From contig JAHCBA010000014.1 in assembly GCA_019634625.1 (NCBI GenBank), positions 1 through 64,000 on the forward strand: a DNA stretch of 64,000 bases. The letters run 5' to 3'. The translations under genes were made by a program, and so were the position numbers. Positions within the stretch are counted from its first letter, which is position 1, and every line of letters starts with the position of its first letter. Below, piece by piece: positions 1 to 64,000 of the stretch. Source of the DNA: Verrucomicrobiia bacterium. Its GTDB lineage: Bacteria; Verrucomicrobiota; Verrucomicrobiia; Limisphaerales; CAIMTB01. The notes beneath the pieces were generated by a model. That model saw only the letters and a program-made list of their open reading frames with translations. It was not told the DNA's origin and searched no databases.

Positions 1-165
1 CCTCCGCCCAGGGGTGTGCGTCGAAAAACAGGTTTCCATCCCCCAGCAGACCCGCTAAAGCACTGGGAAAGTTTCCCACCGTCGGCCCCGTTCCTCGATC
101 GCAGGGGCGCACGTGGGAACCCGCAACCGCCTACCACCGACCCCCAGCCCACACCGCTGATCGCC

Positions 166-1008
166 ATGCAACCCTCCGAAACCCCCGTCCCGCGTACACC
201 CAGGGCGTTCACCCTGATCGAACTGCTCGTGGTGATCGCCATCATTGCGATCCTCGCCAGCATGCTGCTGCCCGCCCTGGCCAACGCCAAGACCAAGGCC
301 ACCGGCGCCGCCTGTCTCAACAATCAGAAACAGCTCGTCCTCGGCTGGGTCCTCTACGCCTCCGACAGCGATGACTCCATCCTTTCCACCCGCTGGCATG
401 ACGGCCGCGTCGCCGTCGAACTCTACGCCGGGGGCTTCTGGCGCGGCCCCACCCCCGGCATCTCCGCCGGCATCTCCGTCAGCGAAGCCATGCGCCGCGT
501 CGAAAACGGGCTCAGCAATTCCCCCCTGACCAAGTACACCGCCTACGGCACCTACCATTGCCCGGGCGATCTCCGCACCAAGCGCCTCCGTCCAGGCCAG
601 GGCTGGGCCTACGACAGCTACTCCAAGGCCGACGGCATGAATGGCCTCGGCTGGGGTGGCATCACCCTCTACACGAAACAGTCCCAGATCCAGGAGGCCT
701 CGCAGGCCATGGTCTTCATCGAGGAGGCCGATCCCCGCAGCTACAACAACGGCACCTGGGTCATCGACGTCAATCCGCCCGGTTGGGTCGATCCGTTCGC
801 CATCTTCCATGGCAAGGTCAGCACCTTTGCCTTCGCCGATGGGCACGCCGAACTCCGCCGCTGGCTCGAAGCCAGCACCATCAAGGCCGCCACCGACTCG
901 GCCAATGGCAAGTCCAGCTTCTACTGGTCCGGCGGCAACGCCAAGAACCGCGACTTCCGCTGGGTCTATGACCGCTACAAGCACGTCAACTGGCGCCCCC
1001 TGCCCTGA
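166..1008 (+). CDS. Type II secretion/pilin-like pseudopilin (H-X9-DG type)
   Basis: This 280-residue protein carries a prepilin N-terminal methylation segment near residue 17 ([17 protein letters not shown]), followed by a hydrophobic helix and the ANAKTKA stretch usual in this family. The residue before the FTLIE motif is Ala, where Gly is usual. The C-terminal part holds [12 protein letters not shown], the H-X9-DG signature of the many secreted pseudopilin-like proteins of Verrucomicrobiota and Planctomycetota. The ATG at 166 places the cleavage site 16 residues in. An upstream in-frame ATG at 16 would add about 50 residues of unconvincing sequence. No pilus assembly genes lie nearby, so this is probably one of many orphan paralogues exported through the type II/pilus machinery. 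The ligand or role cannot be read from the sequence. Confidence 0.88.
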
Positions 1009-1152
1009 CCGCCTGACCCGCCCCGCATGACTTACCGCCGCACCGACGCCACCCGCGGCCCGGTGCCCGTCCAGTCGCCTACGTCCGCCGCCCGCCCGGA
1101 ACGTCCGCCGTTCCGACGGGCGGCGTGCCCATTGCCCCTTCCTGCACCCGCC

Positions 1153-4100
1153 ATGTCCGCCCGCCTCGCCGCCCCATTCCTCGCCGCACTGTCCCTGTCC
1201 CTCGCGGCGGGAGCCGCCACCGGATCCGGCCCCTCCGTCTCCTTCAATCGCGACATCCGCCCCATCCTCTCCGACCATTGCTTCGCCTGCCACGGCCCCG
1301 ACGAAAACACCCGCAAGGCCGGCCTCCGCCTCGACCTCGAATCCGACGCCCGGAAAGTTCTCCGTTCGGGCTATGCCGCCATCGTCCCCGGTCAACCCGA
1401 CGAAAGCGAACTGCTCGCCCGCATCACCACCCGCCACGCCGGTGACCTGATGCCGCCGCCGGATCTAAAGAAACCCCTCACCGACGGGAAGATCGATCTG
1501 CTCCGCCAGTGGATCGCCCAGGGCGCCCCCTATGAGGGTCACTGGGCCTACAGCGCTCCCGTCCGCCCTGAGCCTCCCGAAGTCCCCAACGCCTCCTGGC
1601 CCCGATCCGATCTCGACCGCTTCGTCCTCGCCCGCCTTCACCAGGAAGGCCTCGATCCCACCCCCGAAGCGCCCAGGGAAAAACTCCTCCGCCGCGTCAC
1701 CCTCGATCTCACCGGACTCCCCCCGACCGTCGAGGACCTTGATGCCTTCCTGGCGGATCCCGAACCCGACGCCTACGAGCGCGTCGTGGATCGCCTCCTC
1801 GCCTCACCCCACTACGGCGAACGCATGGCCCAGCAGTGGCTCGATCTCGCCCGCTATGGCGAAACCCAGGGCTACCACCACGACCGTCACCGCGACCTAT
1901 GGCGCTGGCGGGACTGGGTCATCCAGGCCTTCAACGCCAACCAGCCCTTCGACGAGTTCACCGTCGATCAACTCGCCGGCGATCTCCTCCCCAACCCCTC
2001 CCGCGAACAACGCGTCGCCACCGGCTTTCACCGCAACGAGATGACCACGTCCGAGGGTGGCGCCCTCCCCGAGGAGTACCTCGTCAAGTACGCCGTCGGC
2101 CGCGTCGATACCACCGCCCGCGTCTGGCTCGGAAGTTCCGTGGCCTGCGCCGAGTGCCACGACCACAAGTACGACCCCATCTCCCAGCGCGATTACTACC
2201 GCTTCTTCGCCTTCTTCTACGACACCCCGGAAAACGGCCTCGATGCCGAGGAACTCAACCCGGTTCCCCGGATCACCCTGGAAACGCCCGAGCAGCGGGC
2301 CCGGGCCGACCAACTGAACCGCGAGGTCGCCGCTCTCGAAGCTTCCGAACGCCTCGTCCTTGCCGCCGATCATGCGGAGTGGGATGCCGCCCAGGCCGCC
2401 TGGGAAACCGCCCACCGGAACCGCAGCGTCCGCGGCTGGCAGCCCCTCTCCCTCGCCACGTCCCGCGTCGCCCGCACCACGTCCCTCCGTCAGGACGACG
2501 AAGCCGCACTCACCCTCCATGGCGCCCCGCACGACACCGCGACCTACGACCTTACGTTCCACACCGAAGCCCGTGACCTGCGTGGCTTCCGCCTCGAAAC
2601 CCTTCCGCCGCCTTCTGACACCCGGCCGGAGCCCCCCGCCGGTGCCGACCCCGTCGTCCTTTCCCACATCACCGTCGAAATCCACAGCCGCGACCCCGAA
2701 CGCGAGGTCTTCCCCGACGACGCCCCCCAAACCACCGGCTGGCTCCGGCTGGGTCCCTTCGGTGCCGCCTCCGCCAAGGACGCCTTCGACCGCGAGTTCG
2801 GACCGGAGAAGAACGCTTCCCCCGACGCCACCTTCGACAACGGCAAACTGCGCTGGACCCCGGAGAACGGGTCCAACCGTTCCGCCGACGCCCCCAGCGC
2901 CCCCGGCACCCTGGACATCGTGACGCTCCCGCCCTCGCCGGGGGCCACGTACCTCCAACGCACCCTCACCGTCCGCGAAGGGCGGCTCGTCGAAGCCCGC
3001 CTCGATCGACGCCAGGGCGTCCGCCTCTGGCTGAACGACCGACCGGTCTTCGCCCAGGCCACCCCTCCCTCCGAAGGCGCCCAGGCCGACCGCCTCGTCC
3101 TCTGGCTTCGACCCGGCACCAACCGGCTCCTCGTCAAGGCGGTCCATGCCACCGAAGGGGACACCGTCGCCCTTCACCTGACCGGCGATCCCGTCACCAC
3201 GGCACCCCTCGACCTCGCCGCCGCCGCCGCCGATCATCACGCGGGCGACCACCATCCCAAGGGTCTCCTCGATCCCCGGCCTGAAACCGGCTGGTCCGTC
3301 GGAGCCTCGCCCGCCACGGCCCACGCCGCCTTCCTTCGCACCCACGAGACGTTCGGGTTCAAGGGCGGCACCGGGATCCGCGTGCGCCTCACCTTCCGCG
3401 GGCACACCGGCGCCGGCGACTGGGATCGCATCCGCCTGTCGGTCACCGACTCCCCCACCCTCGCCGAGTTCATCGATCTCCCCGATCCCATCCGCGCCTC
3501 GCTCCTCGCCGAGTCCGCCAATCTCGATGCCGCCCGGAGATCCGCCCTGCGCCGTTTCTACCGCGAACAACACGTCCCCGAAGCCGCGCAAGCCCGTCAA
3601 CTGCTCACCACCAAACGGCAGGAACGCGACCAGTTCGTCCGCACCTGGCCCACCGCGATGGTGATGCAGGCCGCCTCCCCCGCCCGCGAAACCCACATCC
3701 GGATCCGTGGCGAATACGACAACCTCGGCGAAAAGGTCCCGCCCGGCGTTCCCGAAGCCCTGTTCCCATGGTCTGAGGACCTTCCCCCCAATCGCCTCGG
3801 TCTGGCCCGCTGGCTCACCGATCCCCGCCATCCCCTCACCGCCCGTGTGGTCGTCAATCAGTACTGGCAGAAGTATTTCGGAACCGGGCTGGTGAAGACC
3901 TCCGAGGACTTCGGATTCCAGGGCGAATGGCCCAGCCACCCGGAACTCCTCGACTGGCTGGCCACCGAATTCCTCCGCACCGGCTGGGACATCAAGGCCA
4001 TGCAGCGCCTCATCGTCACGTCCGCCACCTACCGCCAGGATTCCGTGATCTCCCGCGATCGCCTCGAACAGGATCCCGAAAACCGCCTGCTCACCCGCGG

Positions 4101-4734
4101 TCCCCGCTTCCGCCTGGATGCCGAAAACATCCGCGATCTCGCCATGGCGGCGAGCGGCCTGCTTCACCCGAAGATCGGCGGCCCGAGCGTCTTTCCCTAT
4201 CAACCCCCCGGCCTCTGGGGCCAGGTCGCCTTCGAAGGCACCCGCGATTACGTCCAGAGCGAGGGCCCCGACAACTACCGCCGCGGCCTTTACACCTACT
4301 GGCGCCGCTCCATCCCCTACGCCTCCTTCACCCTCTTCGACGCCCCCAGCCGCGAGGTCTGCACGGTGCGCCGGCCCCGCACCAACACCCCCCTCCAGGC
4401 GCTCGCCCTGATGAACGACCCGGTCTATGTCGAGGCCGCCCGCGCCCTCGCCCACCGCGTCCTCACCCACGGCGGCTCCACCACCCGCGACCGCGTCCGC
4501 TACGCCTTCACCCTCGTCCTCGGACGCCGGCCCGCTCCCGCCGAAGTCGCCCTTCTCACCGCCGCCTTCGACCGCGAATTCAGCCAGTTCGCCGCCGATC
4601 GCGAAGCCGCCAACCGCCTCATCCACGTCGGCGCCTCCCGGCCTCCCGTGGATGTGGATATCGCCGAACTCGCCGCCTGGACCATCGTGGCCAGCACGCT
4701 TCTCAACCTCGACGAAGCCATCACCCGCGGCTGA
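1153..4734 (+). CDS. PSCyt1/DUF1549/DUF1553 (PSD1) c-type cytochrome-like protein
   Basis: A large (1,193 aa) exported protein. It has an N-terminal signal peptide (residues 1-22), a PSCyt1 domain with a haem c motif CFACH at 43-47, a DUF1549 (PSCyt2) domain with a second CxxCH (CAECH in VACAECHDHKYDP), a central region probably of beta-sandwich character, and a C-terminal DUF1553/PSD1 domain (NRLGLARWLTDP ... GEWPSHPELLDWL). This order and length match the family abundant in Planctomycetota and Verrucomicrobiota. Its biochemical function is unknown; a periplasmic role in breaking down complex substrates is often suggested. The ATG at 1153 directly precedes the signal peptide and was preferred over 1027. 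The DUF1501 gene follows 31 bases downstream, the usual pairing. Confidence 0.93.
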   Translation: MSARLAAPFLAALSLSLAAGAATGSGPSVSFNRDIRPILSDHCFACHGPDENTRKAGLRLDLESDARKVLRSGYAAIVPGQPDESELLARITTRHAGDLMPPPDLKKPLTDGKIDLLRQWIAQGAPYEGHWAYSAPVRPEPPEVPNASWPRSDLDRFVLARLHQEGLDPTPEAPREKLLRRVTLDLTGLPPTVEDLDAFLADPEPDAYERVVDRLLASPHYGERMAQQWLDLARYGETQGYHHDRHRDLWRWRDWVIQAFNANQPFDEFTVDQLAGDLLPNPSREQRVATGFHRNEMTTSEGGALPEEYLVKYAVGRVDTTARVWLGSSVACAECHDHKYDPISQRDYYRFFAFFYDTPENGLDAEELNPVPRITLETPEQRARADQLNREVAALEASERLVLAADHAEWDAAQAAWETAHRNRSVRGWQPLSLATSRVARTTSLRQDDEAALTLHGAPHDTATYDLTFHTEARDLRGFRLETLPPPSDTRPEPPAGADPVVLSHITVEIHSRDPEREVFPDDAPQTTGWLRLGPFGAASAKDAFDREFGPEKNASPDATFDNGKLRWTPENGSNRSADAPSAPGTLDIVTLPPSPGATYLQRTLTVREGRLVEARLDRRQGVRLWLNDRPVFAQATPPSEGAQADRLVLWLRPGTNRLLVKAVHATEGDTVALHLTGDPVTTAPLDLAAAAADHHAGDHHPKGLLDPRPETGWSVGASPATAHAAFLRTHETFGFKGGTGIRVRLTFRGHTGAGDWDRIRLSVTDSPTLAEFIDLPDPIRASLLAESANLDAARRSALRRFYREQHVPEAAQARQLLTTKRQERDQFVRTWPTAMVMQAASPARETHIRIRGEYDNLGEKVPPGVPEALFPWSEDLPPNRLGLARWLTDPRHPLTARVVVNQYWQKYFGTGLVKTSEDFGFQGEWPSHPELLDWLATEFLRTGWDIKAMQRLIVTSATYRQDSVISRDRLEQDPENRLLTRGPRFRLDAENIRDLAMAASGLLHPKIGGPSVFPYQPPGLWGQVAFEGTRDYVQSEGPDNYRRGLYTYWRRSIPYASFTLFDAPSREVCTVRRPRTNTPLQALALMNDPVYVEAARALAHRVLTHGGSTTRDRVRYAFTLVLGRRPAPAEVALLTAAFDREFSQFAADREAANRLIHVGASRPPVDVDIAELAAWTIVASTLLNLDEAITRG

Positions 4735-4765
4735 ACCCTTCCAACCTGCCCAACCCCTGACCGCG

Positions 4766-6208
4766 ATGCTCCCCCCCCTGCCCCACGAAATCGCCCGATC
4801 CCTCAGCCGCCGCGCCTTCTTCCGCCGTTCCGGCCTGGGCCTCGGAGCCATGGCCCTCGGCACCCTGCTCGGCGACGACCTCCGCGCCGCCACCCCCGGC
4901 GCTGGCGTGGCCCAGTCCCCGTACCACCACGCTCCGACCGCCAAACGCATCATCTATCTCTTTCAGTCCGGCGCCCCCTCCCACCTCGACCTGTTCGATC
5001 CCAAGCCCCGGCTCACCGAGATGACCGGGCTCGATCTGCCGGATTCGGTGCGCATGGGGCAGCGCATCACCGGCATGACCAGCGGACAGAAGAACCTTTT
5101 CTGTGTCGGCTCGGCCTTCCCGTTCTCCCGACGCGGCCAGTGCGGCATGGAACTGTCCAACATCCTCCCCCACCTCGGGAACATCGCCGACGACATCTGC
5201 CTCCTCCGGGCGGTCCACACCGACCCCATCAATCACGACCCGGCGGTCACCTACCTGTTCACCGGCCATCAGCAGCCCGGACGTCCCACCCTGGGTGCCT
5301 GGGCCAGCTACGGCCTGGGCAGCGAGAACCAGGATCTCCCCGCCTTCATCGTCCTCCTCTCCGGCAGCGGCGGTCAGTCCCTCCAGACCCGCTACTGGGG
5401 TTCCGGCTTTCTTCCCAGCCGCCACCAGGGCGTCCAGTTCCGGGGCGCCGGCGATCCCGTCCTCTTCTTCTCCAACCCGCCCGGCTTCAGCGAACGCGCC
5501 CGCCGCGCCATGCTCGACGATCTCCAGTCCCTCAACCGCCTCCAGTCCGAGGTTGTGGGCGACCCCGAGATCGACACCCGCATCCAGGCCTACGAGATGG
5601 CCTTCCGCATGCAGACCAGCGTGCCGGAACTCATGGACCTCTCGAAGGAATCCGCTGAAACCCTTGAACTCTACGGAGCCAAACCCGGCGAGGCCTCCTA
5701 CGCCAACAACTGCCTCCTCGCACGCCGCCTCGTCGAACGCGGGGTCCGGTTCGTGAAGCTCATCCACCGCGACTGGGATCACCACGGCGGCCTCCCCTCC
5801 GGCATCCGCCACCAGGCCCACCTCACCGACCGCGCCAGCGCCGCCCTCATCCAGGACCTCAAACGCCGCGGTCTCCTCGATGACACCCTCGTCGTCTGGG
5901 GCGGCGAGTTCGGTCGCACCGCCTACTGCCAGGGAGAACTCCGCAAGGACAACTTCGGCCGCGATCATCATCCCCGATGCTATTCCATCTGGATGGCTGG
6001 CGGCGGCATCCGGCCCGGGCACGTCCATGGGGAAACCGACGACCTCGGCTACAACATCGTCCGCGACGGCGTCCACATCCACGACCTCCACGCCACCCTC
6101 CTCCATTGCCTCGGCATCGACCACGAACGCCTGACCTTCCGGTTCCAGGGACGCGACTTCCGCCTGACCGATGTGGCCGGCAAGGTGGTCCGGCCCATCC
6201 TTGCCTGA
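4766..6208 (+). CDS. DUF1501 family Tat-exported protein
   Basis: A 480-residue protein that begins with a twin-arginine signal (SRRAFFRRSGLGLGAMALG). The body carries DUF1501 hallmarks: a FQSGAPSHLDLFDPKP stretch near the N-terminus, the RDWDHHGG motif, and the VVWGGEFGRT and GRDHHP motifs in the C-terminal third. The family belongs to the alkaline-phosphatase/sulfatase-like fold, and its substrate is unknown. It lies 31 bases after the PSCyt/DUF1549/DUF1553 gene and is almost certainly co-transcribed with it. Tat export implies folding, possibly with a metal, before transport to the periplasm, where its cytochrome-like partner should also be. The ATG at 4766 was chosen because it precedes the RR motif; upstream frame sequence is a shadow of the preceding gene. 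Confidence 0.93.
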   Translation: MLPPLPHEIARSLSRRAFFRRSGLGLGAMALGTLLGDDLRAATPGAGVAQSPYHHAPTAKRIIYLFQSGAPSHLDLFDPKPRLTEMTGLDLPDSVRMGQRITGMTSGQKNLFCVGSAFPFSRRGQCGMELSNILPHLGNIADDICLLRAVHTDPINHDPAVTYLFTGHQQPGRPTLGAWASYGLGSENQDLPAFIVLLSGSGGQSLQTRYWGSGFLPSRHQGVQFRGAGDPVLFFSNPPGFSERARRAMLDDLQSLNRLQSEVVGDPEIDTRIQAYEMAFRMQTSVPELMDLSKESAETLELYGAKPGEASYANNCLLARRLVERGVRFVKLIHRDWDHHGGLPSGIRHQAHLTDRASAALIQDLKRRGLLDDTLVVWGGEFGRTAYCQGELRKDNFGRDHHPRCYSIWMAGGGIRPGHVHGETDDLGYNIVRDGVHIHDLHATLLHCLGIDHERLTFRFQGRDFRLTDVAGKVVRPILA

Positions 6209-6311
6209 ACCCGCGCCTCGCAGGCTTGGCCATAGCGTGTCGGGGCAGGCCATGGGAGCACGGCTCTGGGGTGTGTCTGAGGCCGGCTGAAGCCAGGACA
6301 TCGATGGGGGA

Positions 6312-6334
6312 GGCACCGGAACCACAGCGGTGCC
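6312..6334 (+). repeat. Short hairpin downstream of the DUF1501 gene
   Basis: Perfect 7-bp arms GGCACCG and CGGTGCC with a 9-nt loop, about 100 bases after the DUF1501 stop codon. No run of T follows, so it is not a classical intrinsic terminator. It may be a 3'-end stabilising or Rho-associated structure. Confidence 0.3.
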
Positions 6335-6526
6335 ACAACTCCCTGCGCCTTCAGGCACACTCCTTCGGTGATCTGCCGCATCCCCATCGTGGGAACGGTC
6401 CGCGCGGCAGCCATCCCCCTTCCCCGGCGCCCGTCCTGCCGGAATCACCTCCGGACGTCCCCCTCGACAGCCGCTCCGCACACCTCCTCCCGCCATCCCA
6501 TCTAGCCAGATAGCCGATCCTAGTCG

Positions 6527-6548
6527 GTCCGGCATTATATTATTGACG
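6527..6548 (+). repeat. Dispersed 22-bp repeat, copy 1
   Basis: Reads GTCCGGC-N9-TTGACG, with three mismatches to the consensus derived from all copies in this window. It is followed by GCTCCGCG, which resembles the flank of the copy at 25838. It pairs with the inverted copy at 6684-6705, enclosing about 135 bases. Confidence 0.65.
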
Positions 6549-6600
6549 CTCCGCGCCCCTGAGATCTGCAGCAAGTCAGGCAATCCATAATCGTTATCAT

Positions 6601-6622
6601 GTCAGGCTCACCATGGTTGACA
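6601..6622 (+). repeat. Dispersed 22-bp repeat, degenerate copy
   Basis: Begins GTCAGGC and ends TTGACA, keeping the two conserved ends at the right spacing, but the central nine bases have mostly diverged. It lies between the two better copies of this locus. Confidence 0.4.
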
Positions 6623-6683
6623 CGATTCTACCCGGTACTCCTCGAAGTGCCAGATGGCCGCTGGGCGTGACCTGATCGCAGAT

Positions 6684-6705
6684 CGTCAACAATACAATGT
6701 CAGTC
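6684..6705 (-). repeat. Dispersed 22-bp repeat, inverted copy
   Basis: Read on the minus strand this is GACTGAC-N9-TTGACG. It differs at only one position from the copy at 25838-25859, 19 kb away. It is the right-hand partner of the copy at 6527, and together they look like terminal inverted repeats of a small element. Confidence 0.7.
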
Positions 6706-6791
6706 CTATTATTTATAGGGTCACCATTATTACACGGCCCGGATTGCCATTGCCTCGATCGGGATCGGTCCGCAGCGTGCGCGGACGTCTG

Positions 6792-9700
6792 ATGAACACG
6801 TTGTCTCGATGGGACTTCTCGCGATGGCTGCTGGCCGCGGCGGGGCTGATGCTGGGTGGCGCTCGAGGCGGACAGGCCGAGGAGGAGAGTCGCTGGTCCC
6901 GCGGGTTTGGGGAACCCGGTTTGACCTCGGCGGTCCACGCGATGATTGCCGACGGGAACCGGGTTTTTGTCGGAGGCGATTTCGGGCTGCGGTTGTGGGA
7001 TGGGCAGGCCTGGAACGGCGTGGGGGGCGACGTGGACGGAGCTGTGTACGCCCTGGCGCGGGTCGAGGAGGGGATTGTGGTCGGGGGACGGTTTGACCGG
7101 GTGGGTTCGGTCGTGGCGCGCAACATCGCGTTGTGGGACGGGCAACGCTGGCATCCTCTGGGCTCCGGCGTGGACGCGCCCGTGTTCGCGGTGGCGGGAG
7201 GTTTGGGGACCGTGGTGGCGACCGGGAATTTCCGGGAGGCGGGCGGGGTGCCGGTGCGGTTCGTGGCCCGCTGGGAGTTTGGGGAATGGCACGCGCTTGA
7301 AGGGGACGAGGCGGAGGGCTTGGACAGTTCCGGGGAGGCAATCGCCCTGGGTCCCGGCGGCGAGGTGGTGGTGGCGGGTTGGTTCACCGAGGCCGGCGGC
7401 GTGCCGGCCTTGGGTGTGGCGGAATGGGATGGAACGACCTGGTCGGCATGGGGGGACGGGTTGGAACGAGAAGGGTTGGCAGGACCCATGCCCGGTCAGG
7501 GGCTGGCGTTGGGACGGGACGACGAGGGCTGGTGGGTGGCGGGTCAGTTCGTCCGAGCGGGCGGTGTGACGGTGAACCACGTGGCCCGTTGGGACGGTCA
7601 CGCCTGGTCGGCGCTGGGGGATGGGCTCCTGGGCCCTCCCGGGTCGCCCAACACCCAGGTGACGGCCTTGGTTCGGACACGCGAGGGTTGGGTGGCTGCC
7701 GGGGAGTTCGCGAGGTCGGGTGACCGGCCGGTGGTCGGCCTCGCCCGTTGGGATGGCGCAGCCTGGCAACCTCGGGCGGATGACGGGGAACCGCAGGGAG
7801 GCGTGTCGCGCCTGGCGACGACTTCGGATGGCGCGTTGTATCTGGGTGGCCGGTTCACCCGGTTGGGAGCGGCCGTGACGGGTTTGGGGATCGCCCGGTT
7901 CCGGGAGGGACGATTCGAGGCTCTGGGCGACGGCGTCGTGGGCAGCGTGCTGACCCTGGTACCGGACGGCGATGAAGCCGTGCTGGCGGGGGGCCAGTTC
8001 GCCCACGGCGGCGGGCAGGTCCTGGGCGGTGTGGGGCGATGGACCGGGAATCGCTGGGAAGCCCTGGGGGAAGGCGTGGAGGGGGTGGTGCACGCGGCGA
8101 CCCGGTTGGCGGACGGATCGGTGGTGGTCGGCGGAGGATTGGAGAGCGCCGGCGGCGAAGCAGTCCGCGGTCTCGCCCGCTGGGACGGCCGATCGTGGTC
8201 GGGCTGGGATCCACCGCTGGGCGGTCCCAACGTGGAGGTGACCGCCCTGGCGCCGGCCGGGGCCGGATTCTTTGTCGGTGGCGGCTTTACCGAGGCCGGG
8301 GGAATCCCAACGCGGAATGTCGGGTATTGGAACGGCTCGGCCTGGGAATCCCTGGGCACCCCGGAGGTCCAGGGAGTGAACGGACGCGTGGAGACGCTCG
8401 TGGTGCAGGGGGACGACCTGTTCGTGGGCGGGTGGTTCACCGAAGCCGGAGGTCAACCAGCCACCGGATTGGCCCGGTGGCGCCGCCTGGAGGGTCGGTG
8501 GGAGGGATCGACGGGGCTGGACCCATTCGTCGGTTCGGAGACGGTGGCCGTGCATGCCCTCGCGCCATGGCAGGGCGGGATCGTCCTGGGCGGCCGCTTC
8601 CGCGTCGCCGGGGACGGAGGAACGGCCGGGCATCTGGCGTTCTGGGACGGCCAGCACGTGGGTCCGGTGAATGGCCGGATCGAGGTTTCGTTGGGCGGAC
8701 CTGTTCACGCCCTGGCGGTGGACGGAGCAGACCTCTATGTGGGCGGGAACTTCGAGCAAGCAGGCGGGGCTTTGGCACCGGGTGTGGCGCGATGGAACGC
8801 GGCCGGAGGTTGGGCCTCGCTCGAGGAGGGCATCGCCAGCCCGGTCCGGGCGCTGGCGGTGGCGGCACGACGTCTGGTGGCGGGCGGAGAGTTCCAACGG
8901 GCAGGGCGCGTGCCTTCCCACGGCCTGGCGGAGTGGCGAATCGAGGCCACCGAACCCGCCTTGATTTGGACCAGCCCTTCCCCGGGCGCCGTGGTGCCGG
9001 CAGGCGAACCCATCCCAATGCAAGTGGACCTCCTGCGGCTCGACCCGGCGACCGTGGCGCGAGTGGAGTTTTACCGGGGTCTCGCAGTCCTCGGGTCGGC
9101 AAGCGAACCGCCCTTCGCCTGGACATGGACCACGGCGCGCCCCGGCGAACATGAGCTGCGGGCGGTGGCGGTGCACGGCGACGGACGCACGGTCGAGTCG
9201 GGCGTCCGTCGTGTCATCGTGGCACCGCCATTGGACAACCTCCCGCCCCAGGTGTCCCTGGTCAGCCCGACGAACCAGCAGGTCTTGGTTCGGGGCGAGC
9301 CGTGGACGTTGCAGGCGACGGCATTGGACCTGGATGGCGAGGTGGTGCGCGTGGAATTCCTGGTGGGCCAGGAGCAGGTGGGCGTGGCCACGCGTGCCCC
9401 ATACCGCGTGCCGGGTCCACCTCGGGCGGCTGGGGTGCATGAGGCCTGGGCCCGGGCCCATGACGACGCCGGTGCGGTGGGGGTCTCGCCCCGCGTCCGG
9501 TTCGTCGTGCGCGAACCGAACCTCCCGCCCATTGTCGAGTTCATCGCCCCGCGCGAACCGGTGTACGAGCAACCCGCCCCGGTGGTGTTCGTGGCCCGGG
9601 CGGAGGACTACGACGGCGAACTTCTGTCGGTCGAATTCGGGGTGGACGACCGGGTGTTGGTTCAGTTGCCCCCCCGGCCGGACTGGGCGGAATACCGGTA

Positions 9701-11675
9701 CTCATGGACCAACGCGCCGGTGGGCACCTACCAGCCGTGGGTGGTGGCCATCGACCGCGAAGGAGCCATCACCCGCCAGGAGTTGCCCGCGTTTCGGGTG
9801 GAACCTCCCAATCAACCGCCCGTCGTTCGCCTGGTCCGGCCCGGTGCAGGCCAGGTCCTCACCGGCCCGACCAACCTCGTGGTGCGCCTCGAGGCTTCCG
9901 ATCCCGACGGAGAGGTCGTCGAAGTCCGCCTGTGGGTGGATGAAACCCTCGCAGGTCATGCGCCGGGGCCGGTGGCGGACCTCGTCCTGACGAACCTGAC
10001 GGACGGCACCTACTGTCTGGCCGGGGAGGTGACCGATAACCGGGGGGCAACGGTCCGGACCGAGGCGGTCTGCATCACGGTGGTCACGCGGGCGGAGCGG
10101 TATCGGATGGTGGACCTCGGCGCGTGGACGGGCACGCGGGACAGCCGGGCGGAAGCGATCAACGTCCATGGCGAGGTGACCGGGTATGCGCCCATGGGCG
10201 ACGTGGCGGACAAAGCCTTTGGAATGGCCCATCATCCGGTCCTGGGGACCCGGTTCCAGTTCATGCCGGACCCGGTGGGGGCGGCGCCGTCTTCCATTGT
10301 CCGCACCTACGGGTTCGCCATCAACCGGCATGGCGAGGTGGCGGGGTTCGCCTCCGGCATTGGGGATCAGGATGTGGCGGTCCGGTTCGGCGTTGCCGGA
10401 TCCGAAATCCTGGGATCCCTGGACGGCTCCGGGGGCCGTGCGACGGCGCTGGGGATCAATGATCGGGGCGACGTCGTGGGGCGGAGTTACGCCGACCTGG
10501 GCGAGGGTCCACGCACGCTGGCCTTTGTGGTTCAGGACGGCGTCATGCGTGCGCTGCCCGCCGCCGGGGTGGGCACCAGCGAGGCGGTCGCCATCAACGA
10601 TCAAGGATGGATTGCCGGCACCATGGAAGGCATTGGAGGTCGCCAGGCGTTTCTTTACGAGGCGGGCTCCGGGGCGGCGGCGTTGACGGGCCTGGGATTG
10701 CCCGGCCCGGGCTACGCCGCCAGCGAGGCGACGTCCATCAATCGGCACCGGCAGGTGGCCGGGGCGGCCTGGCCCCTTCAGGGCGAACGCCGCGCCTTCA
10801 TTCATGCGGACGGGGCGTGGCGGGCGCTGGGATCGCTGGGCGGGGGATCCGGAGTGGCCCTGGATCTCAACGACCACGGCCTCGTGGTGGGGCACAGCAT
10901 CAATTACCGGACCGAACGCCACGCCTGCCTGTGGATCGACGACGTGGCCCATGACCTCAACCACCTCGTCGTCGGCCCGGCCCCGCTGCGCCTGATCGAG
11001 GCCACCGGGATCAATGACCGGGGTTGGATCGTCGCCTGGGGCGTCCGCGTGGTGGGCAACCAGGAGCAGCGCCGCGCCGCCCTGTTGCTGCCGTCTCCCG
11101 CCGTCGCCACGCCCGATCCCCCGGTACTGAACCGGCAGACCGGCCTGTTCGAACAACGCGTGTCCTTCCAGGTGCCCGGCCCAAACCCGCACCCGGTGGC
11201 GCGCCTGCTGCTGGGCGACCTGCCGCCGGGCATCGAGTTCCGCCAGGCCCGGAACGGTGCGGACGGTCCCTACGTCGAGGCTGAGGGGCCTTGGGAGCCG
11301 GGCGATGTCGTGTCGTTCGTGCTCGAGTATTACGCAGCGGATCGCCGGCCGTTCACGCCCCCGATCCTGTTGGCGGATCTGACGCCTCCCGCGGTGCTCG
11401 CGGAGGCGGGAGCAGGAACGCCGGTGGTCACCCGGGTGCTGCGGTTGCGTGACGGGGCGGTGCTGGTCGAGTTCCCCACGCTGGCCGGCCGGGAGTACAT
11501 CGTGGAAACCAGTGATGACGCCGAGCGCTGGTGGACCGTTTCGCCGCCGCTCGCGGGCACCGGTCAGCGGGTTCAGTGGTTGGACCAGGGCCCGCCCAAG
11601 ACACCGCCCCTGACCACGGCGCAACGATTCTACCGGGTGTTCCTGGTACCCGGGACGGCGGACAAACAGCCATGA
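6792..11675 (+). CDS. Giant secreted repeat protein: 14 propeller-like repeats, four Ig-like domains, HAF repeats
   Basis: A 1,627-residue exported protein with a signal peptide (RWLLAAAGLMLGGARGGQAE). Residues about 35-720 hold 14 repeats of roughly 50 residues, each with a VGGxFxxAGG core followed by a xLARWDGxxW strand. This resembles Rax2/delta-60 beta-propeller repeats, and 14 would fit two seven-bladed propellers. Four Ig-like domains follow, each opening PPxVxLxxP. Next come seven HAF-like repeats (AINxxGEVxGxA). The C-terminus carries the REYIVETSDDAERWW...FYRVF domain common at the ends of verrucomicrobial secreted proteins. The ATG at 6792 precedes the signal peptide. The next gene overlaps its stop (ATGA). 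Codons end mostly in G, unlike the C-ending codons of plus-strand neighbours. Probably a cell-surface or secreted binding protein; the ligand is unknown. Confidence 0.85.
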   Translation: MNTLSRWDFSRWLLAAAGLMLGGARGGQAEEESRWSRGFGEPGLTSAVHAMIADGNRVFVGGDFGLRLWDGQAWNGVGGDVDGAVYALARVEEGIVVGGRFDRVGSVVARNIALWDGQRWHPLGSGVDAPVFAVAGGLGTVVATGNFREAGGVPVRFVARWEFGEWHALEGDEAEGLDSSGEAIALGPGGEVVVAGWFTEAGGVPALGVAEWDGTTWSAWGDGLEREGLAGPMPGQGLALGRDDEGWWVAGQFVRAGGVTVNHVARWDGHAWSALGDGLLGPPGSPNTQVTALVRTREGWVAAGEFARSGDRPVVGLARWDGAAWQPRADDGEPQGGVSRLATTSDGALYLGGRFTRLGAAVTGLGIARFREGRFEALGDGVVGSVLTLVPDGDEAVLAGGQFAHGGGQVLGGVGRWTGNRWEALGEGVEGVVHAATRLADGSVVVGGGLESAGGEAVRGLARWDGRSWSGWDPPLGGPNVEVTALAPAGAGFFVGGGFTEAGGIPTRNVGYWNGSAWESLGTPEVQGVNGRVETLVVQGDDLFVGGWFTEAGGQPATGLARWRRLEGRWEGSTGLDPFVGSETVAVHALAPWQGGIVLGGRFRVAGDGGTAGHLAFWDGQHVGPVNGRIEVSLGGPVHALAVDGADLYVGGNFEQAGGALAPGVARWNAAGGWASLEEGIASPVRALAVAARRLVAGGEFQRAGRVPSHGLAEWRIEATEPALIWTSPSPGAVVPAGEPIPMQVDLLRLDPATVARVEFYRGLAVLGSASEPPFAWTWTTARPGEHELRAVAVHGDGRTVESGVRRVIVAPPLDNLPPQVSLVSPTNQQVLVRGEPWTLQATALDLDGEVVRVEFLVGQEQVGVATRAPYRVPGPPRAAGVHEAWARAHDDAGAVGVSPRVRFVVREPNLPPIVEFIAPREPVYEQPAPVVFVARAEDYDGELLSVEFGVDDRVLVQLPPRPDWAEYRYSWTNAPVGTYQPWVVAIDREGAITRQELPAFRVEPPNQPPVVRLVRPGAGQVLTGPTNLVVRLEASDPDGEVVEVRLWVDETLAGHAPGPVADLVLTNLTDGTYCLAGEVTDNRGATVRTEAVCITVVTRAERYRMVDLGAWTGTRDSRAEAINVHGEVTGYAPMGDVADKAFGMAHHPVLGTRFQFMPDPVGAAPSSIVRTYGFAINRHGEVAGFASGIGDQDVAVRFGVAGSEILGSLDGSGGRATALGINDRGDVVGRSYADLGEGPRTLAFVVQDGVMRALPAAGVGTSEAVAINDQGWIAGTMEGIGGRQAFLYEAGSGAAALTGLGLPGPGYAASEATSINRHRQVAGAAWPLQGERRAFIHADGAWRALGSLGGGSGVALDLNDHGLVVGHSINYRTERHACLWIDDVAHDLNHLVVGPAPLRLIEATGINDRGWIVAWGVRVVGNQEQRRAALLLPSPAVATPDPPVLNRQTGLFEQRVSFQVPGPNPHPVARLLLGDLPPGIEFRQARNGADGPYVEAEGPWEPGDVVSFVLEYYAADRRPFTPPILLADLTPPAVLAEAGAGTPVVTRVLRLRDGAVLVEFPTLAGREYIVETSDDAERWWTVSPPLAGTGQRVQWLDQGPPKTPPLTTAQRFYRVFLVPGTADKQP

Positions 11676-12739
11676 CACCCCCCGCTGCATCCATCATGAA
11701 CGCCCTCCCGCCCGGCCTGCTGACCCTCGGACTCGTGGCCGCCTTCGGCCTGGCACCAACCGATCTTCACGCCAGCGAAGGGCAACGCCACCGGATCGGG
11801 ATCAACACCCGGATCGCATTCCGCGTGGAGGCCACGTTCCGAAACCTCGGCGAGTATCGCAGCCCGATGAACCCCGGTCCGGAGCGTGGCGGCGGCACGG
11901 ACCGGTTCTACGAGGACGGCTTCGTTCGCGTGGATGCTTCAGGCAACGCCGATGGCGGAACCTGGTACTGGGGTTACGAGGATTCCGAACGCCAGGTCGT
12001 GGGCGACACCGTGCAGATGCAGGTCCTCGAGGCTCCGGGCGGATTGACGTCGTCGGTCCACGACGATCCACATGCCGGAGTGGAACTGCGGTATGGCTAC
12101 GTGTGGCGATCGGATCCTCGCGCCCTCTGGCTCCTGGAGGCCGCCCTCGGCTGGACGGAGTTCGACTTCACCGACCGGCGGACGCTGACGGGACCGGCCC
12201 GGCGGACCGTCGATACCTTCCCGCTCGACGGCGTGGTGCCGCCCTGGGCCGCGCCGGCGGAACCCTACTCCGGGTCCTTCGCGGGGCCCGGCCCGATTCT
12301 GGGCGATGCGCCGATCCGGACTTCCGAGACACGACCCGACGGCCTGGTGCTGGAGGGGGAACGCCGGTTGCGGACGAGCCTGGGCACGCTGCGCCTTGGG
12401 CCGGCCGTCGAGGTGCCGTGGACGGAGCAGTGGTCGGCCCAGTTCGGCGCCGGATTGGCCCTGGCGTTGGCGGACGGCGAATTCACCCGGTCGGAGACCT
12501 TGTCCCCCTGGGCCGGGCCTCCGGTGCGACGGTCGGGTGGAACCTCCGACACGGAGTTCCTGGTGGGGGCGTACGCGGAGGGGTTGGTCCATGTCACATG
12601 GCCCCGCGGGTTCGGCCTGTTCGCCGGAGCGCAATACCAGTATCTCCCAGATTTCCGGCAGGCATTGGAGGGACAGGAAGCTGTCGTGCGGTTCAGCCGC
12701 GGGTTTTTCCTGATCGCGGGCCTGCGTTACGGGTTTTGA
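11672..12739 (+). CDS. Putative outer-membrane beta-barrel protein
   Basis: 355 residues; the start codon overlaps the stop of the giant repeat protein (ATGA), so the two are probably translationally coupled. A signal peptide ends near ...APTDLHA; the second ATG (11696) would place it more typically. The mature part alternates polar and hydrophobic residues (VELRYGYVWRSDPRALWLLEAALGW, cut here into strands) and ends in a strand terminating with Phe (LRYGF), as expected for a BAM-inserted beta-barrel. No family can be named with certainty. The coupling suggests it anchors, exports or displays the upstream repeat protein, which is an inference. Confidence 0.7.
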   Translation: MTPPAASIMNALPPGLLTLGLVAAFGLAPTDLHASEGQRHRIGINTRIAFRVEATFRNLGEYRSPMNPGPERGGGTDRFYEDGFVRVDASGNADGGTWYWGYEDSERQVVGDTVQMQVLEAPGGLTSSVHDDPHAGVELRYGYVWRSDPRALWLLEAALGWTEFDFTDRRTLTGPARRTVDTFPLDGVVPPWAAPAEPYSGSFAGPGPILGDAPIRTSETRPDGLVLEGERRLRTSLGTLRLGPAVEVPWTEQWSAQFGAGLALALADGEFTRSETLSPWAGPPVRRSGGTSDTEFLVGAYAEGLVHVTWPRGFGLFAGAQYQYLPDFRQALEGQEAVVRFSRGFFLIAGLRYGF

Positions 12740-12874
12740 GCGGCATCGGAGCGGAGCCGCCGTGGAGGAGTGACGTCCGGGTTGGTCGGAACGTACCGCC
12801 CGCCGGCGCACGTTCGGGTGCCCGAATCGCCGTTGACCGCCACCGCGAGGGTCCCGCATGGTCCCAAACGTTCT

Positions 12875-14218
12875 ATGGCGCCTCATTCCTGCCGGTTCGG
12901 TCCTGACCTTCCCCCCGCTCCGCCCGCCCACCGTGGCCGGCGCACCGAACGCCCCCCCCTTCCCCGATCGTGCCCCTTCCGATCCGTCCTGTCCGCATTC
13001 CTCCTGCTCGCCGTCACCCTCCCGGGACGCACCGAGGTGATCTACGACAACTTCGCCAACACCCTTGTCTCGTTTGTCTCCCGCCCCGAGGAATTCGGCG
13101 ACGAAATCCGCTTCGCCGGCTCGGCCCGCGTCATCACCGCGATGACCTTCGAGGTCGTCGGCGAACGGGACCTCCCCTCCGAGGCGCGGGCCGTCTTCCG
13201 CATCTATCGCAACAACGGCCCGATTCCGGCTCCGCCCGATCCCGCCATCCCCACTCCCGGCGAACTTCTCTACGAAAGCCACCCGATTCCCCTTCTTCCC
13301 GGCATTCAGACCCTCCGAATCACGGACATCGACGTTCCGGTGCCCAACGTGGTGGTCTGGACCGTCGAGTTCCTCAACACCCCGGCCCTGGCCGGAGAAC
13401 GCGCCGGTCTTCAGGTCTATTTTCCACCCACCGTCGGCAGGACCTTCCGCGACTACTGGGTGCGCGACCCTGACTCCTTCCGCCTCTACCTCCTGGGCGA
13501 CGGATTGCCCGCGGCCTTCGGCGCCCGGTTCGAAGCCCAACCGGACCCGCCCGTGCTCGTCACTGCCGCCGCTCATCCCGATGGCCGCCCGCTCCTGACC
13601 ATCACCGGTCCGATCGGCTCGGAGCACATTCTCGAGGCATCCTCCGATTCCCAAAACTGGCGCGCCCTCGGCATCGTCAGCCTGGCCACCACCAATGCCT
13701 CCAGCTTCCTCGCGGACAGCGTCCCCAACGGCACCGAACAATTCTACCGGACCCGCCCATCCCCCTTCCCCGGCCGCACCGTTCTGGTGAAAGGCATCCA
13801 GCGTTCCGAATCCGGCGCCTCCCTCCTCACTCTCGAAGGTCCCGCCGGTTCCGAAACGGTCGTCGAGGCGTCGCCCGACGGCCGGCAGTGGCGCCCCCTC
13901 GACATCGTCCGCTTTCCGCAACCCATCGTCACCTACGAGGACGCCACCCCTCCCTCCGGCCAGCTCCGTCTCTATCGCACGCGCCGTCCGCAACACTTCG
14001 GCGCCCTCTACCTCATCCGCAGTGTGGTGCCCCAATCCGACGGCTCGGCCATCCTGACCGCCATCGGCCGTCCGAGCATCCAGTCGGTCACCGTCGAGGC
14101 CACCAGCGACTACCAAACCTGGTCCCCGGTGGGAACCATCCGCTTTGACACCGAGGAGGCGACGTTCGTCGATCCCAGCCCGGCGGCGTCCGGACGCATC
14201 TACCGCCTGCGCATCTAA
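12875..14218 (+). CDS. Secreted protein with three C-terminal tandem repeats
   Basis: A 447-residue protein. The hydrophobic stretch SVLSAFLLLAVTLP is probably the signal peptide, but it sits about 35 residues in, so the start is uncertain. The N-terminal domain (about 55-220) begins EVIYDNFANT and reads like the PEP-CTERM-type 'choice of anchor' domain of exported proteins. Three repeats of about 70 residues follow, each with the pattern LxxxGPxGSExxxEASxDxxxWxxL ... FYRTR. This is the same module that ends the giant protein upstream. The C-terminus is YRLRI. Function unknown; the domain style suggests a surface or secreted protein. Codon use is C-ending, so it lies outside the G-rich segment. 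Confidence 0.65.
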   Translation: MAPHSCRFGPDLPPAPPAHRGRRTERPPLPRSCPFRSVLSAFLLLAVTLPGRTEVIYDNFANTLVSFVSRPEEFGDEIRFAGSARVITAMTFEVVGERDLPSEARAVFRIYRNNGPIPAPPDPAIPTPGELLYESHPIPLLPGIQTLRITDIDVPVPNVVVWTVEFLNTPALAGERAGLQVYFPPTVGRTFRDYWVRDPDSFRLYLLGDGLPAAFGARFEAQPDPPVLVTAAAHPDGRPLLTITGPIGSEHILEASSDSQNWRALGIVSLATTNASSFLADSVPNGTEQFYRTRPSPFPGRTVLVKGIQRSESGASLLTLEGPAGSETVVEASPDGRQWRPLDIVRFPQPIVTYEDATPPSGQLRLYRTRRPQHFGALYLIRSVVPQSDGSAILTAIGRPSIQSVTVEATSDYQTWSPVGTIRFDTEEATFVDPSPAASGRIYRLRI

Positions 14219-14232
14219 CTCAGCCCACTGAC

Positions 14233-15348
14233 TCAGCCCAACCCGATCACCCGACGCACCGCGTCCCGGGTCGGCGCCACCACCGTCGGGCGGTAATCCG
14301 CCTGCTTCAACGCCGTGTCAGGATCCTTCAGACCGTGTCCGGTCATCGTGGCCGTCACCACACTGCCGGCCGGGATCTGACCGGCCTTGGCACATCGGAT
14401 CAACCCCGCCAGGGGCGCTGCGCACGCCGGCTCCACAAAAACGCCCTCCATCCGGGCCACCCGGCGGTAGGCGTCCAGGATCTCCTCGTCGGTCACCTTG
14501 TCGATGCGTCCCGAAGACGCGCGCACCGCCTCAACCGCCCCCTCCCAGCTGGCCGGGTTTCCAATCCGGATCGCCGTCGCCACGGTCTGCGGGTCCGCCA
14601 CCGGCTTGCCGTCCACAATCGGCGCCGCCCCCGCCGCCTGCCAGCCGAACATGCGGGGCAGCCGGTCGGCCATGCCGGCCGCATGGTACTCCCGGAACCC
14701 GCGCCAGTACGCCGTGATGTTGCCCGCATTGCCGACCGGCAGGAAATGGAAGTCGGGCGCCCGCCCCAACTGGTCGCAGATCTCGAACGCCGCCGTCTTC
14801 TGGCCCTCGATCCGCACCGGATTGATGCTGTTGACCACCTCCACCTCTCCAGTCTCCCCCAGCTCGCGGACAATCCGCAGCGCCTCGTCGAAGTTGCCCT
14901 CGATGGCAATGGTCGTGGCCCCGTACATCAGCGCCTGCGCCAGCTTTCCCAACGCGATGTTGCCGTGCGGCAGCACCACCACACACCGCAGCCCGCCCCG
15001 CGCCGCGTACGCCGCCGCACTGGCCGAGGTGTTCCCCGTGCTCGCGCAAATCACCGCCTGCGACCCACGTTCCTTCGCCTTCGAAACCGCCACCGTCATC
15101 CCCCGGTCCTTGAACGACGCCGTCGGATGCGTGGCCTCGTACTTGAGGTGCAGCTCGAAGTCCCACCCCATCTCCCGCACCAGCCGGTCCGCCCGGATCA
15201 ACGGCGTGTTGCCCTCCAGCAGGGTCACCACCGGCGTCGCGTCGCTCACCGGCAAACGCGAACGATAGCGGTGAATGATGCCCTGCCACGCCGGTGGAGG
15301 CGGGGTCATCTCAAAGGTCGATTTCACGGAAGATTGCGTCCCACTCAC
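14233..15348 (-). CDS. thrC: Threonine synthase
   Basis: A 371-residue PLP enzyme that converts O-phospho-L-homoserine to threonine in the cytoplasm. The PLP-binding lysine is K80 in SFKDRGM; the substrate and phosphate loops [15 protein letters not shown] and [12 protein letters not shown] match the short threonine synthase class. The start codon overlaps the hom stop by four bases (ATGA), so hom and thrC are translationally coupled. Together with Hom it completes the branch from aspartate semialdehyde to threonine apart from homoserine kinase, which is not in this window. Confidence 0.96.
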
Positions 15349-16697
15349 AAAAACGTCTCCACCCGGAACAGCGCCGGTTCCGCCTTCACCACCGGCAGAC
15401 GCCGGATCGCCCGGATCGCCAGGTCCACCGCCGATCGCCGGGCATCATGCAGCATGAAGATCAGCGGCACACTCTCCCCCTCGTGCCCTTCAGGTTGAAT
15501 CACCGACGAAATCCCGATCTGCTGCCGCGCCAGGATCGCCGCCACCCGGGCCAGCACCCCCGGCCGGTCCGTCACCCAAAGCCTCAGGTAGTGGCTCGAC
15601 ACCACCTCCCCCGCCGGAAGCACCGCCCCGTTCCGTTCGTGGGGCACAAACGGCGGCACCCGGTCGTGCGCCCCGCACCTCATGTCCAGGGCCGCGTCCG
15701 CCAGATCGCTCAGCACCGCGCTGGCCGTCGCCTCCCGACCCGCCCCGCGCCCGTAAAACAGCGTGTCCCCCACAATGTCGCCCCGCAGGAACACCGCGTT
15801 GTACACCCCGCCCACACTGGCCAGCACATGACCGTTCGGCACCAGCGTCGGCCCCACCGTGACGCTGACCCGGGGCCCGGACACCGTCCCCCTTCGCCCG
15901 CGGCCGGCACCCCGCCCGCTCCGTGGCGCGTCCACCGGCTTGATCGCCGACAACAGCTTGATCGTGTATCCGAGCTGCTCCGCAAACTCCATGTCCAGGG
16001 GCGTGATCCCGCGGATCCCCTCCACCGCCACCTCGCGCACATCCACCCAGAACCCGTGCGCCAGCGAGGCCAGAATCCCCGTCTTGTGCAACGCATCCGT
16101 CCCGTCCACATCCAGCGACGGTTCCGCCTCCGCATACCCCAGCCGCTGCGCATCCGCCAGCACCGCCTCGAACTCCCCCCGCTCCTCCCGCATCCGCGTC
16201 AGGATGTAATTGCAGGTCCCGTTCAGAATTCCGAACGCCCGGGTGATGCGGTTCCCAATGAGGGCCTCGCGCAGCACCTTGATGATCGGAATGCCCCCCG
16301 CCACGCTGGCCTCGTAATACAACCCGGTCCCCGCCGACCTCGCCGCCGCGAACAACTCCTCCCCATGAGCCGACAAGAGGGCCTTGTTCGCCGTCACCAC
16401 CGGTTTCCCCGATCGAAGCGCCTCCAGCACCATGTCCCGCGCCTGGGTGACCCCTCCCACCAGCTCCACCACGATGTGCGTCTCCGGATCCGCCACCGCC
16501 TGTCGCCAGTCCGTCGAAATCGCCTTCCGATCCACCGCCAGATTCCGCGGCTTCCGGGCATCCCGCACCACCACCCGATGCACCTTCAAGGCCAATCCCA
16601 AACGCGACGCCATCAGCGCACCGTTCCGATGCACCGCGTCCACCACCCCGCCCCCCACCGTCCCCGCACCCAGTATCGCCACGTTCACCTGCCGCAT
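15345..16697 (-). CDS. hom: Homoserine dehydrogenase
   Basis: 450 residues; reduces aspartate semialdehyde to homoserine with NAD(P)H. The nucleotide-binding loop GAGTVGGG lies at 10-17, followed by VTANKALL and NGTCNYIL, both diagnostic. An ACT domain (about 365-450, [20 protein letters not shown]) is the usual site of threonine feedback inhibition. A Gly/Arg-rich insertion ([12 protein letters not shown]) in the middle is unusual and may be a surface loop. The start at 16697 gives [15 protein letters not shown], the normal N-terminus. thrC follows with a 4-bp overlap. No aspartokinase domain is present. Confidence 0.96.
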
Positions 16698-16758
16698 AAG
16701 GGACGCGCAGCCTGCCGTGTCCCCCGCCACGCCAGCAAACGGAAAAACGGCGCCAACC

Positions 16759-17760
16759 TCACCTCCCGCTCCGCGCCTGAAATCGTGACCGCGCCGCCAA
16801 CTGCTCCCACAGGTGCCGCTCCTCCTCACCGACTTCGCCCGGCATCTCGATGCCGATGACGACGTACAAATCGCCCCGCGTCCCACCGTCACCCCGTGGC
16901 AATCCCCGTCCGCGCAGTCGCAACTGCTGACCCGCCTTCGACCCCGGCGGCACCCGCAACGAAACCGGCCCCTCGAGCGTCTGCACCGGCACCGTCGCTC
17001 CAAGCACCGCCTCCCAGGGTGCCACCGGAAGATCCACCGTCAGGTCCCCCTCGCCTCCTTCGCGCACCCGGAAGTCAGGGTGCTTCGCCAGGCGCACCCG
17101 CAGGTAGAGATCCCCGGGCAGGGAGCCGGGCCGATGCTCCCCCTTGCCCGCCACCCGGATCCGTTGCCCTTCCCGAACCCCCGGCGGAATCCGCACCTGG
17201 AACCGTGTCGCCTCGCTCCGTCCCTCCCTGCCGTTTCCCCGCTGCTGGGTGATAGTCCGCACCGACCCGTGCAATACCTCGTCGAGCGCCACCATCATGT
17301 CGCTCTCCAGATCCCGACCCCGCCCGCGCCCTTCCCCCACCGATTCCTCGAACCCCTCGAACACGCCCCCTCCCCGCGCCCGTCCCCCGAACAACGCCTC
17401 GAAAAAATCGCTGAATCCCGTCCCCCCAAAGTGAAACTCGCCCCCCGCCTCCTGATCCATCCTTCCATGCCCCTGACGTCCCCGGCCCCGCCGTGCACCC
17501 CACCCGGGCGGCGGCCGAAACTCGCTGCCGGCCTTCCAGTTGGCCCCCAGTCGGTCGTACTTCCTCCGGTTCTCCGGCTGTCCCAGCACCTCGTACGCCT
17601 CGTTGATCTCCTTGAACCGATCCTCCGCCCCCCGCTTGTCCTTCGCCACGTCCGGGTGAAACTCCCTCGCCAGCCGGCGAAACGCGCGCTTGATCTCCTC
17701 GTCGCTCGCCCCCCGCGGCACCCCCAGCACCGCGTAATAGTCTTTGAACTCCACCGGCAT
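16759..17760 (-). CDS. DnaJ C-terminal domain co-chaperone (CbpA type)
   Basis: 333 residues starting MPVEFKDYYAVLGV, with a J domain containing HPD at 35-37, a Gly/Phe/Arg-rich linker, and two DnaJ C-terminal substrate-binding domains. The cysteine-rich zinc domain of DnaJ is absent, so it is a type B (CbpA-like) Hsp70 co-chaperone that stimulates DnaK ATPase activity. An alternative ATG four codons upstream (17772) is possible; 17760 matches the usual family N-terminus and is preceded by a G-rich stretch. It lies between the helicase and hom on the same strand, with no obvious functional link. Confidence 0.93.
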   Translation of the reverse strand: MPVEFKDYYAVLGVPRGASDEEIKRAFRRLAREFHPDVAKDKRGAEDRFKEINEAYEVLGQPENRRKYDRLGANWKAGSEFRPPPGWGARRGRGRQGHGRMDQEAGGEFHFGGTGFSDFFEALFGGRARGGGVFEGFEESVGEGRGRGRDLESDMMVALDEVLHGSVRTITQQRGNGREGRSEATRFQVRIPPGVREGQRIRVAGKGEHRPGSLPGDLYLRVRLAKHPDFRVREGGEGDLTVDLPVAPWEAVLGATVPVQTLEGPVSLRVPPGSKAGQQLRLRGRGLPRGDGGTRGDLYVVIGIEMPGEVGEEERHLWEQLAARSRFQARSGR

Positions 17761-17935
17761 GGCCCCCGCCATTCAACGCCCCCATGCCCCCCAATTGCAA
17801 TCCGCCCGATACCCGACCGCCACAACAACCCGCCAAGCCGGGTTCCACAAGGCGGGCCATCGACTCGCGCCATCGCCGGAAGCCCCACTCCCCATTCGCA
17901 ATTCCCCCTCAGCCCTCAGCCTTCAGGTCCCAGGT

Positions 17936-17985
17936 TTCAGCCTTCAGCCTTCAGCCTTCAGCCTTCAGGTTTCAGGTTTCAGGTT

Positions 17986-17998
<13 letters not shown>
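17936..17998 (+). repeat. Heptamer tandem array (TTCAGSY)
   Basis: Nine uninterrupted 7-bp units: TTCAGCC four times, TTCAGGT three times, then TTCAGGC and TTCAGCC. Degenerate units extend left to about 17908. The array includes the last codons and the TGA stop of the helicase gene, so array drift would alter the helicase C-terminus. Confidence 0.85.
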
Positions 17999-20052
<2,054 letters not shown>

Positions 20053-20059
20053 CCCCGGA

Positions 20060-20983
20060 TCAAACCTGTTCCCCGCCCCGTTGGCACGCCTCACCTGCCC
20101 CCTCGCCCAGGATCGCCCGGCACCGCTCCACCGCCCGCCGATATCGCTCCGCCGTGGACGGCGAAACCACCGCCTTCCAAGCCCCCGTCACCCGCCCCCG
20201 CGCCTCCATCGCCGCCGCCACATCCAGCGGAAAGGCCAATCCCCCGATCGCCTCCGCCAGACTCGCCAACCGGCCCTGGGACGTCGCCGCCTTCGAGGCG
20301 TCCCCACACTTCGCCGCCCGATACACCGACACCACCCATTCCGGAACCGCGTTCGCCAGACCCGACACCACCCCATTGGCCCCGTGCGCCAGCGCGTCGG
20401 CAATCCGCGTGTCCGCTCCCGTGATCACCACGAAGCCCTTCTCCCGACCCAGCTCCGCCAGCTCCCGATGGTACCCGAACGGCGCCCCGCTCTGCTTCAC
20501 CGCCACCACCCGCACCCGCTCCGCCACCGCCGCCACCATCCCCAGTTCCAGCCGATGCCCCGTCCGTTCCGGAAAATTATACAACACCAGCGGCAGCCCC
20601 GACGCCTCGGCACCCCGCACCAGAAACTCCACCACGTCCTCCCTCGCCGATTCGAAAAACCAGGGTGGCAGCAACGCCACCGCAGCCGCCCCCACCGCCC
20701 GCGAATGCCGCCCCAAGGCCGCCACCCGAAGCGGACTCACATCGCTGCAGTTCGCGATGATGGGCCATCCCGGCGCCGCCTCCGCCACCCGCGTCAGCAC
20801 TTCCCGGCGCACCCCCATCTCCAGATGCACAAACTCCCCGGTGCTCCCCAGTACCATCGCCCCGTCCGCCCCCGCCCCCCGGAGAAACCGCACCTGATCC
20901 GCCAGGGCTTCCGCCAACAACGCCCCCCCGGCATCCGTCGGGGTCCATAGCGCGGGGTACACCCCGCCATTCGCCAGTATCAT
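20060..20983 (-). CDS. Dihydrodipicolinate synthase/N-acetylneuraminate lyase family protein
   Basis: A 307-residue (beta/alpha)8 aldolase of the DapA/NanA family. The Schiff-base lysine lies in VAVKQSG, and the catalytic tyrosine sits in the LYNFPERTG motif; GSTGEF near the N-terminus matches the family GTTGE loop. The context next to a helicase gives no pathway, and KQSG is less usual than the KDSSG/KEA forms of true DapA. It could be dihydrodipicolinate synthase or another pyruvate-dependent lyase. The ATG at 20983 gives MILANGGVYPALWTP, a normal N-terminus. It leads a five-gene minus-strand run ending in thrC. Confidence 0.88.
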   Translation of the reverse strand: MILANGGVYPALWTPTDAGGALLAEALADQVRFLRGAGADGAMVLGSTGEFVHLEMGVRREVLTRVAEAAPGWPIIANCSDVSPLRVAALGRHSRAVGAAAVALLPPWFFESAREDVVEFLVRGAEASGLPLVLYNFPERTGHRLELGMVAAVAERVRVVAVKQSGAPFGYHRELAELGREKGFVVITGADTRIADALAHGANGVVSGLANAVPEWVVSVYRAAKCGDASKAATSQGRLASLAEAIGGLAFPLDVAAAMEARGRVTGAWKAVVSPSTAERYRRAVERCRAILGEGAGEACQRGGEQV

Positions 20984-21090
20984 GAAATAAAATAACCCTC
21001 CCCAAAGGGCCCTCCGGGGTCCTGCGCTCCGTCCCTCGCCGTACCCTCAATGGCCCATTCGCCCGTTCGCCCATTCCCGCGTCCGCCCGC

Positions 21091-21351
21091 TCAGGCCGCC
21101 ACCCGCACCGGCCGCCGCGCCCGGATGATCAGCACCATGTCGTCCATCAACGCCAGCCGTTGCCGCTTGAACATCTCCACCGTCTCGTCGCACTTCGGTT
21201 CGATGTTCTCGTCAGCCAGGCGGATCTGGTGGTCCACCTCGCGGTATTTTCCCATCAACTCCTGAAACTTCGGGTCGGTGGCCATCAGGAAGTTGATGTC
21301 CTCCCGGTACTCCGGGAGCTCGTCGGCGAGGTGGTGGAAGAGTTTGTGCAT
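21091..21351 (-). CDS. YdcH-like DUF465 small protein
   Basis: 86 residues, predicted to form a helical hairpin: MHKLFHHLADELPEYRED, then FQELMGKYREVDHQIRLADE, and a final KRQRLALMDDMVLIIRAR helix. This matches the DUF465/YdcH family of small conserved bacterial proteins of unknown role. The ATG at 21351 gives the standard family start; a further ATG eight codons upstream is less likely. The gene is divergent from the isoaspartyl methyltransferase gene. Confidence 0.85.
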   Translation of the reverse strand: MHKLFHHLADELPEYREDINFLMATDPKFQELMGKYREVDHQIRLADENIEPKCDETVEMFKRQRLALMDDMVLIIRARRPVRVAA

Positions 21352-21704
21352 AAGCCTGAACCTGTGACGCCGCATTCATAGGCCCGCCACCCCGGGGTGG
21401 CCAGCCAAAGATTGCCCGATTTCACCCTTCCTGTGCCCTCGGGCCGCATCTCCATGGTGTCGGCGATTCGATCGGTCGAGGAATACGACGAGGGGACCCT
21501 CGGGGTCGGGGTCGGTATCGGAATCGAACCGGAACAAACTCCGGGGAAACGCGAAACTTTTTGGCCCCTGTCGATACCGATTCTACGAGTGCGACCCCGA
21601 CCCCGATTCCGTTGCACCCTCCGACATCTCGGAGATGCGCCCGGGCCCCCGCCACCCGCGACTTCGCCCTCGCTCCGTTCCCATCCCGTTGCTACAGTGC
21701 CGGC
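21352..21704. other. Divergent intergenic region with degenerate hexamer arrays
   Basis: 353 bases between the divergent YdcH-like and methyltransferase genes. It holds two facing, hexamer-periodic tracts: GGGTCG/GTATCG/GAATCG units at 21501-21528 and complementary units at 21570-21611. They could fold into an imperfect stem. No convincing ORF is seen. Promoters for both genes presumably lie here but cannot be assigned. Confidence 0.5.
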
Positions 21705-22457
21705 GTGACTTCTCCCCGCTGGCCATGGCTCGTCCTCGCCTGCCTGACCGCGGCCTGCGATTCCCACCGGCCAAGTCATGCGGCCGATACCGACGCCACC
21801 ATCCTCGCCCGTCAACGCATGGTCCGTCAGCAACTCGAAGGCCTCGGACGCGACATCACCAACCGCCACGTCCTCGACGCCATGCGCGCCGTGCCCCGCC
21901 ATGAACTGGTCCCCCCCGAGGTCCGGGCCGGCGCCTACGGCGATCATCCGCTTCCCATCGGCTACGGCCAGACCATCTCCCAGCCCTACATCGTGGCCTT
22001 CATGACCCAGGTCCTCGATCCCTCCCCCTCCGACCGGGTCCTCGAAATCGGCACGGGCTCCGGTTACCAGGCCGCCGTCCTCGCCCACCTCGTCCGCCAT
22101 GTGTACACCATCGAGATCGTCGATGCCCTGGCCCGCCGCGCCGAAGCCGATCTCCTCCGCCTCGGCTACACCAACATCACCGTCCGCTCCGGCGATGGCC
22201 ATCGCGGCTGGCCCGAGGCCGCCCCCTTCGACGCCATCATCGTCACCTGCGCCCCCGATCGCATCCCGCCCGCCCTCGTGGACCAGCTCAAGGACGGGGG
22301 CCGCATGATCATCCCCGTCGGCACCCCCGCCACCGGTCAGGACCTCTACCTCCTCCGCAAAGTCGGCCCGCGGGTCGAGCGCCGTGCCGTCCTGCCCGTC
22401 CGGTTCGTTCCCATGACCGGCACCCCCCAGGACCCCGCCTCCACGCCGGAACCCTGA
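21705..22457 (+). CDS. pcm: Protein-L-isoaspartate O-methyltransferase, lipoprotein-like
   Basis: 250 residues from a GTG start. The catalytic domain has GQTISQPYIVAFMTQ and the SAM-binding LEIGTGSGYQAAVLA, then VRSGDGHRGW and the C-terminal PVRFVPMTG, all typical of PIMT, which repairs isoaspartyl residues. The GTG at 21705 is followed by a hydrophobic segment ending in LTAAC-DS, which looks like a lipoprotein signal. No other start in this frame is close to the domain. If real, the enzyme would sit in the periplasm, where S-adenosylmethionine is not normally available. A cytoplasmic start such as the ATG of RQRMVRQQL would leave most of the domain intact. Confidence 0.9.
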   Translation: MTSPRWPWLVLACLTAACDSHRPSHAADTDATILARQRMVRQQLEGLGRDITNRHVLDAMRAVPRHELVPPEVRAGAYGDHPLPIGYGQTISQPYIVAFMTQVLDPSPSDRVLEIGTGSGYQAAVLAHLVRHVYTIEIVDALARRAEADLLRLGYTNITVRSGDGHRGWPEAAPFDAIIVTCAPDRIPPALVDQLKDGGRMIIPVGTPATGQDLYLLRKVGPRVERRAVLPVRFVPMTGTPQDPASTPEP

Positions 22458-22514
22458 CCGGCCACGTCCCCCGGCGTCTCTCGTCGCTCCAGATTCCATC
22501 CTTCCCATCCCGAA

Positions 22515-23855
22515 GTGGCCCCTTCCCGAACGGACCCGAACCCAGCCCCGCCGCCGTCGGCCTCAACGCCAGCCCCGCGTTCCCTCGGGGTGCTCAGCGC
22601 CACCACCCTGGTGGTCGCCACCATGATCGGCACCGGGGTCTTCACCACCAGCGGCTTCACCCTCGCCGATCTGCAGTCGCCCTGGCTGGTCCTGACCGCC
22701 TGGGTCCTCGGCGGCATCATCGCCACCCTCGGCGCCCTGAGCTACGGAGCCCTCGCCCGGCGCCTGCCCGAATCGGGGGGCGAATACCTCTTCCTTTCCC
22801 GCACGCTTCATCCTGCTGCGGGATACATCGCCGGATGGATCTCCTTCTTCGCCGGCTTCTCCGCACCCCTCGCCGCCTCGGCCATCGCCTTCGGACAACA
22901 CTCTCGCGCCTGGTGGCCGGACCTTCCCCAGCTCTGGACCGCCACCGCCCTCGTTGTCGCCTGTGCCGCGCTCCACGCCGTCAGCGTCCGCCGCGGCATG
23001 TGGCTCCATAACGCCGCCGTCCTCCTCAAACTGCTGGTCATCGCCATCTTCATCGCCACCGCCGCCTCCCATTTCCCGGGGCGCGACCCGCTTCCCCCCA
23101 CGCCCTCCCCCCACGCGTCCTTCCCCTGGACCGCCTTCGCCGTGTCCCTGATCTGGATCTCCTTCAGCTACGCCGGCTGGAACGCCGCAGTCTATGTCGG
23201 CGGCGAAGTCCGCCAACCCGAACGCAACCTCCCTCGCGCCCTCCTCCTCGGCACCGGCCTGGTCACCGCCATCTACCTCGCCCTCAATGCCGTCTTCGTC
23301 TTCTCCGCGCCCGTCCCCGAACTCGCCGGTCAACTCGACATCGGCGTGGTGTCCGCCCGCGCCCTCGGAGGGGAAACCCTCGCCCAATTCGTCGCCGGCC
23401 TGATCTCCCTGGTCCTCATCGCCCACATCTCCGGCATGACCATGGCCGGCCCGCGTGTGTACGCCCGCATGGCGGCGGACGGCTATCTGCCCCGCGTTCT
23501 CGCCCCCGTCGAAGGCCCGCCCCGTGTCGCCATCCTCCTCCAGACAGTCGCCACCCTGATCATGCTCTGGCTGGCGGCCTATGACCGCCTCCTCACCTAC
23601 ATCGGCTTCACCCTCAGCCTCAGTACCGCTGCCACGGTGGCCGGCCTCATGATCCTTCGCCGCCGCGAAGGCCCCTCCTTCCGCGTTCCCGGCTGGCCCT
23701 GGGTGCCCTCCCTGTTCCTTGTCCTCACCCTCGCCGTCGCCGCCTTCAGCGCCCTCCGTCGCCCCGGCGAAAGCCTCGCCGGTCTCGCCGTGCTGGCCTT
23801 CGGCTGGGCCGCCTGGGCCCTCACCCGCCGCCGCACCGCCCCTCCAACCCCCTGA
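22515..23855 (+). CDS. APC-superfamily amino acid permease
   Basis: A 446-residue integral membrane protein with about 12 hydrophobic helices. The first, LGVLSATTLVVATMIGTGVFTT, carries the GTGVF unwound-helix motif that binds the substrate amino group in APC transporters. The SYGALARRLPESGGEYLF segment after TM2 and the SFSYAGWNAAVYVGGEVRxPERNLPRA segment in the middle are also characteristic. Substrate probably an amino acid, taken up with protons or exchanged; specificity cannot be read. It uses a GTG start at 22515, since no ATG precedes TM1, and lies 57 bases after pcm. Confidence 0.9.
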   Translation: MAPSRTDPNPAPPPSASTPAPRSLGVLSATTLVVATMIGTGVFTTSGFTLADLQSPWLVLTAWVLGGIIATLGALSYGALARRLPESGGEYLFLSRTLHPAAGYIAGWISFFAGFSAPLAASAIAFGQHSRAWWPDLPQLWTATALVVACAALHAVSVRRGMWLHNAAVLLKLLVIAIFIATAASHFPGRDPLPPTPSPHASFPWTAFAVSLIWISFSYAGWNAAVYVGGEVRQPERNLPRALLLGTGLVTAIYLALNAVFVFSAPVPELAGQLDIGVVSARALGGETLAQFVAGLISLVLIAHISGMTMAGPRVYARMAADGYLPRVLAPVEGPPRVAILLQTVATLIMLWLAAYDRLLTYIGFTLSLSTAATVAGLMILRRREGPSFRVPGWPWVPSLFLVLTLAVAAFSALRRPGESLAGLAVLAFGWAAWALTRRRTAPPTP

Positions 23856-23884
23856 ATTCCGTTCCCGCCCCGACCTCCCCCGCC

Positions 23885-24568
23885 ATGGCCCCGACCGACC
23901 ACCCCACGCCCCCCCCTCCCGTCCCCGATCCCAACCTCGCCGATCTCCGCATCGACTACACCCTCGCCGCCCTCCGCGAGGAAGACCTCGCCCCCGATCC
24001 CTTTTCCCAGTTCGGTCTCTGGTTCAACCAGGCCTGCCAGGCCAACCTGCTCGAACCCAACGCCATGACCGTCGCCACCGTGGACGATTCGGGCTGCCCC
24101 GCCGTCCGCACCGTCCTTCTCAAGCACTGGGACCACCGCGGCTTCGTCTTCTTCACCAACCTCGAGAGCCGCAAAGCCGGCCACCTCGCCGCCAATCCCA
24201 ACGTCGCCCTCCTCTTCGCCTGGCTCCCCCTCCAACGCCAGCTCGCCATCCGGGGCACCGCCGAACGGACCAGCACCGCCGAGGTCCTCGCCTACTTCGC
24301 CAAACGCCCCTTCGGCTCCCAACTCGCCGCCTGGGCGTCCCCCCAAAGCCGGATCATCTCCACCCGCGCCCTCCTCGAAGCCAAATGGGAGGAACTCAAA
24401 CGCAAGTTCCGCGAAGGCCAGGTCCCCCTTCCCTCCTTCTGGGGCGGATTCCGCGTGGTCCCCCGCGACTTCGAATTCTGGCAGGGCGGCGCCAGCCGTC
24501 TCCACGACCGCTTCCTCTACTCCCGCACCTCCCCCGGCACCTGGCGCATCGATCGCCTCGCGCCCTGA
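23885..24568 (+). CDS. pdxH: Pyridoxamine/pyridoxine 5'-phosphate oxidase
   Basis: 227 residues; FMN-dependent oxidation of PNP/PMP to pyridoxal 5'-phosphate in the last step of vitamin B6 synthesis and salvage. Diagnostic stretches are the N-terminal LRIDYTLAALREEDL, the FMN-binding VRTVLLKHWDHRGFVFFTN (split across the beta-barrel) and the C-terminal PSFWGGFRVVPRDFEFWQGG...RLHDRF. The length is normal. It lies 29 bases after the permease gene and may be cotranscribed with it. Confidence 0.96.
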   Translation: MAPTDHPTPPPPVPDPNLADLRIDYTLAALREEDLAPDPFSQFGLWFNQACQANLLEPNAMTVATVDDSGCPAVRTVLLKHWDHRGFVFFTNLESRKAGHLAANPNVALLFAWLPLQRQLAIRGTAERTSTAEVLAYFAKRPFGSQLAAWASPQSRIISTRALLEAKWEELKRKFREGQVPLPSFWGGFRVVPRDFEFWQGGASRLHDRFLYSRTSPGTWRIDRLAP

Positions 24569-24627
24569 CCCCCCCCTGCCTCCCCAACCCTGGGCGCAAC
24601 CCATATTGCTAATGCCAGGATTCCATT

Positions 24628-24652
24628 TGCATAAGATTCACTTTTTTATGCA
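24628..24652 (+). promoter_or_regulatory. Dyad upstream of class I aldolase gene
   Basis: Perfect 7-bp inverted arms TGCATAA and TTATGCA with an 11-base spacer, in a locally AT-rich stretch 40-64 bases before the aldolase start codon. It could be an operator or a leader hairpin. The right arm overlaps the CACTTTTTTATG motif that also precedes the phosphofructokinase gene. Confidence 0.35.
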
Positions 24653-24691
24653 TTGCCAGCCGCCTGCCGCATCAGGCACCCTTGACCGGCG

Positions 24692-24695
<4 letters not shown>
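24648..24695 (+). CDS. Candidate 15-codon leader ORF of the aldolase gene
   Basis: ATG at 24648 opens a 15-residue frame ([15 protein letters not shown]) whose TGA overlaps the aldolase ATG as ATGA. This arrangement permits translational coupling. No ribosome binding site is visible, and the peptide resembles no known leader peptide, so this may be chance. Confidence 0.2.
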
Positions 24696-25744
<1,049 letters not shown>

Positions 25745-25837
25745 GGCTTCCCCCCTTCCCTCGTCCCGAACGTCGCCGCCCATCCGGACCCTGCGGACCC
25801 TGCCCCTGCCCGGATGCGGCGGCAGGAAAGATAATGG

Positions 25838-25859
25838 GACTGACATTGTACTGTTGACG
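25838..25859 (+). repeat. Dispersed 22-bp repeat
   Basis: Reads GACTGAC-N9-TTGACG and is followed by CCCCGCG, matching the flank of the copy at 6527. It differs at one base from the inverted copy at 6684-6705. It is the left end of a roughly 180-base repeat-bounded stretch. Confidence 0.7.
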
Positions 25860-25934
25860 CCCCGCGACAGGGTCATCTCAAGCGAGCCAATGAAATTCAC
25901 ACCGGCACCGGGGGGGCACCGGGCTGGAGCCCGC

Positions 25935-25956
25935 CGTCAAAAATTAAGTGCCTGAC
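25935..25956 (-). repeat. Dispersed 22-bp repeat, inverted copy
   Basis: On the minus strand it reads GTCAGGC-N9-TTGACG with both conserved ends perfect. The centre is T-rich (ACTTAATTT). It faces the copy at 25838. Confidence 0.65.
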
Positions 25957-25970
25957 TTTTAATTGCCAGG

Positions 25971-26014
25971 GGCGTCAACAATAAAAGTCAAAGGTAAAAG
26001 TTAATGCGCCTGAC
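25971..26014 (-). repeat. Extended (44-bp) form of the dispersed repeat
   Basis: On the minus strand it begins GTCAGGCGC, contains an internal TTTGAC, and ends TTATTGTTGACGCC. It looks like two overlapping repeat units, or one unit with an internal expansion of 22 bases. Confidence 0.5.
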
Positions 26015-26153
26015 GTATTGTTCTTGATGGGTAGAACTTTCCAAACCAACACCCAACAAGAGTCGAACTTCTGCCTTCGATTGGGTGCGGTCGGGTGTAC
26101 CGCGTGAGGATCCGTTCACGACCCGCGGCGGAGTCCTTCCCTCCCGATTCCGG

Positions 26154-27731
26154 CTACGCCCAGTACCGGTAGTCCACCCCAGGGAAGAGATTGTCCACCG
26201 ACTCGATCACTGTCAGGCGCGCTTCGTCCACCCGGGTCGTGGTCAATTGCTCGTGCAACTCGATGAACCGCAGCAGGTGCTCGGTCACCCGCCGCCGGGC
26301 ATAATCCGGGCTCGTTCCGGTCCGCAAAATGAATGGCCAGTCGCTCCCCTGGGCCAGCATCAGCTCCCGTGCCGCCTGGTTCAACGCACGTCGCGTCAGG
26401 GCGTCCGGCTCCCGAAACTGCCGGGAAAGCCCATGCATCCGCTCCATCGCCACATCCAGATGCGGCAGGATCCACTCGTTGGTCTCGTTCAGCCAGACCC
26501 GGAAGTAGCCCTCCTCACCCCACGTCGATTCCGCCGGCGCCGCCACCTGCTGCGTCGGATGCTCCTTCAGGTATTCGAACGGCGTCACCAACCGGAACAC
26601 CTCCTGGTCGCAGGCCGCCTTGCGCACCAGCAGATCCAGAAACTCCGGCCCCTCATACCACCAGTGCCCGAACAATTCGGCGTCGTAGGGACACACCACC
26701 ATCGGTGGCCGTTCCATGATCGACGCCAGATGCCCCACCTGGTCCATGCGCGACCTCAGAAAATGCCCGGCATGCCCGTCCGCCGCCCGCCATGCCTCCC
26801 CGCGGTCGTATCGTTCCTTCTCGCCCGATGCGTCCGTCGCAATCCGATGATACTTGATCCCCGTGAACCCCCGCAGGTCCGGTGACGGCAACGCCGCCCG
26901 CACATACTCGAATTCCAGGTCAAACCCGATGTCGCGGTAGAAGTCCCGGTACCGCCCATCCCCGGGATACCCGGCCTGGCGGCTCCACACCTGACGTGCG
27001 GAATCCAAGTCCCGGCCAAACCCCGCCAGCCCGTGCGGCGTGAGAACCGGCGCGAAGACCCCGTACCGCGGGCGCGGCGTGGCGTACATCAGCCCATGGG
27101 TGTCCATCGTGAACCACCGGATCCCCGCCTCCTGCAACGCCGGTTCCACCGCCGCCGCATAGGCGCATTCCGGCAGCCAGATTCCCCGCGGGTCCCGTCC
27201 GAAACACCGTCGGTAATCGTCGCGCGCCGTCAGGATCTGGCCCCGGATCGATGACGGATGCTCCCGCAGCAAGGGCAGCAACGCATGGGTGGCCGCCGTC
27301 GTGATCACCTCCACCAACCCCGCATCCTGCAACCGCCGGAACGCCCCGACGAGATCGCCCCCGCATCTCTCCCACACCCCGCGCAACTCACGAAAACGGC
27401 GCAGGTACCCCTCCGCCAGCGCGCGAAGCGCTCCATCCCAATGGGTCCGGTACGTCTCCCGCTCCGCCAGCCCGATCAGCACGTCCAGGTGACGCTCGTA
27501 GCGCGACCGCAACAGCGGATCCTGCAGCATTGCGCACAGCGTCGGACTCAGCGTCAACGTGATCCGGGCCCGGATTCCGTCCCGCAACCAGCCCTCGAAC
27601 GTCTGCACCAGCGGCAAATACGTCTCCGTGATCGCCTCGTTCAGCCACGACTCCTCCAGAAACCGTTCGTGCTCCGGATGGCGCACAAACGGCAGATGAG
27701 CGTGCAGCAGTAGGGCAACGTAACCGCGCAT
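26154..27731 (-). CDS. Glycoside hydrolase family 57 protein (probable 1,4-alpha-glucan branching enzyme)
   Basis: 525 residues. The N-terminal HAHLPFVRHPE is the first conserved GH57 motif; WLPECAY holds the candidate nucleophile Glu, and CPYDAELFGHWWYEGPEFL the candidate acid/base Asp. A C-terminal helical domain follows, with the DUF1957-type organisation of GH57 branching enzymes. It should act on glycogen-like alpha-glucans in the cytoplasm by making alpha-1,6 branches. It lies 64 bases downstream of the DUF4912 gene on the same strand, a pairing I recall from other genomes. 4-alpha-glucanotransferase activity cannot be excluded. Confidence 0.9.
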   Translation of the reverse strand: MRGYVALLLHAHLPFVRHPEHERFLEESWLNEAITETYLPLVQTFEGWLRDGIRARITLTLSPTLCAMLQDPLLRSRYERHLDVLIGLAERETYRTHWDGALRALAEGYLRRFRELRGVWERCGGDLVGAFRRLQDAGLVEVITTAATHALLPLLREHPSSIRGQILTARDDYRRCFGRDPRGIWLPECAYAAAVEPALQEAGIRWFTMDTHGLMYATPRPRYGVFAPVLTPHGLAGFGRDLDSARQVWSRQAGYPGDGRYRDFYRDIGFDLEFEYVRAALPSPDLRGFTGIKYHRIATDASGEKERYDRGEAWRAADGHAGHFLRSRMDQVGHLASIMERPPMVVCPYDAELFGHWWYEGPEFLDLLVRKAACDQEVFRLVTPFEYLKEHPTQQVAAPAESTWGEEGYFRVWLNETNEWILPHLDVAMERMHGLSRQFREPDALTRRALNQAARELMLAQGSDWPFILRTGTSPDYARRRVTEHLLRFIELHEQLTTTRVDEARLTVIESVDNLFPGVDYRYWA

Positions 27732-27795
27732 GTCCGTTCAGCCTGCCTCCCCAACCCGCCCGAGGCGAGCCGGTTCCCCCAACCCCGTCACCCCC

Positions 27796-29244
27796 TCATC
27801 CCACATGCTCCGGTCCCGGCGTCCGCAAGGTGCCATCCTGGGGATGCCGCCCCACCTCGCCCCGGTACTCGCTGGCCCTCCGGAACGTCAGCGCCGCGCT
27901 CCGCGTCTCCACCTCGTCCGGCGACGTCGCCCGGATCGGCAACGCATAGTCGCCATCCGGCAGGGCGAACCGGTAGCTGAACGTCCCATCGGGCCTCAAA
28001 CGGATCGTCCGCTCCCCAATCCGAACCGTCGCCCGGGGATCCGTTGCGCCGTACACAATCAGCTCGGCATTGACGTTGAACCAGAACCCCCTCCGCGACT
28101 CGGCCGCTCCGCCGAACGGACTGGCCAGGCTGGTCACGCTCGAGACCTCTCCCGCACCGAAGCTCGACACCGGCCACTCCCCCGAAGAAATCCCCCGCGC
28201 CAATTGCCGGCGCAACAGCTCGGTGATCTCCAGCGACCCGATCCAGACCCGGCGCATCTCGTCGATGCTGATCGCCTGCGCCAGCGCGCGCTCCTGCTCC
28301 ACCGTCCATTCCCTCCGCGCCACCGCCTCCGCCGACGGCCATTCGATGCCAACCCGGTCCCGTACCGCAGCCAGGGCCTCCAGCAGCGGCACATGCTCCC
28401 CGGCCGCCTCCCGCACCATCGCCACCAGTGTCGCCATGGGCATGTCGAAGGGCAGCGTTTCGAAACGAACCCACGTCTCCGGCGAGATCCCATCGCCCGG
28501 GGTCAAGGTCGCCCCGGATATCGCCACCCGGGTCCACGCTTCCCGCCGCCCGTAGTACCCCAGTTCCGCGAGATACCGCGCCCCCGCCCGGGGCACATGC
28601 AGAAACCAGTTCCGTGACTCGGGATGCACTTCCTGCTCCAGCAATGGCTTCCCTTCCAATGCCTCCCCATACACCCGGAGCGTCAGGCGCCCGCTGGCCG
28701 ACTTCCTGTTGTGCTCCCGCAATTGCTCGTCCGTCAGGTCCCAGTGCGCATAAATCCAATGCGGGTCCCGCGCCAGCAACAGCATTCGGCCCGTCCCATA
28801 AGCCGATGGCAGCACTCCCTGGGCCCCCGCCAACCCCTTCGCTGGCGCCGGCCCCGTCACATAGCGATCCCCCGGCCCGCCCACCGTGGGCCCGCGGTCC
28901 ACATCCCCCTCCAGCAGGATGGGAGGAAGCGGAGCGGACGGAGGCGGAGCCGGGGACGCCGCCGGCACCGCCGGGCGTCCCGATGTCGCCGGCTTCGCGC
29001 CTGACGCCCCCACGCTTGCCGACGGAGCCCTGGTCGCCCCCTCGGCAGGCGCGGGAGCCTTGGTCATCCCCTTGCCCCCACCCTTCGGAGACACCGCGTC
29101 CGGCGCCTTGGGGTCGGCCTTGGGATTGGACTTGGGGTTCGACTTCGGCGCCGCCTCCCGAGCCGCCGCCGGGGCGGGAACGGCAGGTGCGGCGGCGGAC
29201 TTGGAACGGCGGGTCTTGGAACCGGCTGACTTCGGCTTCTGCAT
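27796..29244 (-). CDS. DUF4912 domain-containing protein
   Basis: 482 residues. The first 110 are low-complexity Lys/Pro/Ala-rich sequence (KSNPKSNPKADPKAPDA), likely disordered. The central part carries the DUF4912 core, LLARDPHWIYAHWDLTDEQL, with a beta-sandwich pattern continuing to the HVPRAGARYLAELGYYG segment. The C-terminal part (VNAELIVYGATDPRATVRIGERTIRL) looks like a second Ig-like fold. The family has no established function; position before a GH57 enzyme suggests a link to glucan handling. The gene follows a 443-base non-coding stretch after the propionate run and may have its own promoter. Confidence 0.87.
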   Translation of the reverse strand: MQKPKSAGSKTRRSKSAAAPAVPAPAAAREAAPKSNPKSNPKADPKAPDAVSPKGGGKGMTKAPAPAEGATRAPSASVGASGAKPATSGRPAVPAASPAPPPSAPLPPILLEGDVDRGPTVGGPGDRYVTGPAPAKGLAGAQGVLPSAYGTGRMLLLARDPHWIYAHWDLTDEQLREHNRKSASGRLTLRVYGEALEGKPLLEQEVHPESRNWFLHVPRAGARYLAELGYYGRREAWTRVAISGATLTPGDGISPETWVRFETLPFDMPMATLVAMVREAAGEHVPLLEALAAVRDRVGIEWPSAEAVARREWTVEQERALAQAISIDEMRRVWIGSLEITELLRRQLARGISSGEWPVSSFGAGEVSSVTSLASPFGGAAESRRGFWFNVNAELIVYGATDPRATVRIGERTIRLRPDGTFSYRFALPDGDYALPIRATSPDEVETRSAALTFRRASEYRGEVGRHPQDGTLRTPGPEHVG

Positions 29245-29687
29245 GTCCTGATTTCGGTTGCGTGGGTTGTGTGGCGTGTGGCGTGTGGTACGGAACGGTC
29301 GCCCCGTCCCGTCACCGTCTTCGCCAGTTCGGCGGCGCCTCGACCCACCCTCGACACCCTGGCATCGACGGAACGGGCGGGTTGATCGGCTGGCTGGGGA
29401 CGGGCCGTTGCGAGGGCTTCATAGACTCCCTTGTCCCGCCGGACCGCTCGTGGGGGTTCGCAGAGCGCCCGGATCGCTCACCACTGGCGAATCGTTAAGC
29501 CACGCCCGGCAGTTCTCCGCAAGCGCAAAGCGCGGCTTGGGCCCCGGTGCCGTGCATCCCGAAGTTGTGGGGACAGGTGCAAATTTCGCCAAGCGTCGTC
29601 TCGGAGGGCCGAGTTCCACGAGGCCGCAACGGTGGGGTGCAAGGGATTGAGGACTCGCGGAGCTCGTCCCTCCGATTCGCTGCCGCC
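29245..29687. other. Non-coding stretch between the propionate run and DUF4912
   Basis: 443 bases without a supported gene. It contains a short GTGTGGC-type tandem next to the DUF4912 start and, at 29601-29675, a large inverted repeat immediately 3' of the CoA-transferase gene. Any promoter for DUF4912-GH57 should lie here. Confidence 0.55.
29601..29675. repeat. 22-bp inverted repeat 3' of the propionate operon
   Basis: The left arm 29601-29622 (TCGGAGGGCCGAG...) and right arm 29654-29675 are complementary at 19 of 22 positions; two of the three exceptions form G-T type pairs on one strand. The loop is 31 bases. It begins 13 bases past the CoA-transferase stop. It has no T tract, so it may be a REP/MITE-like unit or an RNA-stabilising hairpin. 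Confidence 0.7.
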
Positions 29688-31190
29688 TCAACGGAACGCC
29701 GACCAGTCCACCCCTCGCATGTCGCCGTCCCTGGCCATCTTGACGTGCATGGCGAACGCGGCGGAGAGGGTCTGGGGGGTGTGGGTGTGCCCCGCCAGGT
29801 CCACGTAGGCGCGAAGGGCGTCCCGATACTCGGGGTGCGCGCAGTTCTCGATCAACGTCTGCGCCCGTTCCGCCGGCGACTTGCACCGCAGGTCCGCCAC
29901 GCCCTGTTCTGTGACGATCACGCACACCGAGTGCTCGCTGCTGTCCAGGTGGCTGACCAGTGGCACGATGGTGCTGATCTTCCCTCCCTTGGCCACCGAC
30001 GGACAGGTGAAGATCGACAGGAACGCATTGCGGGCGAAGTCCGCGGAACCCCCGATCCCGTTCATCATGCTCCGGCCCAGGATGTGGGTGCTGTTGACGT
30101 TCCCGGTCAGGTCCACCTCGATCGCCGTGTTGATGGAGATGATTCCCAGCCGGCGCACCAGCTCGGGATTGTTGGTGATCTCCTGCGGCCGCAACACCAG
30201 CCGCGTCCGGAAGAACGGCCAGTCCGCGTAGATCCCCTCGAGCGTCTCCGGCGGCACGGTCAGCGAACAGCCGCTGGCAAAGGTGACCCGCTCCTTCCGC
30301 ATCAGGCCGATCACCGAGTCCTGGATCACCTCGGTGTACATCTGGAAGGACGGGATCTCCGGATGCTCCGACATCGCCTGAAGCACGGCGTTGGCGGTGT
30401 CGCCAACCCCGGACTGCACGGGCAGGAACCCCTTCGGGATGACCCTGCGCCGCAGTTCCCCGGCCAGGAACTCCGCCACGTTGCGGCCGATCCGCGCCGT
30501 CACCTCGCTGGGCTCGGCGAATCCCTTCGTCTCGTCGGGCTCGTTGGTCTCCACGACGCCGACAATCTTCGCCGGGTCCACCTGGATCACCGGCTGCCCC
30601 ACCCGGTCGCAAGGCTTGAACAGCGGGATGTCGCTGCGCAACGGCGGGTCGTGCGGCTCGTACACGTCGTGCAGGCCGCGCAGGAAGGGCGGATGATAAC
30701 GGTTCAGCTCGACGATGATCTTCTGGGCCACCCTGGCGAAGGTCGGCGCCGCCCCGACCGAGGAGGTCAGGACAATCTCCCCATAAGGCGTCACGTCGCA
30801 GGCCTCGATCACCGCGCAGTGCACCGGCCCGAGAAAGCCGTAGCGCACGTCCTGCGGCAGCCGCGACAGGTGCATGTCGAAGAAACGCGTCTGACCGGCA
30901 TTGATGCTCCGGCGCAGGTCGGGATCCGACTGGTACGGCGTGCGGAACCCGATCGCCTGGGCCTTGGCCAACGCGCCATCGAGCGACGGCCCGGTCGAGG
31001 CCCCGGTAATCACGTTGATCCGGAACGGCCGTCCGGCGTTGTGCTCGGCCAGCGCCCGCGCGGCCACGGCCCGCGGCACCGCCTTCGGCGCGCCGGCCGG
31101 GGTGAACCCGCTGAACGCCACGGTCTGCTCGTCGTTGATGTGCTCCGCCGCCTCCTCGGCGGTGAGCCGGGTCAGTTCCTTTGCATTCAT
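29688..31190 (-). CDS. Acetyl-CoA hydrolase/CoA-transferase family (propionyl-CoA:succinate CoA-transferase candidate)
   Basis: A 500-residue class I CoA-transferase. Two alpha/beta domains are seen, with GASTGPSLDGAL near residue 70, and VVETNEPDE in the middle, where the nucleophilic Glu that forms the CoA thioester is expected. GIGGSADFARNAF and VTEQGVADLRCKSPAERA mark the C-terminal half. Length and motifs match succinyl-CoA:acetate/propionate CoA-transferases. As the last gene of the methylmalonyl-CoA run it probably moves CoA between propionyl-CoA and succinate, closing the cycle. The ATG at 31190 overlaps the birA stop (ATGA). Confidence 0.9.
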   Translation of the reverse strand: MNAKELTRLTAEEAAEHINDEQTVAFSGFTPAGAPKAVPRAVAARALAEHNAGRPFRINVITGASTGPSLDGALAKAQAIGFRTPYQSDPDLRRSINAGQTRFFDMHLSRLPQDVRYGFLGPVHCAVIEACDVTPYGEIVLTSSVGAAPTFARVAQKIIVELNRYHPPFLRGLHDVYEPHDPPLRSDIPLFKPCDRVGQPVIQVDPAKIVGVVETNEPDETKGFAEPSEVTARIGRNVAEFLAGELRRRVIPKGFLPVQSGVGDTANAVLQAMSEHPEIPSFQMYTEVIQDSVIGLMRKERVTFASGCSLTVPPETLEGIYADWPFFRTRLVLRPQEITNNPELVRRLGIISINTAIEVDLTGNVNSTHILGRSMMNGIGGSADFARNAFLSIFTCPSVAKGGKISTIVPLVSHLDSSEHSVCVIVTEQGVADLRCKSPAERAQTLIENCAHPEYRDALRAYVDLAGHTHTPQTLSAAFAMHVKMARDGDMRGVDWSAFR

Positions 31191-32017
31191 GAATGGCCCT
31201 CCTGATTCTCGATGTCCCGCACCTGCCGCACCTCGTGGGCGGCCCACTCGCGCACGGTCCCGTCGGGAGCGCGCACCCGCAGGCGCCCCTCGCCGTCCAC
31301 GCCCAGAAATGTCCCTTCCGTCCGCCCGGCATCGGACTCCACCACCAGGGCCGATCCGGCATCCCACCACCGGTTGATCCGCGGCACCAGGGCCGGGAAC
31401 CCCTCGCGATGCATCCCTTCAACCACGCCGCGCAGCCCTGCGAGCAACCGCCGCGCCACCGCCTCCACCGGGGGGGCCGGGGTCAGCAGGTCGGCCAGGC
31501 GCACCGTGGTCCCGGCCAGTTCCGGGTTCTCCGCCTCGGGCTGGTTCGCCACATTGATCCCCACTCCAATCACCGCGCGGTCCTCGCGGAACCGGTCCAC
31601 CAGGAGCCCGGCCAGCTTCCGCCGCCCGGTGAGCACGTCGTTCGGCCAACGCAATCGCAGTCCCTTCACGCCATGGTCCTCAAGGGTCTCGCAGACGGCC
31701 AGCCCCGCCGCCAGGGGCAGGGCCGACCAACCGCGGTCGAGCGCCCCGATCGGCACCACCGCCGAGATCCACAATCCCCCCGCACCCGACTGCCAGCTCC
31801 GCTGGTGCCGTCCGCGGCCGGCCCGCTGCCGGTCCGCCCGCACCGCTTCCCACACGTCGCAGGCAGCGGCCACGTCGTTGGTCGAGTCCACCTCGTCGAG
31901 GTGCTGCACCCGCCATCCGTCGATCGCCTCCACCCGCGGCAGCGACGTCCGCCCGCATGGGCCGACCCCGCTCCTGGCAACCGGAAGGGCTGGTGGCGGG
32001 CGGTCGGTCGTGCTCAT
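31187..32017 (-). CDS. birA: Biotin--[acyl-CoA carboxylase/carboxyltransferase] ligase
   Basis: 276 residues. The catalytic domain has STNDVA, the biotinyl-AMP loop GRGRHQRSW, WPNDVL and KLAGLLVDRF...GVGINVA, all diagnostic of biotin protein ligases. A small C-terminal beta domain ends GTVREWAAHEV. There is no N-terminal helix-turn-helix, so it is a monofunctional ligase, not a repressor. It lies 50 bases after the biotin carrier gene, which is presumably its substrate, and overlaps the CoA-transferase by four bases. Carrying the ligase inside the operon ties biotinylation to carboxyltransferase production. Confidence 0.95.
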   Translation of the reverse strand: MSTTDRPPPALPVARSGVGPCGRTSLPRVEAIDGWRVQHLDEVDSTNDVAAACDVWEAVRADRQRAGRGRHQRSWQSGAGGLWISAVVPIGALDRGWSALPLAAGLAVCETLEDHGVKGLRLRWPNDVLTGRRKLAGLLVDRFREDRAVIGVGINVANQPEAENPELAGTTVRLADLLTPAPPVEAVARRLLAGLRGVVEGMHREGFPALVPRINRWWDAGSALVVESDAGRTEGTFLGVDGEGRLRVRAPDGTVREWAAHEVRQVRDIENQEGHS

Positions 32018-32067
32018 CCGGCGATGCAGGTCAGGCTTCGGATCGACATCGTGAGGTCATCGGGAAG

Positions 32068-32466
32068 CTATTCCAGTCGGACCAGGGCCTGACCTTCCTC
32101 GACGGCGGAACCCACGCTCACCTTGACCTCCTTCACCTGCCCCGCCCGCGGGGCCATGACGAAGGTGTTCATCTTCATCGCCTCGAGGGTGAGCAGATGG
32201 TCGCCCTCCTTGACCGCCTGGCCCGCCTCGACGTTGATGGCCGTCACCCGGCCCGCCAGCGGGCTTGGCACGTCGCCCGGGCCGGACGGCACGGCGGAGG
32301 CCAGTGGGGCGGCGGGGGTGGCCACCGCGACGGACGCCGGCGCCACCGGCGCGGCCATCAACGGAGGCGGCCCGCCCGGACCTCCCGGCAGCCCGGCCTC
32401 GTCTTCCATCTCGACCGTCACCTCATACGGCCGTCCATCCACCGTCACGCGGAGTTTCTTGATCAT
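32068..32466 (-). CDS. Biotin carboxyl carrier subunit (1.3S-like)
   Basis: 132 residues. The N-terminal MIKKLRVTVDGRPYEVTVE matches the start of the transcarboxylase 1.3S and decarboxylase gamma chains. A Pro/Ala-rich linker (about 25-65) follows, then a biotinyl domain with EAMKM at 95-99, K98 being the biotinylation site. As a separate carrier it would swing the carboxyl group between the 12S-like (32922-34475) and 5S-like (40505-42052) subunits. It sits 12 bases from the preceding small gene and just before birA. Confidence 0.94.
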   Translation of the reverse strand: MIKKLRVTVDGRPYEVTVEMEDEAGLPGGPGGPPPLMAAPVAPASVAVATPAAPLASAVPSGPGDVPSPLAGRVTAINVEAGQAVKEGDHLLTLEAMKMNTFVMAPRAGQVKEVKVSVGSAVEEGQALVRLE

Positions 32467-32478
32467 GGGGAGCTGTCG

Positions 32479-32877
32479 TTAACGAACCTTGTGGGAGGAG
32501 TAGTGCTGGAACCGGCCCTCGATCGCCCAGGCATTCACCCACATCACCGCGGGCGCCACTTTCTGCACGCCCAGCACCCGGTGGGGACGCCCCAGAACCA
32601 CCGCGACGGCGGCCGCCACCAGGGCGAGGGTCTCGGCATCCACCGGTGCCGGTCGCAGGGCCTCGATGGCCCGTTCATGCGCCGCGCAGGCCGCGGTCAC
32701 CTCCGCCGCCGCCTGCCGAAGCGCCGCCTGGACCGCCGCGCTGTCCTCGATCCGGTCCAGACGCGGCAGCACGCGCTGGATCAGGACCAGTGCCTTGCCG
32801 AGATGCAATTCGCCCTCGGTCACGACGTCGGCGACGGGCGCCGGCGGGGTGGGGGCGGAGGTTGCGGGAGTGCTCAT
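32479..32877 (-). CDS. Small conserved protein of the carboxyltransferase cluster
   Basis: 132 residues with no predicted membrane segment. The N-terminal half is a helical, Ala-rich stretch (LVLIQRVLPRLDRIEDSAAVQAAL). The C-terminal part reads LALVAAAVAVVLGRPHRVLGVQ, then W-x-EGR-x(5)-SHKVR, a pattern seen in small proteins encoded beside acyl-CoA carboxylase and methylmalonyl-CoA decarboxylase genes. It is placed directly between the 12S-like and biotin carrier genes. It may be an assembly or epsilon-like subunit; no catalytic residues are evident. It lacks the N-terminal membrane helix of OadG-type gamma chains, which argues against a membrane pump. Confidence 0.75.
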   Translation of the reverse strand: MSTPATSAPTPPAPVADVVTEGELHLGKALVLIQRVLPRLDRIEDSAAVQAALRQAAAEVTAACAAHERAIEALRPAPVDAETLALVAAAVAVVLGRPHRVLGVQKVAPAVMWVNAWAIEGRFQHYSSHKVR

Positions 32878-32921
32878 GGGCGATGATTCCGCAGGGGTTC
32901 CAGGTCAACACCGGGCCGCCA

Positions 32922-34475
32922 TCACAGGGGAATGGAGCCGTGCTTCTTCGGCGGGCGGGTCTCCCGCTTGGTCAGGGTGTTCCGCAGCGCCATGGCCACC
33001 GTGGCCCGGGTCTCGGACGGTTCGATGATATCGGTGATCATCGCCTTCTGGGCCGCCTCATAGGGCGAACAGAAGCGGCGCCGGTATTCCTCGACCAGCT
33101 CGGCCTCCTTGGCCTTCGGATCCGCCGCGGCGGCGATCTCGCGCTTGTACAGGATCTTGACCGCCCCTTCCGCGCCCATCACCGCGATCTCCGCGGTGGG
33201 CCACGCATAAACGACGTCCGCTCCCATGTCTCCGCTGCACATCGCGAGGTAGGCGCCGCCATAGGCCTTGCGCAGAATCACGGTGATCTTCGGCACCGTG
33301 GCCGCCGCGTAGGCGAACAGCATCTTCGCGCCGTGCCGGATGATCCCGCCCCGTTCCTGCTGCACGCCGGGCAGGAAACCCGGCACGTCCACCAGGGTCA
33401 CCAGGGGAATATTGAAGACATTGCAGAACCGGATGAACCGGGCCGATTTGTCCGAGGCGTCGATGTCGAGGGTTCCCGCCTTGACCGCCGGCTGGTTGGC
33501 GATGATCCCCACCACCACCCCCTGGATGCGGGCGAACCCGACCACAATGTTGCGTGCCCAGTCCCGCTGCACTTCCAGGAAGTCGCCGTGATCCACCAAC
33601 CGCGCGATCACCTTGAGAATGTCCAGCGGGTCCTTCGAGGTCGCCGGCAGCAGGTCGTTCATTCCCGGGTCCGGCTGCAGATCGACCGGCTGGGTCGGCT
33701 GATGCGGCGGGTCCATGACGTTGTTCGAGGGAAGGTACGACAACAGCCGGTGGGCGATCTGCACGGCGTGGGTGTCGTTCTCCGCCACGAAATGGATGTT
33801 CCCGCTGACCGTTGCGTGGGCCACCGCGCTCCCGATGTCGTCCATGGTGCACTTCTGCCCCGTCGCCGCCTGGATCACCTCGGGTCCGCAGATGAACATG
33901 TTCGAGGTGCCCTTCACCATGATGATGAAGTCCATCAGCGCCGGCGAATACGCCGCCCCTCCCGCGCACGGTCCCGAGATGATCGCAATCTGGGGCACCA
34001 CGCCCGACACCAGCACGTTCCGGAAGAACACCTGCCCGTACCCGGACAACGAATCGTCCCCCTCCTGGATCCGCGCCCCGCCGGAGTCGTTGAAGCCCAC
34101 GATCGGGCACCCGACCTTCAGCGCGTATTCCATCAGGTCGCAGATCTTCTTGGCATGGATCCGGCCCAGCGAACCGCCCGCAACCGTGAAGTCCTGGCTG
34201 AACGCCGCCACCACCCTCCCGTCCGTCAACCCCACCCCGGTCACCACCGCATCCGCCGCCAGCGACTTCTTCTCCATTCCGAAATGATGGCAGTCATGCT
34301 CGGCATGCAGACCCCATTCCTGAAAGGTCCCCGGCTGGTACAGGGCGCCAATCCGGTCCCGCGCGGTCATCACTCCCTTCTGCCGGCGGGCCTCGAGCTT
34401 GTCCTGGCCGCCTCCGGCCTGGGCAACACCACGTCGCTGGTTGAGTTCGTCGAGCAGGGCTTGGGCGATGGGCAT
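32922..34475 (-). CDS. mmdA: Acyl-CoA carboxyltransferase subunit (methylmalonyl-CoA, 12S/MmdA type)
   Basis: A 517-residue carboxyltransferase with two crotonase-like halves. The N-half has ARDRIGALYQPGTFQEWG and SGGARIQEGDDSLSGYG; the oxyanion-forming turns are GPCAGGAAYSPAL and, in the C-half, RKAYGGAYLAMCS and WPTAEIAVMGAEGAV. It closely follows propionyl/methylmalonyl-CoA carboxyltransferases (PccB, MmdA, transcarboxylase 12S). In this operon it should transfer CO2 between methylmalonyl-CoA and biotin on the separate carrier. No biotin carboxylase gene is nearby. The ATG at 34475 gives MPIAQALLDELNQRR. Confidence 0.95.
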   Translation of the reverse strand: MPIAQALLDELNQRRGVAQAGGGQDKLEARRQKGVMTARDRIGALYQPGTFQEWGLHAEHDCHHFGMEKKSLAADAVVTGVGLTDGRVVAAFSQDFTVAGGSLGRIHAKKICDLMEYALKVGCPIVGFNDSGGARIQEGDDSLSGYGQVFFRNVLVSGVVPQIAIISGPCAGGAAYSPALMDFIIMVKGTSNMFICGPEVIQAATGQKCTMDDIGSAVAHATVSGNIHFVAENDTHAVQIAHRLLSYLPSNNVMDPPHQPTQPVDLQPDPGMNDLLPATSKDPLDILKVIARLVDHGDFLEVQRDWARNIVVGFARIQGVVVGIIANQPAVKAGTLDIDASDKSARFIRFCNVFNIPLVTLVDVPGFLPGVQQERGGIIRHGAKMLFAYAAATVPKITVILRKAYGGAYLAMCSGDMGADVVYAWPTAEIAVMGAEGAVKILYKREIAAAADPKAKEAELVEEYRRRFCSPYEAAQKAMITDIIEPSETRATVAMALRNTLTKRETRPPKKHGSIPL

Positions 34476-34522
34476 AGGGTCAGTCGGGTTGATGTCGGAA
34501 GAAAGCGTTCGCGTGGTTTCCC

Positions 34523-34930
34523 TCAGGGTTTGGGCATGCAGAATTCGGTGAGCACGCCGAAGGTCGATTTCGGATGGAGAAAGGCCACCTGCTTGCCCCC
34601 CGCGCCGTCCACAGGGACCTCGTGCACCAACCGCACCCCGGCGTCCCGCGCCTGCTGCAACTGCGCCTCGATCCCGTCCGTCGCGAAGGCGATGTGATGG
34701 ATGCCACCGGACGGATTCTTCTCGAGGTACTTCGCAATCGGACTTTCCGGATCGGTCGGCTCGAGCAACTCCAGATGCACCTCGCCGCAGGGAAAAAAGG
34801 CGGTCCGCACCTTCTGGGAGGGCACCTCCTCGACATGCTCGCACTTCAATCCAAGTGCCTTCTCGTAGTACGGGATGGCCTCGGCCAGGGATTTCACCGC
34901 GATTCCAAGATGATCGATTCGCTGAAGCAT
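34523..34930 (-). CDS. mce: Methylmalonyl-CoA epimerase
   Basis: A 135-residue vicinal-oxygen-chelate protein. MLQRIDHLGIAVKSL gives the first metal-binding His; GEVHLELLEP and GIHHIAF give further metal ligands, and LTEFCMPKP closes the second beta-alpha-beta-beta-beta module. It interconverts (2R)- and (2S)-methylmalonyl-CoA, linking the mutase to the carboxyltransferase. It lies 10 bases after meaB and 47 bases before the 12S-like gene, in the expected metabolic order. Confidence 0.96.
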   Translation of the reverse strand: MLQRIDHLGIAVKSLAEAIPYYEKALGLKCEHVEEVPSQKVRTAFFPCGEVHLELLEPTDPESPIAKYLEKNPSGGIHHIAFATDGIEAQLQQARDAGVRLVHEVPVDGAGGKQVAFLHPKSTFGVLTEFCMPKP

Positions 34931-34940
34931 GGGGGTCCGT

Positions 34941-36065
34941 TCAAGGTTGGCGGCCGGTCCCGGAGAACGTCCCCCCAGGTTCGCCCGCAGGTGTCTGCTG
35001 AAAAATCTCCAGAAGCCGCGCCGCCGCCTCGGCCACGCCGATCTCCCCCGCCGCCAGGGCACGCTCGATGTCCGGCCGCCTCGAACGGACCTCCGGATGC
35101 CGCCGGAACCGCGTGACCAACGCATCACTCAAGGTCTCCTCCAGCCACTGCATCGATTGCTCCCGGCGCCTCGCGGCAATCCCGCCGTTCCCCTCGAACA
35201 CCCCGTAAAACTGTTCCACCATCGCCCAGAATTCCGGGATCCCCTCCCCCGTCCGCCCCGAACACAACCCCACCTCCGGCGCCCAGCCCGCCGTCGCCGG
35301 CGCCAGGTGATGGAGCGCCATGGCCTGCTCGGATCGGGCCGATTCCGCCCGCGCCCGGTTCTCCCCGTCCGCCTTGTTGATCAACACCGCGTCCGCCATC
35401 TCCATGATCCCCCGCTTGATGCCCTGCAAATCGTCGCCCGCCCCCGGCAGCAACAGCAGCAGAAAGAAATCCACCATCGACCGCAGCGTCACCTCGCTCT
35501 GTCCCACCCCGACGGTCTCGACCAGCACCGCCTCGAACCCGGCCGCCTCGCACAGCAGCAACGTCTCCCGCGTCCGCCGTGCCACCCCGCCCAGCGTTCC
35601 CCCCGCCGGCGACGGCCGGATGAACGCATTCGGTTCCCCGCTCAGCCGTTCCATCCGCGTCCTGTCCCCGAGAATGCTCCCCCGGGACAACGTGCTGGTC
35701 GGGTCGATCGCCAGCACCGCCACCTTCAACCCGCGCCCGCACAGATGCAGTCCCAAGGCTTCGATGAAGGTGCTCTTGCCCACCCCGGGCACTCCGGTGA
35801 TCCCCACCCGACGCGACCGCCCGGTGGCCGGCAACAACTGTTCCAGCACGTCCCGCGCCATTCCCTGGTGCCGCGCACTGGTGCTCTCGATCAAGGTGAT
35901 CGCCCGCGCCAGCACCGCCCGGTCCCCCCGCCGCACGCCCGCCACATAGTCGTCCACTCCCATCCCCATCGATGCCTTCGCCCCATGCGCTCGCATGGCC
36001 CCATTCCACACCGAACCCAGGGTGGCGAGCCAGTCCGGGAGCCCCATCATGGCCGGCGCCGTCAT
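34941..36065 (-). CDS. meaB: Methylmalonyl-CoA mutase-associated GTPase MeaB
   Basis: A 374-residue G3E-family GTPase. The P-loop is GVPGVGKST, followed by [23 protein letters not shown] and [29 protein letters not shown] and [10 protein letters not shown] are the other nucleotide motifs. A C-terminal helical dimerisation arm is present. It protects and reactivates adenosylcobalamin-dependent mutase. Its ATG overlaps the stop of the large mutase subunit by four bases, coupling translation of chaperone and client. Confidence 0.96.
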
Positions 36066-38251
36066 GCGCCCGCACCTCCCAGGCGCCGTTCCAGTTCCTC
36101 GAGCATCTCCCGGGCCGCCTGCGGAATCCGCGTGCCCGGACCAAACACCGCCGCCGCCCCGTGCTCCTTCAGGAAGCCATAGTCCTGCGGCGGGATCACC
36201 CCGCCCACAATGACCATGATGTCGTCCCTCCCCACCTTCCCCAGTTCCTCGCGCAACTGCGTCAGCAACGTCTTGTGCCCCCCCGCCAGCGAACTGATCC
36301 CCACCATGTGCACGTCGTTCTCCACCGCCATCTTCGCGGCTTCCTCCGGCGACTGGAACAACGGCCCGATATCGACATCGAACCCCAGATCCGCATACGC
36401 CGTCGCCACCACCTTGGCGCCCCGGTCGTGCCCGTCCTGTCCCATCTTCGCAATCAGGATCCGCGGACGCCGGCCGTGCCGCTCGGCAAACCCGTCGGTC
36501 AACGTGCGCACCGACCGGATGTCGTCGGTGGCCCCGAACTCGGACTGATACACGCCGCTCACGGTGCGATGAACCGCCTGGTGGCGGCCGAAATGGGTTT
36601 CCAACGCCGACGAAATCTCGCCCAGACTCGCCCGGGCCCGCGCCGCCTCGATGGCCAGTTCCAGCAGGTTCCCGCCCCCGTCCGCCGCCGCCCGCTCCAA
36701 CGCCTCCAGCGCCGTTCGGACCCGGGCCGCGTCCCGGTTCGACCGCAACTGCTGCAACCGCTGGATCTGCGACTGGCGCACGGTGGTGTTGTCCACCTCC
36801 AGCACCGGCAGCGCCTCCTGCTTGTCCAGGCGATGACGGTTCACCCCGATGATCGCCTCCTGGCCCGAATCGATCCGCGCCTGCCGCCGCGCGGCCGCCT
36901 CCTCGATGCGCAGCTTGGGCAACCCCGTCTCGATCGCCTTCGCCATCCCGCCCAGCGCCTCCACCTCCCGGATGTGGCCCCACGCCCGCCGCATCAGTTC
37001 GTGCGTCAAGGCCTCCACAAAAAACGATCCCGCCCACGGATCGATCACCCGCGTGATCCCCGTCTCCTCCTGCAGGAAAAGCTGCGTGTTCCGGGCAATC
37101 CGCGCCGAGAAATCCGTCGGCAGGGCGATGGCCTCGTCCAGCGAGTTGGTGTGCAGCGATTGCGTGTGCCCCAGGGCCGCCGCCATGGCCTCGATGCAGG
37201 TCCGCGCCACGTTGTTGTACGGATCCTGTTCGGTCAGCGACCAGCCCGAGGTCTGCGAATGCGTCCGCAAGGCCATCGACTTGGCGTTCTTCGGCTCGAA
37301 TCCCCGGATCAGCTTCGCCCACAACGCCCGTGCCGCCCGCATCTTCGCCACCTCCATGAAGTAGTGCTTCCCCTGCGCCCAGAAAAACGAGAGCCGCGGC
37401 GCAAAGGCGTCGATGTCGATCCCCGCCTTCAACCCCGCCCGCACATACTCCAACCCGTCCGCCAGCGTGTACGCCATCTCCAGATCCGCCGGCGCCCCGG
37501 CCTCCTGCATGTGATACCCCGAGATCGAGATCGAGTTGAACCGCGGCATGTTCCGCGAGGCGAACGCGAAAATGTCGGCGACAATCCGCATCGAGGAGGC
37601 GGGCGGATAGATGTAGGTGTTCCGCACCATGTACTCCTTCAGGATGTCGTTCTGGATCGTCCCCGAAAGCTGATCCATCCGCACCCCCTGCTCCTCCGCC
37701 GCCACCACGTAGAACGCCATCACCGGCAGCACCGCCCCGTTCATCGTCATCGACACCGAGATGCGGTCCAGCGGGATCCCGTCGAACAGCAGCTTCATGT
37801 CGAGGATCGAGTCCACCGCCACCCCCGCCTTCCCCACGTCCGCAAACGCCCGCGGATGATCCGAGTCGTACCCCCGGTGCGTCGGCAGATCGAAGGCCAC
37901 CGACAACCCCTGCTGCCCGGCCGCAATGTTCCTCCGGTAAAACGCGTTCGATTCCTCCGCCGTCGAGAACCCAGCGTACTGCCGCACCGTCCACGGTCGC
38001 GATACGTACATCGACCCGTACGGGCCCCGCACATAGGGCGGCACTCCCGGCATTCCCCCAAGGTGTTCGCACTCCTCCAGGTCCCCGGCCCCGTACAGCG
38101 GCCGCACATCGATCCCCTCCAGCGTCCGCTCCACCCACTCCTCCACGGTCTTCCCGGTCTCGCGCCGCACCGCCTCGGCCCAGTCGGCCCATGTGGCCGA
38201 TCCCGCCGTCGCCTCGTAGTCCACCCGGGTGAAATCAGGAAACGATTGCAT
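36062..38251 (-). CDS. mutB: Methylmalonyl-CoA mutase, large (catalytic) subunit
   Basis: 729 residues. An N-terminal TIM barrel binds the acyl-CoA ([42 protein letters not shown]). A C-terminal cobalamin domain has the base-off DGHDRG motif near residue 607 and a downstream SLAGGHKTL. It interconverts succinyl-CoA and (R)-methylmalonyl-CoA. The ATG at 38251 is preceded by AAGGAG at a nine-base spacing, one of the clearest ribosome binding sites in the window, and was preferred to a start 18 codons upstream. The 4-bp overlap with meaB and the small subunit just upstream give a complete mutase set. Confidence 0.97.
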
Positions 38252-38308
38252 CGCGTGTTTCTCCTTCTGCCGCGCTTCGCCGGTCCTCGATCCGCTCCCT
38301 GCCATGCC

Positions 38309-40468
38309 TCACGGTGCCACCCCCAGTCGCGCCGCCAGCCGCTTCAACACCTCGAGGGCGTCGGCCCGCAAATGGATGAAATCCTCCACCCCGGCCGCCT
38401 TCAACGCCTCCACCTGCTCCGACGGATGCCCGGCCAGCAGCACCGGCACCCCCGGCCGCCGTGCCCGCCACACCGCCATGAATGCCGGCACCCACTCGGG
38501 ATACGTCTCGTCGGTCGAACACAGGCACACCGCCTCCACCCCCGCCGCATCCCCCGCCGCCGCCGCCTCTTCCGCCGTCCGGAATCCCGCCGGCGAAATC
38601 ACCTTGAACCCTCCCGCCTCCAGAAATCCCCGCGCGAAATCCGCCCGCGCCTTGTGCTGCTTCAACGGCCCGAAGTTCGCCAGAAACACCGCCGGCCGAC
38701 GTCCCTCGCCCTCCGCCGCCCGGACCTCGACCGCCCGCCGCACCCGCTCGAATCCCTCGGCCAGCCGGACGAGACACACCGGCGTGATCGGAGTCTCCAG
38801 CTGGTCCTCGATCCGCACCGCACGCGTCACTTCGCCCAGCGTCGCCCCCGCCTCCACCGCCTCGCTGCAGGCCTGGAACAGCGCCGCCTCCGATTGCCCC
38901 AGCACCCCGGCCAGCCGGTCCAGCACCATCTGGTGCTGCCCCTCCGCCGCCGTCCGCACGTCCGTCACCTCCCGCACCCGGCGCCGATGAAACGTCGCCC
39001 GGTCCGTCTCCACGGCGCCCAAGGCCTTCTCCCCGACCTGCGCATAGACGTTGGTGCCCACCACGCTTTCCCGTCGCCGCGCCACCGCCTGCAACCGACC
39101 CTGCGCCACCCGTGCCACCTCGAGCTGCGGCCACCCGGAGCGCATGGCCTCGGCCATCCCGCCCCGCTTCTCCACCTCCTGGAACAGTTCCCAGGCCCGT
39201 CGCGCCAGCGCATCGGTCAGCCACTCGACGTACCACGAGCCCCCCGCCGGATCGATCACCCGCGTCAGGTGACATTCCTCCCGCAACACCAACTGCTGGT
39301 TCCGTGCCACCCGCTGCGAAAACTCGTCCGGTGACCGGATCACTTCGTCGAACCCGCCCACCTGCATGCTGTCGCACCCGCCCAGAACCCCGGCAAACGC
39401 CTCGACCGTCGTCCTCAGCAGGTTCACGTACGGATCAAACGCCGTCTTGTTGAAGTGCGCCGTCCGCACATGCAGCGTCGCCCGCTGCGCCTCCATCCCT
39501 CCCCCCAGCACCGATACCAGCCGCGCCCACAGGAGCCGCGCCGCCCGCAGCTTGGCAATCTCCACGAAATACCGGCTCCCCACCGTGAACGCAAAACGCA
39601 GCCGCGGCGCCACCACGTCGATCCCCAACCCCGCCCCCGCCATCGCCCGCGCATACTCCAGCGCCGTGGCAAGCGCGAACGCCAGTTCCTGCACCGCGTG
39701 CCCCCCCGCCTCATGCCACGCCCGGCTGTGCACGCAGATCGTCTGCAACCGCGGCGCATGCGCCGCACCCCACGCCGTCAACGACGCCATCTCCCGGTAC
39801 GCCCCCGACAACGACTGCGCCAGCCGCCCCTCGTGCGCCAGCACCCCCAGCGGATCCACCTCCACACAGCCCCGCAGACACCGCACATCGTCCCCGCGCC
39901 GCCGCGCCAGCGCCACCAGCAACGCCGCCACCGGCATCCCCGACGCCCCGGACCGGATGAACAGCGGCGTGGACTCCAGATCGATCCCCTCCAGCGCCCG
40001 GTCGAGATCGTCCAGCGAGGCCAGCGACAGGCCGCCCGCCCCCACGTCCGATGCCTCCGCCCAGTCCGGGTCCGCCCCGTTCCGCGTCGCCCGGTCGAGC
40101 ACCATGTTCAGCGCCGTCAGTCCCCGCCCCAGCCCCGCCCGCGCCGCATCGTTGAATTCAGCCGGACTCGACGCCGCAATCTCCTGCGACACCTCCCAGG
40201 GCTGGTCCAGATACCCCGCAGCCCGCGTGCCGCGCACGTACGGCGCAAACCCCGGCAGCGACCCCGCATGCGCCACCCCCTCCGCATCCTCTGCCCGGTA
40301 AATCGGCCGCAACGCAATCCCTTCCACCAGCTCCGTCACCATGCGCCGCTCGAACGGCGCCCCCTTGAGCTCCGCCTCCACCAACGCCTTCCACGTGTCG
40401 TACCCGGCCGGTGGGAATTCGGACAACAGGGCCCCGGCAGACGGATTGGCAGGCGTCGTGTCGCTCAT
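38309..40468 (-). CDS. mutA: Methylmalonyl-CoA mutase, small subunit
   Basis: 719 residues, the same fold as the large subunit. The N-terminal WKALVEAELKGAPFERRMVT and PYVRGTRAAGYLDQPWEVSQ keep the family framework. The C-terminal domain keeps the Rossmann-like shape (AVFLANFGPLKQHKARADFA) but lacks the cobalamin-binding DxHxxG, as expected for the non-catalytic partner. The ATG at 40468 was chosen; a GTG ten codons upstream is possible. Together with the large subunit it should form the heterodimer known from Propionibacterium and Bacteroides-type pathways. Confidence 0.95.
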   Translation of the reverse strand: MSDTTPANPSAGALLSEFPPAGYDTWKALVEAELKGAPFERRMVTELVEGIALRPIYRAEDAEGVAHAGSLPGFAPYVRGTRAAGYLDQPWEVSQEIAASSPAEFNDAARAGLGRGLTALNMVLDRATRNGADPDWAEASDVGAGGLSLASLDDLDRALEGIDLESTPLFIRSGASGMPVAALLVALARRRGDDVRCLRGCVEVDPLGVLAHEGRLAQSLSGAYREMASLTAWGAAHAPRLQTICVHSRAWHEAGGHAVQELAFALATALEYARAMAGAGLGIDVVAPRLRFAFTVGSRYFVEIAKLRAARLLWARLVSVLGGGMEAQRATLHVRTAHFNKTAFDPYVNLLRTTVEAFAGVLGGCDSMQVGGFDEVIRSPDEFSQRVARNQQLVLREECHLTRVIDPAGGSWYVEWLTDALARRAWELFQEVEKRGGMAEAMRSGWPQLEVARVAQGRLQAVARRRESVVGTNVYAQVGEKALGAVETDRATFHRRRVREVTDVRTAAEGQHQMVLDRLAGVLGQSEAALFQACSEAVEAGATLGEVTRAVRIEDQLETPITPVCLVRLAEGFERVRRAVEVRAAEGEGRRPAVFLANFGPLKQHKARADFARGFLEAGGFKVISPAGFRTAEEAAAAGDAAGVEAVCLCSTDETYPEWVPAFMAVWRARRPGVPVLLAGHPSEQVEALKAAGVEDFIHLRADALEVLKRLAARLGVAP

Positions 40469-40504
40469 GGATGGGATTCGCTTCAATTCGCCCGGCACCC
40501 GCTC

Positions 40505-42052
40505 TCAGCCTTCCAGGGTCTCCACCGTCACCTGGTGTCGCGTGCCGTTCAATGTCAGGACCAGGTTGCGTCCACGCCCGCCGGACGCTGGAGCCCCCGC
40601 CGGCGATGCGGCCGCCGGGGCCCGAGTGGCCGCCGGGGCCGGAGTGGCCGCCGAAGCCGCGGGCGCCGATGGAGCGGCCTTGGAGGCATCCGCGCCGGCA
40701 GGCTTGGCCGGGGGTTGCTTGATCAGCGCCTCGACCTGCTGCGGGAACATCGCGAACAACACCACCGTCTCGTCGTCGGTCGGCAATCCCTTCGCCCCGC
40801 ACTGGCTCCGGTACTTCTCCAGCCCCGGCTCCAACAGGTCCGCCGGACGCCCGTCGATCGGCCGCTTGCCGGTCTGCCGCTCCACCTGCGCCAGCACGTC
40901 CGGGGCGATCGGGCCCGGCGTCCGGCCGTACTTGCCCAACGCGATGTCCTGGGCCGGCTGGCAGATCATCTTCCAGCGCCCGAACTTCACGTTCATCATC
41001 GCCTGCGTCCCGACGATCTGGGAGGTCGGCGTCACCAGCGGCACCCAGCCCAGCGCCTCGCGCACCACCGGGATCTCCCGCACCACGTCGTCGAACTGCT
41101 CCGCCATCCCCTGCTCCTTGAGCTGGTTCCGGAAGTTCGAAAGCATCCCGCCCGGCACCTGGTAGATCAGAATGTCCGAGTCCACCCGCTCGTTGGCCGG
41201 ACTCGTGAACTGCCCCAACTCCCGGTACACCCCCTCGAAGTAGCCCCGCAGTTCCGTCAGCTTGGCACCATCGAACGACGGACACCGCGGATGCCCGTCG
41301 AGCAACGCCAGCATCCGCTGCGTGTCCGGCTGCGAGGTTCCGTTGGCAAATGGCACGATCGATACCTCGACCGCATCCACCCCCGCCTCGATGGCCGCCA
41401 GGTAACTCGCCGCCCCCAACCCCGCCGTGTCGTGGGTGTGCACCGTCAGCGGAATCCCCACCTTGCGCTTCAATTCGCTCACCATCCGGTAGGTCACCTG
41501 CGGCTGAAGTATCCCCGACATGTCCTTGATGGCGATCGAATCGCAGCCCATCGACTCGAGTTCGACCCCCATCTTCACAAAGTTCTCCACCGTGTGCACC
41601 GGGCTGATCGTGTAGCACAACTCCCCCCGCGCATGCTTGCCGCACCGCTTCACCGCCCGGATCGCCGTCTGAAGGTTCCGCACGTCATTCAACGCGTCGA
41701 AGATCCGGAAGATGTCCATCCCCGCATCGGCCGTGCACTTCACAAACGCCTCCACCACGTCGTCGGGAAAACTCGCGTACTGCACGATGTTCTGCCCCCG
41801 CAACAGCATCAGATGCGGCGTCTTCGGCGCCGCCTTCTTCACCGCCCGCAGCCGTTCAAACGGGTTCTCCCCGAGAAACCGCAGACACGAGTCGATCGTC
41901 GCCCCTCCCCAGGTCTCCAGCCCGTGGAATCCCATCCCGTCCAGTATTGGAGCCGGTGGCAGCATCTGGGCGGTCGTCATCCGCGTCGCCGCCATCGACT
42001 GGTGTCCATCCCGCAGCACCGTGTTGTTGAAGAGTACCGGTTGGGCGCTCAC
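40505..42052 (-). CDS. Transcarboxylase 5S-like / pyruvate carboxylase subunit B-like protein
   Basis: 515 residues from a GTG start with AAGGA six bases upstream. The HMGL-like TIM barrel has VLRDGHQSMAATRM, MLLRGQNIVQY, CYTISPVHTVE, the carboxylated-lysine segment SIAIKDMSG, and metal ligands in VHTHDTAG. The PycB domain follows (QIPGGMLSN-like VPGGMLSN; PLVTPTSQIVGTQA). The C-terminus has only the first strand pair of a biotinyl domain (LTLNGTRHQVTVE) and no AMKM, so biotin must come from the separate carrier. This resembles the 5S subunit of methylmalonyl-CoA carboxytransferase, which also ends this way. It would convert pyruvate to oxaloacetate. Confidence 0.92.
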   Translation of the reverse strand: MSAQPVLFNNTVLRDGHQSMAATRMTTAQMLPPAPILDGMGFHGLETWGGATIDSCLRFLGENPFERLRAVKKAAPKTPHLMLLRGQNIVQYASFPDDVVEAFVKCTADAGMDIFRIFDALNDVRNLQTAIRAVKRCGKHARGELCYTISPVHTVENFVKMGVELESMGCDSIAIKDMSGILQPQVTYRMVSELKRKVGIPLTVHTHDTAGLGAASYLAAIEAGVDAVEVSIVPFANGTSQPDTQRMLALLDGHPRCPSFDGAKLTELRGYFEGVYRELGQFTSPANERVDSDILIYQVPGGMLSNFRNQLKEQGMAEQFDDVVREIPVVREALGWVPLVTPTSQIVGTQAMMNVKFGRWKMICQPAQDIALGKYGRTPGPIAPDVLAQVERQTGKRPIDGRPADLLEPGLEKYRSQCGAKGLPTDDETVVLFAMFPQQVEALIKQPPAKPAGADASKAAPSAPAASAATPAPAATRAPAAASPAGAPASGGRGRNLVLTLNGTRHQVTVETLEG

Positions 42053-42348
42053 ATCAAGTCCTTCTCTCTTTCGCGTTCCACCTGCGCCGGGTCGTTCCCC
42101 CCGGCCCCGGCCACCTTGGCCCCCCCACCCCCAGCCCGCTTCGCCTCCCTTGGCGAGACCTGACCACCTTTTGTCATCAACAGACCGAATGACGCCGATC
42201 ATCCCTCGTGCAACCGGCTGATAGCAAGCCATTCACACCTGCCCAACCCGATTCCGGCCCCGGCCCCCGGCCTCCGGCAGAATGAAAGCATCGCTAATTC
42301 ACAAACATCGTAGAAACCACAGAAACTAATCACCCACATGGACCCGGC

Positions 42349-43176
42349 TCACACCTCCGAGTACCCCGCCGGTCGCAGCAGCTGGTTGCTGATGTCCGTC
42401 ACAATCTCCGGATCCGTGAAGCCCGACGTGCTGCTCAGGGTCTTCCATTCCGGATCCCCCGCAAACGTCCGCCACGCCCGGTCCCGCGCCGCCAGATCGT
42501 CGAACACCAGCAGGTACGTCAGGTTCGGCAACCGCCCCCCGATCAGTGCCTCACCGAAAAACACCGGCGTCAGTCCGGTCCGCCGGAACAACGCGGTCTC
42601 CCCGATGTCGAACATCTCGATCTTCTTCAGGTTCGCCCGCTTGCTGTGGCTCTCGTACACCCGCAACTCGAAAATCCTGCCCCTCCCTTCCCGCTTCTGC
42701 ACCGGCACCTCCAACCGCGGCACACTGGCAATCGATCCCAGCAGGCTGCTCTCCACCCGCTGATAGACCGGATCGCTCGCCGGAGCGCCGCCCGCCTCCG
42801 CCGCCGCCGCCCGATACTCCCCATCCTCCCGCAACCGCGCCCCGACCGACGCATACACCTCCATCGACGCATACGGAATCAGGACGTACACACTCGGACT
42901 GCCCGGCCCGACCATCACATGGAACACCCCGATCGGTCCGATGCCCAAACGCTTCATCGCCGGCAGCCACGCCTTCTCCAGGTAGTTCTCGAACACCGCC
43001 TGGCGCGGACCCCTCCGCAGATGGTAGCGCCGCAACTCGTAATACTCCCGCGCCGCCGGGGCCGCCGGGGCCGCCGCACCGTTTGCAGCCGGGTTGGCAG
43101 CCGGACCCGCCGCCGCCAGGGCCGTCGTCACCGCCGCCGTGGCGGCCGTCGAGGAAAGAAAATCACGTCGGTTCAT
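42349..43176 (-). CDS. NIPSNAP-family protein with Tat signal
   Basis: 275 residues. The N-terminus MNRRDFLSSTAATAAVTTALAA is a twin-arginine signal, followed by an Ala/Pro linker. Two ferredoxin-like NIPSNAP repeats follow: YYELRRYHLRRGPRQAVFENYL and, in the C-half, IFELRVYESHSKRANLKKIEMF. The family consists of alpha-beta barrel dimers of unclear function, common as secreted paralogues in Verrucomicrobiota and Planctomycetota. The ATG at 43176 immediately precedes the RR motif. About 300 bases separate it from the propionate run, so it is probably a separate unit. Confidence 0.9.
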   Translation of the reverse strand: MNRRDFLSSTAATAAVTTALAAAGPAANPAANGAAAPAAPAAREYYELRRYHLRRGPRQAVFENYLEKAWLPAMKRLGIGPIGVFHVMVGPGSPSVYVLIPYASMEVYASVGARLREDGEYRAAAAEAGGAPASDPVYQRVESSLLGSIASVPRLEVPVQKREGRGRIFELRVYESHSKRANLKKIEMFDIGETALFRRTGLTPVFFGEALIGGRLPNLTYLLVFDDLAARDRAWRTFAGDPEWKTLSSTSGFTDPEIVTDISNQLLRPAGYSEV

Positions 43177-43274
43177 GGGATCGTCTTCGGTTCGTGTCAG
43201 CCCCTGTCCCATGCGCCGTTCCCACCCAAAGTTCAATCCCAGGCTTCCACATAACCCGGGGGCCCAACGGGATT

Positions 43275-43311
43275 GGCCCGCCCTCCCGGCCCCGGCCCGG
43301 GAAGGCGGGCC
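43275..43311. repeat. Strong GC-rich hairpin between dus and NIPSNAP genes
   Basis: Arms of 15 bases (GGCCCGCCCTCCCGG at 43275-43289 and its partner at 43297-43311) with one mismatch and a 7-base loop. It lies 3' of dus and 5' of the NIPSNAP gene on the minus strand. No T tract follows on either strand. A smaller hairpin (GACGCC / GGCGTC) lies at 43342-43359. Confidence 0.55.
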
Positions 43312-43440
43312 CACCGGGCCCCTCGCGGGTCCCCACCCGGTGACGCCCTCCTTGGCGTCGCCCGGATAACGCGACGAACCGCCGAAATCTTTCAAAGAAT
43401 CTGAATCGATTTCGATTTCGACACCGACCTTGCTGCATGG

Positions 43441-44499
43441 CTACGGCTGGCGCTCCACGCCCGCTGCCACGCCCGCTTCCCCCTCGCGCCCCCCCGGCAC
43501 CAATTCCATCGGCCGGTCGTGATCCAGCCATTCCTCCCCCACCCCAAACAACTCCTCCTCGGTCCGAACCCTCCGCATCGACTCCAGAAACCGCCCGCTC
43601 GGCTCGACCCCCTCCCCCAGGAAATTCAGATACTTCTTCAGCTTCTGGACCTGCTTCGCCGCGTCCAGTCCCGCCGGCGCCGTCGTTTCCCACAGATCCC
43701 GCACGTACGCCAGGACCTCGCGCCCCGTCGGCACCCGAACCCTTTGTCCGCGCCACCGCGCCCGGATCTGGTCGAACAACCACGGGTTCCGAATCGCCCC
43801 CCGCCCGATCATCAATCCCCGCGCCCCCGACTCCCGCAGCATCCGCTCCGCACGCTCCGGCGAATCCACTCCGCCGTTCGCCAGCACCGGACAGCCAAGC
43901 TCCCGCGCCGCCCGCGCAATCCCATCCACATGCACCTGCGGACGATACATCTCCTTCACCGTCCTCCCATGGACGGTCACCAGATCGGGACGATGCCGCG
44001 CAAAGATCGGCAGCAGGGTCTCGATCGTCCGCGGATCGTCGAAACCCAGCCGGGTCTTGACCGTGAACTTCACCTCCGTCACCGCCTCCCGCAACGCTCC
44101 CAGCACGGCATCCACCCGCTCCGGAAACCGCAGCAACCCTCCCCCCGCGCACTTCCGATACACCACCGGCGCCGGACACCCCAGGTTGAGATCGATGCCC
44201 GCCACCGGGTACCGCTGCAACTCCCGCGCCGCCCGCGCCAGCGCCTCCACATCGTTCCCCATCAACTGCGCCACCACCGGGCGCCCCGTCGGATTCTCCG
44301 TCACCGACCGCAGGATCGTCCGGTCCAGCCGCGCCGTCGCATGCACCCGGAAATACTCCGTGAAATACACATCCGCCCCTCCCCGCGCCGCCATGATCCG
44401 CCAGAACGGCAGATCCGTGATGTCCTGCATCGGCGCCAGCGCCAACACCGGCTCCCGTCCCGCCAGCAACGCCTCCATCTCTGCCAACCCTTCCTTCAT
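43441..44499 (-). CDS. tRNA-dihydrouridine synthase family protein
   Basis: A 352-residue FMN enzyme that reduces uridines in the tRNA D-loop. LALAPMQDITDLPFWRIMA opens the TIM barrel. DLNLGCPAPVVYRKCAGGGLL holds the catalytic Cys (in GCP) and the following phosphate loop. TVHGRTVKEMYR, VLANGGVDSPE and LMIGRGAIRNPWLF are flavin-binding segments, and a helical C-terminal tRNA-binding domain follows. The subfamily (DusA/B/C) cannot be fixed. The ATG at 44499 was chosen; the gene diverges from the coiled-coil protein gene. Confidence 0.93.
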   Translation of the reverse strand: MKEGLAEMEALLAGREPVLALAPMQDITDLPFWRIMAARGGADVYFTEYFRVHATARLDRTILRSVTENPTGRPVVAQLMGNDVEALARAARELQRYPVAGIDLNLGCPAPVVYRKCAGGGLLRFPERVDAVLGALREAVTEVKFTVKTRLGFDDPRTIETLLPIFARHRPDLVTVHGRTVKEMYRPQVHVDGIARAARELGCPVLANGGVDSPERAERMLRESGARGLMIGRGAIRNPWLFDQIRARWRGQRVRVPTGREVLAYVRDLWETTAPAGLDAAKQVQKLKKYLNFLGEGVEPSGRFLESMRRVRTEEELFGVGEEWLDHDRPMELVPGGREGEAGVAAGVERQP

Positions 44500-44604
44500 C
44501 GAGCCCCCTCCCCTACCACGTCCGCCCACCCCTCCGCGACCTGAATCCTCCGGAACCCATCCGCATTGACACAACCGCACCCCACCCATGATCGTTCAAA
44601 TCCA

Positions 44605-45360
44605 ATGATGGAAGTCGTGGAACGGGTGGATCGACTCGAACGCGTCTTCGCCTCCTTCATGGAGCGAACCGAAGAGGCGCTGGCCGATATTCGTGCCAGC
44701 ACCGCTGAAATTCGCGCCAGCAACCTCCGCACCGACGCCATCCTCCTCGAAATGCAGCGTCAGGCAGAGAAGGATCGCCAGCAGGCGGACAGGGATCGCC
44801 AGCAGGCAGACAAGGATCGTCAGCAGGCGGACAGGGACCGTCAGCAGGCGGACAGGGACCGTCAGCAGGCGGACAGGGACCGTCAGCAGGCGGAAAAAGA
44901 CCGAAGGGACTTCAACAAACGCCTGGCCGAGGCTTCCGACAGCATGGGCACCCTCGTCGAGGACATGGTGGCCCCCAACGCCCGCCGCATCGCCTCGGAA
45001 ATCTTCCCCGACGACCCCGTGATCCGCGTCGCCCAGCGCTTCCGCCAAACCCACCCCGCAGACCGCGGGCGCTCCATCGAAATCGATCTCCTCGCCGCCG
45101 GCCAACGGCACCTGATGATCGTCGAGGCCAAGCGTCGCCTCGGCGCCGACAAGGTCCGGGAATTCCTCGACGCGGTGCGTCTTATCCCCGAGTTCCTTCC
45201 GGAATACGCCCACCACCAGCTCATCCCCGTGGTGGCCAGCGTCTCGATCGATCCGTCCATCATCCCCTTCCTCAATCGAAGCCGCGTGTACGGTGTCGCC
45301 ATGGGCGACGACACCATGCAACTTGTCAATCCCGGTCTGGCGGATTCCGCCCCACGCTGA
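44605..45360 (+). CDS. Coiled-coil protein with PD-(D/E)XK nuclease-like domain
   Basis: 251 residues. The N-terminal 120 form a long coiled coil including six 7-residue units of the type RDRQQAD. DSMGTLVEDMVAPNARRIASE follows and matches a segment of the DUF3782-like proteins common in cyanobacteria. The C-terminal domain has EIDLLAAGQRHLMIVEAKRRL, a D...ExK arrangement of restriction-like nucleases. It may be a nuclease or a degenerate relative; the catalytic Asp/Glu/Lys set appears present. Start is ATG 44605 or 44608, with no clear ribosome binding site. No operon partner; it is divergent from dus. Confidence 0.8.
   Translation: MMEVVERVDRLERVFASFMERTEEALADIRASTAEIRASNLRTDAILLEMQRQAEKDRQQADRDRQQADKDRQQADRDRQQADRDRQQADRDRQQAEKDRRDFNKRLAEASDSMGTLVEDMVAPNARRIASEIFPDDPVIRVAQRFRQTHPADRGRSIEIDLLAAGQRHLMIVEAKRRLGADKVREFLDAVRLIPEFLPEYAHHQLIPVVASVSIDPSIIPFLNRSRVYGVAMGDDTMQLVNPGLADSAPR
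44770..44895 (+). repeat. 21-bp in-frame minisatellite
   Basis: Six direct 21-bp units encode KDRQQAD/RDRQQAD heptads of the coiled coil. Units 4 and 5 are identical and unit 6 differs only in its last base, suggesting recent slippage expansion. Unit length is a multiple of three and of the coiled-coil heptad, so copy number can change without breaking the frame or helix register. Confidence 0.92.
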
Positions 45361-45466
45361 TCCCCGCGCCCCCCGGCACACTCCCGGGCCGTCCCGGGAC
45401 CCCAACCTGCCCTTCCCCGCCTTTTCCCCTTTGCGCAACCCCGCACCGCGCCCTTGAATCGCGCCC

Positions 45467-46222
45467 GTGCAACCGGACCTCGACGCGCTCGTCTCCCTCT
45501 CCCGCGAACTGGGGCGCGATGACCGGCATCTCGCCATTCTCGGCGAGGGCAACACCTCCGCCCGCATGGGCGATGGCCGCATGGCGGTCAAAGCCAGCGG
45601 CGCCTCGCTGGCCACTCTCCAACCGGCCGACCTCACCCTCTGTCATACCCCGCCGCTTCTCGCCCTCCTCGACCGGAAACACGCCACCGACGCCGAAATC
45701 TCCGAAACCCTCCGCTCCAGCCGCGTCGATCCCGATGCCCGCCAGCCCAGCATCGAAAGCGTCTTCCACGCCTGGCTCCTCTCCCTCGATGGAGTCCACT
45801 GCGTCGGACACACCCATCCCCTCGACGTCAATCGCGTCCTCTGTTCCCCGCGCGCTCGCGACTTCTCCGAGCGCCGCATGTTCCCTGACGAAATCGTGGT
45901 CTGCGGCCCCGCCTCCGTGTTCGTCCCCTACACCGATCCCGGACTTCCCCTCGCCCGCGAAATCCGCGACCGCACCCGGGCGCTGGCCGACAAACTCGGA
46001 CAACCGCCCCGCCTCATCCTTCTCCAAAACCACGGCCTCATCGCCCTCGGCCCCAATCCCCCCTCCGTCCTCGCCACCACCCTCATGGCCGTCAAGGCCG
46101 CCGCCATCTTCGTCGGCGCCGCCGCCCTCGGCGGACCCGTCTTCCTCACCCCGCAGCACGTCGATCGGATCGCGGGCCGCGCCGACGAAACCTATCGCCA
46201 GCAGCAATGGAAGCTCCGCTGA
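45467..46222 (+). CDS. Class II aldolase/adducin family protein (rhamnulose-1-phosphate aldolase candidate)
   Basis: A 251-residue zinc aldolase fold, read from a GTG start. LGEGNTSARM and VKASGASLATL form the substrate phosphate pocket; ESVFHAW supplies the likely catalytic Glu. HTHPLD gives two zinc-ligand His residues and LLQNHGLIALG the third. It overlaps the rhamnulokinase gene by 16 bases. This pairing implies cleavage of L-rhamnulose 1-phosphate to DHAP and L-lactaldehyde; L-fuculose 1-phosphate is an alternative. No rhamnose isomerase or shell proteins of a microcompartment occur in the window. Confidence 0.87.
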   Translation: MQPDLDALVSLSRELGRDDRHLAILGEGNTSARMGDGRMAVKASGASLATLQPADLTLCHTPPLLALLDRKHATDAEISETLRSSRVDPDARQPSIESVFHAWLLSLDGVHCVGHTHPLDVNRVLCSPRARDFSERRMFPDEIVVCGPASVFVPYTDPGLPLAREIRDRTRALADKLGQPPRLILLQNHGLIALGPNPPSVLATTLMAVKAAAIFVGAAALGGPVFLTPQHVDRIAGRADETYRQQQWKLR

Positions 46223-47688
46223 CTTCCCATCACCTCGCCCTCGATCTCGGCGCCGAAAGCGGCCGCCTCATCGCCGCCACCCTGGAAGGCGATCGACTGT
46301 CCCTCGAGGAAATCCACCGCTTCTCCACCGGCGCCACCCGTGAAGGCCACTCCCTCACCTGGGACATCCCCCGCATCTGGCAGGATGTCCAGACCGCCCT
46401 CACCCGCGCCGCCACCCTTGACCGCCCCTGGTCCTCCCTCGGCACCGATTCCTGGGGTGTCGATTACCTTCTCTTCCGCGCCGACGGCTCCATCGTCCAT
46501 CCCACCTTCCATTACCGCGATGCCCGCACCGCCCGCGGCGTCGCGGCCGCCCACGCCCGGATCCCCTGGACCGGGATCTTCGCCGAGACCGGCATCCAGT
46601 TCATGCCGCTCAACACCCTCTACCAGCTTGCCGCCGAAGCCCCCGACCGCCTCGCCCAGACAGACCGGCTCCTCCTCATCGGCGACGGCTTCAACCGCCT
46701 CCTCTCCGGCGTCGCCGTCGCCGAAGCCTCGCTCGCCAGCACCTCGATGCTCTACCGCCCCGCCGACGGTACCTGGTCCTCCCACCTCTGTTGCACCCTC
46801 CACCTGCCCCAATCAATCCTTCCTCCGATCGTCCCGTCCGGCACGCGCCTCGGCCCACTCCTCCCCGACCTCGCCTCCCGCGTCGGCCTCGCCGCCTCCC
46901 CACCCGAGGTGATCGCCTCCTGCTCTCACGACACCGCCGCCGCGGTTGTCGGCGTCCCTTCCGAAGGGGACGACTGGGCTTACCTCAGCTCGGGCACCTG
47001 GTCCCTCATGGGCGTCGAATGCCCAACCCCCGTCCTCACCGCCGCCGCCCGCGAACGGAACTTCACCAACGAGATCGGGTTCGGAAATACCGTTCGCCTC
47101 CTCAAGAACATCAGCGGACTCTGGCTCCTCCAGGAGTGCCGCCGCGCCTGGACCGAAGCCGGGCACCCCCACGACTACACCCAACTCGTCGCCCTCGCCG
47201 AAGCCGCCCCGCCTTTCCGCTCCCTCATCCGGCCCGATCATCCCTGCTTCCTCGCCCCGGACGGCATGCCGGACCGCATCGCCGCGTTCTGCCGCGACCG
47301 GGGCGAACCCGTCCCGGAGTCCCCCGGCGCCATGGTCCGCTGCATCCTCGAAAGCCTTGCCCTCCTCTACCGCCAGACCCGGGATCAGATCCAGGAGGTC
47401 ACCGGGCGCTCCCTCCAACGCCTCCATATCGTGGGTGGCGGCTCCCAAAACGCCCTCCTCAACCAGTTCACCGCCAGCGCCCTTGGCATTCCCGTTCACG
47501 CCGGACCCGTCGAGGCCACCGCCGCCGGCAACGTCCTGGTCCAGGCCTTCGCCCTCGGTCGCCTCCCCTCCCTCGCCAGCATGCGCGCCGTCGTCCGCCG
47601 TTCCTTCCCCGTCCAGGTCTTCCATCCAGAACCCGCCCACCCTTGGAACGCCGCCTACCACCGCTTCCAAACGCTTGGTGCCAATTAA
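46207..47688 (+). CDS. rhaB: Rhamnulokinase
   Basis: A 493-residue FGGY-family sugar kinase. ALDLGAESGRLIAA is the N-terminal phosphate loop with the AESGR signature of rhamnulokinases. GTDSWGVDYLL, PTFHYRDARTARG, HDTAAAVVGVP, LSSGTWSLMGVE and LHIVGGGSQNALLNQFTA follow in family order. It phosphorylates L-rhamnulose in the cytoplasm. The ATG at 46207 overlaps the upstream aldolase gene by 16 bases, so the two are coupled. Its stop codon lies within a sequence resembling the right half of the dispersed repeat (CAATTAACTTTTTGACG). Confidence 0.95.
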   Translation: MEAPLTSHHLALDLGAESGRLIAATLEGDRLSLEEIHRFSTGATREGHSLTWDIPRIWQDVQTALTRAATLDRPWSSLGTDSWGVDYLLFRADGSIVHPTFHYRDARTARGVAAAHARIPWTGIFAETGIQFMPLNTLYQLAAEAPDRLAQTDRLLLIGDGFNRLLSGVAVAEASLASTSMLYRPADGTWSSHLCCTLHLPQSILPPIVPSGTRLGPLLPDLASRVGLAASPPEVIASCSHDTAAAVVGVPSEGDDWAYLSSGTWSLMGVECPTPVLTAAARERNFTNEIGFGNTVRLLKNISGLWLLQECRRAWTEAGHPHDYTQLVALAEAAPPFRSLIRPDHPCFLAPDGMPDRIAAFCRDRGEPVPESPGAMVRCILESLALLYRQTRDQIQEVTGRSLQRLHIVGGGSQNALLNQFTASALGIPVHAGPVEATAAGNVLVQAFALGRLPSLASMRAVVRRSFPVQVFHPEPAHPWNAAYHRFQTLGAN

Positions 47689-47783
47689 CTTTTTGACGCT
47701 TCCCCCCCCCGTCGGCATCGTCGCCTGAGCGGCCGGGGCGACCCTGATCTCAGCGCCCACGGCTTGGATCGCGGTCCAAGGCA

Positions 47784-47795
47784 CACTTTTTTATG
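47784..47795 (+). promoter_or_regulatory. CACTTTTTTATG leader motif at the phosphofructokinase start
   Basis: This 12-mer ends in the ATG of the phosphofructokinase gene and recurs exactly at 24639-24650, 43-54 bases before the class I aldolase gene. Both genes are glycolytic. It could be a shared promoter or translation element, or coincidence; two instances cannot decide. Confidence 0.3.
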
Positions 47796-49070
47796 GCAGA
47801 ACTCACCGGAAACCTCTTGGTCGCCCAGTCGGGCGGCCCCACCTGCGCGATCAACGCCAGCATCGCCGGCGTCATCACCGAAGCGGGACGACACGAATTC
47901 ATCGAGGAGATCTACGGCGGCCTCAACGGCATCCTCGGCATCCTCAACGAGGACCTCATCGACCTCAACGACGAGCGCCAGAAAACCATCGAGGGCCTCA
48001 AGTCCACCCCGGCCGCCGCCCTCGGCACCTGCCGCTATAAGATCGACTTCAAGAAGAAGCCCGAAAAGGCCGCCCAGGACATGGACCGCCTGTTCGAGGT
48101 CTTCCAAGCCCACAACATCCGCTACTTCTTCTACGCCGGCGGCAACGATTCCCAGGATACCACCCACAAGATCCACGAGGAGGCCGTCCGCCGCGGCTAC
48201 GATCTCCGCGCCATCGGAGTCCCCAAAACCATCGACAACGATCTCCCCCACACCGATAGCTGCCCCGGCTATGGCTCCGCCGTGAAATACTGCGCCACCA
48301 CGGTCATGGAGGTCGGCCTCGATGTCGGCAGCATGGCCACCGACGACGGCTCCTGCTGCATCATCGAAGTCATGGGCCGTTCCGCCGGCTGGATCGCCGC
48401 CGGAACCGTCCTCGCCAAACGCGGCAACGCCGCCTTCCCGCCCCACATCATCCTCCTCCCCGAGATCCAGTATAACCTCGACGCCCTCGTCGAGCGTGTC
48501 CGCGAGACCATCGCCGCTCACAAGTTCTGCGTCATGGTCGTCGGCGAAGGAATCCGCAACGAAAAGGGCGAGGAAATCGGCGCCGATGCCTCCCGCCTCG
48601 ACGCCTTCGGTCATCCGGTCCTCGCCGGGGCCGCCGAGAAGCTCAAGGAACTCATCCAGGGCAAACTCAACACCAAGACCCGCACCATCCTCCTCGGCTA
48701 CGCCCAGCGCGCCGCCGCCCACTGCGCCAGTCTCACCGACATCTCCAACGCCTTCTCCTGCGGCGAAGCCGCCGTTCGTGCCGCCATCGACGGCAAAAGC
48801 GGCTTCATGGTCAAAATCGTCCGCCAAAAAGGCGATTCCGGCATCCGCTGGTTCTGCGACCTCCAGCCCCTCGCCGAAGTCGCCAACGTGGAACACTTCG
48901 TCCCCCGCGACTGGGTCTCCGAAGATGGATTCCTCCCCAATGAGCGCTTCGTCGAGTACGCCGCCCCTCTCATCGAGGGCGAAGTCCGCCCCCCCATGGA
49001 AGGCGGCCTGCCCCGCTTCGTCACCCTCGACCGCAATCCCGTCGAGAAGAAACTCCCCCCACGCTCCTGA
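47793..49070 (+). CDS. pfp: Pyrophosphate-dependent 6-phosphofructokinase
   Basis: A 425-residue phosphofructokinase. LVAQSGGPTCAINASIAG opens the nucleotide/PPi fold. FFYAGGNDSQDT has Asp where ATP-dependent enzymes have GDGS, which marks the PPi-type. The catalytic loop is VPKTIDNDLPHTDSCPGYG. It reversibly phosphorylates fructose 6-phosphate using pyrophosphate, saving ATP. Family: bacterial/plant-like PFP of intermediate length. No ribosome binding site is visible before the ATG at 47793, only a T-rich CACTTTTTT. It is followed convergently by a small zinc-ribbon gene. Confidence 0.93.
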   Translation: MAELTGNLLVAQSGGPTCAINASIAGVITEAGRHEFIEEIYGGLNGILGILNEDLIDLNDERQKTIEGLKSTPAAALGTCRYKIDFKKKPEKAAQDMDRLFEVFQAHNIRYFFYAGGNDSQDTTHKIHEEAVRRGYDLRAIGVPKTIDNDLPHTDSCPGYGSAVKYCATTVMEVGLDVGSMATDDGSCCIIEVMGRSAGWIAAGTVLAKRGNAAFPPHIILLPEIQYNLDALVERVRETIAAHKFCVMVVGEGIRNEKGEEIGADASRLDAFGHPVLAGAAEKLKELIQGKLNTKTRTILLGYAQRAAAHCASLTDISNAFSCGEAAVRAAIDGKSGFMVKIVRQKGDSGIRWFCDLQPLAEVANVEHFVPRDWVSEDGFLPNERFVEYAAPLIEGEVRPPMEGGLPRFVTLDRNPVEKKLPPRS

Positions 49071-49086
49071 ACCGGGCCCGGACCCC

Positions 49087-49428
49087 TTACCCCGCGGGCC
49101 GACGTACGCCGACGGCTCGCGGGGCCCGCTCCGAGACCGCATCCCCCACAGGAGTCAGGTAATGTCCCAACCGCTCCTCACACCGCCCGCACACTTCCCA
49201 CTCCACCTCGTCCTCGCCCCCGCTCCCGCCCTCGCCCTCGCCCTCGCCCTTCCGCAGGACCGACTCCGCCCATCGCCCGGGAAATCCCGGCGGCATCAGC
49301 CCCAACATGTAGTCGGACACCAACCCACGCTCCCGGAACGGGTTGAAACCGTTCCGCACCGCCGTGCGAACGGTCCGGAGTGCCAACCTCCGCGTCCCCT
49401 CCGTGGTGCAACAAATCGAGCACTTCAT
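49087..49428 (-). CDS. Small hypothetical protein with two Cys pairs
   Basis: 113 residues starting MKCSICCTTEGTRRLALRTVRTAV. Cys pairs CSIC (3-6) and CGRC (around residue 82) could bind one zinc. Between them is a Gly/Glu low-complexity run (KGEGEGEGGSGGEDE). GAGGTGG a few bases before the ATG at 49428 supports the start. No family recognised. The gene is convergent with pfp (16 bases apart) and divergent from the DUF1592 gene. An open frame by chance in GC-rich sequence remains possible. Confidence 0.5.
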   Translation of the reverse strand: MKCSICCTTEGTRRLALRTVRTAVRNGFNPFRERGLVSDYMLGLMPPGFPGRWAESVLRKGEGEGEGGSGGEDEVEWEVCGRCEERLGHYLTPVGDAVSERAPRAVGVRRPAG

Positions 49429-49592
49429 ACCACCACCTCGCTCCCGATTCCGGCCGGTCCGGTCGCCGTATCCCACGGGTCCTCCGCCGCTTCCGCGCCG
49501 CCAAGAGCCCTCCTCCCAACCGCCTCTGCCATGTCTATCACAACCTGCCCCCGCAGATCCATACGCCATTCGCCGTAGGCGCTCCCCTCTCC

Positions 49593-52040
49593 ATGTACCC
49601 AATCCGTCCCACCGGACGGCCCCGCGCCGCGAGCCCAACCGAGTTCAGCCGCCCATTCTCGGCGCCCGCCCCTCGCAACTCCGGCCCTGGCCCTGCCCCT
49701 CCCCTCACCCAAAAGCGCCCCATCCTCCCCTCACCCCCCGTCCTCGCCCTCCTCCTGGCTTTCCTCGCCCCCCTCGCCGCCGCAGCAGACCCCCTCGCCC
49801 TAGGCCGGCGCCTCTACCTCGATCGCTGCGCCTCCTGTCACGGCTCCGATGCCCAGGGTGTCCCCGGCAAATACGACCGCCCCCTCGAAGGCGACGAATC
49901 CCTCTCCCGCCTCACCCGCATCATCGACCGCACCATGCCGGACGACGACCCGGACGCCTGCGTCGGCGAGGACGCCGCAGCGGTCGCCCTGTACCTCTTC
50001 GAGTCCTTCTACTCGCCCGAAGCCCGCCAGCGGCGCCGCTCCGCCCGCATCGAACTCTCCCGCCTCACCAACCGCCAGTTCCTCACCACCGTCGCCGACC
50101 TCGCCGGCCGCTTCCATGGCGACGCCTTCCCGCCAACGACCTCCCCCGAGGCCGGCCTGCGCGGCGAGTACTTCCAGGGACGCGGCTTCAATCGCGATCG
50201 CCGCGTCTTCGAACGCCTCGATCCCAACGTCCACCTCGACTTCGGCCTCGACAGCCCGGACCCGGAACGGATCAACCCGGACGAGTTCGCCATCCGCTGG
50301 ACGGGTTCCGTCGTGGCCGCCGATACCGGCCTCCACGAGTTCGCCGTGGAAACCCCCAACGGCGCCCGACTCTGGATCAACGACCCCTCCACGCCGCTCA
50401 TCGACGCCGCCGTGGCCTCCGGCGGACTCCGCCGCCATACCGCCTCCCTCCGCCTCCTCGAAGGCCGCGCCTATCCCCTCCGCCTCGAACTCGTCCGCAA
50501 CCGCAACGAATCCGCGTCGGTCTCCCTCCTCTGGAAACCACCCCGCGGCACCCTCCAACCCATCCCCAACCACCGGCTCCTGCCCGCGTCCCGTCCCGTC
50601 ACCCTCGCCATCGCCACCCCCTTCCCGCCCGACGATGCCAGCGTCGGGTATGAACGCGGCGTCGCCATCTCCCGCGCCTGGGACGACGCCACCACCCAGG
50701 CCGCCCTCGAGGCGGCCGACCATGTCGTCGCCCACCTGGACACCTTCGCCCGCACCCGGCCCCAAAACGCCGACCGCCCGGACCGGATCCGCGCCTTCGC
50801 CGCCCAGTGGGTCGAGGCCGCCTTCCGACGCCCCCTCGATCCCGACGAACGCCAACGCACGGTCGATGCCCCTTTCCTCCGGGCTGCCAACCCCGAAGAC
50901 GCCATCCGCACCGTCGTCCTGCTCTCCCTCAAATCCCCTCACTTCCTCTACCTCGGCCTTCACGAAGACCCCTCGGATCCACACGCCGTCGCCGCCCGGC
51001 TCTCCTACGCGCTCTGGGATTCCCTCCCGGACCGCGCCCTCCTCGAAGCCGCCCGGCGCGGCGCCCTGGACAGCCGGGAACAGGTCCGAAGCCATGCTGG
51101 ACGGATGCTCCACGATCCCCGCACCCGCTCCAAACTCCGCCACGCCCTCCACCACTGGCTCGACCTCCATCACGGCCCCCACTTCTCGAAAGACCCCGAC
51201 CGCTTCCCCGGCTACTCCCCGGAACTCGAAGCCGATCTCCGCACCTCCCTCGACCTTTTCCTCGATGACGTCGTCTGGAACGGGTCGGGCAGTTTCCGCG
51301 ATCTCCTCCTCCGCCCGGACCTCTGGGTCAACGAACGCCTCGCCACGTTCTATAACCTCGAACCCCGACCCGGATCCGACTGGGTGAAAACCCGGGCCGC
51401 CAACGAACCGCGCTTCGGCGTCGTCACCCACCCCTACCTCCTCTCGGTCTTCTCCTACCCGCGCGACACCTCCCCCATCCACCGCGGCGTCTTCCTCGCC
51501 CGCAATGTCGTCGGACGCCCGCTCCGTTCACCCCCGATAGCCGTCGAGTTCAACGACGCCGCCTTCGATCCCGCCCTCTCCATGCGCGAAAAAGTCACCG
51601 AACTCACCCGCCCCGACGCCTGCTGGAGCTGCCATTCCATCATCAATCCCCTCGGCTTCGCCCTCGAACACTACGATGCCGTCGGCCGTTTCCGCACCGA
51701 GGAGGACGGGCGCCCCGTCGATGCCTCCTCGGAATTCCCCGGACCCGACGACCGCCCTGTCCGGTTCCAAGGCGCCCGCGACCTCGCCCGGTACGCCGCC
51801 GACAGCCACGCCGCCCAAACGGCCTTCGTCGAAATGCTGTTTCATCAGGTTGTCAAGCAACCGGCCCTTGCCTATGGTCCCGAAATCTTGACCCGGCTCC
51901 GAAACACCTTCGCCGACTCGCATTTCTCCGTCCCGCACCTGCTGGTCGAGATTGCCACGCTCGCTGCCTGGCCCGAAGTCAACGCCAGCGCCTCCCTCTC
52001 AACCCCAACGGCAACCCCAACCCACCCCCACACCCGATGA
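49593..52040 (+). CDS. DUF1592-family cytochrome-like protein (PA14/DUF1588/DUF1585 type)
   Basis: An 815-residue exported protein. The signal-like segment [18 protein letters not shown] lies at 48-65, followed by a cytochrome c domain (CASCH at 79-83). A DUF1587-like start ([19 protein letters not shown]), a PA14-like beta domain (about 190-330; [23 protein letters not shown]), and the DUF1592/DUF1588/DUF1585 region follow. That last region has a second CxxCH (CWSCH at 677-681, [27 protein letters not shown] cut here). The DUF1552 gene overlaps by four bases. Function unknown; the domain set resembles the PSCyt/DUF1553 protein at 1.2 kb in style. The ATG at 49593 leaves a long N-region, so the start is uncertain. 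Confidence 0.9.
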
Positions 52041-53362
52041 TGACGCCCCGCAGCCCTCTCGCCCGCCGACAGTTCCTCCGTCAGCTCGGCGTCTCCGCCG
52101 CCGCCCTCCCCTTCCTCACCGGCCTTCCCAGCCTCGGCCTCTCCACCGCCTCCGGCCCCAAACAGCGCCTCATCATCCTCTTCAGCCCCAACGGCACCAT
52201 CCCGCCCGAGTTCTGGCCCGACACCTCCGGCCCGGATTTCGCCCTCAAGTCGATCATGGAGCCCCTCGCCCCCTGGAAGGACCAACTCCTCGTCCTCCAG
52301 GGCCTCTGCAATCGCGTCCGTGGCGATGGCGACAACCACATGCGCGGCATGGCCTGCCTCCTGACCGGCATCGAACTCTTCCCCGGCAATATCCAGGGCG
52401 GTTCCGACACCCCCGCCGGCTGGCCCCGCGGCATCTCCATCGACCAGGAAATCGCCCGCCACCTCCAAAGCCGCCCCGAAACCCGCACCCGCTTTGGTTC
52501 CCTCGAATTCGGCGTTGGCGTCTCCGACCGTGCCGACCCCTGGACCCGCATGTCCTACGCCGGCCCCAACCAGCCCGTCGCCCCCATCTCCGACCCGTAC
52601 CAGATGTACCGCAAGCTCTACGGGCAGATCCGCGACCGCGAACATCTCCGCAGCGTCCTCGACGAGGTCCGCACCGACCTCGCCAAGGTCCGTAACCACG
52701 TCAGCCGCGAAGACCGGCACATGCTCGAACAGCACGAGTCCCTCGTCCGCCGCATGGAACGTGAAATCGACGACGCCCGCCGCCAACCCCTCCGCACCGA
52801 TCCCCCAGCCCTCGAAGGCGGCGTCGCCGACCAGAATGACAACGTCCCCCGCCTCTCCCGCATGCAGATTGACCTCCTGGTCAACAGCCTCGCCAACGAC
52901 ATGACCCGCGTGGCCACGCTCCAGTACACCAAGTCCGTCGGTCAGGCCCGCATGAACTGGCTCGATATCCGCGACGGCCATCACTCCCTCTCCCACGAAC
53001 CCGACAGCGACGCCGTCTCCCAGGACAAGCTGGTCCGCATCAACCGCTGGTTCTGCGAGGAACTCGCCTACCTCGTCGAACGTCTCCACACCACCCCCGA
53101 ACCCGGCGGCGAAGGTTCCCTCCTCGACCACACCCTCGTCGTCTGGACCAACGAGCTGGGCAAAGGCAATTCCCACACGCTCAACGATATTCCCTTCGTT
53201 CTCGTCGGAGGCGGCTTCGGATTCCCCATGGGCCAGGCCCTCCGCCTCAACCGCGTCCCCCATAACCGCTTCCTCCTCTCCCTCGCCCACGCGGTCGGGC
53301 ATCGCCTCGAAACCTTCGGCAATCCCACCCTCTGCGAAGGCGGCCCGCTGTCCCTCGGCTGA
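52037..53362 (+). CDS. DUF1552 (HXXSHH) family Tat-exported protein
   Basis: 441 residues starting with a twin-arginine signal ([19 protein letters not shown]). The body shows [17 protein letters not shown] near the N-terminus and [13 protein letters not shown] in the C-terminal half. The latter corresponds to the family's HxxSHH signature, here HSLSHE, with the last His replaced by Glu. [28 protein letters not shown] closes the domain. The start overlaps the DUF1592 stop (ATGA), so the two proteins are coupled. Like DUF1501, the role is unknown. Confidence 0.92.
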
Positions 53363-53380
53363 ACCCCTCTCCCATCCGCG

Positions 53381-54100
53381 TCAACGCCGCCGGTGCCAGG
53401 TCGCCTGACCGTACCGCTCGTCCATCAGGCGCTGCACCGTGCCCTCCACCGGAACCTCCCAAGGCTCCGTCGCGCCCCAGGCCCGCCGCAATGCCTCCTT
53501 CACCACCCCGGCCGGCACCCCGAGATTCGTCACGAACCCCGCGTGGTCCCGGCCCTCGCGGTACTCCGGCTGCTGCGATGGCATCCGCAGCAACCGCCCG
53601 ATCCGCGGCAGATCGAAGTCCAGCAGCAGGGTCCCGTGGAACAGCACCATCCGGCGACGCCGCCGTTGCGCGTTGCCGCTGAACTTCCTCCCGTCCACCA
53701 CCAGATCCGTGTGCCCGGCCACCGCCACCGGTCGCCCCAACACGGACTCCAGGGCCGCCCGCTGACGCTCCATCACCCACCGGTTCGTCCCCGTCACACT
53801 CGCCAGCTCCGGCTCCCCATCGATCGGCAGCACCAACGCATACGCCAGGCATCCCGGCCCCAGCACCACCGTGCCCCCCCCACTGACCCGCCTCAGGACC
53901 GGCACGCCCTCCCGCTCGCACGCCTCCACATCCACCTCCGCCGCCACGCGGTTCCCAAAGCCCACCACCACGTGCGTCCTGCCCGATGCGTGCAACCGCA
54001 ACACCCCCCTCCCCCCCCCTTCCTCGCACACCTCCAGCAGCGCCTCGTCCAGCGCCAGATCCCTTTCAGGCGATGATTCGCTGCAATCCAGCACCTTCAT
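53381..54100 (-). CDS. Lipoate--protein ligase family protein
   Basis: 239 residues. ERDLALDEALL, then RRVSGGGTVVLGPGCLAYAL for lipoyl-adenylate binding and GRKFSGNAQRRRR, which carries the Lys of lipoate ligases (LplA/LipM fold). HGTLLLDFD completes the core. The C-terminal accessory domain of E. coli LplA is absent, so it may be an amidotransferase (LipM/LipL-like) rather than a full ligase. It diverges from aceE, whose E2 partner needs lipoate, which fits. The ATG at 54100 is the only reasonable start. Confidence 0.9.
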   Translation of the reverse strand: MKVLDCSESSPERDLALDEALLEVCEEGGGRGVLRLHASGRTHVVVGFGNRVAAEVDVEACEREGVPVLRRVSGGGTVVLGPGCLAYALVLPIDGEPELASVTGTNRWVMERQRAALESVLGRPVAVAGHTDLVVDGRKFSGNAQRRRRRMVLFHGTLLLDFDLPRIGRLLRMPSQQPEYREGRDHAGFVTNLGVPAGVVKEALRRAWGATEPWEVPVEGTVQRLMDERYGQATWHRRR

Positions 54101-54205
54101 GCCACACCCGCCACCCGCTGACGGCCCATATTTGATTGGAGCAACCCACGCTTTTCCGTAGCGTTACCCGCCTTTCGGCCGCCCGCCGGCGGCCCCGTTT
54201 CTCTC

Positions 54206-56944
54206 GTGAATACCACCACCGCCCGCTCCCATCGCGCCTCCAGCCACGCCGCCTCTTCCCACCCCGCCGGCGAACCGCACGAAGACAACGCCGCCTGGAT
54301 CCGCGTCCTCGAGGAAGGCCTCGCCCGCGAACTTCGCCGCCAACGGCCCGAACAATCCGCCACCTTCCTCGAGAATCTCATCGATCACCTCCGCCGCGCC
54401 GGCATCAACGCCCCCTCCCTCACCCATACCCCCTACCGCAACACCATCCCCGCCGACCAGCAGCCCGAATACCCCGGCGATCTCCAGATCGAACGCCGCA
54501 TCAAAAGCATCTGCCGCTGGAACGCCATGGCCATGGTGGTCCATGGTAACAAGGTCTCCGACGGATTGGGAGGCCACATCTCCAGCTACGCCTCCTCCGC
54601 CACCCTCTACGAGGTCGGCTACAACCACTTCTTTCGCGGCGCCGACGTCGGGGCCCTCGGGGACCTCATCTACTTCCAGGGCCATACCACCCCGGGCAAC
54701 TACGCCCGCGCCTTCCTCGAAGGTCGCCTCTCCGCCCGGCACCTCCAGAACTTCCGCCGCGAACTCGCCCCCGACGGCGGCCTGTCCTCCTATCCGCATC
54801 CCTACCTGATGCCGGACTTCTGGCAGTTCCCCACCGTCTCCATGGGCCTCGGCCCCATCAATTCCCTCTACCAGGCCCGCTACATCCGTTACCTCAAGGC
54901 CCGCCAGCTCCTCCCCGAAGGCCGCGAACCCCACGTCTGGTCCTTCATCGGCGACGGCGAAAGCGATGAACCCGAATCCCTCGGCGCCATCGCCATGGCC
55001 GGCCGTGAACACCTCGACAACCTCACCTGGATCATTAACTGCAATCTCCAGCGCCTCGACGGCCCCGTCCGTGGCAATGGCAAGATCATCCAGGAACTCG
55101 AAGGCCTCTTCCGCGGCGCCGGCTGGAATGTCATCAAGCTCATCTGGGGCCGCGACTGGGATCCCCTCTTCGCCGCCGATCACGACGGCCTCCTCCAGCG
55201 CCGCATGGAGGAATGCGTCGATGGCGATTTCCAGAAGTTCTCCGTCGAGTCCGGCAGCTACATCCGGAAGCACTTCTTCGGCAAATACCCCGCCCTCAAG
55301 GCCCGCATCAATCACCTCTCCGACACCCAGCTCACCAAGATGCTCCGCGGCGGCCACGACTCCCGCAAAGTCTATGCCGCCTATGCCGCCGCCCTCGCCC
55401 ACTCCGGCCAGCCCACCGTCATCCTCGCCAAAACCGTCAAGGGCTACGGCCTCGGCGAAGCCGGCGAAGGCCGCAACATCTCCCATCAGCAGAAAAAACT
55501 GAACGAAAAGGAACTCCGCGAGTTCCGTGCCCGCTTCGAAATCCCCGTCTCCGACGAGGACATCGCCGAACTCCCCTTCTATCGCCCCCCCGAGGACAGC
55601 CCCGAAGTCCGCTACGTCCGCTCCCGCCGCAAGGCCCTCGGCGGTGAAATCCCCCGTCGCACACCCGTCTCCCAGACCCTCCCCATCCCCGCCCTCGACA
55701 CCTTCGGGGCCGAGGCCCTCAAAGGCTCCGGACATCGCGAGGCCTCCACCACCATGGCCTTCGTCGATCTCCTCAAACGCCTCCTCCGCGACGAGGGGCT
55801 CGGACGCCACATCGTTCCCATCATCCCCGACGAGGCCCGCACCTTCGGCATGGAGGCCATGTTCCCCGAATTCGGCATCTACTCCTCCAAAGGCCAGCTC
55901 TACGAACCCGTCGATCGCAAATCCCTCAGCTACTACCACGAGGCCACCGACGGACAGATCCTCGAGGAAGGCATCACCGAGGCCGGTTCCATGGCCTCCT
56001 TCATCGCCGCCGGCACCGCCCACGCCAACCTCGGCGTCACCACCGTCCCCTTCTACATCTACTACTCGATGTTCGGCTTCCAGAGGGTCGGTGACTCCAT
56101 CTGGGCCGCCGCCGACAGCCGCGCCCGCGGCTTCCTCCTCGGGGCCACCGCCGGACGCACCACCCTCAACGGCGAAGGACTCCAGCACCAGGACGGCCAC
56201 AGCCATCTCGCCGCCGCCTCCGTCCCCAACCTCCTCGCCTACGACCCCGCCTTCGCCTACGAACTCGCCGTCATTATCGCCGACGGCCTCCAACGCATGT
56301 ACGGCCAGGGCGAGGACGTCCTCTACTACATCACCCTCTACAACGAGAACCATCCCCAGCCCCCCATGCCGGCCCATGCCCCCGAAGGCATCCTCAAGGG
56401 CCTCTACAAATTCCAGCCCGGTCCCGCCGGCCTCTCCCACCGCGCCCACCTCCTCGGCAGCGGCCCCATCATCCGTTCCGCCCTCAAAGCCCAGGAAATC
56501 CTCGCCCGCTACGACGTCTCGGCCGATGTCTGGAGCGCCACCAGCTACAAACTCCTCCGCAACGAAGCCCTCGCCTGCCGCCGCTGGAACCTCCTCCACC
56601 CCTCCGAACCGCCCCGCCGCTCCTACCTCGAAACCGTCCTCTCCCCCGAAACCGGCGTCTTCGTCGCCGTCTCCGATCACATGAAGCTCGTCCCCGACCA
56701 GATCGCCCCCTGGGTCCCAGGCGGCCTCACCTCCCTCGGCACCGACGGCTTCGGACGCAGCGAAACCCGCGACAACCTCCGGCGCTTCTTCGAGATCGAC
56801 GCCGAATCCACCGCCCTCGCCACCCTCGCCGCCCTTGCCGACCAGGGCGCCCTTCCCCGCACCACCGTCGCCCAGGCCATCATCGACCTCGGCATCGATC
56901 CCGAAAAACCCTTCCCCCAACTCGCCCAGCCCACCGCCTCGTAA
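54206..56944 (+). CDS. aceE: Pyruvate dehydrogenase E1 component (homodimeric)
   Basis: A 912-residue TPP enzyme of the AceE type. NKVSDGLGGHISSYASSATLYEVGYNHFF lies near the N-terminus (split by the dimer interface). The TPP motif GDGESDEPESLGAI with NCNLQRLDGPV follows. EEGITEAGSMASF and the C-terminal SDHMKLVPDQIAPWVPG match the family. It decarboxylates pyruvate and acetylates the lipoyl E2, which is not in the window. It uses a GTG start at 54206, about where the Ser/His-rich N-tail begins; a later start would lose only that tail. Divergent from the lipoate ligase gene. Confidence 0.96.
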   Translation: MNTTTARSHRASSHAASSHPAGEPHEDNAAWIRVLEEGLARELRRQRPEQSATFLENLIDHLRRAGINAPSLTHTPYRNTIPADQQPEYPGDLQIERRIKSICRWNAMAMVVHGNKVSDGLGGHISSYASSATLYEVGYNHFFRGADVGALGDLIYFQGHTTPGNYARAFLEGRLSARHLQNFRRELAPDGGLSSYPHPYLMPDFWQFPTVSMGLGPINSLYQARYIRYLKARQLLPEGREPHVWSFIGDGESDEPESLGAIAMAGREHLDNLTWIINCNLQRLDGPVRGNGKIIQELEGLFRGAGWNVIKLIWGRDWDPLFAADHDGLLQRRMEECVDGDFQKFSVESGSYIRKHFFGKYPALKARINHLSDTQLTKMLRGGHDSRKVYAAYAAALAHSGQPTVILAKTVKGYGLGEAGEGRNISHQQKKLNEKELREFRARFEIPVSDEDIAELPFYRPPEDSPEVRYVRSRRKALGGEIPRRTPVSQTLPIPALDTFGAEALKGSGHREASTTMAFVDLLKRLLRDEGLGRHIVPIIPDEARTFGMEAMFPEFGIYSSKGQLYEPVDRKSLSYYHEATDGQILEEGITEAGSMASFIAAGTAHANLGVTTVPFYIYYSMFGFQRVGDSIWAAADSRARGFLLGATAGRTTLNGEGLQHQDGHSHLAAASVPNLLAYDPAFAYELAVIIADGLQRMYGQGEDVLYYITLYNENHPQPPMPAHAPEGILKGLYKFQPGPAGLSHRAHLLGSGPIIRSALKAQEILARYDVSADVWSATSYKLLRNEALACRRWNLLHPSEPPRRSYLETVLSPETGVFVAVSDHMKLVPDQIAPWVPGGLTSLGTDGFGRSETRDNLRRFFEIDAESTALATLAALADQGALPRTTVAQAIIDLGIDPEKPFPQLAQPTAS

Positions 56945-57098
56945 TGGCGGCAACCTGGAATCCGATTCGCCGCTCGTCCCGAAGCCCAGACGGCGCATCG
57001 GTCCGTTCCGAGGCCCGGGTTCCACGCGGCCACAAGCGAGTGGTGCGTCCCAATCTGAACCCGCGGAACGCATCCCTGGCCCAGCCCTGGCCCACCCC

Positions 57099-57806
57099 TC
57101 ACCGATCCCACCGCCATTCCCCGTCCACCCTCCGGAACCGCCAGTCCATCGTCGCCCCCACCGTCGGGCCAAGTCCCACCTCGAGTTCGACCCGGTCCGG
57201 TCCCAATTCCCGACGTTCCAGTACCCGGAATCCCGGAATCCCCGCCGCCATCGACTCCAGTTCCCGCTGGCCCCCCTCGGAACCCCACCAGCGGCTTGCG
57301 GCCTGCCCCTCGGGCGTGCCATGCGACGCCGACATCCGGATCAGCGCCTGCCAGTCCCTTCGTTCCAGCGCCCACAACAGGGATTCCAGGACCGCCTCCG
57401 GAGTCGCCATTCCCGCCTGCCGCGCTTCCCGGCGCCGGACGTATCCCTCCGGCATCGGCCTCGCCGCGCCGGCTCCCAGGGATGCCAACTGCGCCTTCAG
57501 CCGGTGATGTTCGTTGGAAAGGATCCCCGACCCGCGCTGCCGTTCACGCAACGTCGAGACCCGGTCCCGAAGCCGCATCAGCTCGATCTTCTCCTCGGGA
57601 TCCAAAGCGGACAGCTCCGACATTGGCGCCGCCCCGACCGTCGGCCTCGACGCCTCAGAGGACCGCACCTGGGCCGCCACCTCGGCCCGAACCCGGACGG
57701 CCTCCTCCTGCAAGGCCCCCAACCGATGGTGCTGCCCGAACCACAGGCCGGCCGCCCCCACGGCCAGTCCCCACACCCCCCATCGCACCAACGCCTGAGC
57801 ATTCAT
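57099..57806 (-). CDS. Membrane-anchored coiled-coil protein of the ECF sigma operon
   Basis: 235 residues. One N-terminal transmembrane helix (VRWGVWGLAVGAAGLWFG) is followed by a coiled coil (about 28-115). The C-terminal domain runs TPEAVLESLLWALERRDWQAL to the DWRFRRVDGEWRWDR end, a SnoaL/NTF2-like pattern of small folds that bind ligands. No named family. Its ATG overlaps the upstream gene by four bases (57803-57806), and it is the third gene of an operon led by an ECF sigma factor. It probably works with the membrane partner upstream. Confidence 0.75.
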   Translation of the reverse strand: MNAQALVRWGVWGLAVGAAGLWFGQHHRLGALQEEAVRVRAEVAAQVRSSEASRPTVGAAPMSELSALDPEEKIELMRLRDRVSTLRERQRGSGILSNEHHRLKAQLASLGAGAARPMPEGYVRRREARQAGMATPEAVLESLLWALERRDWQALIRMSASHGTPEGQAASRWWGSEGGQRELESMAAGIPGFRVLERRELGPDRVELEVGLGPTVGATMDWRFRRVDGEWRWDR

Positions 57807-58948
57807 GGTTGGGGTGGATTGGCCTCATCCGCAGCCGGTTCCGGCTCCGCGGTCCCGGTCGCCGGCACCAGACCGTACCGACGCATGAGTTCAGGACTCA
57901 TCTGAAACGCCGCCCCCGCCGCCCCCTGCGCCTGCCCCCCCGCCCCTCCCGGCCGCCCCGGCTGTCCCGCCGGGTCCGGACTCCCCGTCGCCCCGGGCTG
58001 CCCCGCGCCGCCGAAACCCGGGGGCGACGGCCAACCGTCGGCCACCATGTACAGCACACCGTTGTGCCACTGCAGCGCGCCCGGGTTCCGGGTGGCCACC
58101 TCCATGTGCACCGACCCGTCGCACAGACCCACGTTCCCGTGCAGCGGGCAGCGGGAGAACACCCGCGACGGCTCGACCTCATGCCGCCCGGGGCCCGGCG
58201 ACAGCATTTCGTAGGAGATGTTCGCCGGTCCCAACGTCGCCCAGTCCGGCGCCGGAACCCGGTCCTTGTCAGCCGGACAGATCAGCGCCGTGGTCTGGAC
58301 CAGCTCATGGCTGATGGACTGAAAGTTCGGAGGGAACTGGTCGTCGTTGTCCGTGGCATACACCCGCGCCGCCAGACCGATCCTCTTCAGGTTGTTCACA
58401 CACCGGATCGCCCACGCCCGCTCCTCCTGCTGTATCGCCTCGATGTCCTCCGGCGCCAGGCGTTCCCGTTGCGACGCGAGTTCGGCCCGCAGGGCGGCAT
58501 TCTCCTCCTCCAGCCGGTCGAGGGCCGCCACTTCATCCGACAGCGCCTCGACCCGTTCCCGCAGCCGCAGCAATTCCTCCCGTTCATCCGGAACGAAGAC
58601 ACGCCCCAGGACCGGCGGTGCGGACCTCCCGACCCCGATGGCTTCCAGGCCGTCCAGGGTTTCGCGCAGGGTCGCCAGTTCTCCGCGCAGCGTCCTCATT
58701 TCGCCCTGCTGCATGACCACACCCCCGGCCAACCCCACCGCCACCACGGCCGGAACGAGCAGACCCCACCCGGCCCACCGCCGACCATTCGGTCCGTCCA
58801 ATCCCCGGGCCTTCCCCTCGTCGGCCCCGCCCGCTCCCCGCACGGCCCTGCGACCGACCTCCTCCAGCTTGCCGGTAAGGCCCACCGGCGGCGGCGGCGC
58901 CGGGGCCTGACGCAACAGTCTCTCCACGTCCTTGTCGGATACATTCAT
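57803..58948 (-). CDS. Putative anti-sigma-like membrane protein with pseudopilin-like domain
   Basis: 381 residues. A cytoplasmic N-region starts MNVSDKDVERLLRQAP, typical in place for an anti-sigma domain. It is followed by one transmembrane helix (WGLLVPAVVAVGLAGGVVM), a coiled coil (about 83-165), and a domain with RCVNNLKRIGLAARVYATDNDDQFPPNF. This last piece and CPLHGNVGLCDGSVHM resemble the DUF1559/pseudopilin tail, but the prepilin leader is missing. A Gly/Pro-rich C-tail follows. The overlap with the sigma gene (four bases) suggests it senses or anchors the sigma factor. The anti-sigma role is inferred. Confidence 0.75.
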   Translation of the reverse strand: MNVSDKDVERLLRQAPAPPPPVGLTGKLEEVGRRAVRGAGGADEGKARGLDGPNGRRWAGWGLLVPAVVAVGLAGGVVMQQGEMRTLRGELATLRETLDGLEAIGVGRSAPPVLGRVFVPDEREELLRLRERVEALSDEVAALDRLEEENAALRAELASQRERLAPEDIEAIQQEERAWAIRCVNNLKRIGLAARVYATDNDDQFPPNFQSISHELVQTTALICPADKDRVPAPDWATLGPANISYEMLSPGPGRHEVEPSRVFSRCPLHGNVGLCDGSVHMEVATRNPGALQWHNGVLYMVADGWPSPPGFGGAGQPGATGSPDPAGQPGRPGGAGGQAQGAAGAAFQMSPELMRRYGLVPATGTAEPEPAADEANPPQP

Positions 58949-59598
58949 GGCTTCGAAGTACGGATCGATTTCTTATCAACCGCTGTGCCGGAACCGGTTT
59001 GCCCGGTGCCCACCAGGTTGACCGGGGTCCCGGATACGCCGCCCACTCCACCCCGGGCCTCCGCGACGGCCAGTGCCCGACGCACCTTCCCCACCGCGTC
59101 CCGCACCCGGAACTTCACCGTGCTTACCGCGATCCCCATCGCCTCCGCCGTCTCCTCCAGCGTCAGCTCCTGATAGTAATGCAGGTGAACCGTCTCCCGC
59201 AGCCCCTGTTCCAACCGGTCCACCGCCGCATACACCGCCGCCGCCGTGTCGTTTCGGACCGCCGCGTCGTCCGGTGCCGCCTCCCCATCGCTCAACCCAT
59301 GCCACCACGCGTCCCCCCGTGCCTCGAATCGACGGTCCGATCGCAACCAGTCCACATACGTCCGGTAGGCGATCCGATGCAGCCACGACGATACCGTGGA
59401 ACGCCCCTCGAATCCTCCCAACGACGTCCAGGCCCGGCAAAAGGTCTGCTGCGTCAATTCCACCGCATCCGACTCCGATCCGCCCAACCGCCTCAGAAAG
59501 GCATAGATCCGGGCCGTGAAGGTCCGGACCAAATGCGTCGCGGCGTCTTCATCGCCGTCCCGGGCCGCCCTCACCCATGACATCGCCGGTTCCTTCAT
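58945..59598 (-). CDS. ECF RNA polymerase sigma factor
   Basis: 217 residues. Region 2 has DAVELTQQTFCRAWTSLGGFEGRSTVSSWLHRIAYRTYVDWLR. The linker is Asp/Ala-rich. Region 4 has LTLEETAEAMGIAVSTVKFRVRDAVGKVRRAL, a helix-turn-helix reading the -35 element. A C-terminal extension of about 30 residues (GGVSGTPVNLVGTGQTGSG) is not part of the standard fold. It heads a three-gene operon with two membrane coiled-coil proteins, overlapping the next gene by four bases. Start at 59598 or the second ATG five codons later. Confidence 0.93.
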   Translation of the reverse strand: MKEPAMSWVRAARDGDEDAATHLVRTFTARIYAFLRRLGGSESDAVELTQQTFCRAWTSLGGFEGRSTVSSWLHRIAYRTYVDWLRSDRRFEARGDAWWHGLSDGEAAPDDAAVRNDTAAAVYAAVDRLEQGLRETVHLHYYQELTLEETAEAMGIAVSTVKFRVRDAVGKVRRALAVAEARGGVGGVSGTPVNLVGTGQTGSGTAVDKKSIRTSKP

Positions 59599-59710
59599 CG
59601 CATCTCCAGCACTTGGTCGGAAATCCCGGGCCCGGTGGACAATGAAATCGATGACCGCACCCCGACCGACGCCGACGCCAGGGGATCAAAAGACAACAAA
59701 CATATAGTAG

Positions 59711-59732
59711 GTCAGGCATAGTATTGTTGACG
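59711..59732 (+). repeat. Dispersed 22-bp repeat, best-conserved copy
   Basis: Reads GTCAGGC-N9-TTGACG with a single difference from the window consensus. It is followed by CGCGG, similar to the flanks at 6549 and 25860. Confidence 0.75.
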
Positions 59733-59749
59733 CGCGGTGATGATAATAA

Positions 59750-59771
59750 GTCAGGCGTATTGTTGTTGACG
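59750..59771 (+). repeat. Dispersed 22-bp repeat, direct second copy
   Basis: Reads GTCAGGC-N9-TTGACG, with central bases GTATTGTTG. It lies 17 bases after the preceding copy in the same orientation, unlike the inverted pairs at the other loci. Confidence 0.7.
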
Positions 59772-59798
59772 TGAATTCGATGTTGGCGCCCCCAAGTA

Positions 59799-59912
59799 AT
59801 GGCGGGCGGCGAGTTCTATGCCTTGATCAGCAACTTCTTCCGATACGGGCTCGTCGATTCCACGATCACCCTGGACGGCGGAGGGGCCTGCATCGTCGCC
59901 CTGCAGGGATGA
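59799..59912 (+). CDS. Candidate 37-residue small ORF or gene remnant
   Basis: ATG at 59799 opens a 37-codon frame whose residues (EFYALISNFFRYGLVDSTI and TLDGGGACIVALQG) look more protein-like than the surrounding frames. No ribosome binding site is seen. It might be a decayed gene end captured next to the two repeats. No family recognised. Confidence 0.2.
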   Translation: MAGGEFYALISNFFRYGLVDSTITLDGGGACIVALQG

Positions 59913-60144
59913 AGCGGTACCGGTTCGAGTGGCCCACGTCCCCAATCCCCCGCTCGCTGCCGGAGCTGCCCTCGTCATCTCTCTCGGCCCAGCGCCCAAG
60001 GGGATTGCCAGACGGGCGGTCCCCATTCCCAGGTATGCGTGGAAGCGGCCCCCCATATTGGCGACGCGGCGATCGCCGGAAAAATCCGGGCGAAAACCCG
60101 CTTGCATGCTCCCGCCCTGCCGCCCCATAAAAGCCGTCGCCGTT

Positions 60145-60229
60145 GCGCACGTGGCGGAATTGGCAGACGCGCTACTTTGAGGTGGTAGTGGAGTAATCCG
60201 TGCAGGTTCAAGTCCTGCCGTGCGCACCA
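60145..60229 (+). tRNA. tRNA-Leu (GAG)
   Basis: An 85-nt class II tRNA. Acceptor stem GCGCACG (60145-60151) pairs with CGTGCGC (60219-60225), discriminator A, encoded CCA at 60227-60229. Anticodon loop TTGAGGT at 60177-60183 gives anticodon GAG, reading CUU/CUC. The variable arm GGAGTAATCC forms a short stem, and the T arm is GCAGG-TTCAAGT-CCTGC. Confidence 0.97.
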
Positions 60230-60268
60230 TTGATCGACAACCCGGGCCGGCAGGCGGTTCCATTGGCC

Positions 60269-60529
60269 ATGCGGCGACGCTTTTCAACTCTTGGCGCCCT
60301 CCTCTTGGGCACCCTCCTCGTCGGCGGTTGCGCCAATCGCTACGTCATCACCACCACCCACGGCGCCAAGCTGGTCACCGCCAGTAAACCCCGATTGGTG
60401 GGCAGCATGTACGTGTACAAAGACGCCAACCGGCAGCCCGTCGAAATCAGCACGATGCGCGTCCGCCAGATCGAGCCTTACTCGCGCGCGGCCGCCGGCT
60501 CTCAGTTGCTGGTGCCCGAGCTTCGATAA
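60269..60529 (+). CDS. YgdI/YgdR-like (DUF903) small lipoprotein
   Basis: 86 residues. A lipoprotein signal ends LLVGGC (lipobox LVGGC, Cys at about 21). The mature part, NRYVITTTHGAKLVTASKPRL, then YVYKDANRQPVEISTMRVRQIEP, is the YgdI/YgdR SH3-like fold with the GxxVxTxxKP and YxYxDxxG-type signatures. Function unknown; an envelope lipoprotein. The start at 60269 is 39 bases after tRNA-Leu. Its 3' end overlaps the convergent ribE gene by 83 bases. Confidence 0.85.
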   Translation: MRRRFSTLGALLLGTLLVGGCANRYVITTTHGAKLVTASKPRLVGSMYVYKDANRQPVEISTMRVRQIEPYSRAAAGSQLLVPELR

Positions 60530-61115
60530 GCCGCTCCACATACTTCCCCAGTAGATCCGCCTCCAGGTTCACCCGGTCGCCCACCCGCCGCTCCGCCAAC
60601 TGGGTCACCTCCCGCGTGTGCGGAATGATCCACATCCGGATCACGTCCCCACGCACCTCGGCCACCGTCAGGCTGATCCCGTCCACGGCCACCGAACCCT
60701 TGTAAAGAAAGTACCGCATCAGCTCCGCCGGCGGGCGAACCTCCAGCACCCAGTCGGCCCCGGACGCTTCCCACCGCACGATCTCCCCCGTGCCATCCAC
60801 GTGACCGGTCACGAAATGCCCCCCCAGCCGGTCGTTCATCCTCATGGACCGCTCGAGATTCACCCGGCTCCCCTCGGTCGCCTGGTGGAAACTCGTCACC
60901 CGCCAGGTCTCCTCCAGAAGATCAAACTGCAACCGCACCCCGCCCTTCACGCGTCCCACACCCACCACGGTCAGACAGCAGCCGTTCACCGCGACGCTTT
61001 CCCCGATACGCACCCCGCGCCCCGCCGTCCGCGCCTCCACCACCAGCCGGATTCCGCCTTCCGTCCGGCGCACCGCCACCACCCGGCCCGCCTCCTCCAC
61101 AATGCCGCTGAACAT
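60447..61115 (-). CDS. ribE: Riboflavin synthase, alpha chain
   Basis: 222 residues; two tandem lumazine-binding barrels. MFSGIVEEAGRV opens the first, with SVAVNGCCLTV. The second starts GHFVTGHVDGTGEI and has GSVAVDGISLTV. It dismutates two 6,7-dimethyl-8-ribityllumazines to riboflavin. The fold ends near LLGKYVERLI; a basic 25-residue tail (RRPRASKARSGGRASC) follows. That tail is encoded in the overlap with the convergent lipoprotein gene. ribD lies 32 bases upstream, giving ribD-ribE order. Confidence 0.96.
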   Translation of the reverse strand: MFSGIVEEAGRVVAVRRTEGGIRLVVEARTAGRGVRIGESVAVNGCCLTVVGVGRVKGGVRLQFDLLEETWRVTSFHQATEGSRVNLERSMRMNDRLGGHFVTGHVDGTGEIVRWEASGADWVLEVRPPAELMRYFLYKGSVAVDGISLTVAEVRGDVIRMWIIPHTREVTQLAERRVGDRVNLEADLLGKYVERLIEARAPATESRRPRASKARSGGRASC

Positions 61116-61147
61116 CCGGAAAGCTTCCAGCCCACCCAGCCCGGAAA

Positions 61148-62299
61148 TCAATTCCCGTCGATGCGCGCCGTCAGGAACAAGTCCGGCCCAAAGCGTCGCC
61201 ATTCCACCCGGCCCAACCGCAACGCCTCCGCCAGCGAACCCGCCCCTTGCCCGCCCACACCGGGCAATGCATCCCTTCCGCCCAGGACCATCGGCGCATA
61301 GAAGAACGCCACCCGTTGCACCAGGCCCGCTCCCAGGAACGACGCATTGACTTCGCCGCCCCCTTCGACCAGCAGGCTGGTGCAGTCGTCCGTATTCCCC
61401 ATCGTCCGCAGCAACCACGGCAGATCCACACCGCCCTTGGGCCCGGTCGGCCCCACCCATACCCGCACCCTTCGCGTCAGCTCCCGCACCCGCCGTTCCG
61501 GAGCGGCATCGGTCACGACCACGGTGGTCCTGTCCGCCCACTCGTCACTCACCAAGGCCGCCCCCAGCGGCGTTCGCGCCCGCGAATCCAGAATCCATCG
61601 TCGCGGCATCGGAGGCCCGCCCTGCGCCTGGTCCCCGGTGCCCCTCCCCAGCCGCACCGTCAGGCTCGGATCGTCCGCCAGCACGGTCCGCACCCCGACC
61701 ACGATGCCGTCGGCCCGTCGCCGCAATTCCATCGCCATCGCCCGCGCCGCCGGACCCGTGATCCACTTCGATTCGCCCGACGCCGTCGCAATCCTGCCGT
61801 CGAGCGTCATCGCCGCCTTCACCGTCACGAACGGCGTCCCCCGCACAATCCAATGATGGAACCCCTCATTCCAACGCTCCGACGCCTCGGCCAGCACCCC
61901 GGCGGCAACCTCCACGCCGGCCGCCTCGAGAATCGCCAGGCCCCGTCCCCCGTGTCGCGGATTGGGATCGGTCGCCCCCACCACCACCCGCCGGATGCCC
62001 GCCGCCTTCACAGCCTCCGTGCAGGGCGGCGTCCGGCCCTGGGTCGAGCAGGGTTCCAATGTCACGTACAGCGTCGCCCCCGCGGGATCCTGACCGCGCC
62101 GCCGCGCGTCGGACAACGCCTCCACCTCGGCGTGCGGTCCGCCCACGTGCCGATGCCAGCCCTCCCCCAGGCATTGCCCGTCCCGCACCAGCACAGCCCC
62201 GACCATCGGGTTGGGCGATGTCCAGCCGAGTCCCTTCCGGGCCAGCGCCAGCGCCCGGCGCATCCACCGCCTGTCCTCCCTCGCCTCTCCCTCCGGCAC
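61148..62299 (-). CDS. ribD: Bifunctional diaminohydroxyphosphoribosylaminopyrimidine deaminase/reductase
   Basis: 383 residues. The N-terminal deaminase binds zinc through H56 of HAE and C84/C93 of PCSTQGRTPPC, with SPNPMVGAVLV. The C-terminal reductase has VTVKAAMTLDGRIATASGESKWITG, GVRTVLADDP and LLVEGGGEVNASFL for NADPH. It performs the second and third steps of riboflavin synthesis. It lies 13 bases after the truncated cytochrome-like gene on the same strand, probably read through from it, and ahead of ribE. Confidence 0.96.
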   Translation of the reverse strand: MPEGEAREDRRWMRRALALARKGLGWTSPNPMVGAVLVRDGQCLGEGWHRHVGGPHAEVEALSDARRRGQDPAGATLYVTLEPCSTQGRTPPCTEAVKAAGIRRVVVGATDPNPRHGGRGLAILEAAGVEVAAGVLAEASERWNEGFHHWIVRGTPFVTVKAAMTLDGRIATASGESKWITGPAARAMAMELRRRADGIVVGVRTVLADDPSLTVRLGRGTGDQAQGGPPMPRRWILDSRARTPLGAALVSDEWADRTTVVVTDAAPERRVRELTRRVRVWVGPTGPKGGVDLPWLLRTMGNTDDCTSLLVEGGGEVNASFLGAGLVQRVAFFYAPMVLGGRDALPGVGGQGAGSLAEALRLGRVEWRRFGPDLFLTARIDGN

Positions 62300-62312
62300 T
62301 TCGCCCCCCGGT

Positions 62313-64000
62313 TCAATACCGCGTGATGACCTCGTGCAGGTTCAGGACGACGCGCGCCGCGTTCGACCACACCGCCAGTTCCACCGCCGGGAGGTCGTAG
62401 GCCACCGGGGCGTTCCCCACCCGGATCAACGCCGCCGCCTGGTCCGGCCGGTCCTGATACAGCACCCGCTGCCGTTCCACGAACCGCAGCAGCGACTCCC
62501 GCTCCGCCGGCCTCGGGTCACGCAACAGCGCCAGCCGGAACAACCTCTCCACCCGCGCCCCATCCCCGCGGGCATCCCGCATCAACCCCTCCGCCAGCAC
62601 CCGGCCCGCCTCCACAAAGGTCGGATCGTTCAACAGCGTCAGCGCCTGCTGCGGCGTGTTCGAGGGCAGCCGCGAGGCCACACATTCCTCCCGCGACTGC
62701 GCATCGAAGTTGGCCAGCATCGGATGCAGGAACGTCCGCTGCCAGTGCATGTACAAGCCACGCCGGTACTGCCGCTCGTCGAGGTCCGCCCGGTAATCGC
62801 GATCGGGAAACTGAAGGTTCACGTAATACGCGGGGGGCTGGTACGGAAACACACTTGGCCCCCCCACCTCCCGCTCCAACAGCCCGGCAATGGCCAGCGC
62901 GTTGTCCCGCACCAGCTCCGCCTCCAGCCTCCGTGGCGACTGGTGCGACAACCACCGGTTGTCCGGGTCCCGTTCCCGTGCAGCCTCGGACGGCTCGGAG
63001 GCCTGGCGGTACGTCGCCGAGGTCACCAGCAGCCGCACCATGTGCCGCATGTCCCACGCCGCCGGAGCCGGTCCTTCCGCCACCGGACTGGCCACCATGG
63101 TCGGTTCCATGAACTCCGCCGCCAGCCAGTCCAGCAGTTCCGGATGACTCGGCCATTCCCCCTGCAATCCCAGGTCTTCGATCCGCGCCGAAATCCCCGC
63201 CCCAAAGAACTGCGCCCAAAGCCGGTTCACGAAGTTCCGCGCCGTAAGCGGGTTCTCCCGCGAGGTCAGCCACGACGCCAGATCCAGCCGGCTCAACCGG
63301 CCCGCCGGCTCCTCCCCGTTCCCCGTTCCCCCCATCCCCGGCGCCAACACCTTTGGCGGCGCCGGACCCACCACCTCCCCGCTTTCGTCCATCCAGTTCC
63401 CCCGGGGCAACTCCCGCGTCACCAGGGCGTTCGTGGACACCGTGACCTGTGTCCAGGCCCTGCCCTCCCGGCACTCGCGGATCTCCATGTCCAGCCCGCG
63501 CAGTCCGGCCAGCACCTCCCCGTCCCATGCCGTGCTCCGATGAAAGGCAGCCGGCACGCCACGGTCGGCTCCTTCTCCAAAGAACGGGGCCGCAACGTCC
63601 TCCACCCGGCTCACCCAATGCCCCGGTTCCAGCGCCAGCGGCGACACCGAGATCCGCACCCGGCGCGCCACGTTCCCCGGAATCGTCACCGACAACACAT
63701 CCCCCCGGGCTGCGCGCCACGGACGTTCCACCAGCGCGATCGCCGACACGCCGCGCCCCTCCGCCACCGCGCCCGCCGGCAACCGCCAGCCCCGGTGCAC
63801 CCCCAGAATGTCATGCCCGTTGGCGTATCGCGGCTCTTTCTCCACCGCATCCGCAAACACAAACCGCAACGCCTCCTCCGTCGCCTCCCCCGCCCGCCGC
63901 CAGCGTGCCGCCCATTGCACCGTCGCCGTGCGCCGTCCCCCCCGCAGCAATCCCTCGCCCTCCACCTGCGGCAGCAACTCCAACCGCAATGCCGCCACCC
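62313..64000 (-). CDS. DUF1549/DUF1553 (PSD1) cytochrome-like protein, 5' part beyond window
   Basis: The frame is open to the window edge; at least 560 C-terminal residues are present. It holds the DUF1553 region: RLDLASWLTSRENPLTARNFVNRLW, GEWPSHPELLDWL, LLVTSATYRQASEPS, SVFPYQPPAYY and the C-terminal LNDPTFVEAGRVLAEGLM. This parallels the protein at 1,153-4,734 (same motif order, GEWPSHPELLDWL identical). The N-terminal cytochrome and DUF1549 domains would lie outside. A DUF1501 partner is not next to it on this side, where ribD follows 13 bases downstream. Confidence 0.92.
   Translation of the reverse strand, partial: VAALRLELLPQVEGEGLLRGGRRTATVQWAARWRRAGEATEEALRFVFADAVEKEPRYANGHDILGVHRGWRLPAGAVAEGRGVSAIALVERPWRAARGDVLSVTIPGNVARRVRISVSPLALEPGHWVSRVEDVAAPFFGEGADRGVPAAFHRSTAWDGEVLAGLRGLDMEIRECREGRAWTQVTVSTNALVTRELPRGNWMDESGEVVGPAPPKVLAPGMGGTGNGEEPAGRLSRLDLASWLTSRENPLTARNFVNRLWAQFFGAGISARIEDLGLQGEWPSHPELLDWLAAEFMEPTMVASPVAEGPAPAAWDMRHMVRLLVTSATYRQASEPSEAARERDPDNRWLSHQSPRRLEAELVRDNALAIAGLLEREVGGPSVFPYQPPAYYVNLQFPDRDYRADLDERQYRRGLYMHWQRTFLHPMLANFDAQSREECVASRLPSNTPQQALTLLNDPTFVEAGRVLAEGLMRDARGDGARVERLFRLALLRDPRPAERESLLRFVERQRVLYQDRPDQAAALIRVGNAPVAYDLPAVELAVWSNAARVVLNLHEVITRY

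Follow-up and report, generated by a model that had tools for sequence, protein, structure and literature searches.

How very large surface proteins are placed on the outside of the cell by Verrucomicrobiota is poorly known. At the locus described here the gene for a giant exported protein is joined directly to the gene for a small predicted outer-membrane barrel. Both genes, and all features given below with their coordinates, lie on the forward strand of the window, the whole stretch of 64,000 nucleotides that was analysed. The first-pass annotation had proposed a two-component display or secretion system at this locus; the two-component part is now supported by the barrel model and by the recurrent pairing of the genes, and display or secretion itself is what we infer.

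Domain Organization of the Large Exported Protein

The first gene (P0001, 6792-11675), delineated from its open reading frame, translation and Pfam and NCBIfam domains, encodes an exported multidomain protein of 1,627 residues, referred to here as the cargo. An alternative in-frame ATG is present upstream at 6654, 6792 being the better start. Residues 1-29 (MNTLSRWDFSRWLLAAAGLMLGGARGGQA, 6792-6878) read as a likely Sec signal peptide, and no hydrophobic 19-mer was found anywhere in the protein. An iterated repeat profile identified exactly 14 propeller-type repeats of the VGGxF kind between residues 55 and 734 at a spacing of 37-55, with repeats 1-7 at residues 55-388 (6954-7955) and repeats 8-14 at residues 394-734 (7971-8993), the second set being also covered by a match to the Rax2 beta-propeller family (E 2e-14, 54 bits, above the cut-off of 28.8). 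The 14 repeats are likely to form two propellers, which would be seven-bladed.

The repeats are followed by a bacterial Ig-like region at about residues 728-1097 (8973-10082), where Pfam places four stretches of Big_7 (E 1.9e-35) and where relatives in the PDB cover residues 728-911 and 1007-1097. Exactly seven HAF-type repeats then occupy residues 1115-1440 (10134-11111) at a spacing of 43-54, as found by an iterated profile and by the NCBIfam model HAF_rpt (TIGR02913, E 1.2e-14, 53.9 bits, above the cut-off of 22.65). Both repeat profiles were trained on the cargo protein itself and their E-values hold by construction; in 20 shuffled copies they gave 0-1 matches per copy. DUF3466 (E 4.6e-5) and DUF5122 (E 0.022, 15.5 bits, cut-off 27) were also matched in Pfam, each under the cut-off of its family. 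The 14 propeller-type repeats, four Ig-like domains and seven HAF repeats first read from the sequence are confirmed, with independent support from the domain databases.

A Predicted OmpA-like Barrel Whose Gene Overlaps the Stop Codon of the Cargo Gene

The second gene (11672-12739) begins, as had been noticed, within the stop codon of the first, the ATG at 11672 overlapping the TGA at 11673-11675 in an ATGA (11672-11675). Third-position GC is 0.816 in the cargo gene and 0.815 in the barrel gene; positions 1/2 have 0.758/0.543 and 0.699/0.548, respectively. An open reading frame on the opposite strand (11939-14116) raised the possibility that the barrel gene is an artefact, which is excluded by this coding-type GC3 bias and by homologues that share the same ending.

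The product has 355 residues, a signal peptide read by eye and a C-terminal Phe (...YGF), and its assignment draws on the translation, a structural model, an OmpA-type match and an alignment of 40 relatives. Its AlphaFold2 model (pLDDT 91.7, pTM 0.81) has OmpA as its best structural match (Z 17.1 over 175 residues at 2.8 Å), with OmpW at Z 16.1 and OmpA/OmpW-type matches in general at Z 16-17 and 2.4-2.8 Å; OmpT (Z 10.2), BrkA (8.2) and NalP (7.5) rank lower. OmpA is eight-stranded, OmpT ten-stranded and the autotransporters BrkA and NalP twelve-stranded, and eight-stranded barrels have narrow, filled lumens. Query-normalised TM-scores from Foldseek against the PDB were low, at 0.12-0.33 among the 50 matches listed, and the strand count of eight is taken from the strand list of the model together with the ranking of its matches. 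The second protein is thus confidently modelled as an outer-membrane barrel closest to the eight-stranded OmpA/OmpW type, in keeping with the outer-membrane barrel ending in Phe that had been predicted and not with a soluble secreted protein. Similarity in sequence to known families is marginal (NspA, E 0.031), with OMP_b-brl matching 5 of the 40 barrel members in Pfam at a best value of 6.5e-6. Of the 32 paired barrels listed, 31 have an aromatic C terminus (30 Phe, 1 Trp), the exception, L053, being a broken barrel. A scan of the contigs of the genome with the barrel protein (P0002) returned two distant loci only.

Two long loops stand out in the alignment and in regional conservation, loop 1 at residues 64-112 (11861-12007, YxDGxV...GNxxGxTWxWGY...Q) and loop 2 at residues 185-214 (12224-12313, VPPxAPYxGxxxGPGPxI). 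Both are expected to lie outside the cell, an orientation assigned by general rules from the short turns DPRA, WTEQ and WPRG and the termini on the opposite face. The 40 most conserved barrel residues include 28 in loops or outward strand parts, and conservation of the two loops together is above that of the rest of the barrel, a level equalled in 15 of 318 circular shifts.

A Constant C-terminal Domain with Interchangeable Bodies

The C-terminal module noted in the cargo protein proved to be shared with the partners of other paired barrels. This C-terminal domain (CTD), defined from an alignment of 33 partners and a model, comprises the last ~180-185 residues of each protein and residues 1440-1627 in the window (11109-11672). 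Seven residues are invariant in the alignment (W1596, D1598, G1600, P1602, T1604, R1612 and Y1614), all within the most conserved stretch, QWLDQGPPKT...RFYRV at residues 1595-1617 (11574-11642), for which the consensus is QWIDxGPPKT…RFYRV. The model (pLDDT 88, pTM 0.69) predicts two beta-sandwich domains, for which Foldseek against the PDB returns weak Ig/FN3-like matches only (Z at most 6.7); the CTD matches no curated family, and its profile found no PDB sequence at E 1. A hydrophobic 19-mer is present in the last 60 residues of 0 of 32 cargo partners, and since such a segment is missing from all 32 we conclude that they have no sortase-type membrane anchor.

The remainder of these proteins varies widely, from an N-terminal part of ~380 residues up to an open frame that spans 10,068 codons. 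At a threshold of 1e-5, similarity links 527 of 528 pairs of C-terminal ends, as against 115 of 496 pairs of N-terminal parts. Among the families listed for the 33 partners, the bodies carry Ig_3 (12), DUF11 (11), Big_7 (7), Big_9 (5), Cadherin_5 (5), HYR (3) and FG-GAP (2). What these proteins have in common is their last ~185 residues; the propeller, Ig and HAF part of the window protein is interchangeable cargo.

Recurrence of the Gene Pair

That the two genes co-occur in relatives was examined by BLASTP of P0001 against the open reading frames at 42 barrel loci, and the gene just upstream of the barrel was matched in 32. All 32 matches lie in or include the CTD, mostly at residues 1440-1620; in four (L050, L061, L063 and L069) the match is restricted to its second half or less, and in five the Ig region is matched as well. 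Four of the 10 loci without a partner match are at contig ends. Between the stop of the partner and the first candidate start of the barrel gene lie at most 43 nt in 30 of the 32 loci, and the spacing is often -4. An independent sample of the phylum contains 21 full-length CTDs that are not from the window's own genome, of which 16 adjoin a barrel, one is at a contig end and four are without a barrel. Among relatives, 35 of 37 full CTDs are paired, a rate that is partly by construction, as neighbours of barrels had supplied the sequences of the CTD alignment; of the four full CTDs outside that alignment, two are paired. The linkage recurs in other classes of Verrucomicrobiota and holds even where the gene order is inverted (L107).

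Each gene also occurs alone. Full CTDs are found without a barrel at G043:C144 and G053:C39, and further at G256, G235:C4, G311 and G300:C144. Barrels without a CTD occur among relatives at L035, L038 and L039, which represent a subfamily from the genus of the window and adjoin an unrelated gene, and at three further loci (L033, L034, L070); many barrels of family f58 in the phylum sample also lack a CTD. Eight partial matches cover only the CTD's C-terminal half and none adjoins a barrel, which weakens the case for that half as the sole pairing signal. The difference in pairing between full and partial CTDs (35/37 versus 0/8, Fisher p 2e-7) is confounded, since the alignment used includes 33 of the 37 full CTDs, and the partial matches are also weaker. 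A two-gene unit thus recurs across Verrucomicrobiota, in which a C-terminal tag is constant and the remainder changes; no description of this CTD-barrel pair was found in those parts of the literature that were searched.

Co-divergence and Gene Neighbourhood

Comparison of CTD and barrel trees gave a mirror-tree r of 0.638 for the true pairings, and among 2,304 re-pairings of paralogues within genomes the true one alone reaches this value, the other 2,303 being lower. Co-divergence indicates inheritance as a unit and not contact, of which it is no proof because linked, co-inherited genes co-diverge without touching. A larger operon is ruled out: no other gene family recurs beside more than 7 of the 46 paired loci, and the family found at 7 resembles a generic response regulator.

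A Proposed Surface Display Pair and Its Alternatives

We propose that the pair is a modular cell-surface display system in which the conserved outer loops of the barrel dock the CTD, a reading that we regard as evenly balanced and in which docking, surface location and anchoring are what we infer. The first gene would yield an exported cargo with a signal peptide, an interchangeable and usually repeat-rich body of adhesion or binding type (in the window, two likely propellers followed by Ig domains and a HAF-repeat domain) and the constant CTD. The second would yield a small OmpA-like barrel inserted in the outer membrane, whose two long conserved loops may form an outside cap, the putative cognate docking site for the CTD. 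Once docked, the CTD would hold the giant protein on the surface, or the barrel may take part in the last step of export. The support computed for this proposal comprises an exported-type cargo, a conserved CTD, a predicted barrel fold, gene linkage that is tight across families, co-divergence of true pairs and N-terminal swapping. The stronger claim, of a self-contained and so far undescribed display system of Verrucomicrobiota in which the outer cap recognises the CTD with specificity matched pair by pair, is tentative and on present evidence somewhat doubtful.

The best-surviving alternative, which we consider unlikely, is that the barrel is the outer-membrane translocator of its cargo and the CTD a secretion signal, as in TpsB/TpsA or Slam/T11SS. 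The logic of those systems, as given in the consulted parts of PMC5422565, PMC8406197 and PMC12282271, is the same, with one cargo and one barrel encoded by adjacent genes and a variable effector joined to a constant signal domain. However, the best matches of the barrel model are eight-stranded barrels, whose lumens are narrow and filled, and POTRA, DUF560 and autotransporter domains are absent from the 40 barrel members in Pfam; as these family domains are not matched, membership among TPS, T11SS or autotransporter-type channels is rejected. In addition, ~39 residues precede the first strand in the model, which leaves the barrel protein no room for a periplasmic receptor domain. A secretion-channel mechanism is judged less likely because the modelled barrel belongs to a narrow class; with an eight-stranded barrel as the best match, anchoring or display is more plausible than a translocation pore.

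Less probable still is that the barrel is a chaperone-like or accessory outer-membrane protein that would aid folding of the cargo or its passage through another machine, such as a type II secretin, and would not hold it afterwards. The genome has seven secretin-domain matches, and gene coupling, which leads to near-equal synthesis, would suit a helper. Yet a permanently embedded outer-membrane protein is an unusual helper, gene families of secretion machines do not recur next to the pairs, and we found no evidence tying the secretins of this genome to the cargo.

Another reading, in which the barrel acts as a small porin or receptor for ligands caught by the surface protein and the CTD is the contact domain, we think improbable. 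Pairs of a binding protein and an outer-membrane protein are known, SusD/SusC and TbpB/TbpA among them, and FG-GAP, Ig and propeller bodies are able to bind ligands, but the bodies are extremely diverse among partners of one barrel family, an eight-stranded barrel usually lacks a large pore, and the neighbourhood shows no recurring gene family for metabolism or transport. A coincidental or merely historical linkage of two abundant surface-gene families, to which orphan barrels and the eight barrel-less matches to the CTD C-terminal half might point, is very improbable given adjacency at 32 of 42 barrel loci and for 16 of 21 full-length CTDs, when only a few of thousands of genes encode a barrel, and given that the linkage recurs in other classes, holds in inverted order and has its best r for the true pairings.

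If the display reading is true, almost any repeat-built body of up to thousands of residues could be displayed without a lipid anchor, a sortase or a POTRA-type channel, and the pair would be a test case for an eight-stranded barrel as a dedicated protein anchor. CTD and barrel profiles would then offer a genomic handle by which surface proteins could be predicted across a phylum that is abundant in the environment, and the one-cargo/one-barrel platform might be transferred to laboratory strains.

Comparison with Known Systems

A close parallel in organization is the T11SS (Slam/DUF560 outer-membrane protein with TbpBBD-type cargo), in which, in the sections consulted, the outer-membrane protein gene likewise adjoins the cargo gene and a variable N-terminal effector is joined to a constant C-terminal domain. 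In that system, which is one of Proteobacteria, the DUF560 barrel has 14 strands and a periplasmic TPR domain, and the CTD of the cargo is an eight-stranded barrel (PMC8406197, PMC12282271), whereas the window pair has a small OmpA-like barrel and a CTD of two predicted beta-sandwiches, in Verrucomicrobiota, and the word Verrucomicrobi- is absent from the main text of both papers. At E 0.1 in Pfam, DUF560 was matched in none of the 40 barrel members and TbpBBD or the lipoprotein C barrel domain in none of the 33 CTDs.

Two-partner secretion (type Vb) also combines a large exported cargo with a dedicated outer-membrane partner. According to the part of PMC5422565 consulted, its signal lies at the N terminus of the cargo and TpsB, an Omp85 barrel, has 16 strands and two POTRA domains, whereas the constant domain of the window pair is C-terminal. 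Neither POTRA nor ShlB is matched among the 40 barrel members in Pfam; the N-terminal TPS domain is not matched by P0001 in Pfam at E 1, nor is it among the families listed for the 33 partners (25 of 46). The classical autotransporter, of which no domain is found in the 40 barrel members in Pfam, differs in that cargo and barrel are here in separate genes.

An Ig-like beta-sandwich CTD that ends diverse surface proteins is shared with T9SS cargo, where, in the text consulted, one multi-protein machine serves all cargo, unlike the window-type pairs with their own barrel gene for each cargo (PMC5445135). One of 33 partners gave a weak full-length match to the T9SS type A tail (Por_Secre_tail, E 0.0031) and one of 40 barrels a weak match to PorP/SprF (6.8e-4); no T9SS sorting domain was matched in the 33 CTDs in NCBIfam at E 0.1. 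The PEP-CTERM, GlyGly-CTERM and MYXO-CTERM tags, of which PEP-CTERM is known from Verrucomicrobia (PMC4960237, in the part consulted), are likewise C-terminal sorting determinants on otherwise diverse surface proteins. They are, however, short and protease-cut with a transmembrane helix, whereas the window CTD has ~185 folded residues and no hydrophobic tail, and no NCBIfam match of these types occurs in the 33 CTDs at E 0.1. The barrel itself resembles OmpA/OmpW-type eight-stranded barrels in predicted fold and C-terminal Phe, and differs from them in two long and conserved outer loops, of about 49 and 30 residues, and in sequence, where similarity is marginal. Taken together, the pair would work like the cargo/outer-membrane protein pairs of T11SS, TPS or T9SS, yet it belongs to none of these systems.

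The cargo and barrel genes

The cargo ORF (P0001, 1,627 aa; 6792-11675, + strand) and the barrel ORF directly behind it (P0002, 355 aa; 11672-12739, +) are as the first-pass annotation describes them, and they overlap by ATGA. The 14 propeller-type and seven HAF-type repeats claimed for P0001 were recovered with an iterated profile, which gave 0-1 in shuffled copies; Pfam and NCBIfam back the HAF repeats and a Rax2-type propeller, and place the claimed Ig-like domains as Big_7 in four stretches. P0002 has no match in Pfam or NCBIfam.

Upstream of the pair lie a PSD1/PSCyt1/PSCyt2 gene (1027-4734, +) and, immediately before the cargo, a DUF1501 gene (4427-6208, +), a combination common in Planctomycetes and Verrucomicrobia; a relative of the former was found in just one other paired locus (L048). 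Downstream is an exported-looking ORF of 482 aa (12770-14218, +), whose true start is probably later than the GTG at 12770. Its three FN3-like repeats, of the kind VEAS.D...W ... YR, resemble by eye the second domain of the C-terminal module of P0001 (CTD, residues 1440-1627), but with the CTD profiles the ORF fell short of 1e-3. An opposite-strand ORF of 725 aa (11939-14116, -), which spans the barrel gene, appears to be a shadow ORF of the GC-rich sequence.

A constant CTD on variable cargo

Relatives of P0002 occur in 29 of the 58 genomes of the relatives sample, including the source genome, which holds three places. When P0001 was compared by BLASTP with the ORFs of 42 barrel loci (40 places fetched with flanks and two loci from a separate search), 32 of them had a match in the gene that directly precedes the barrel. 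The gene pair recurs in relatives as a CTD-bearing gene followed by a barrel. In all 32 partners the match lies within or includes the CTD, mostly residues 1440-1620 with some beginning slightly earlier; in L050, L061, L063 and L069 only the second half of the module or less is matched, and five partners (L044, L052, L066, L071 and L072) also match the Ig region. The cargo stop lies at most 43 nt ahead of the first candidate barrel start in 30 of the 32 pairs, several of which overlap. The ten barrel loci lacking such an upstream gene comprise four at contig ends (L041, L046, L051 and L058) and six with other neighbours (L033, L034, L035, L038, L039 and L070); the genome of L046 (G016) has another contig, on which a full CTD precedes what appears to be the start of the same barrel. 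The barrels of L035 (source genome, contig C17), L038 (G002) and L039 (G003) belong to a subfamily in the genus of the window that has no CTD partner; the gene ahead of them, which looks like one for a LarA-type protein, ends in ...GPLTIPYLA.

An alignment of the C-terminal ends of 33 partners covers ~190 positions, at which Y, W, D, G, P, T, R and Y are invariant, and 527 of 528 pairs of these ends are similar at 1e-5; the N-terminal parts are similar in 115 of 496 pairs, 51 of these across most of their length. The shortest partner in the fetched stretches has 379 aa (246 at a contig end) and the longest 2,938 aa, several being cut where the stretch begins, and one cargo open frame in G006 (contig C161; L042, L096, L097) reaches 10,068 codons with the CTD at its end and the barrel directly behind. 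Domain content varies likewise among the 33 (Ig_3 in 12, DUF11 in 11, Big_7 in seven, Big_9 in five, HYR in three, FG-GAP in two, plus others). The parts, their linkage and the swapping of cargo are shown by the analysis. The CTD itself has no match above cut-off among curated families and none among PDB sequences; its model (pLDDT 88, pTM 0.69) predicts a pair of beta-sandwiches of Ig-like and FN3-like kind, for which the fold matches are weak (Z no higher than 6.7).

Tightness of pairing and co-divergence

A CTD profile gave 37 full-length matches in the relatives sample, 35 of them (G016 counted) adjoined by a barrel, a rate with some circularity, since the alignment used had already included 33 of the 37. 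The four outside it are split between paired (G016, G057) and unpaired (G043:C144, G053:C39), and none of eight partial matches has a barrel beside it. A sample of 288 genomes from the phylum, independent except for the source genome, contains the barrel in 48 genomes at 1e-10 and the CTD in 16 at 1e-20. Outside the source genome the barrel adjoins 16 of 21 full-length CTDs, extending the claimed pairing across the phylum; one other lies at a contig end (G300:C191), and those without a barrel (G256, G235:C4, G311 and G300:C144) all score more weakly. One pair in G308 (L107) has the reverse order, with the barrel ahead of the CTD gene, and in G217 (L108) ~360 further residues follow the CTD within the same ORF. 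In the source genome, at L090 (G000:C25:28622-28864), a 1,759-aa exported-type protein has just the second half of the CTD at its C terminus (...WIDDGPP...RFYRL); behind it lies, by eye, an aminomethyltransferase-like gene and no barrel.

The CTD and barrel distance matrices of the 32 pairs correlate (r 0.638), a value equalled in 0 of 5,000 permutations. Among 2,304 re-pairings of paralogues within the eight genomes that have more than one pair, which hold species relationships fixed, the true pairing alone reached it. This shows that the pairs are inherited as units; co-divergence alone does not show contact.

The barrel and a proposed mechanism

The structure of P0002, modelled from an alignment with 40 relatives (pLDDT 91.7, pTM 0.81), agrees with the outer-membrane barrel claimed from sequence. 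The best VIA-align matches are eight-stranded barrels (OmpA, Z 17.1; OmpW, 16.1; NspA, 15.3); the ten-stranded OmpT (10.2) comes next, and then autotransporter barrels (8.2 and below). Plain Foldseek TM-scores are low. From the strand list we read the model as eight membrane strands that extend outwards, and we place short turns at DPRA (148-151), WTEQ (250-253) and WPRG (310-313) and the long loops at residues 64-112 and 185-214. Well conserved motifs sit in these long loops, which together are more conserved than the rest of the barrel (equalled in 15 of 318 circular shifts), and loops or outward strand parts hold 28 of the 40 residues with the highest conservation. By sequence, links to named families are marginal: OMP_b-brl matches five of 40 members, AcfA-type four and PorP/SprF one, and NspA comes at E 0.031.

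We infer that the CTD binds the barrel and that the cargo lies outside the cell. Once the cargo is exported, its CTD would meet the barrel's outer cap; the barrel would act as the outer-membrane holder of the CTD, with the cargo body displayed outside. The main alternative, that the barrel translocates the cargo, is less probable, given that the fold comparison favours the narrow eight-stranded class and that a periplasmic receptor domain is missing. The source genome has seven secretin matches, and secretins might carry the cargo across, with no tie between them and the cargo. No larger machine is encoded beside the pair, since the most recurrent other gene family occurs in at most seven of 46 paired loci. 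A hydrophobic segment at the C-terminal end is absent from P0001 and from all 32 partners.

Most fetched barrels of one family in the phylum sample, f58, have no CTD neighbour. In four of seven refetched f58 loci, the gene that starts within about 60 nt after the barrel encodes a protein of ~2,000 aa carrying 20-28 GGxF motifs. Three of these four were scanned, and all three are propeller proteins of the DUF5122 type (E 4.7e-149 or lower), so the barrel can remain beside giant propeller proteins despite a different tag. These GGxF proteins (L137-L140) lie behind the barrel and lack the CTD; at least those of L137 and L140 end in a Gly-rich stretch, a hydrophobic segment and an Arg cluster, an ending that resembles GlyGly-CTERM. 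The same barrel family possibly has a second way to hold cargo at these loci.

Comparison with known systems

The logic of the pair resembles that of T11SS (PMC8406197, PMC12282271), TPS (PMC5422565) and T9SS (PMC5445135). The pair was tested for defining features of T11SS and TPS, which it lacks, and a search for T9SS sorting domains yielded no more than one weak match. Judged by sequence, both CTD and barrel appear to fall outside known families. Given this shared logic and these differences, the pair is a variant of the arrangement in which cargo with a constant sorting domain is joined to an outer-membrane partner.
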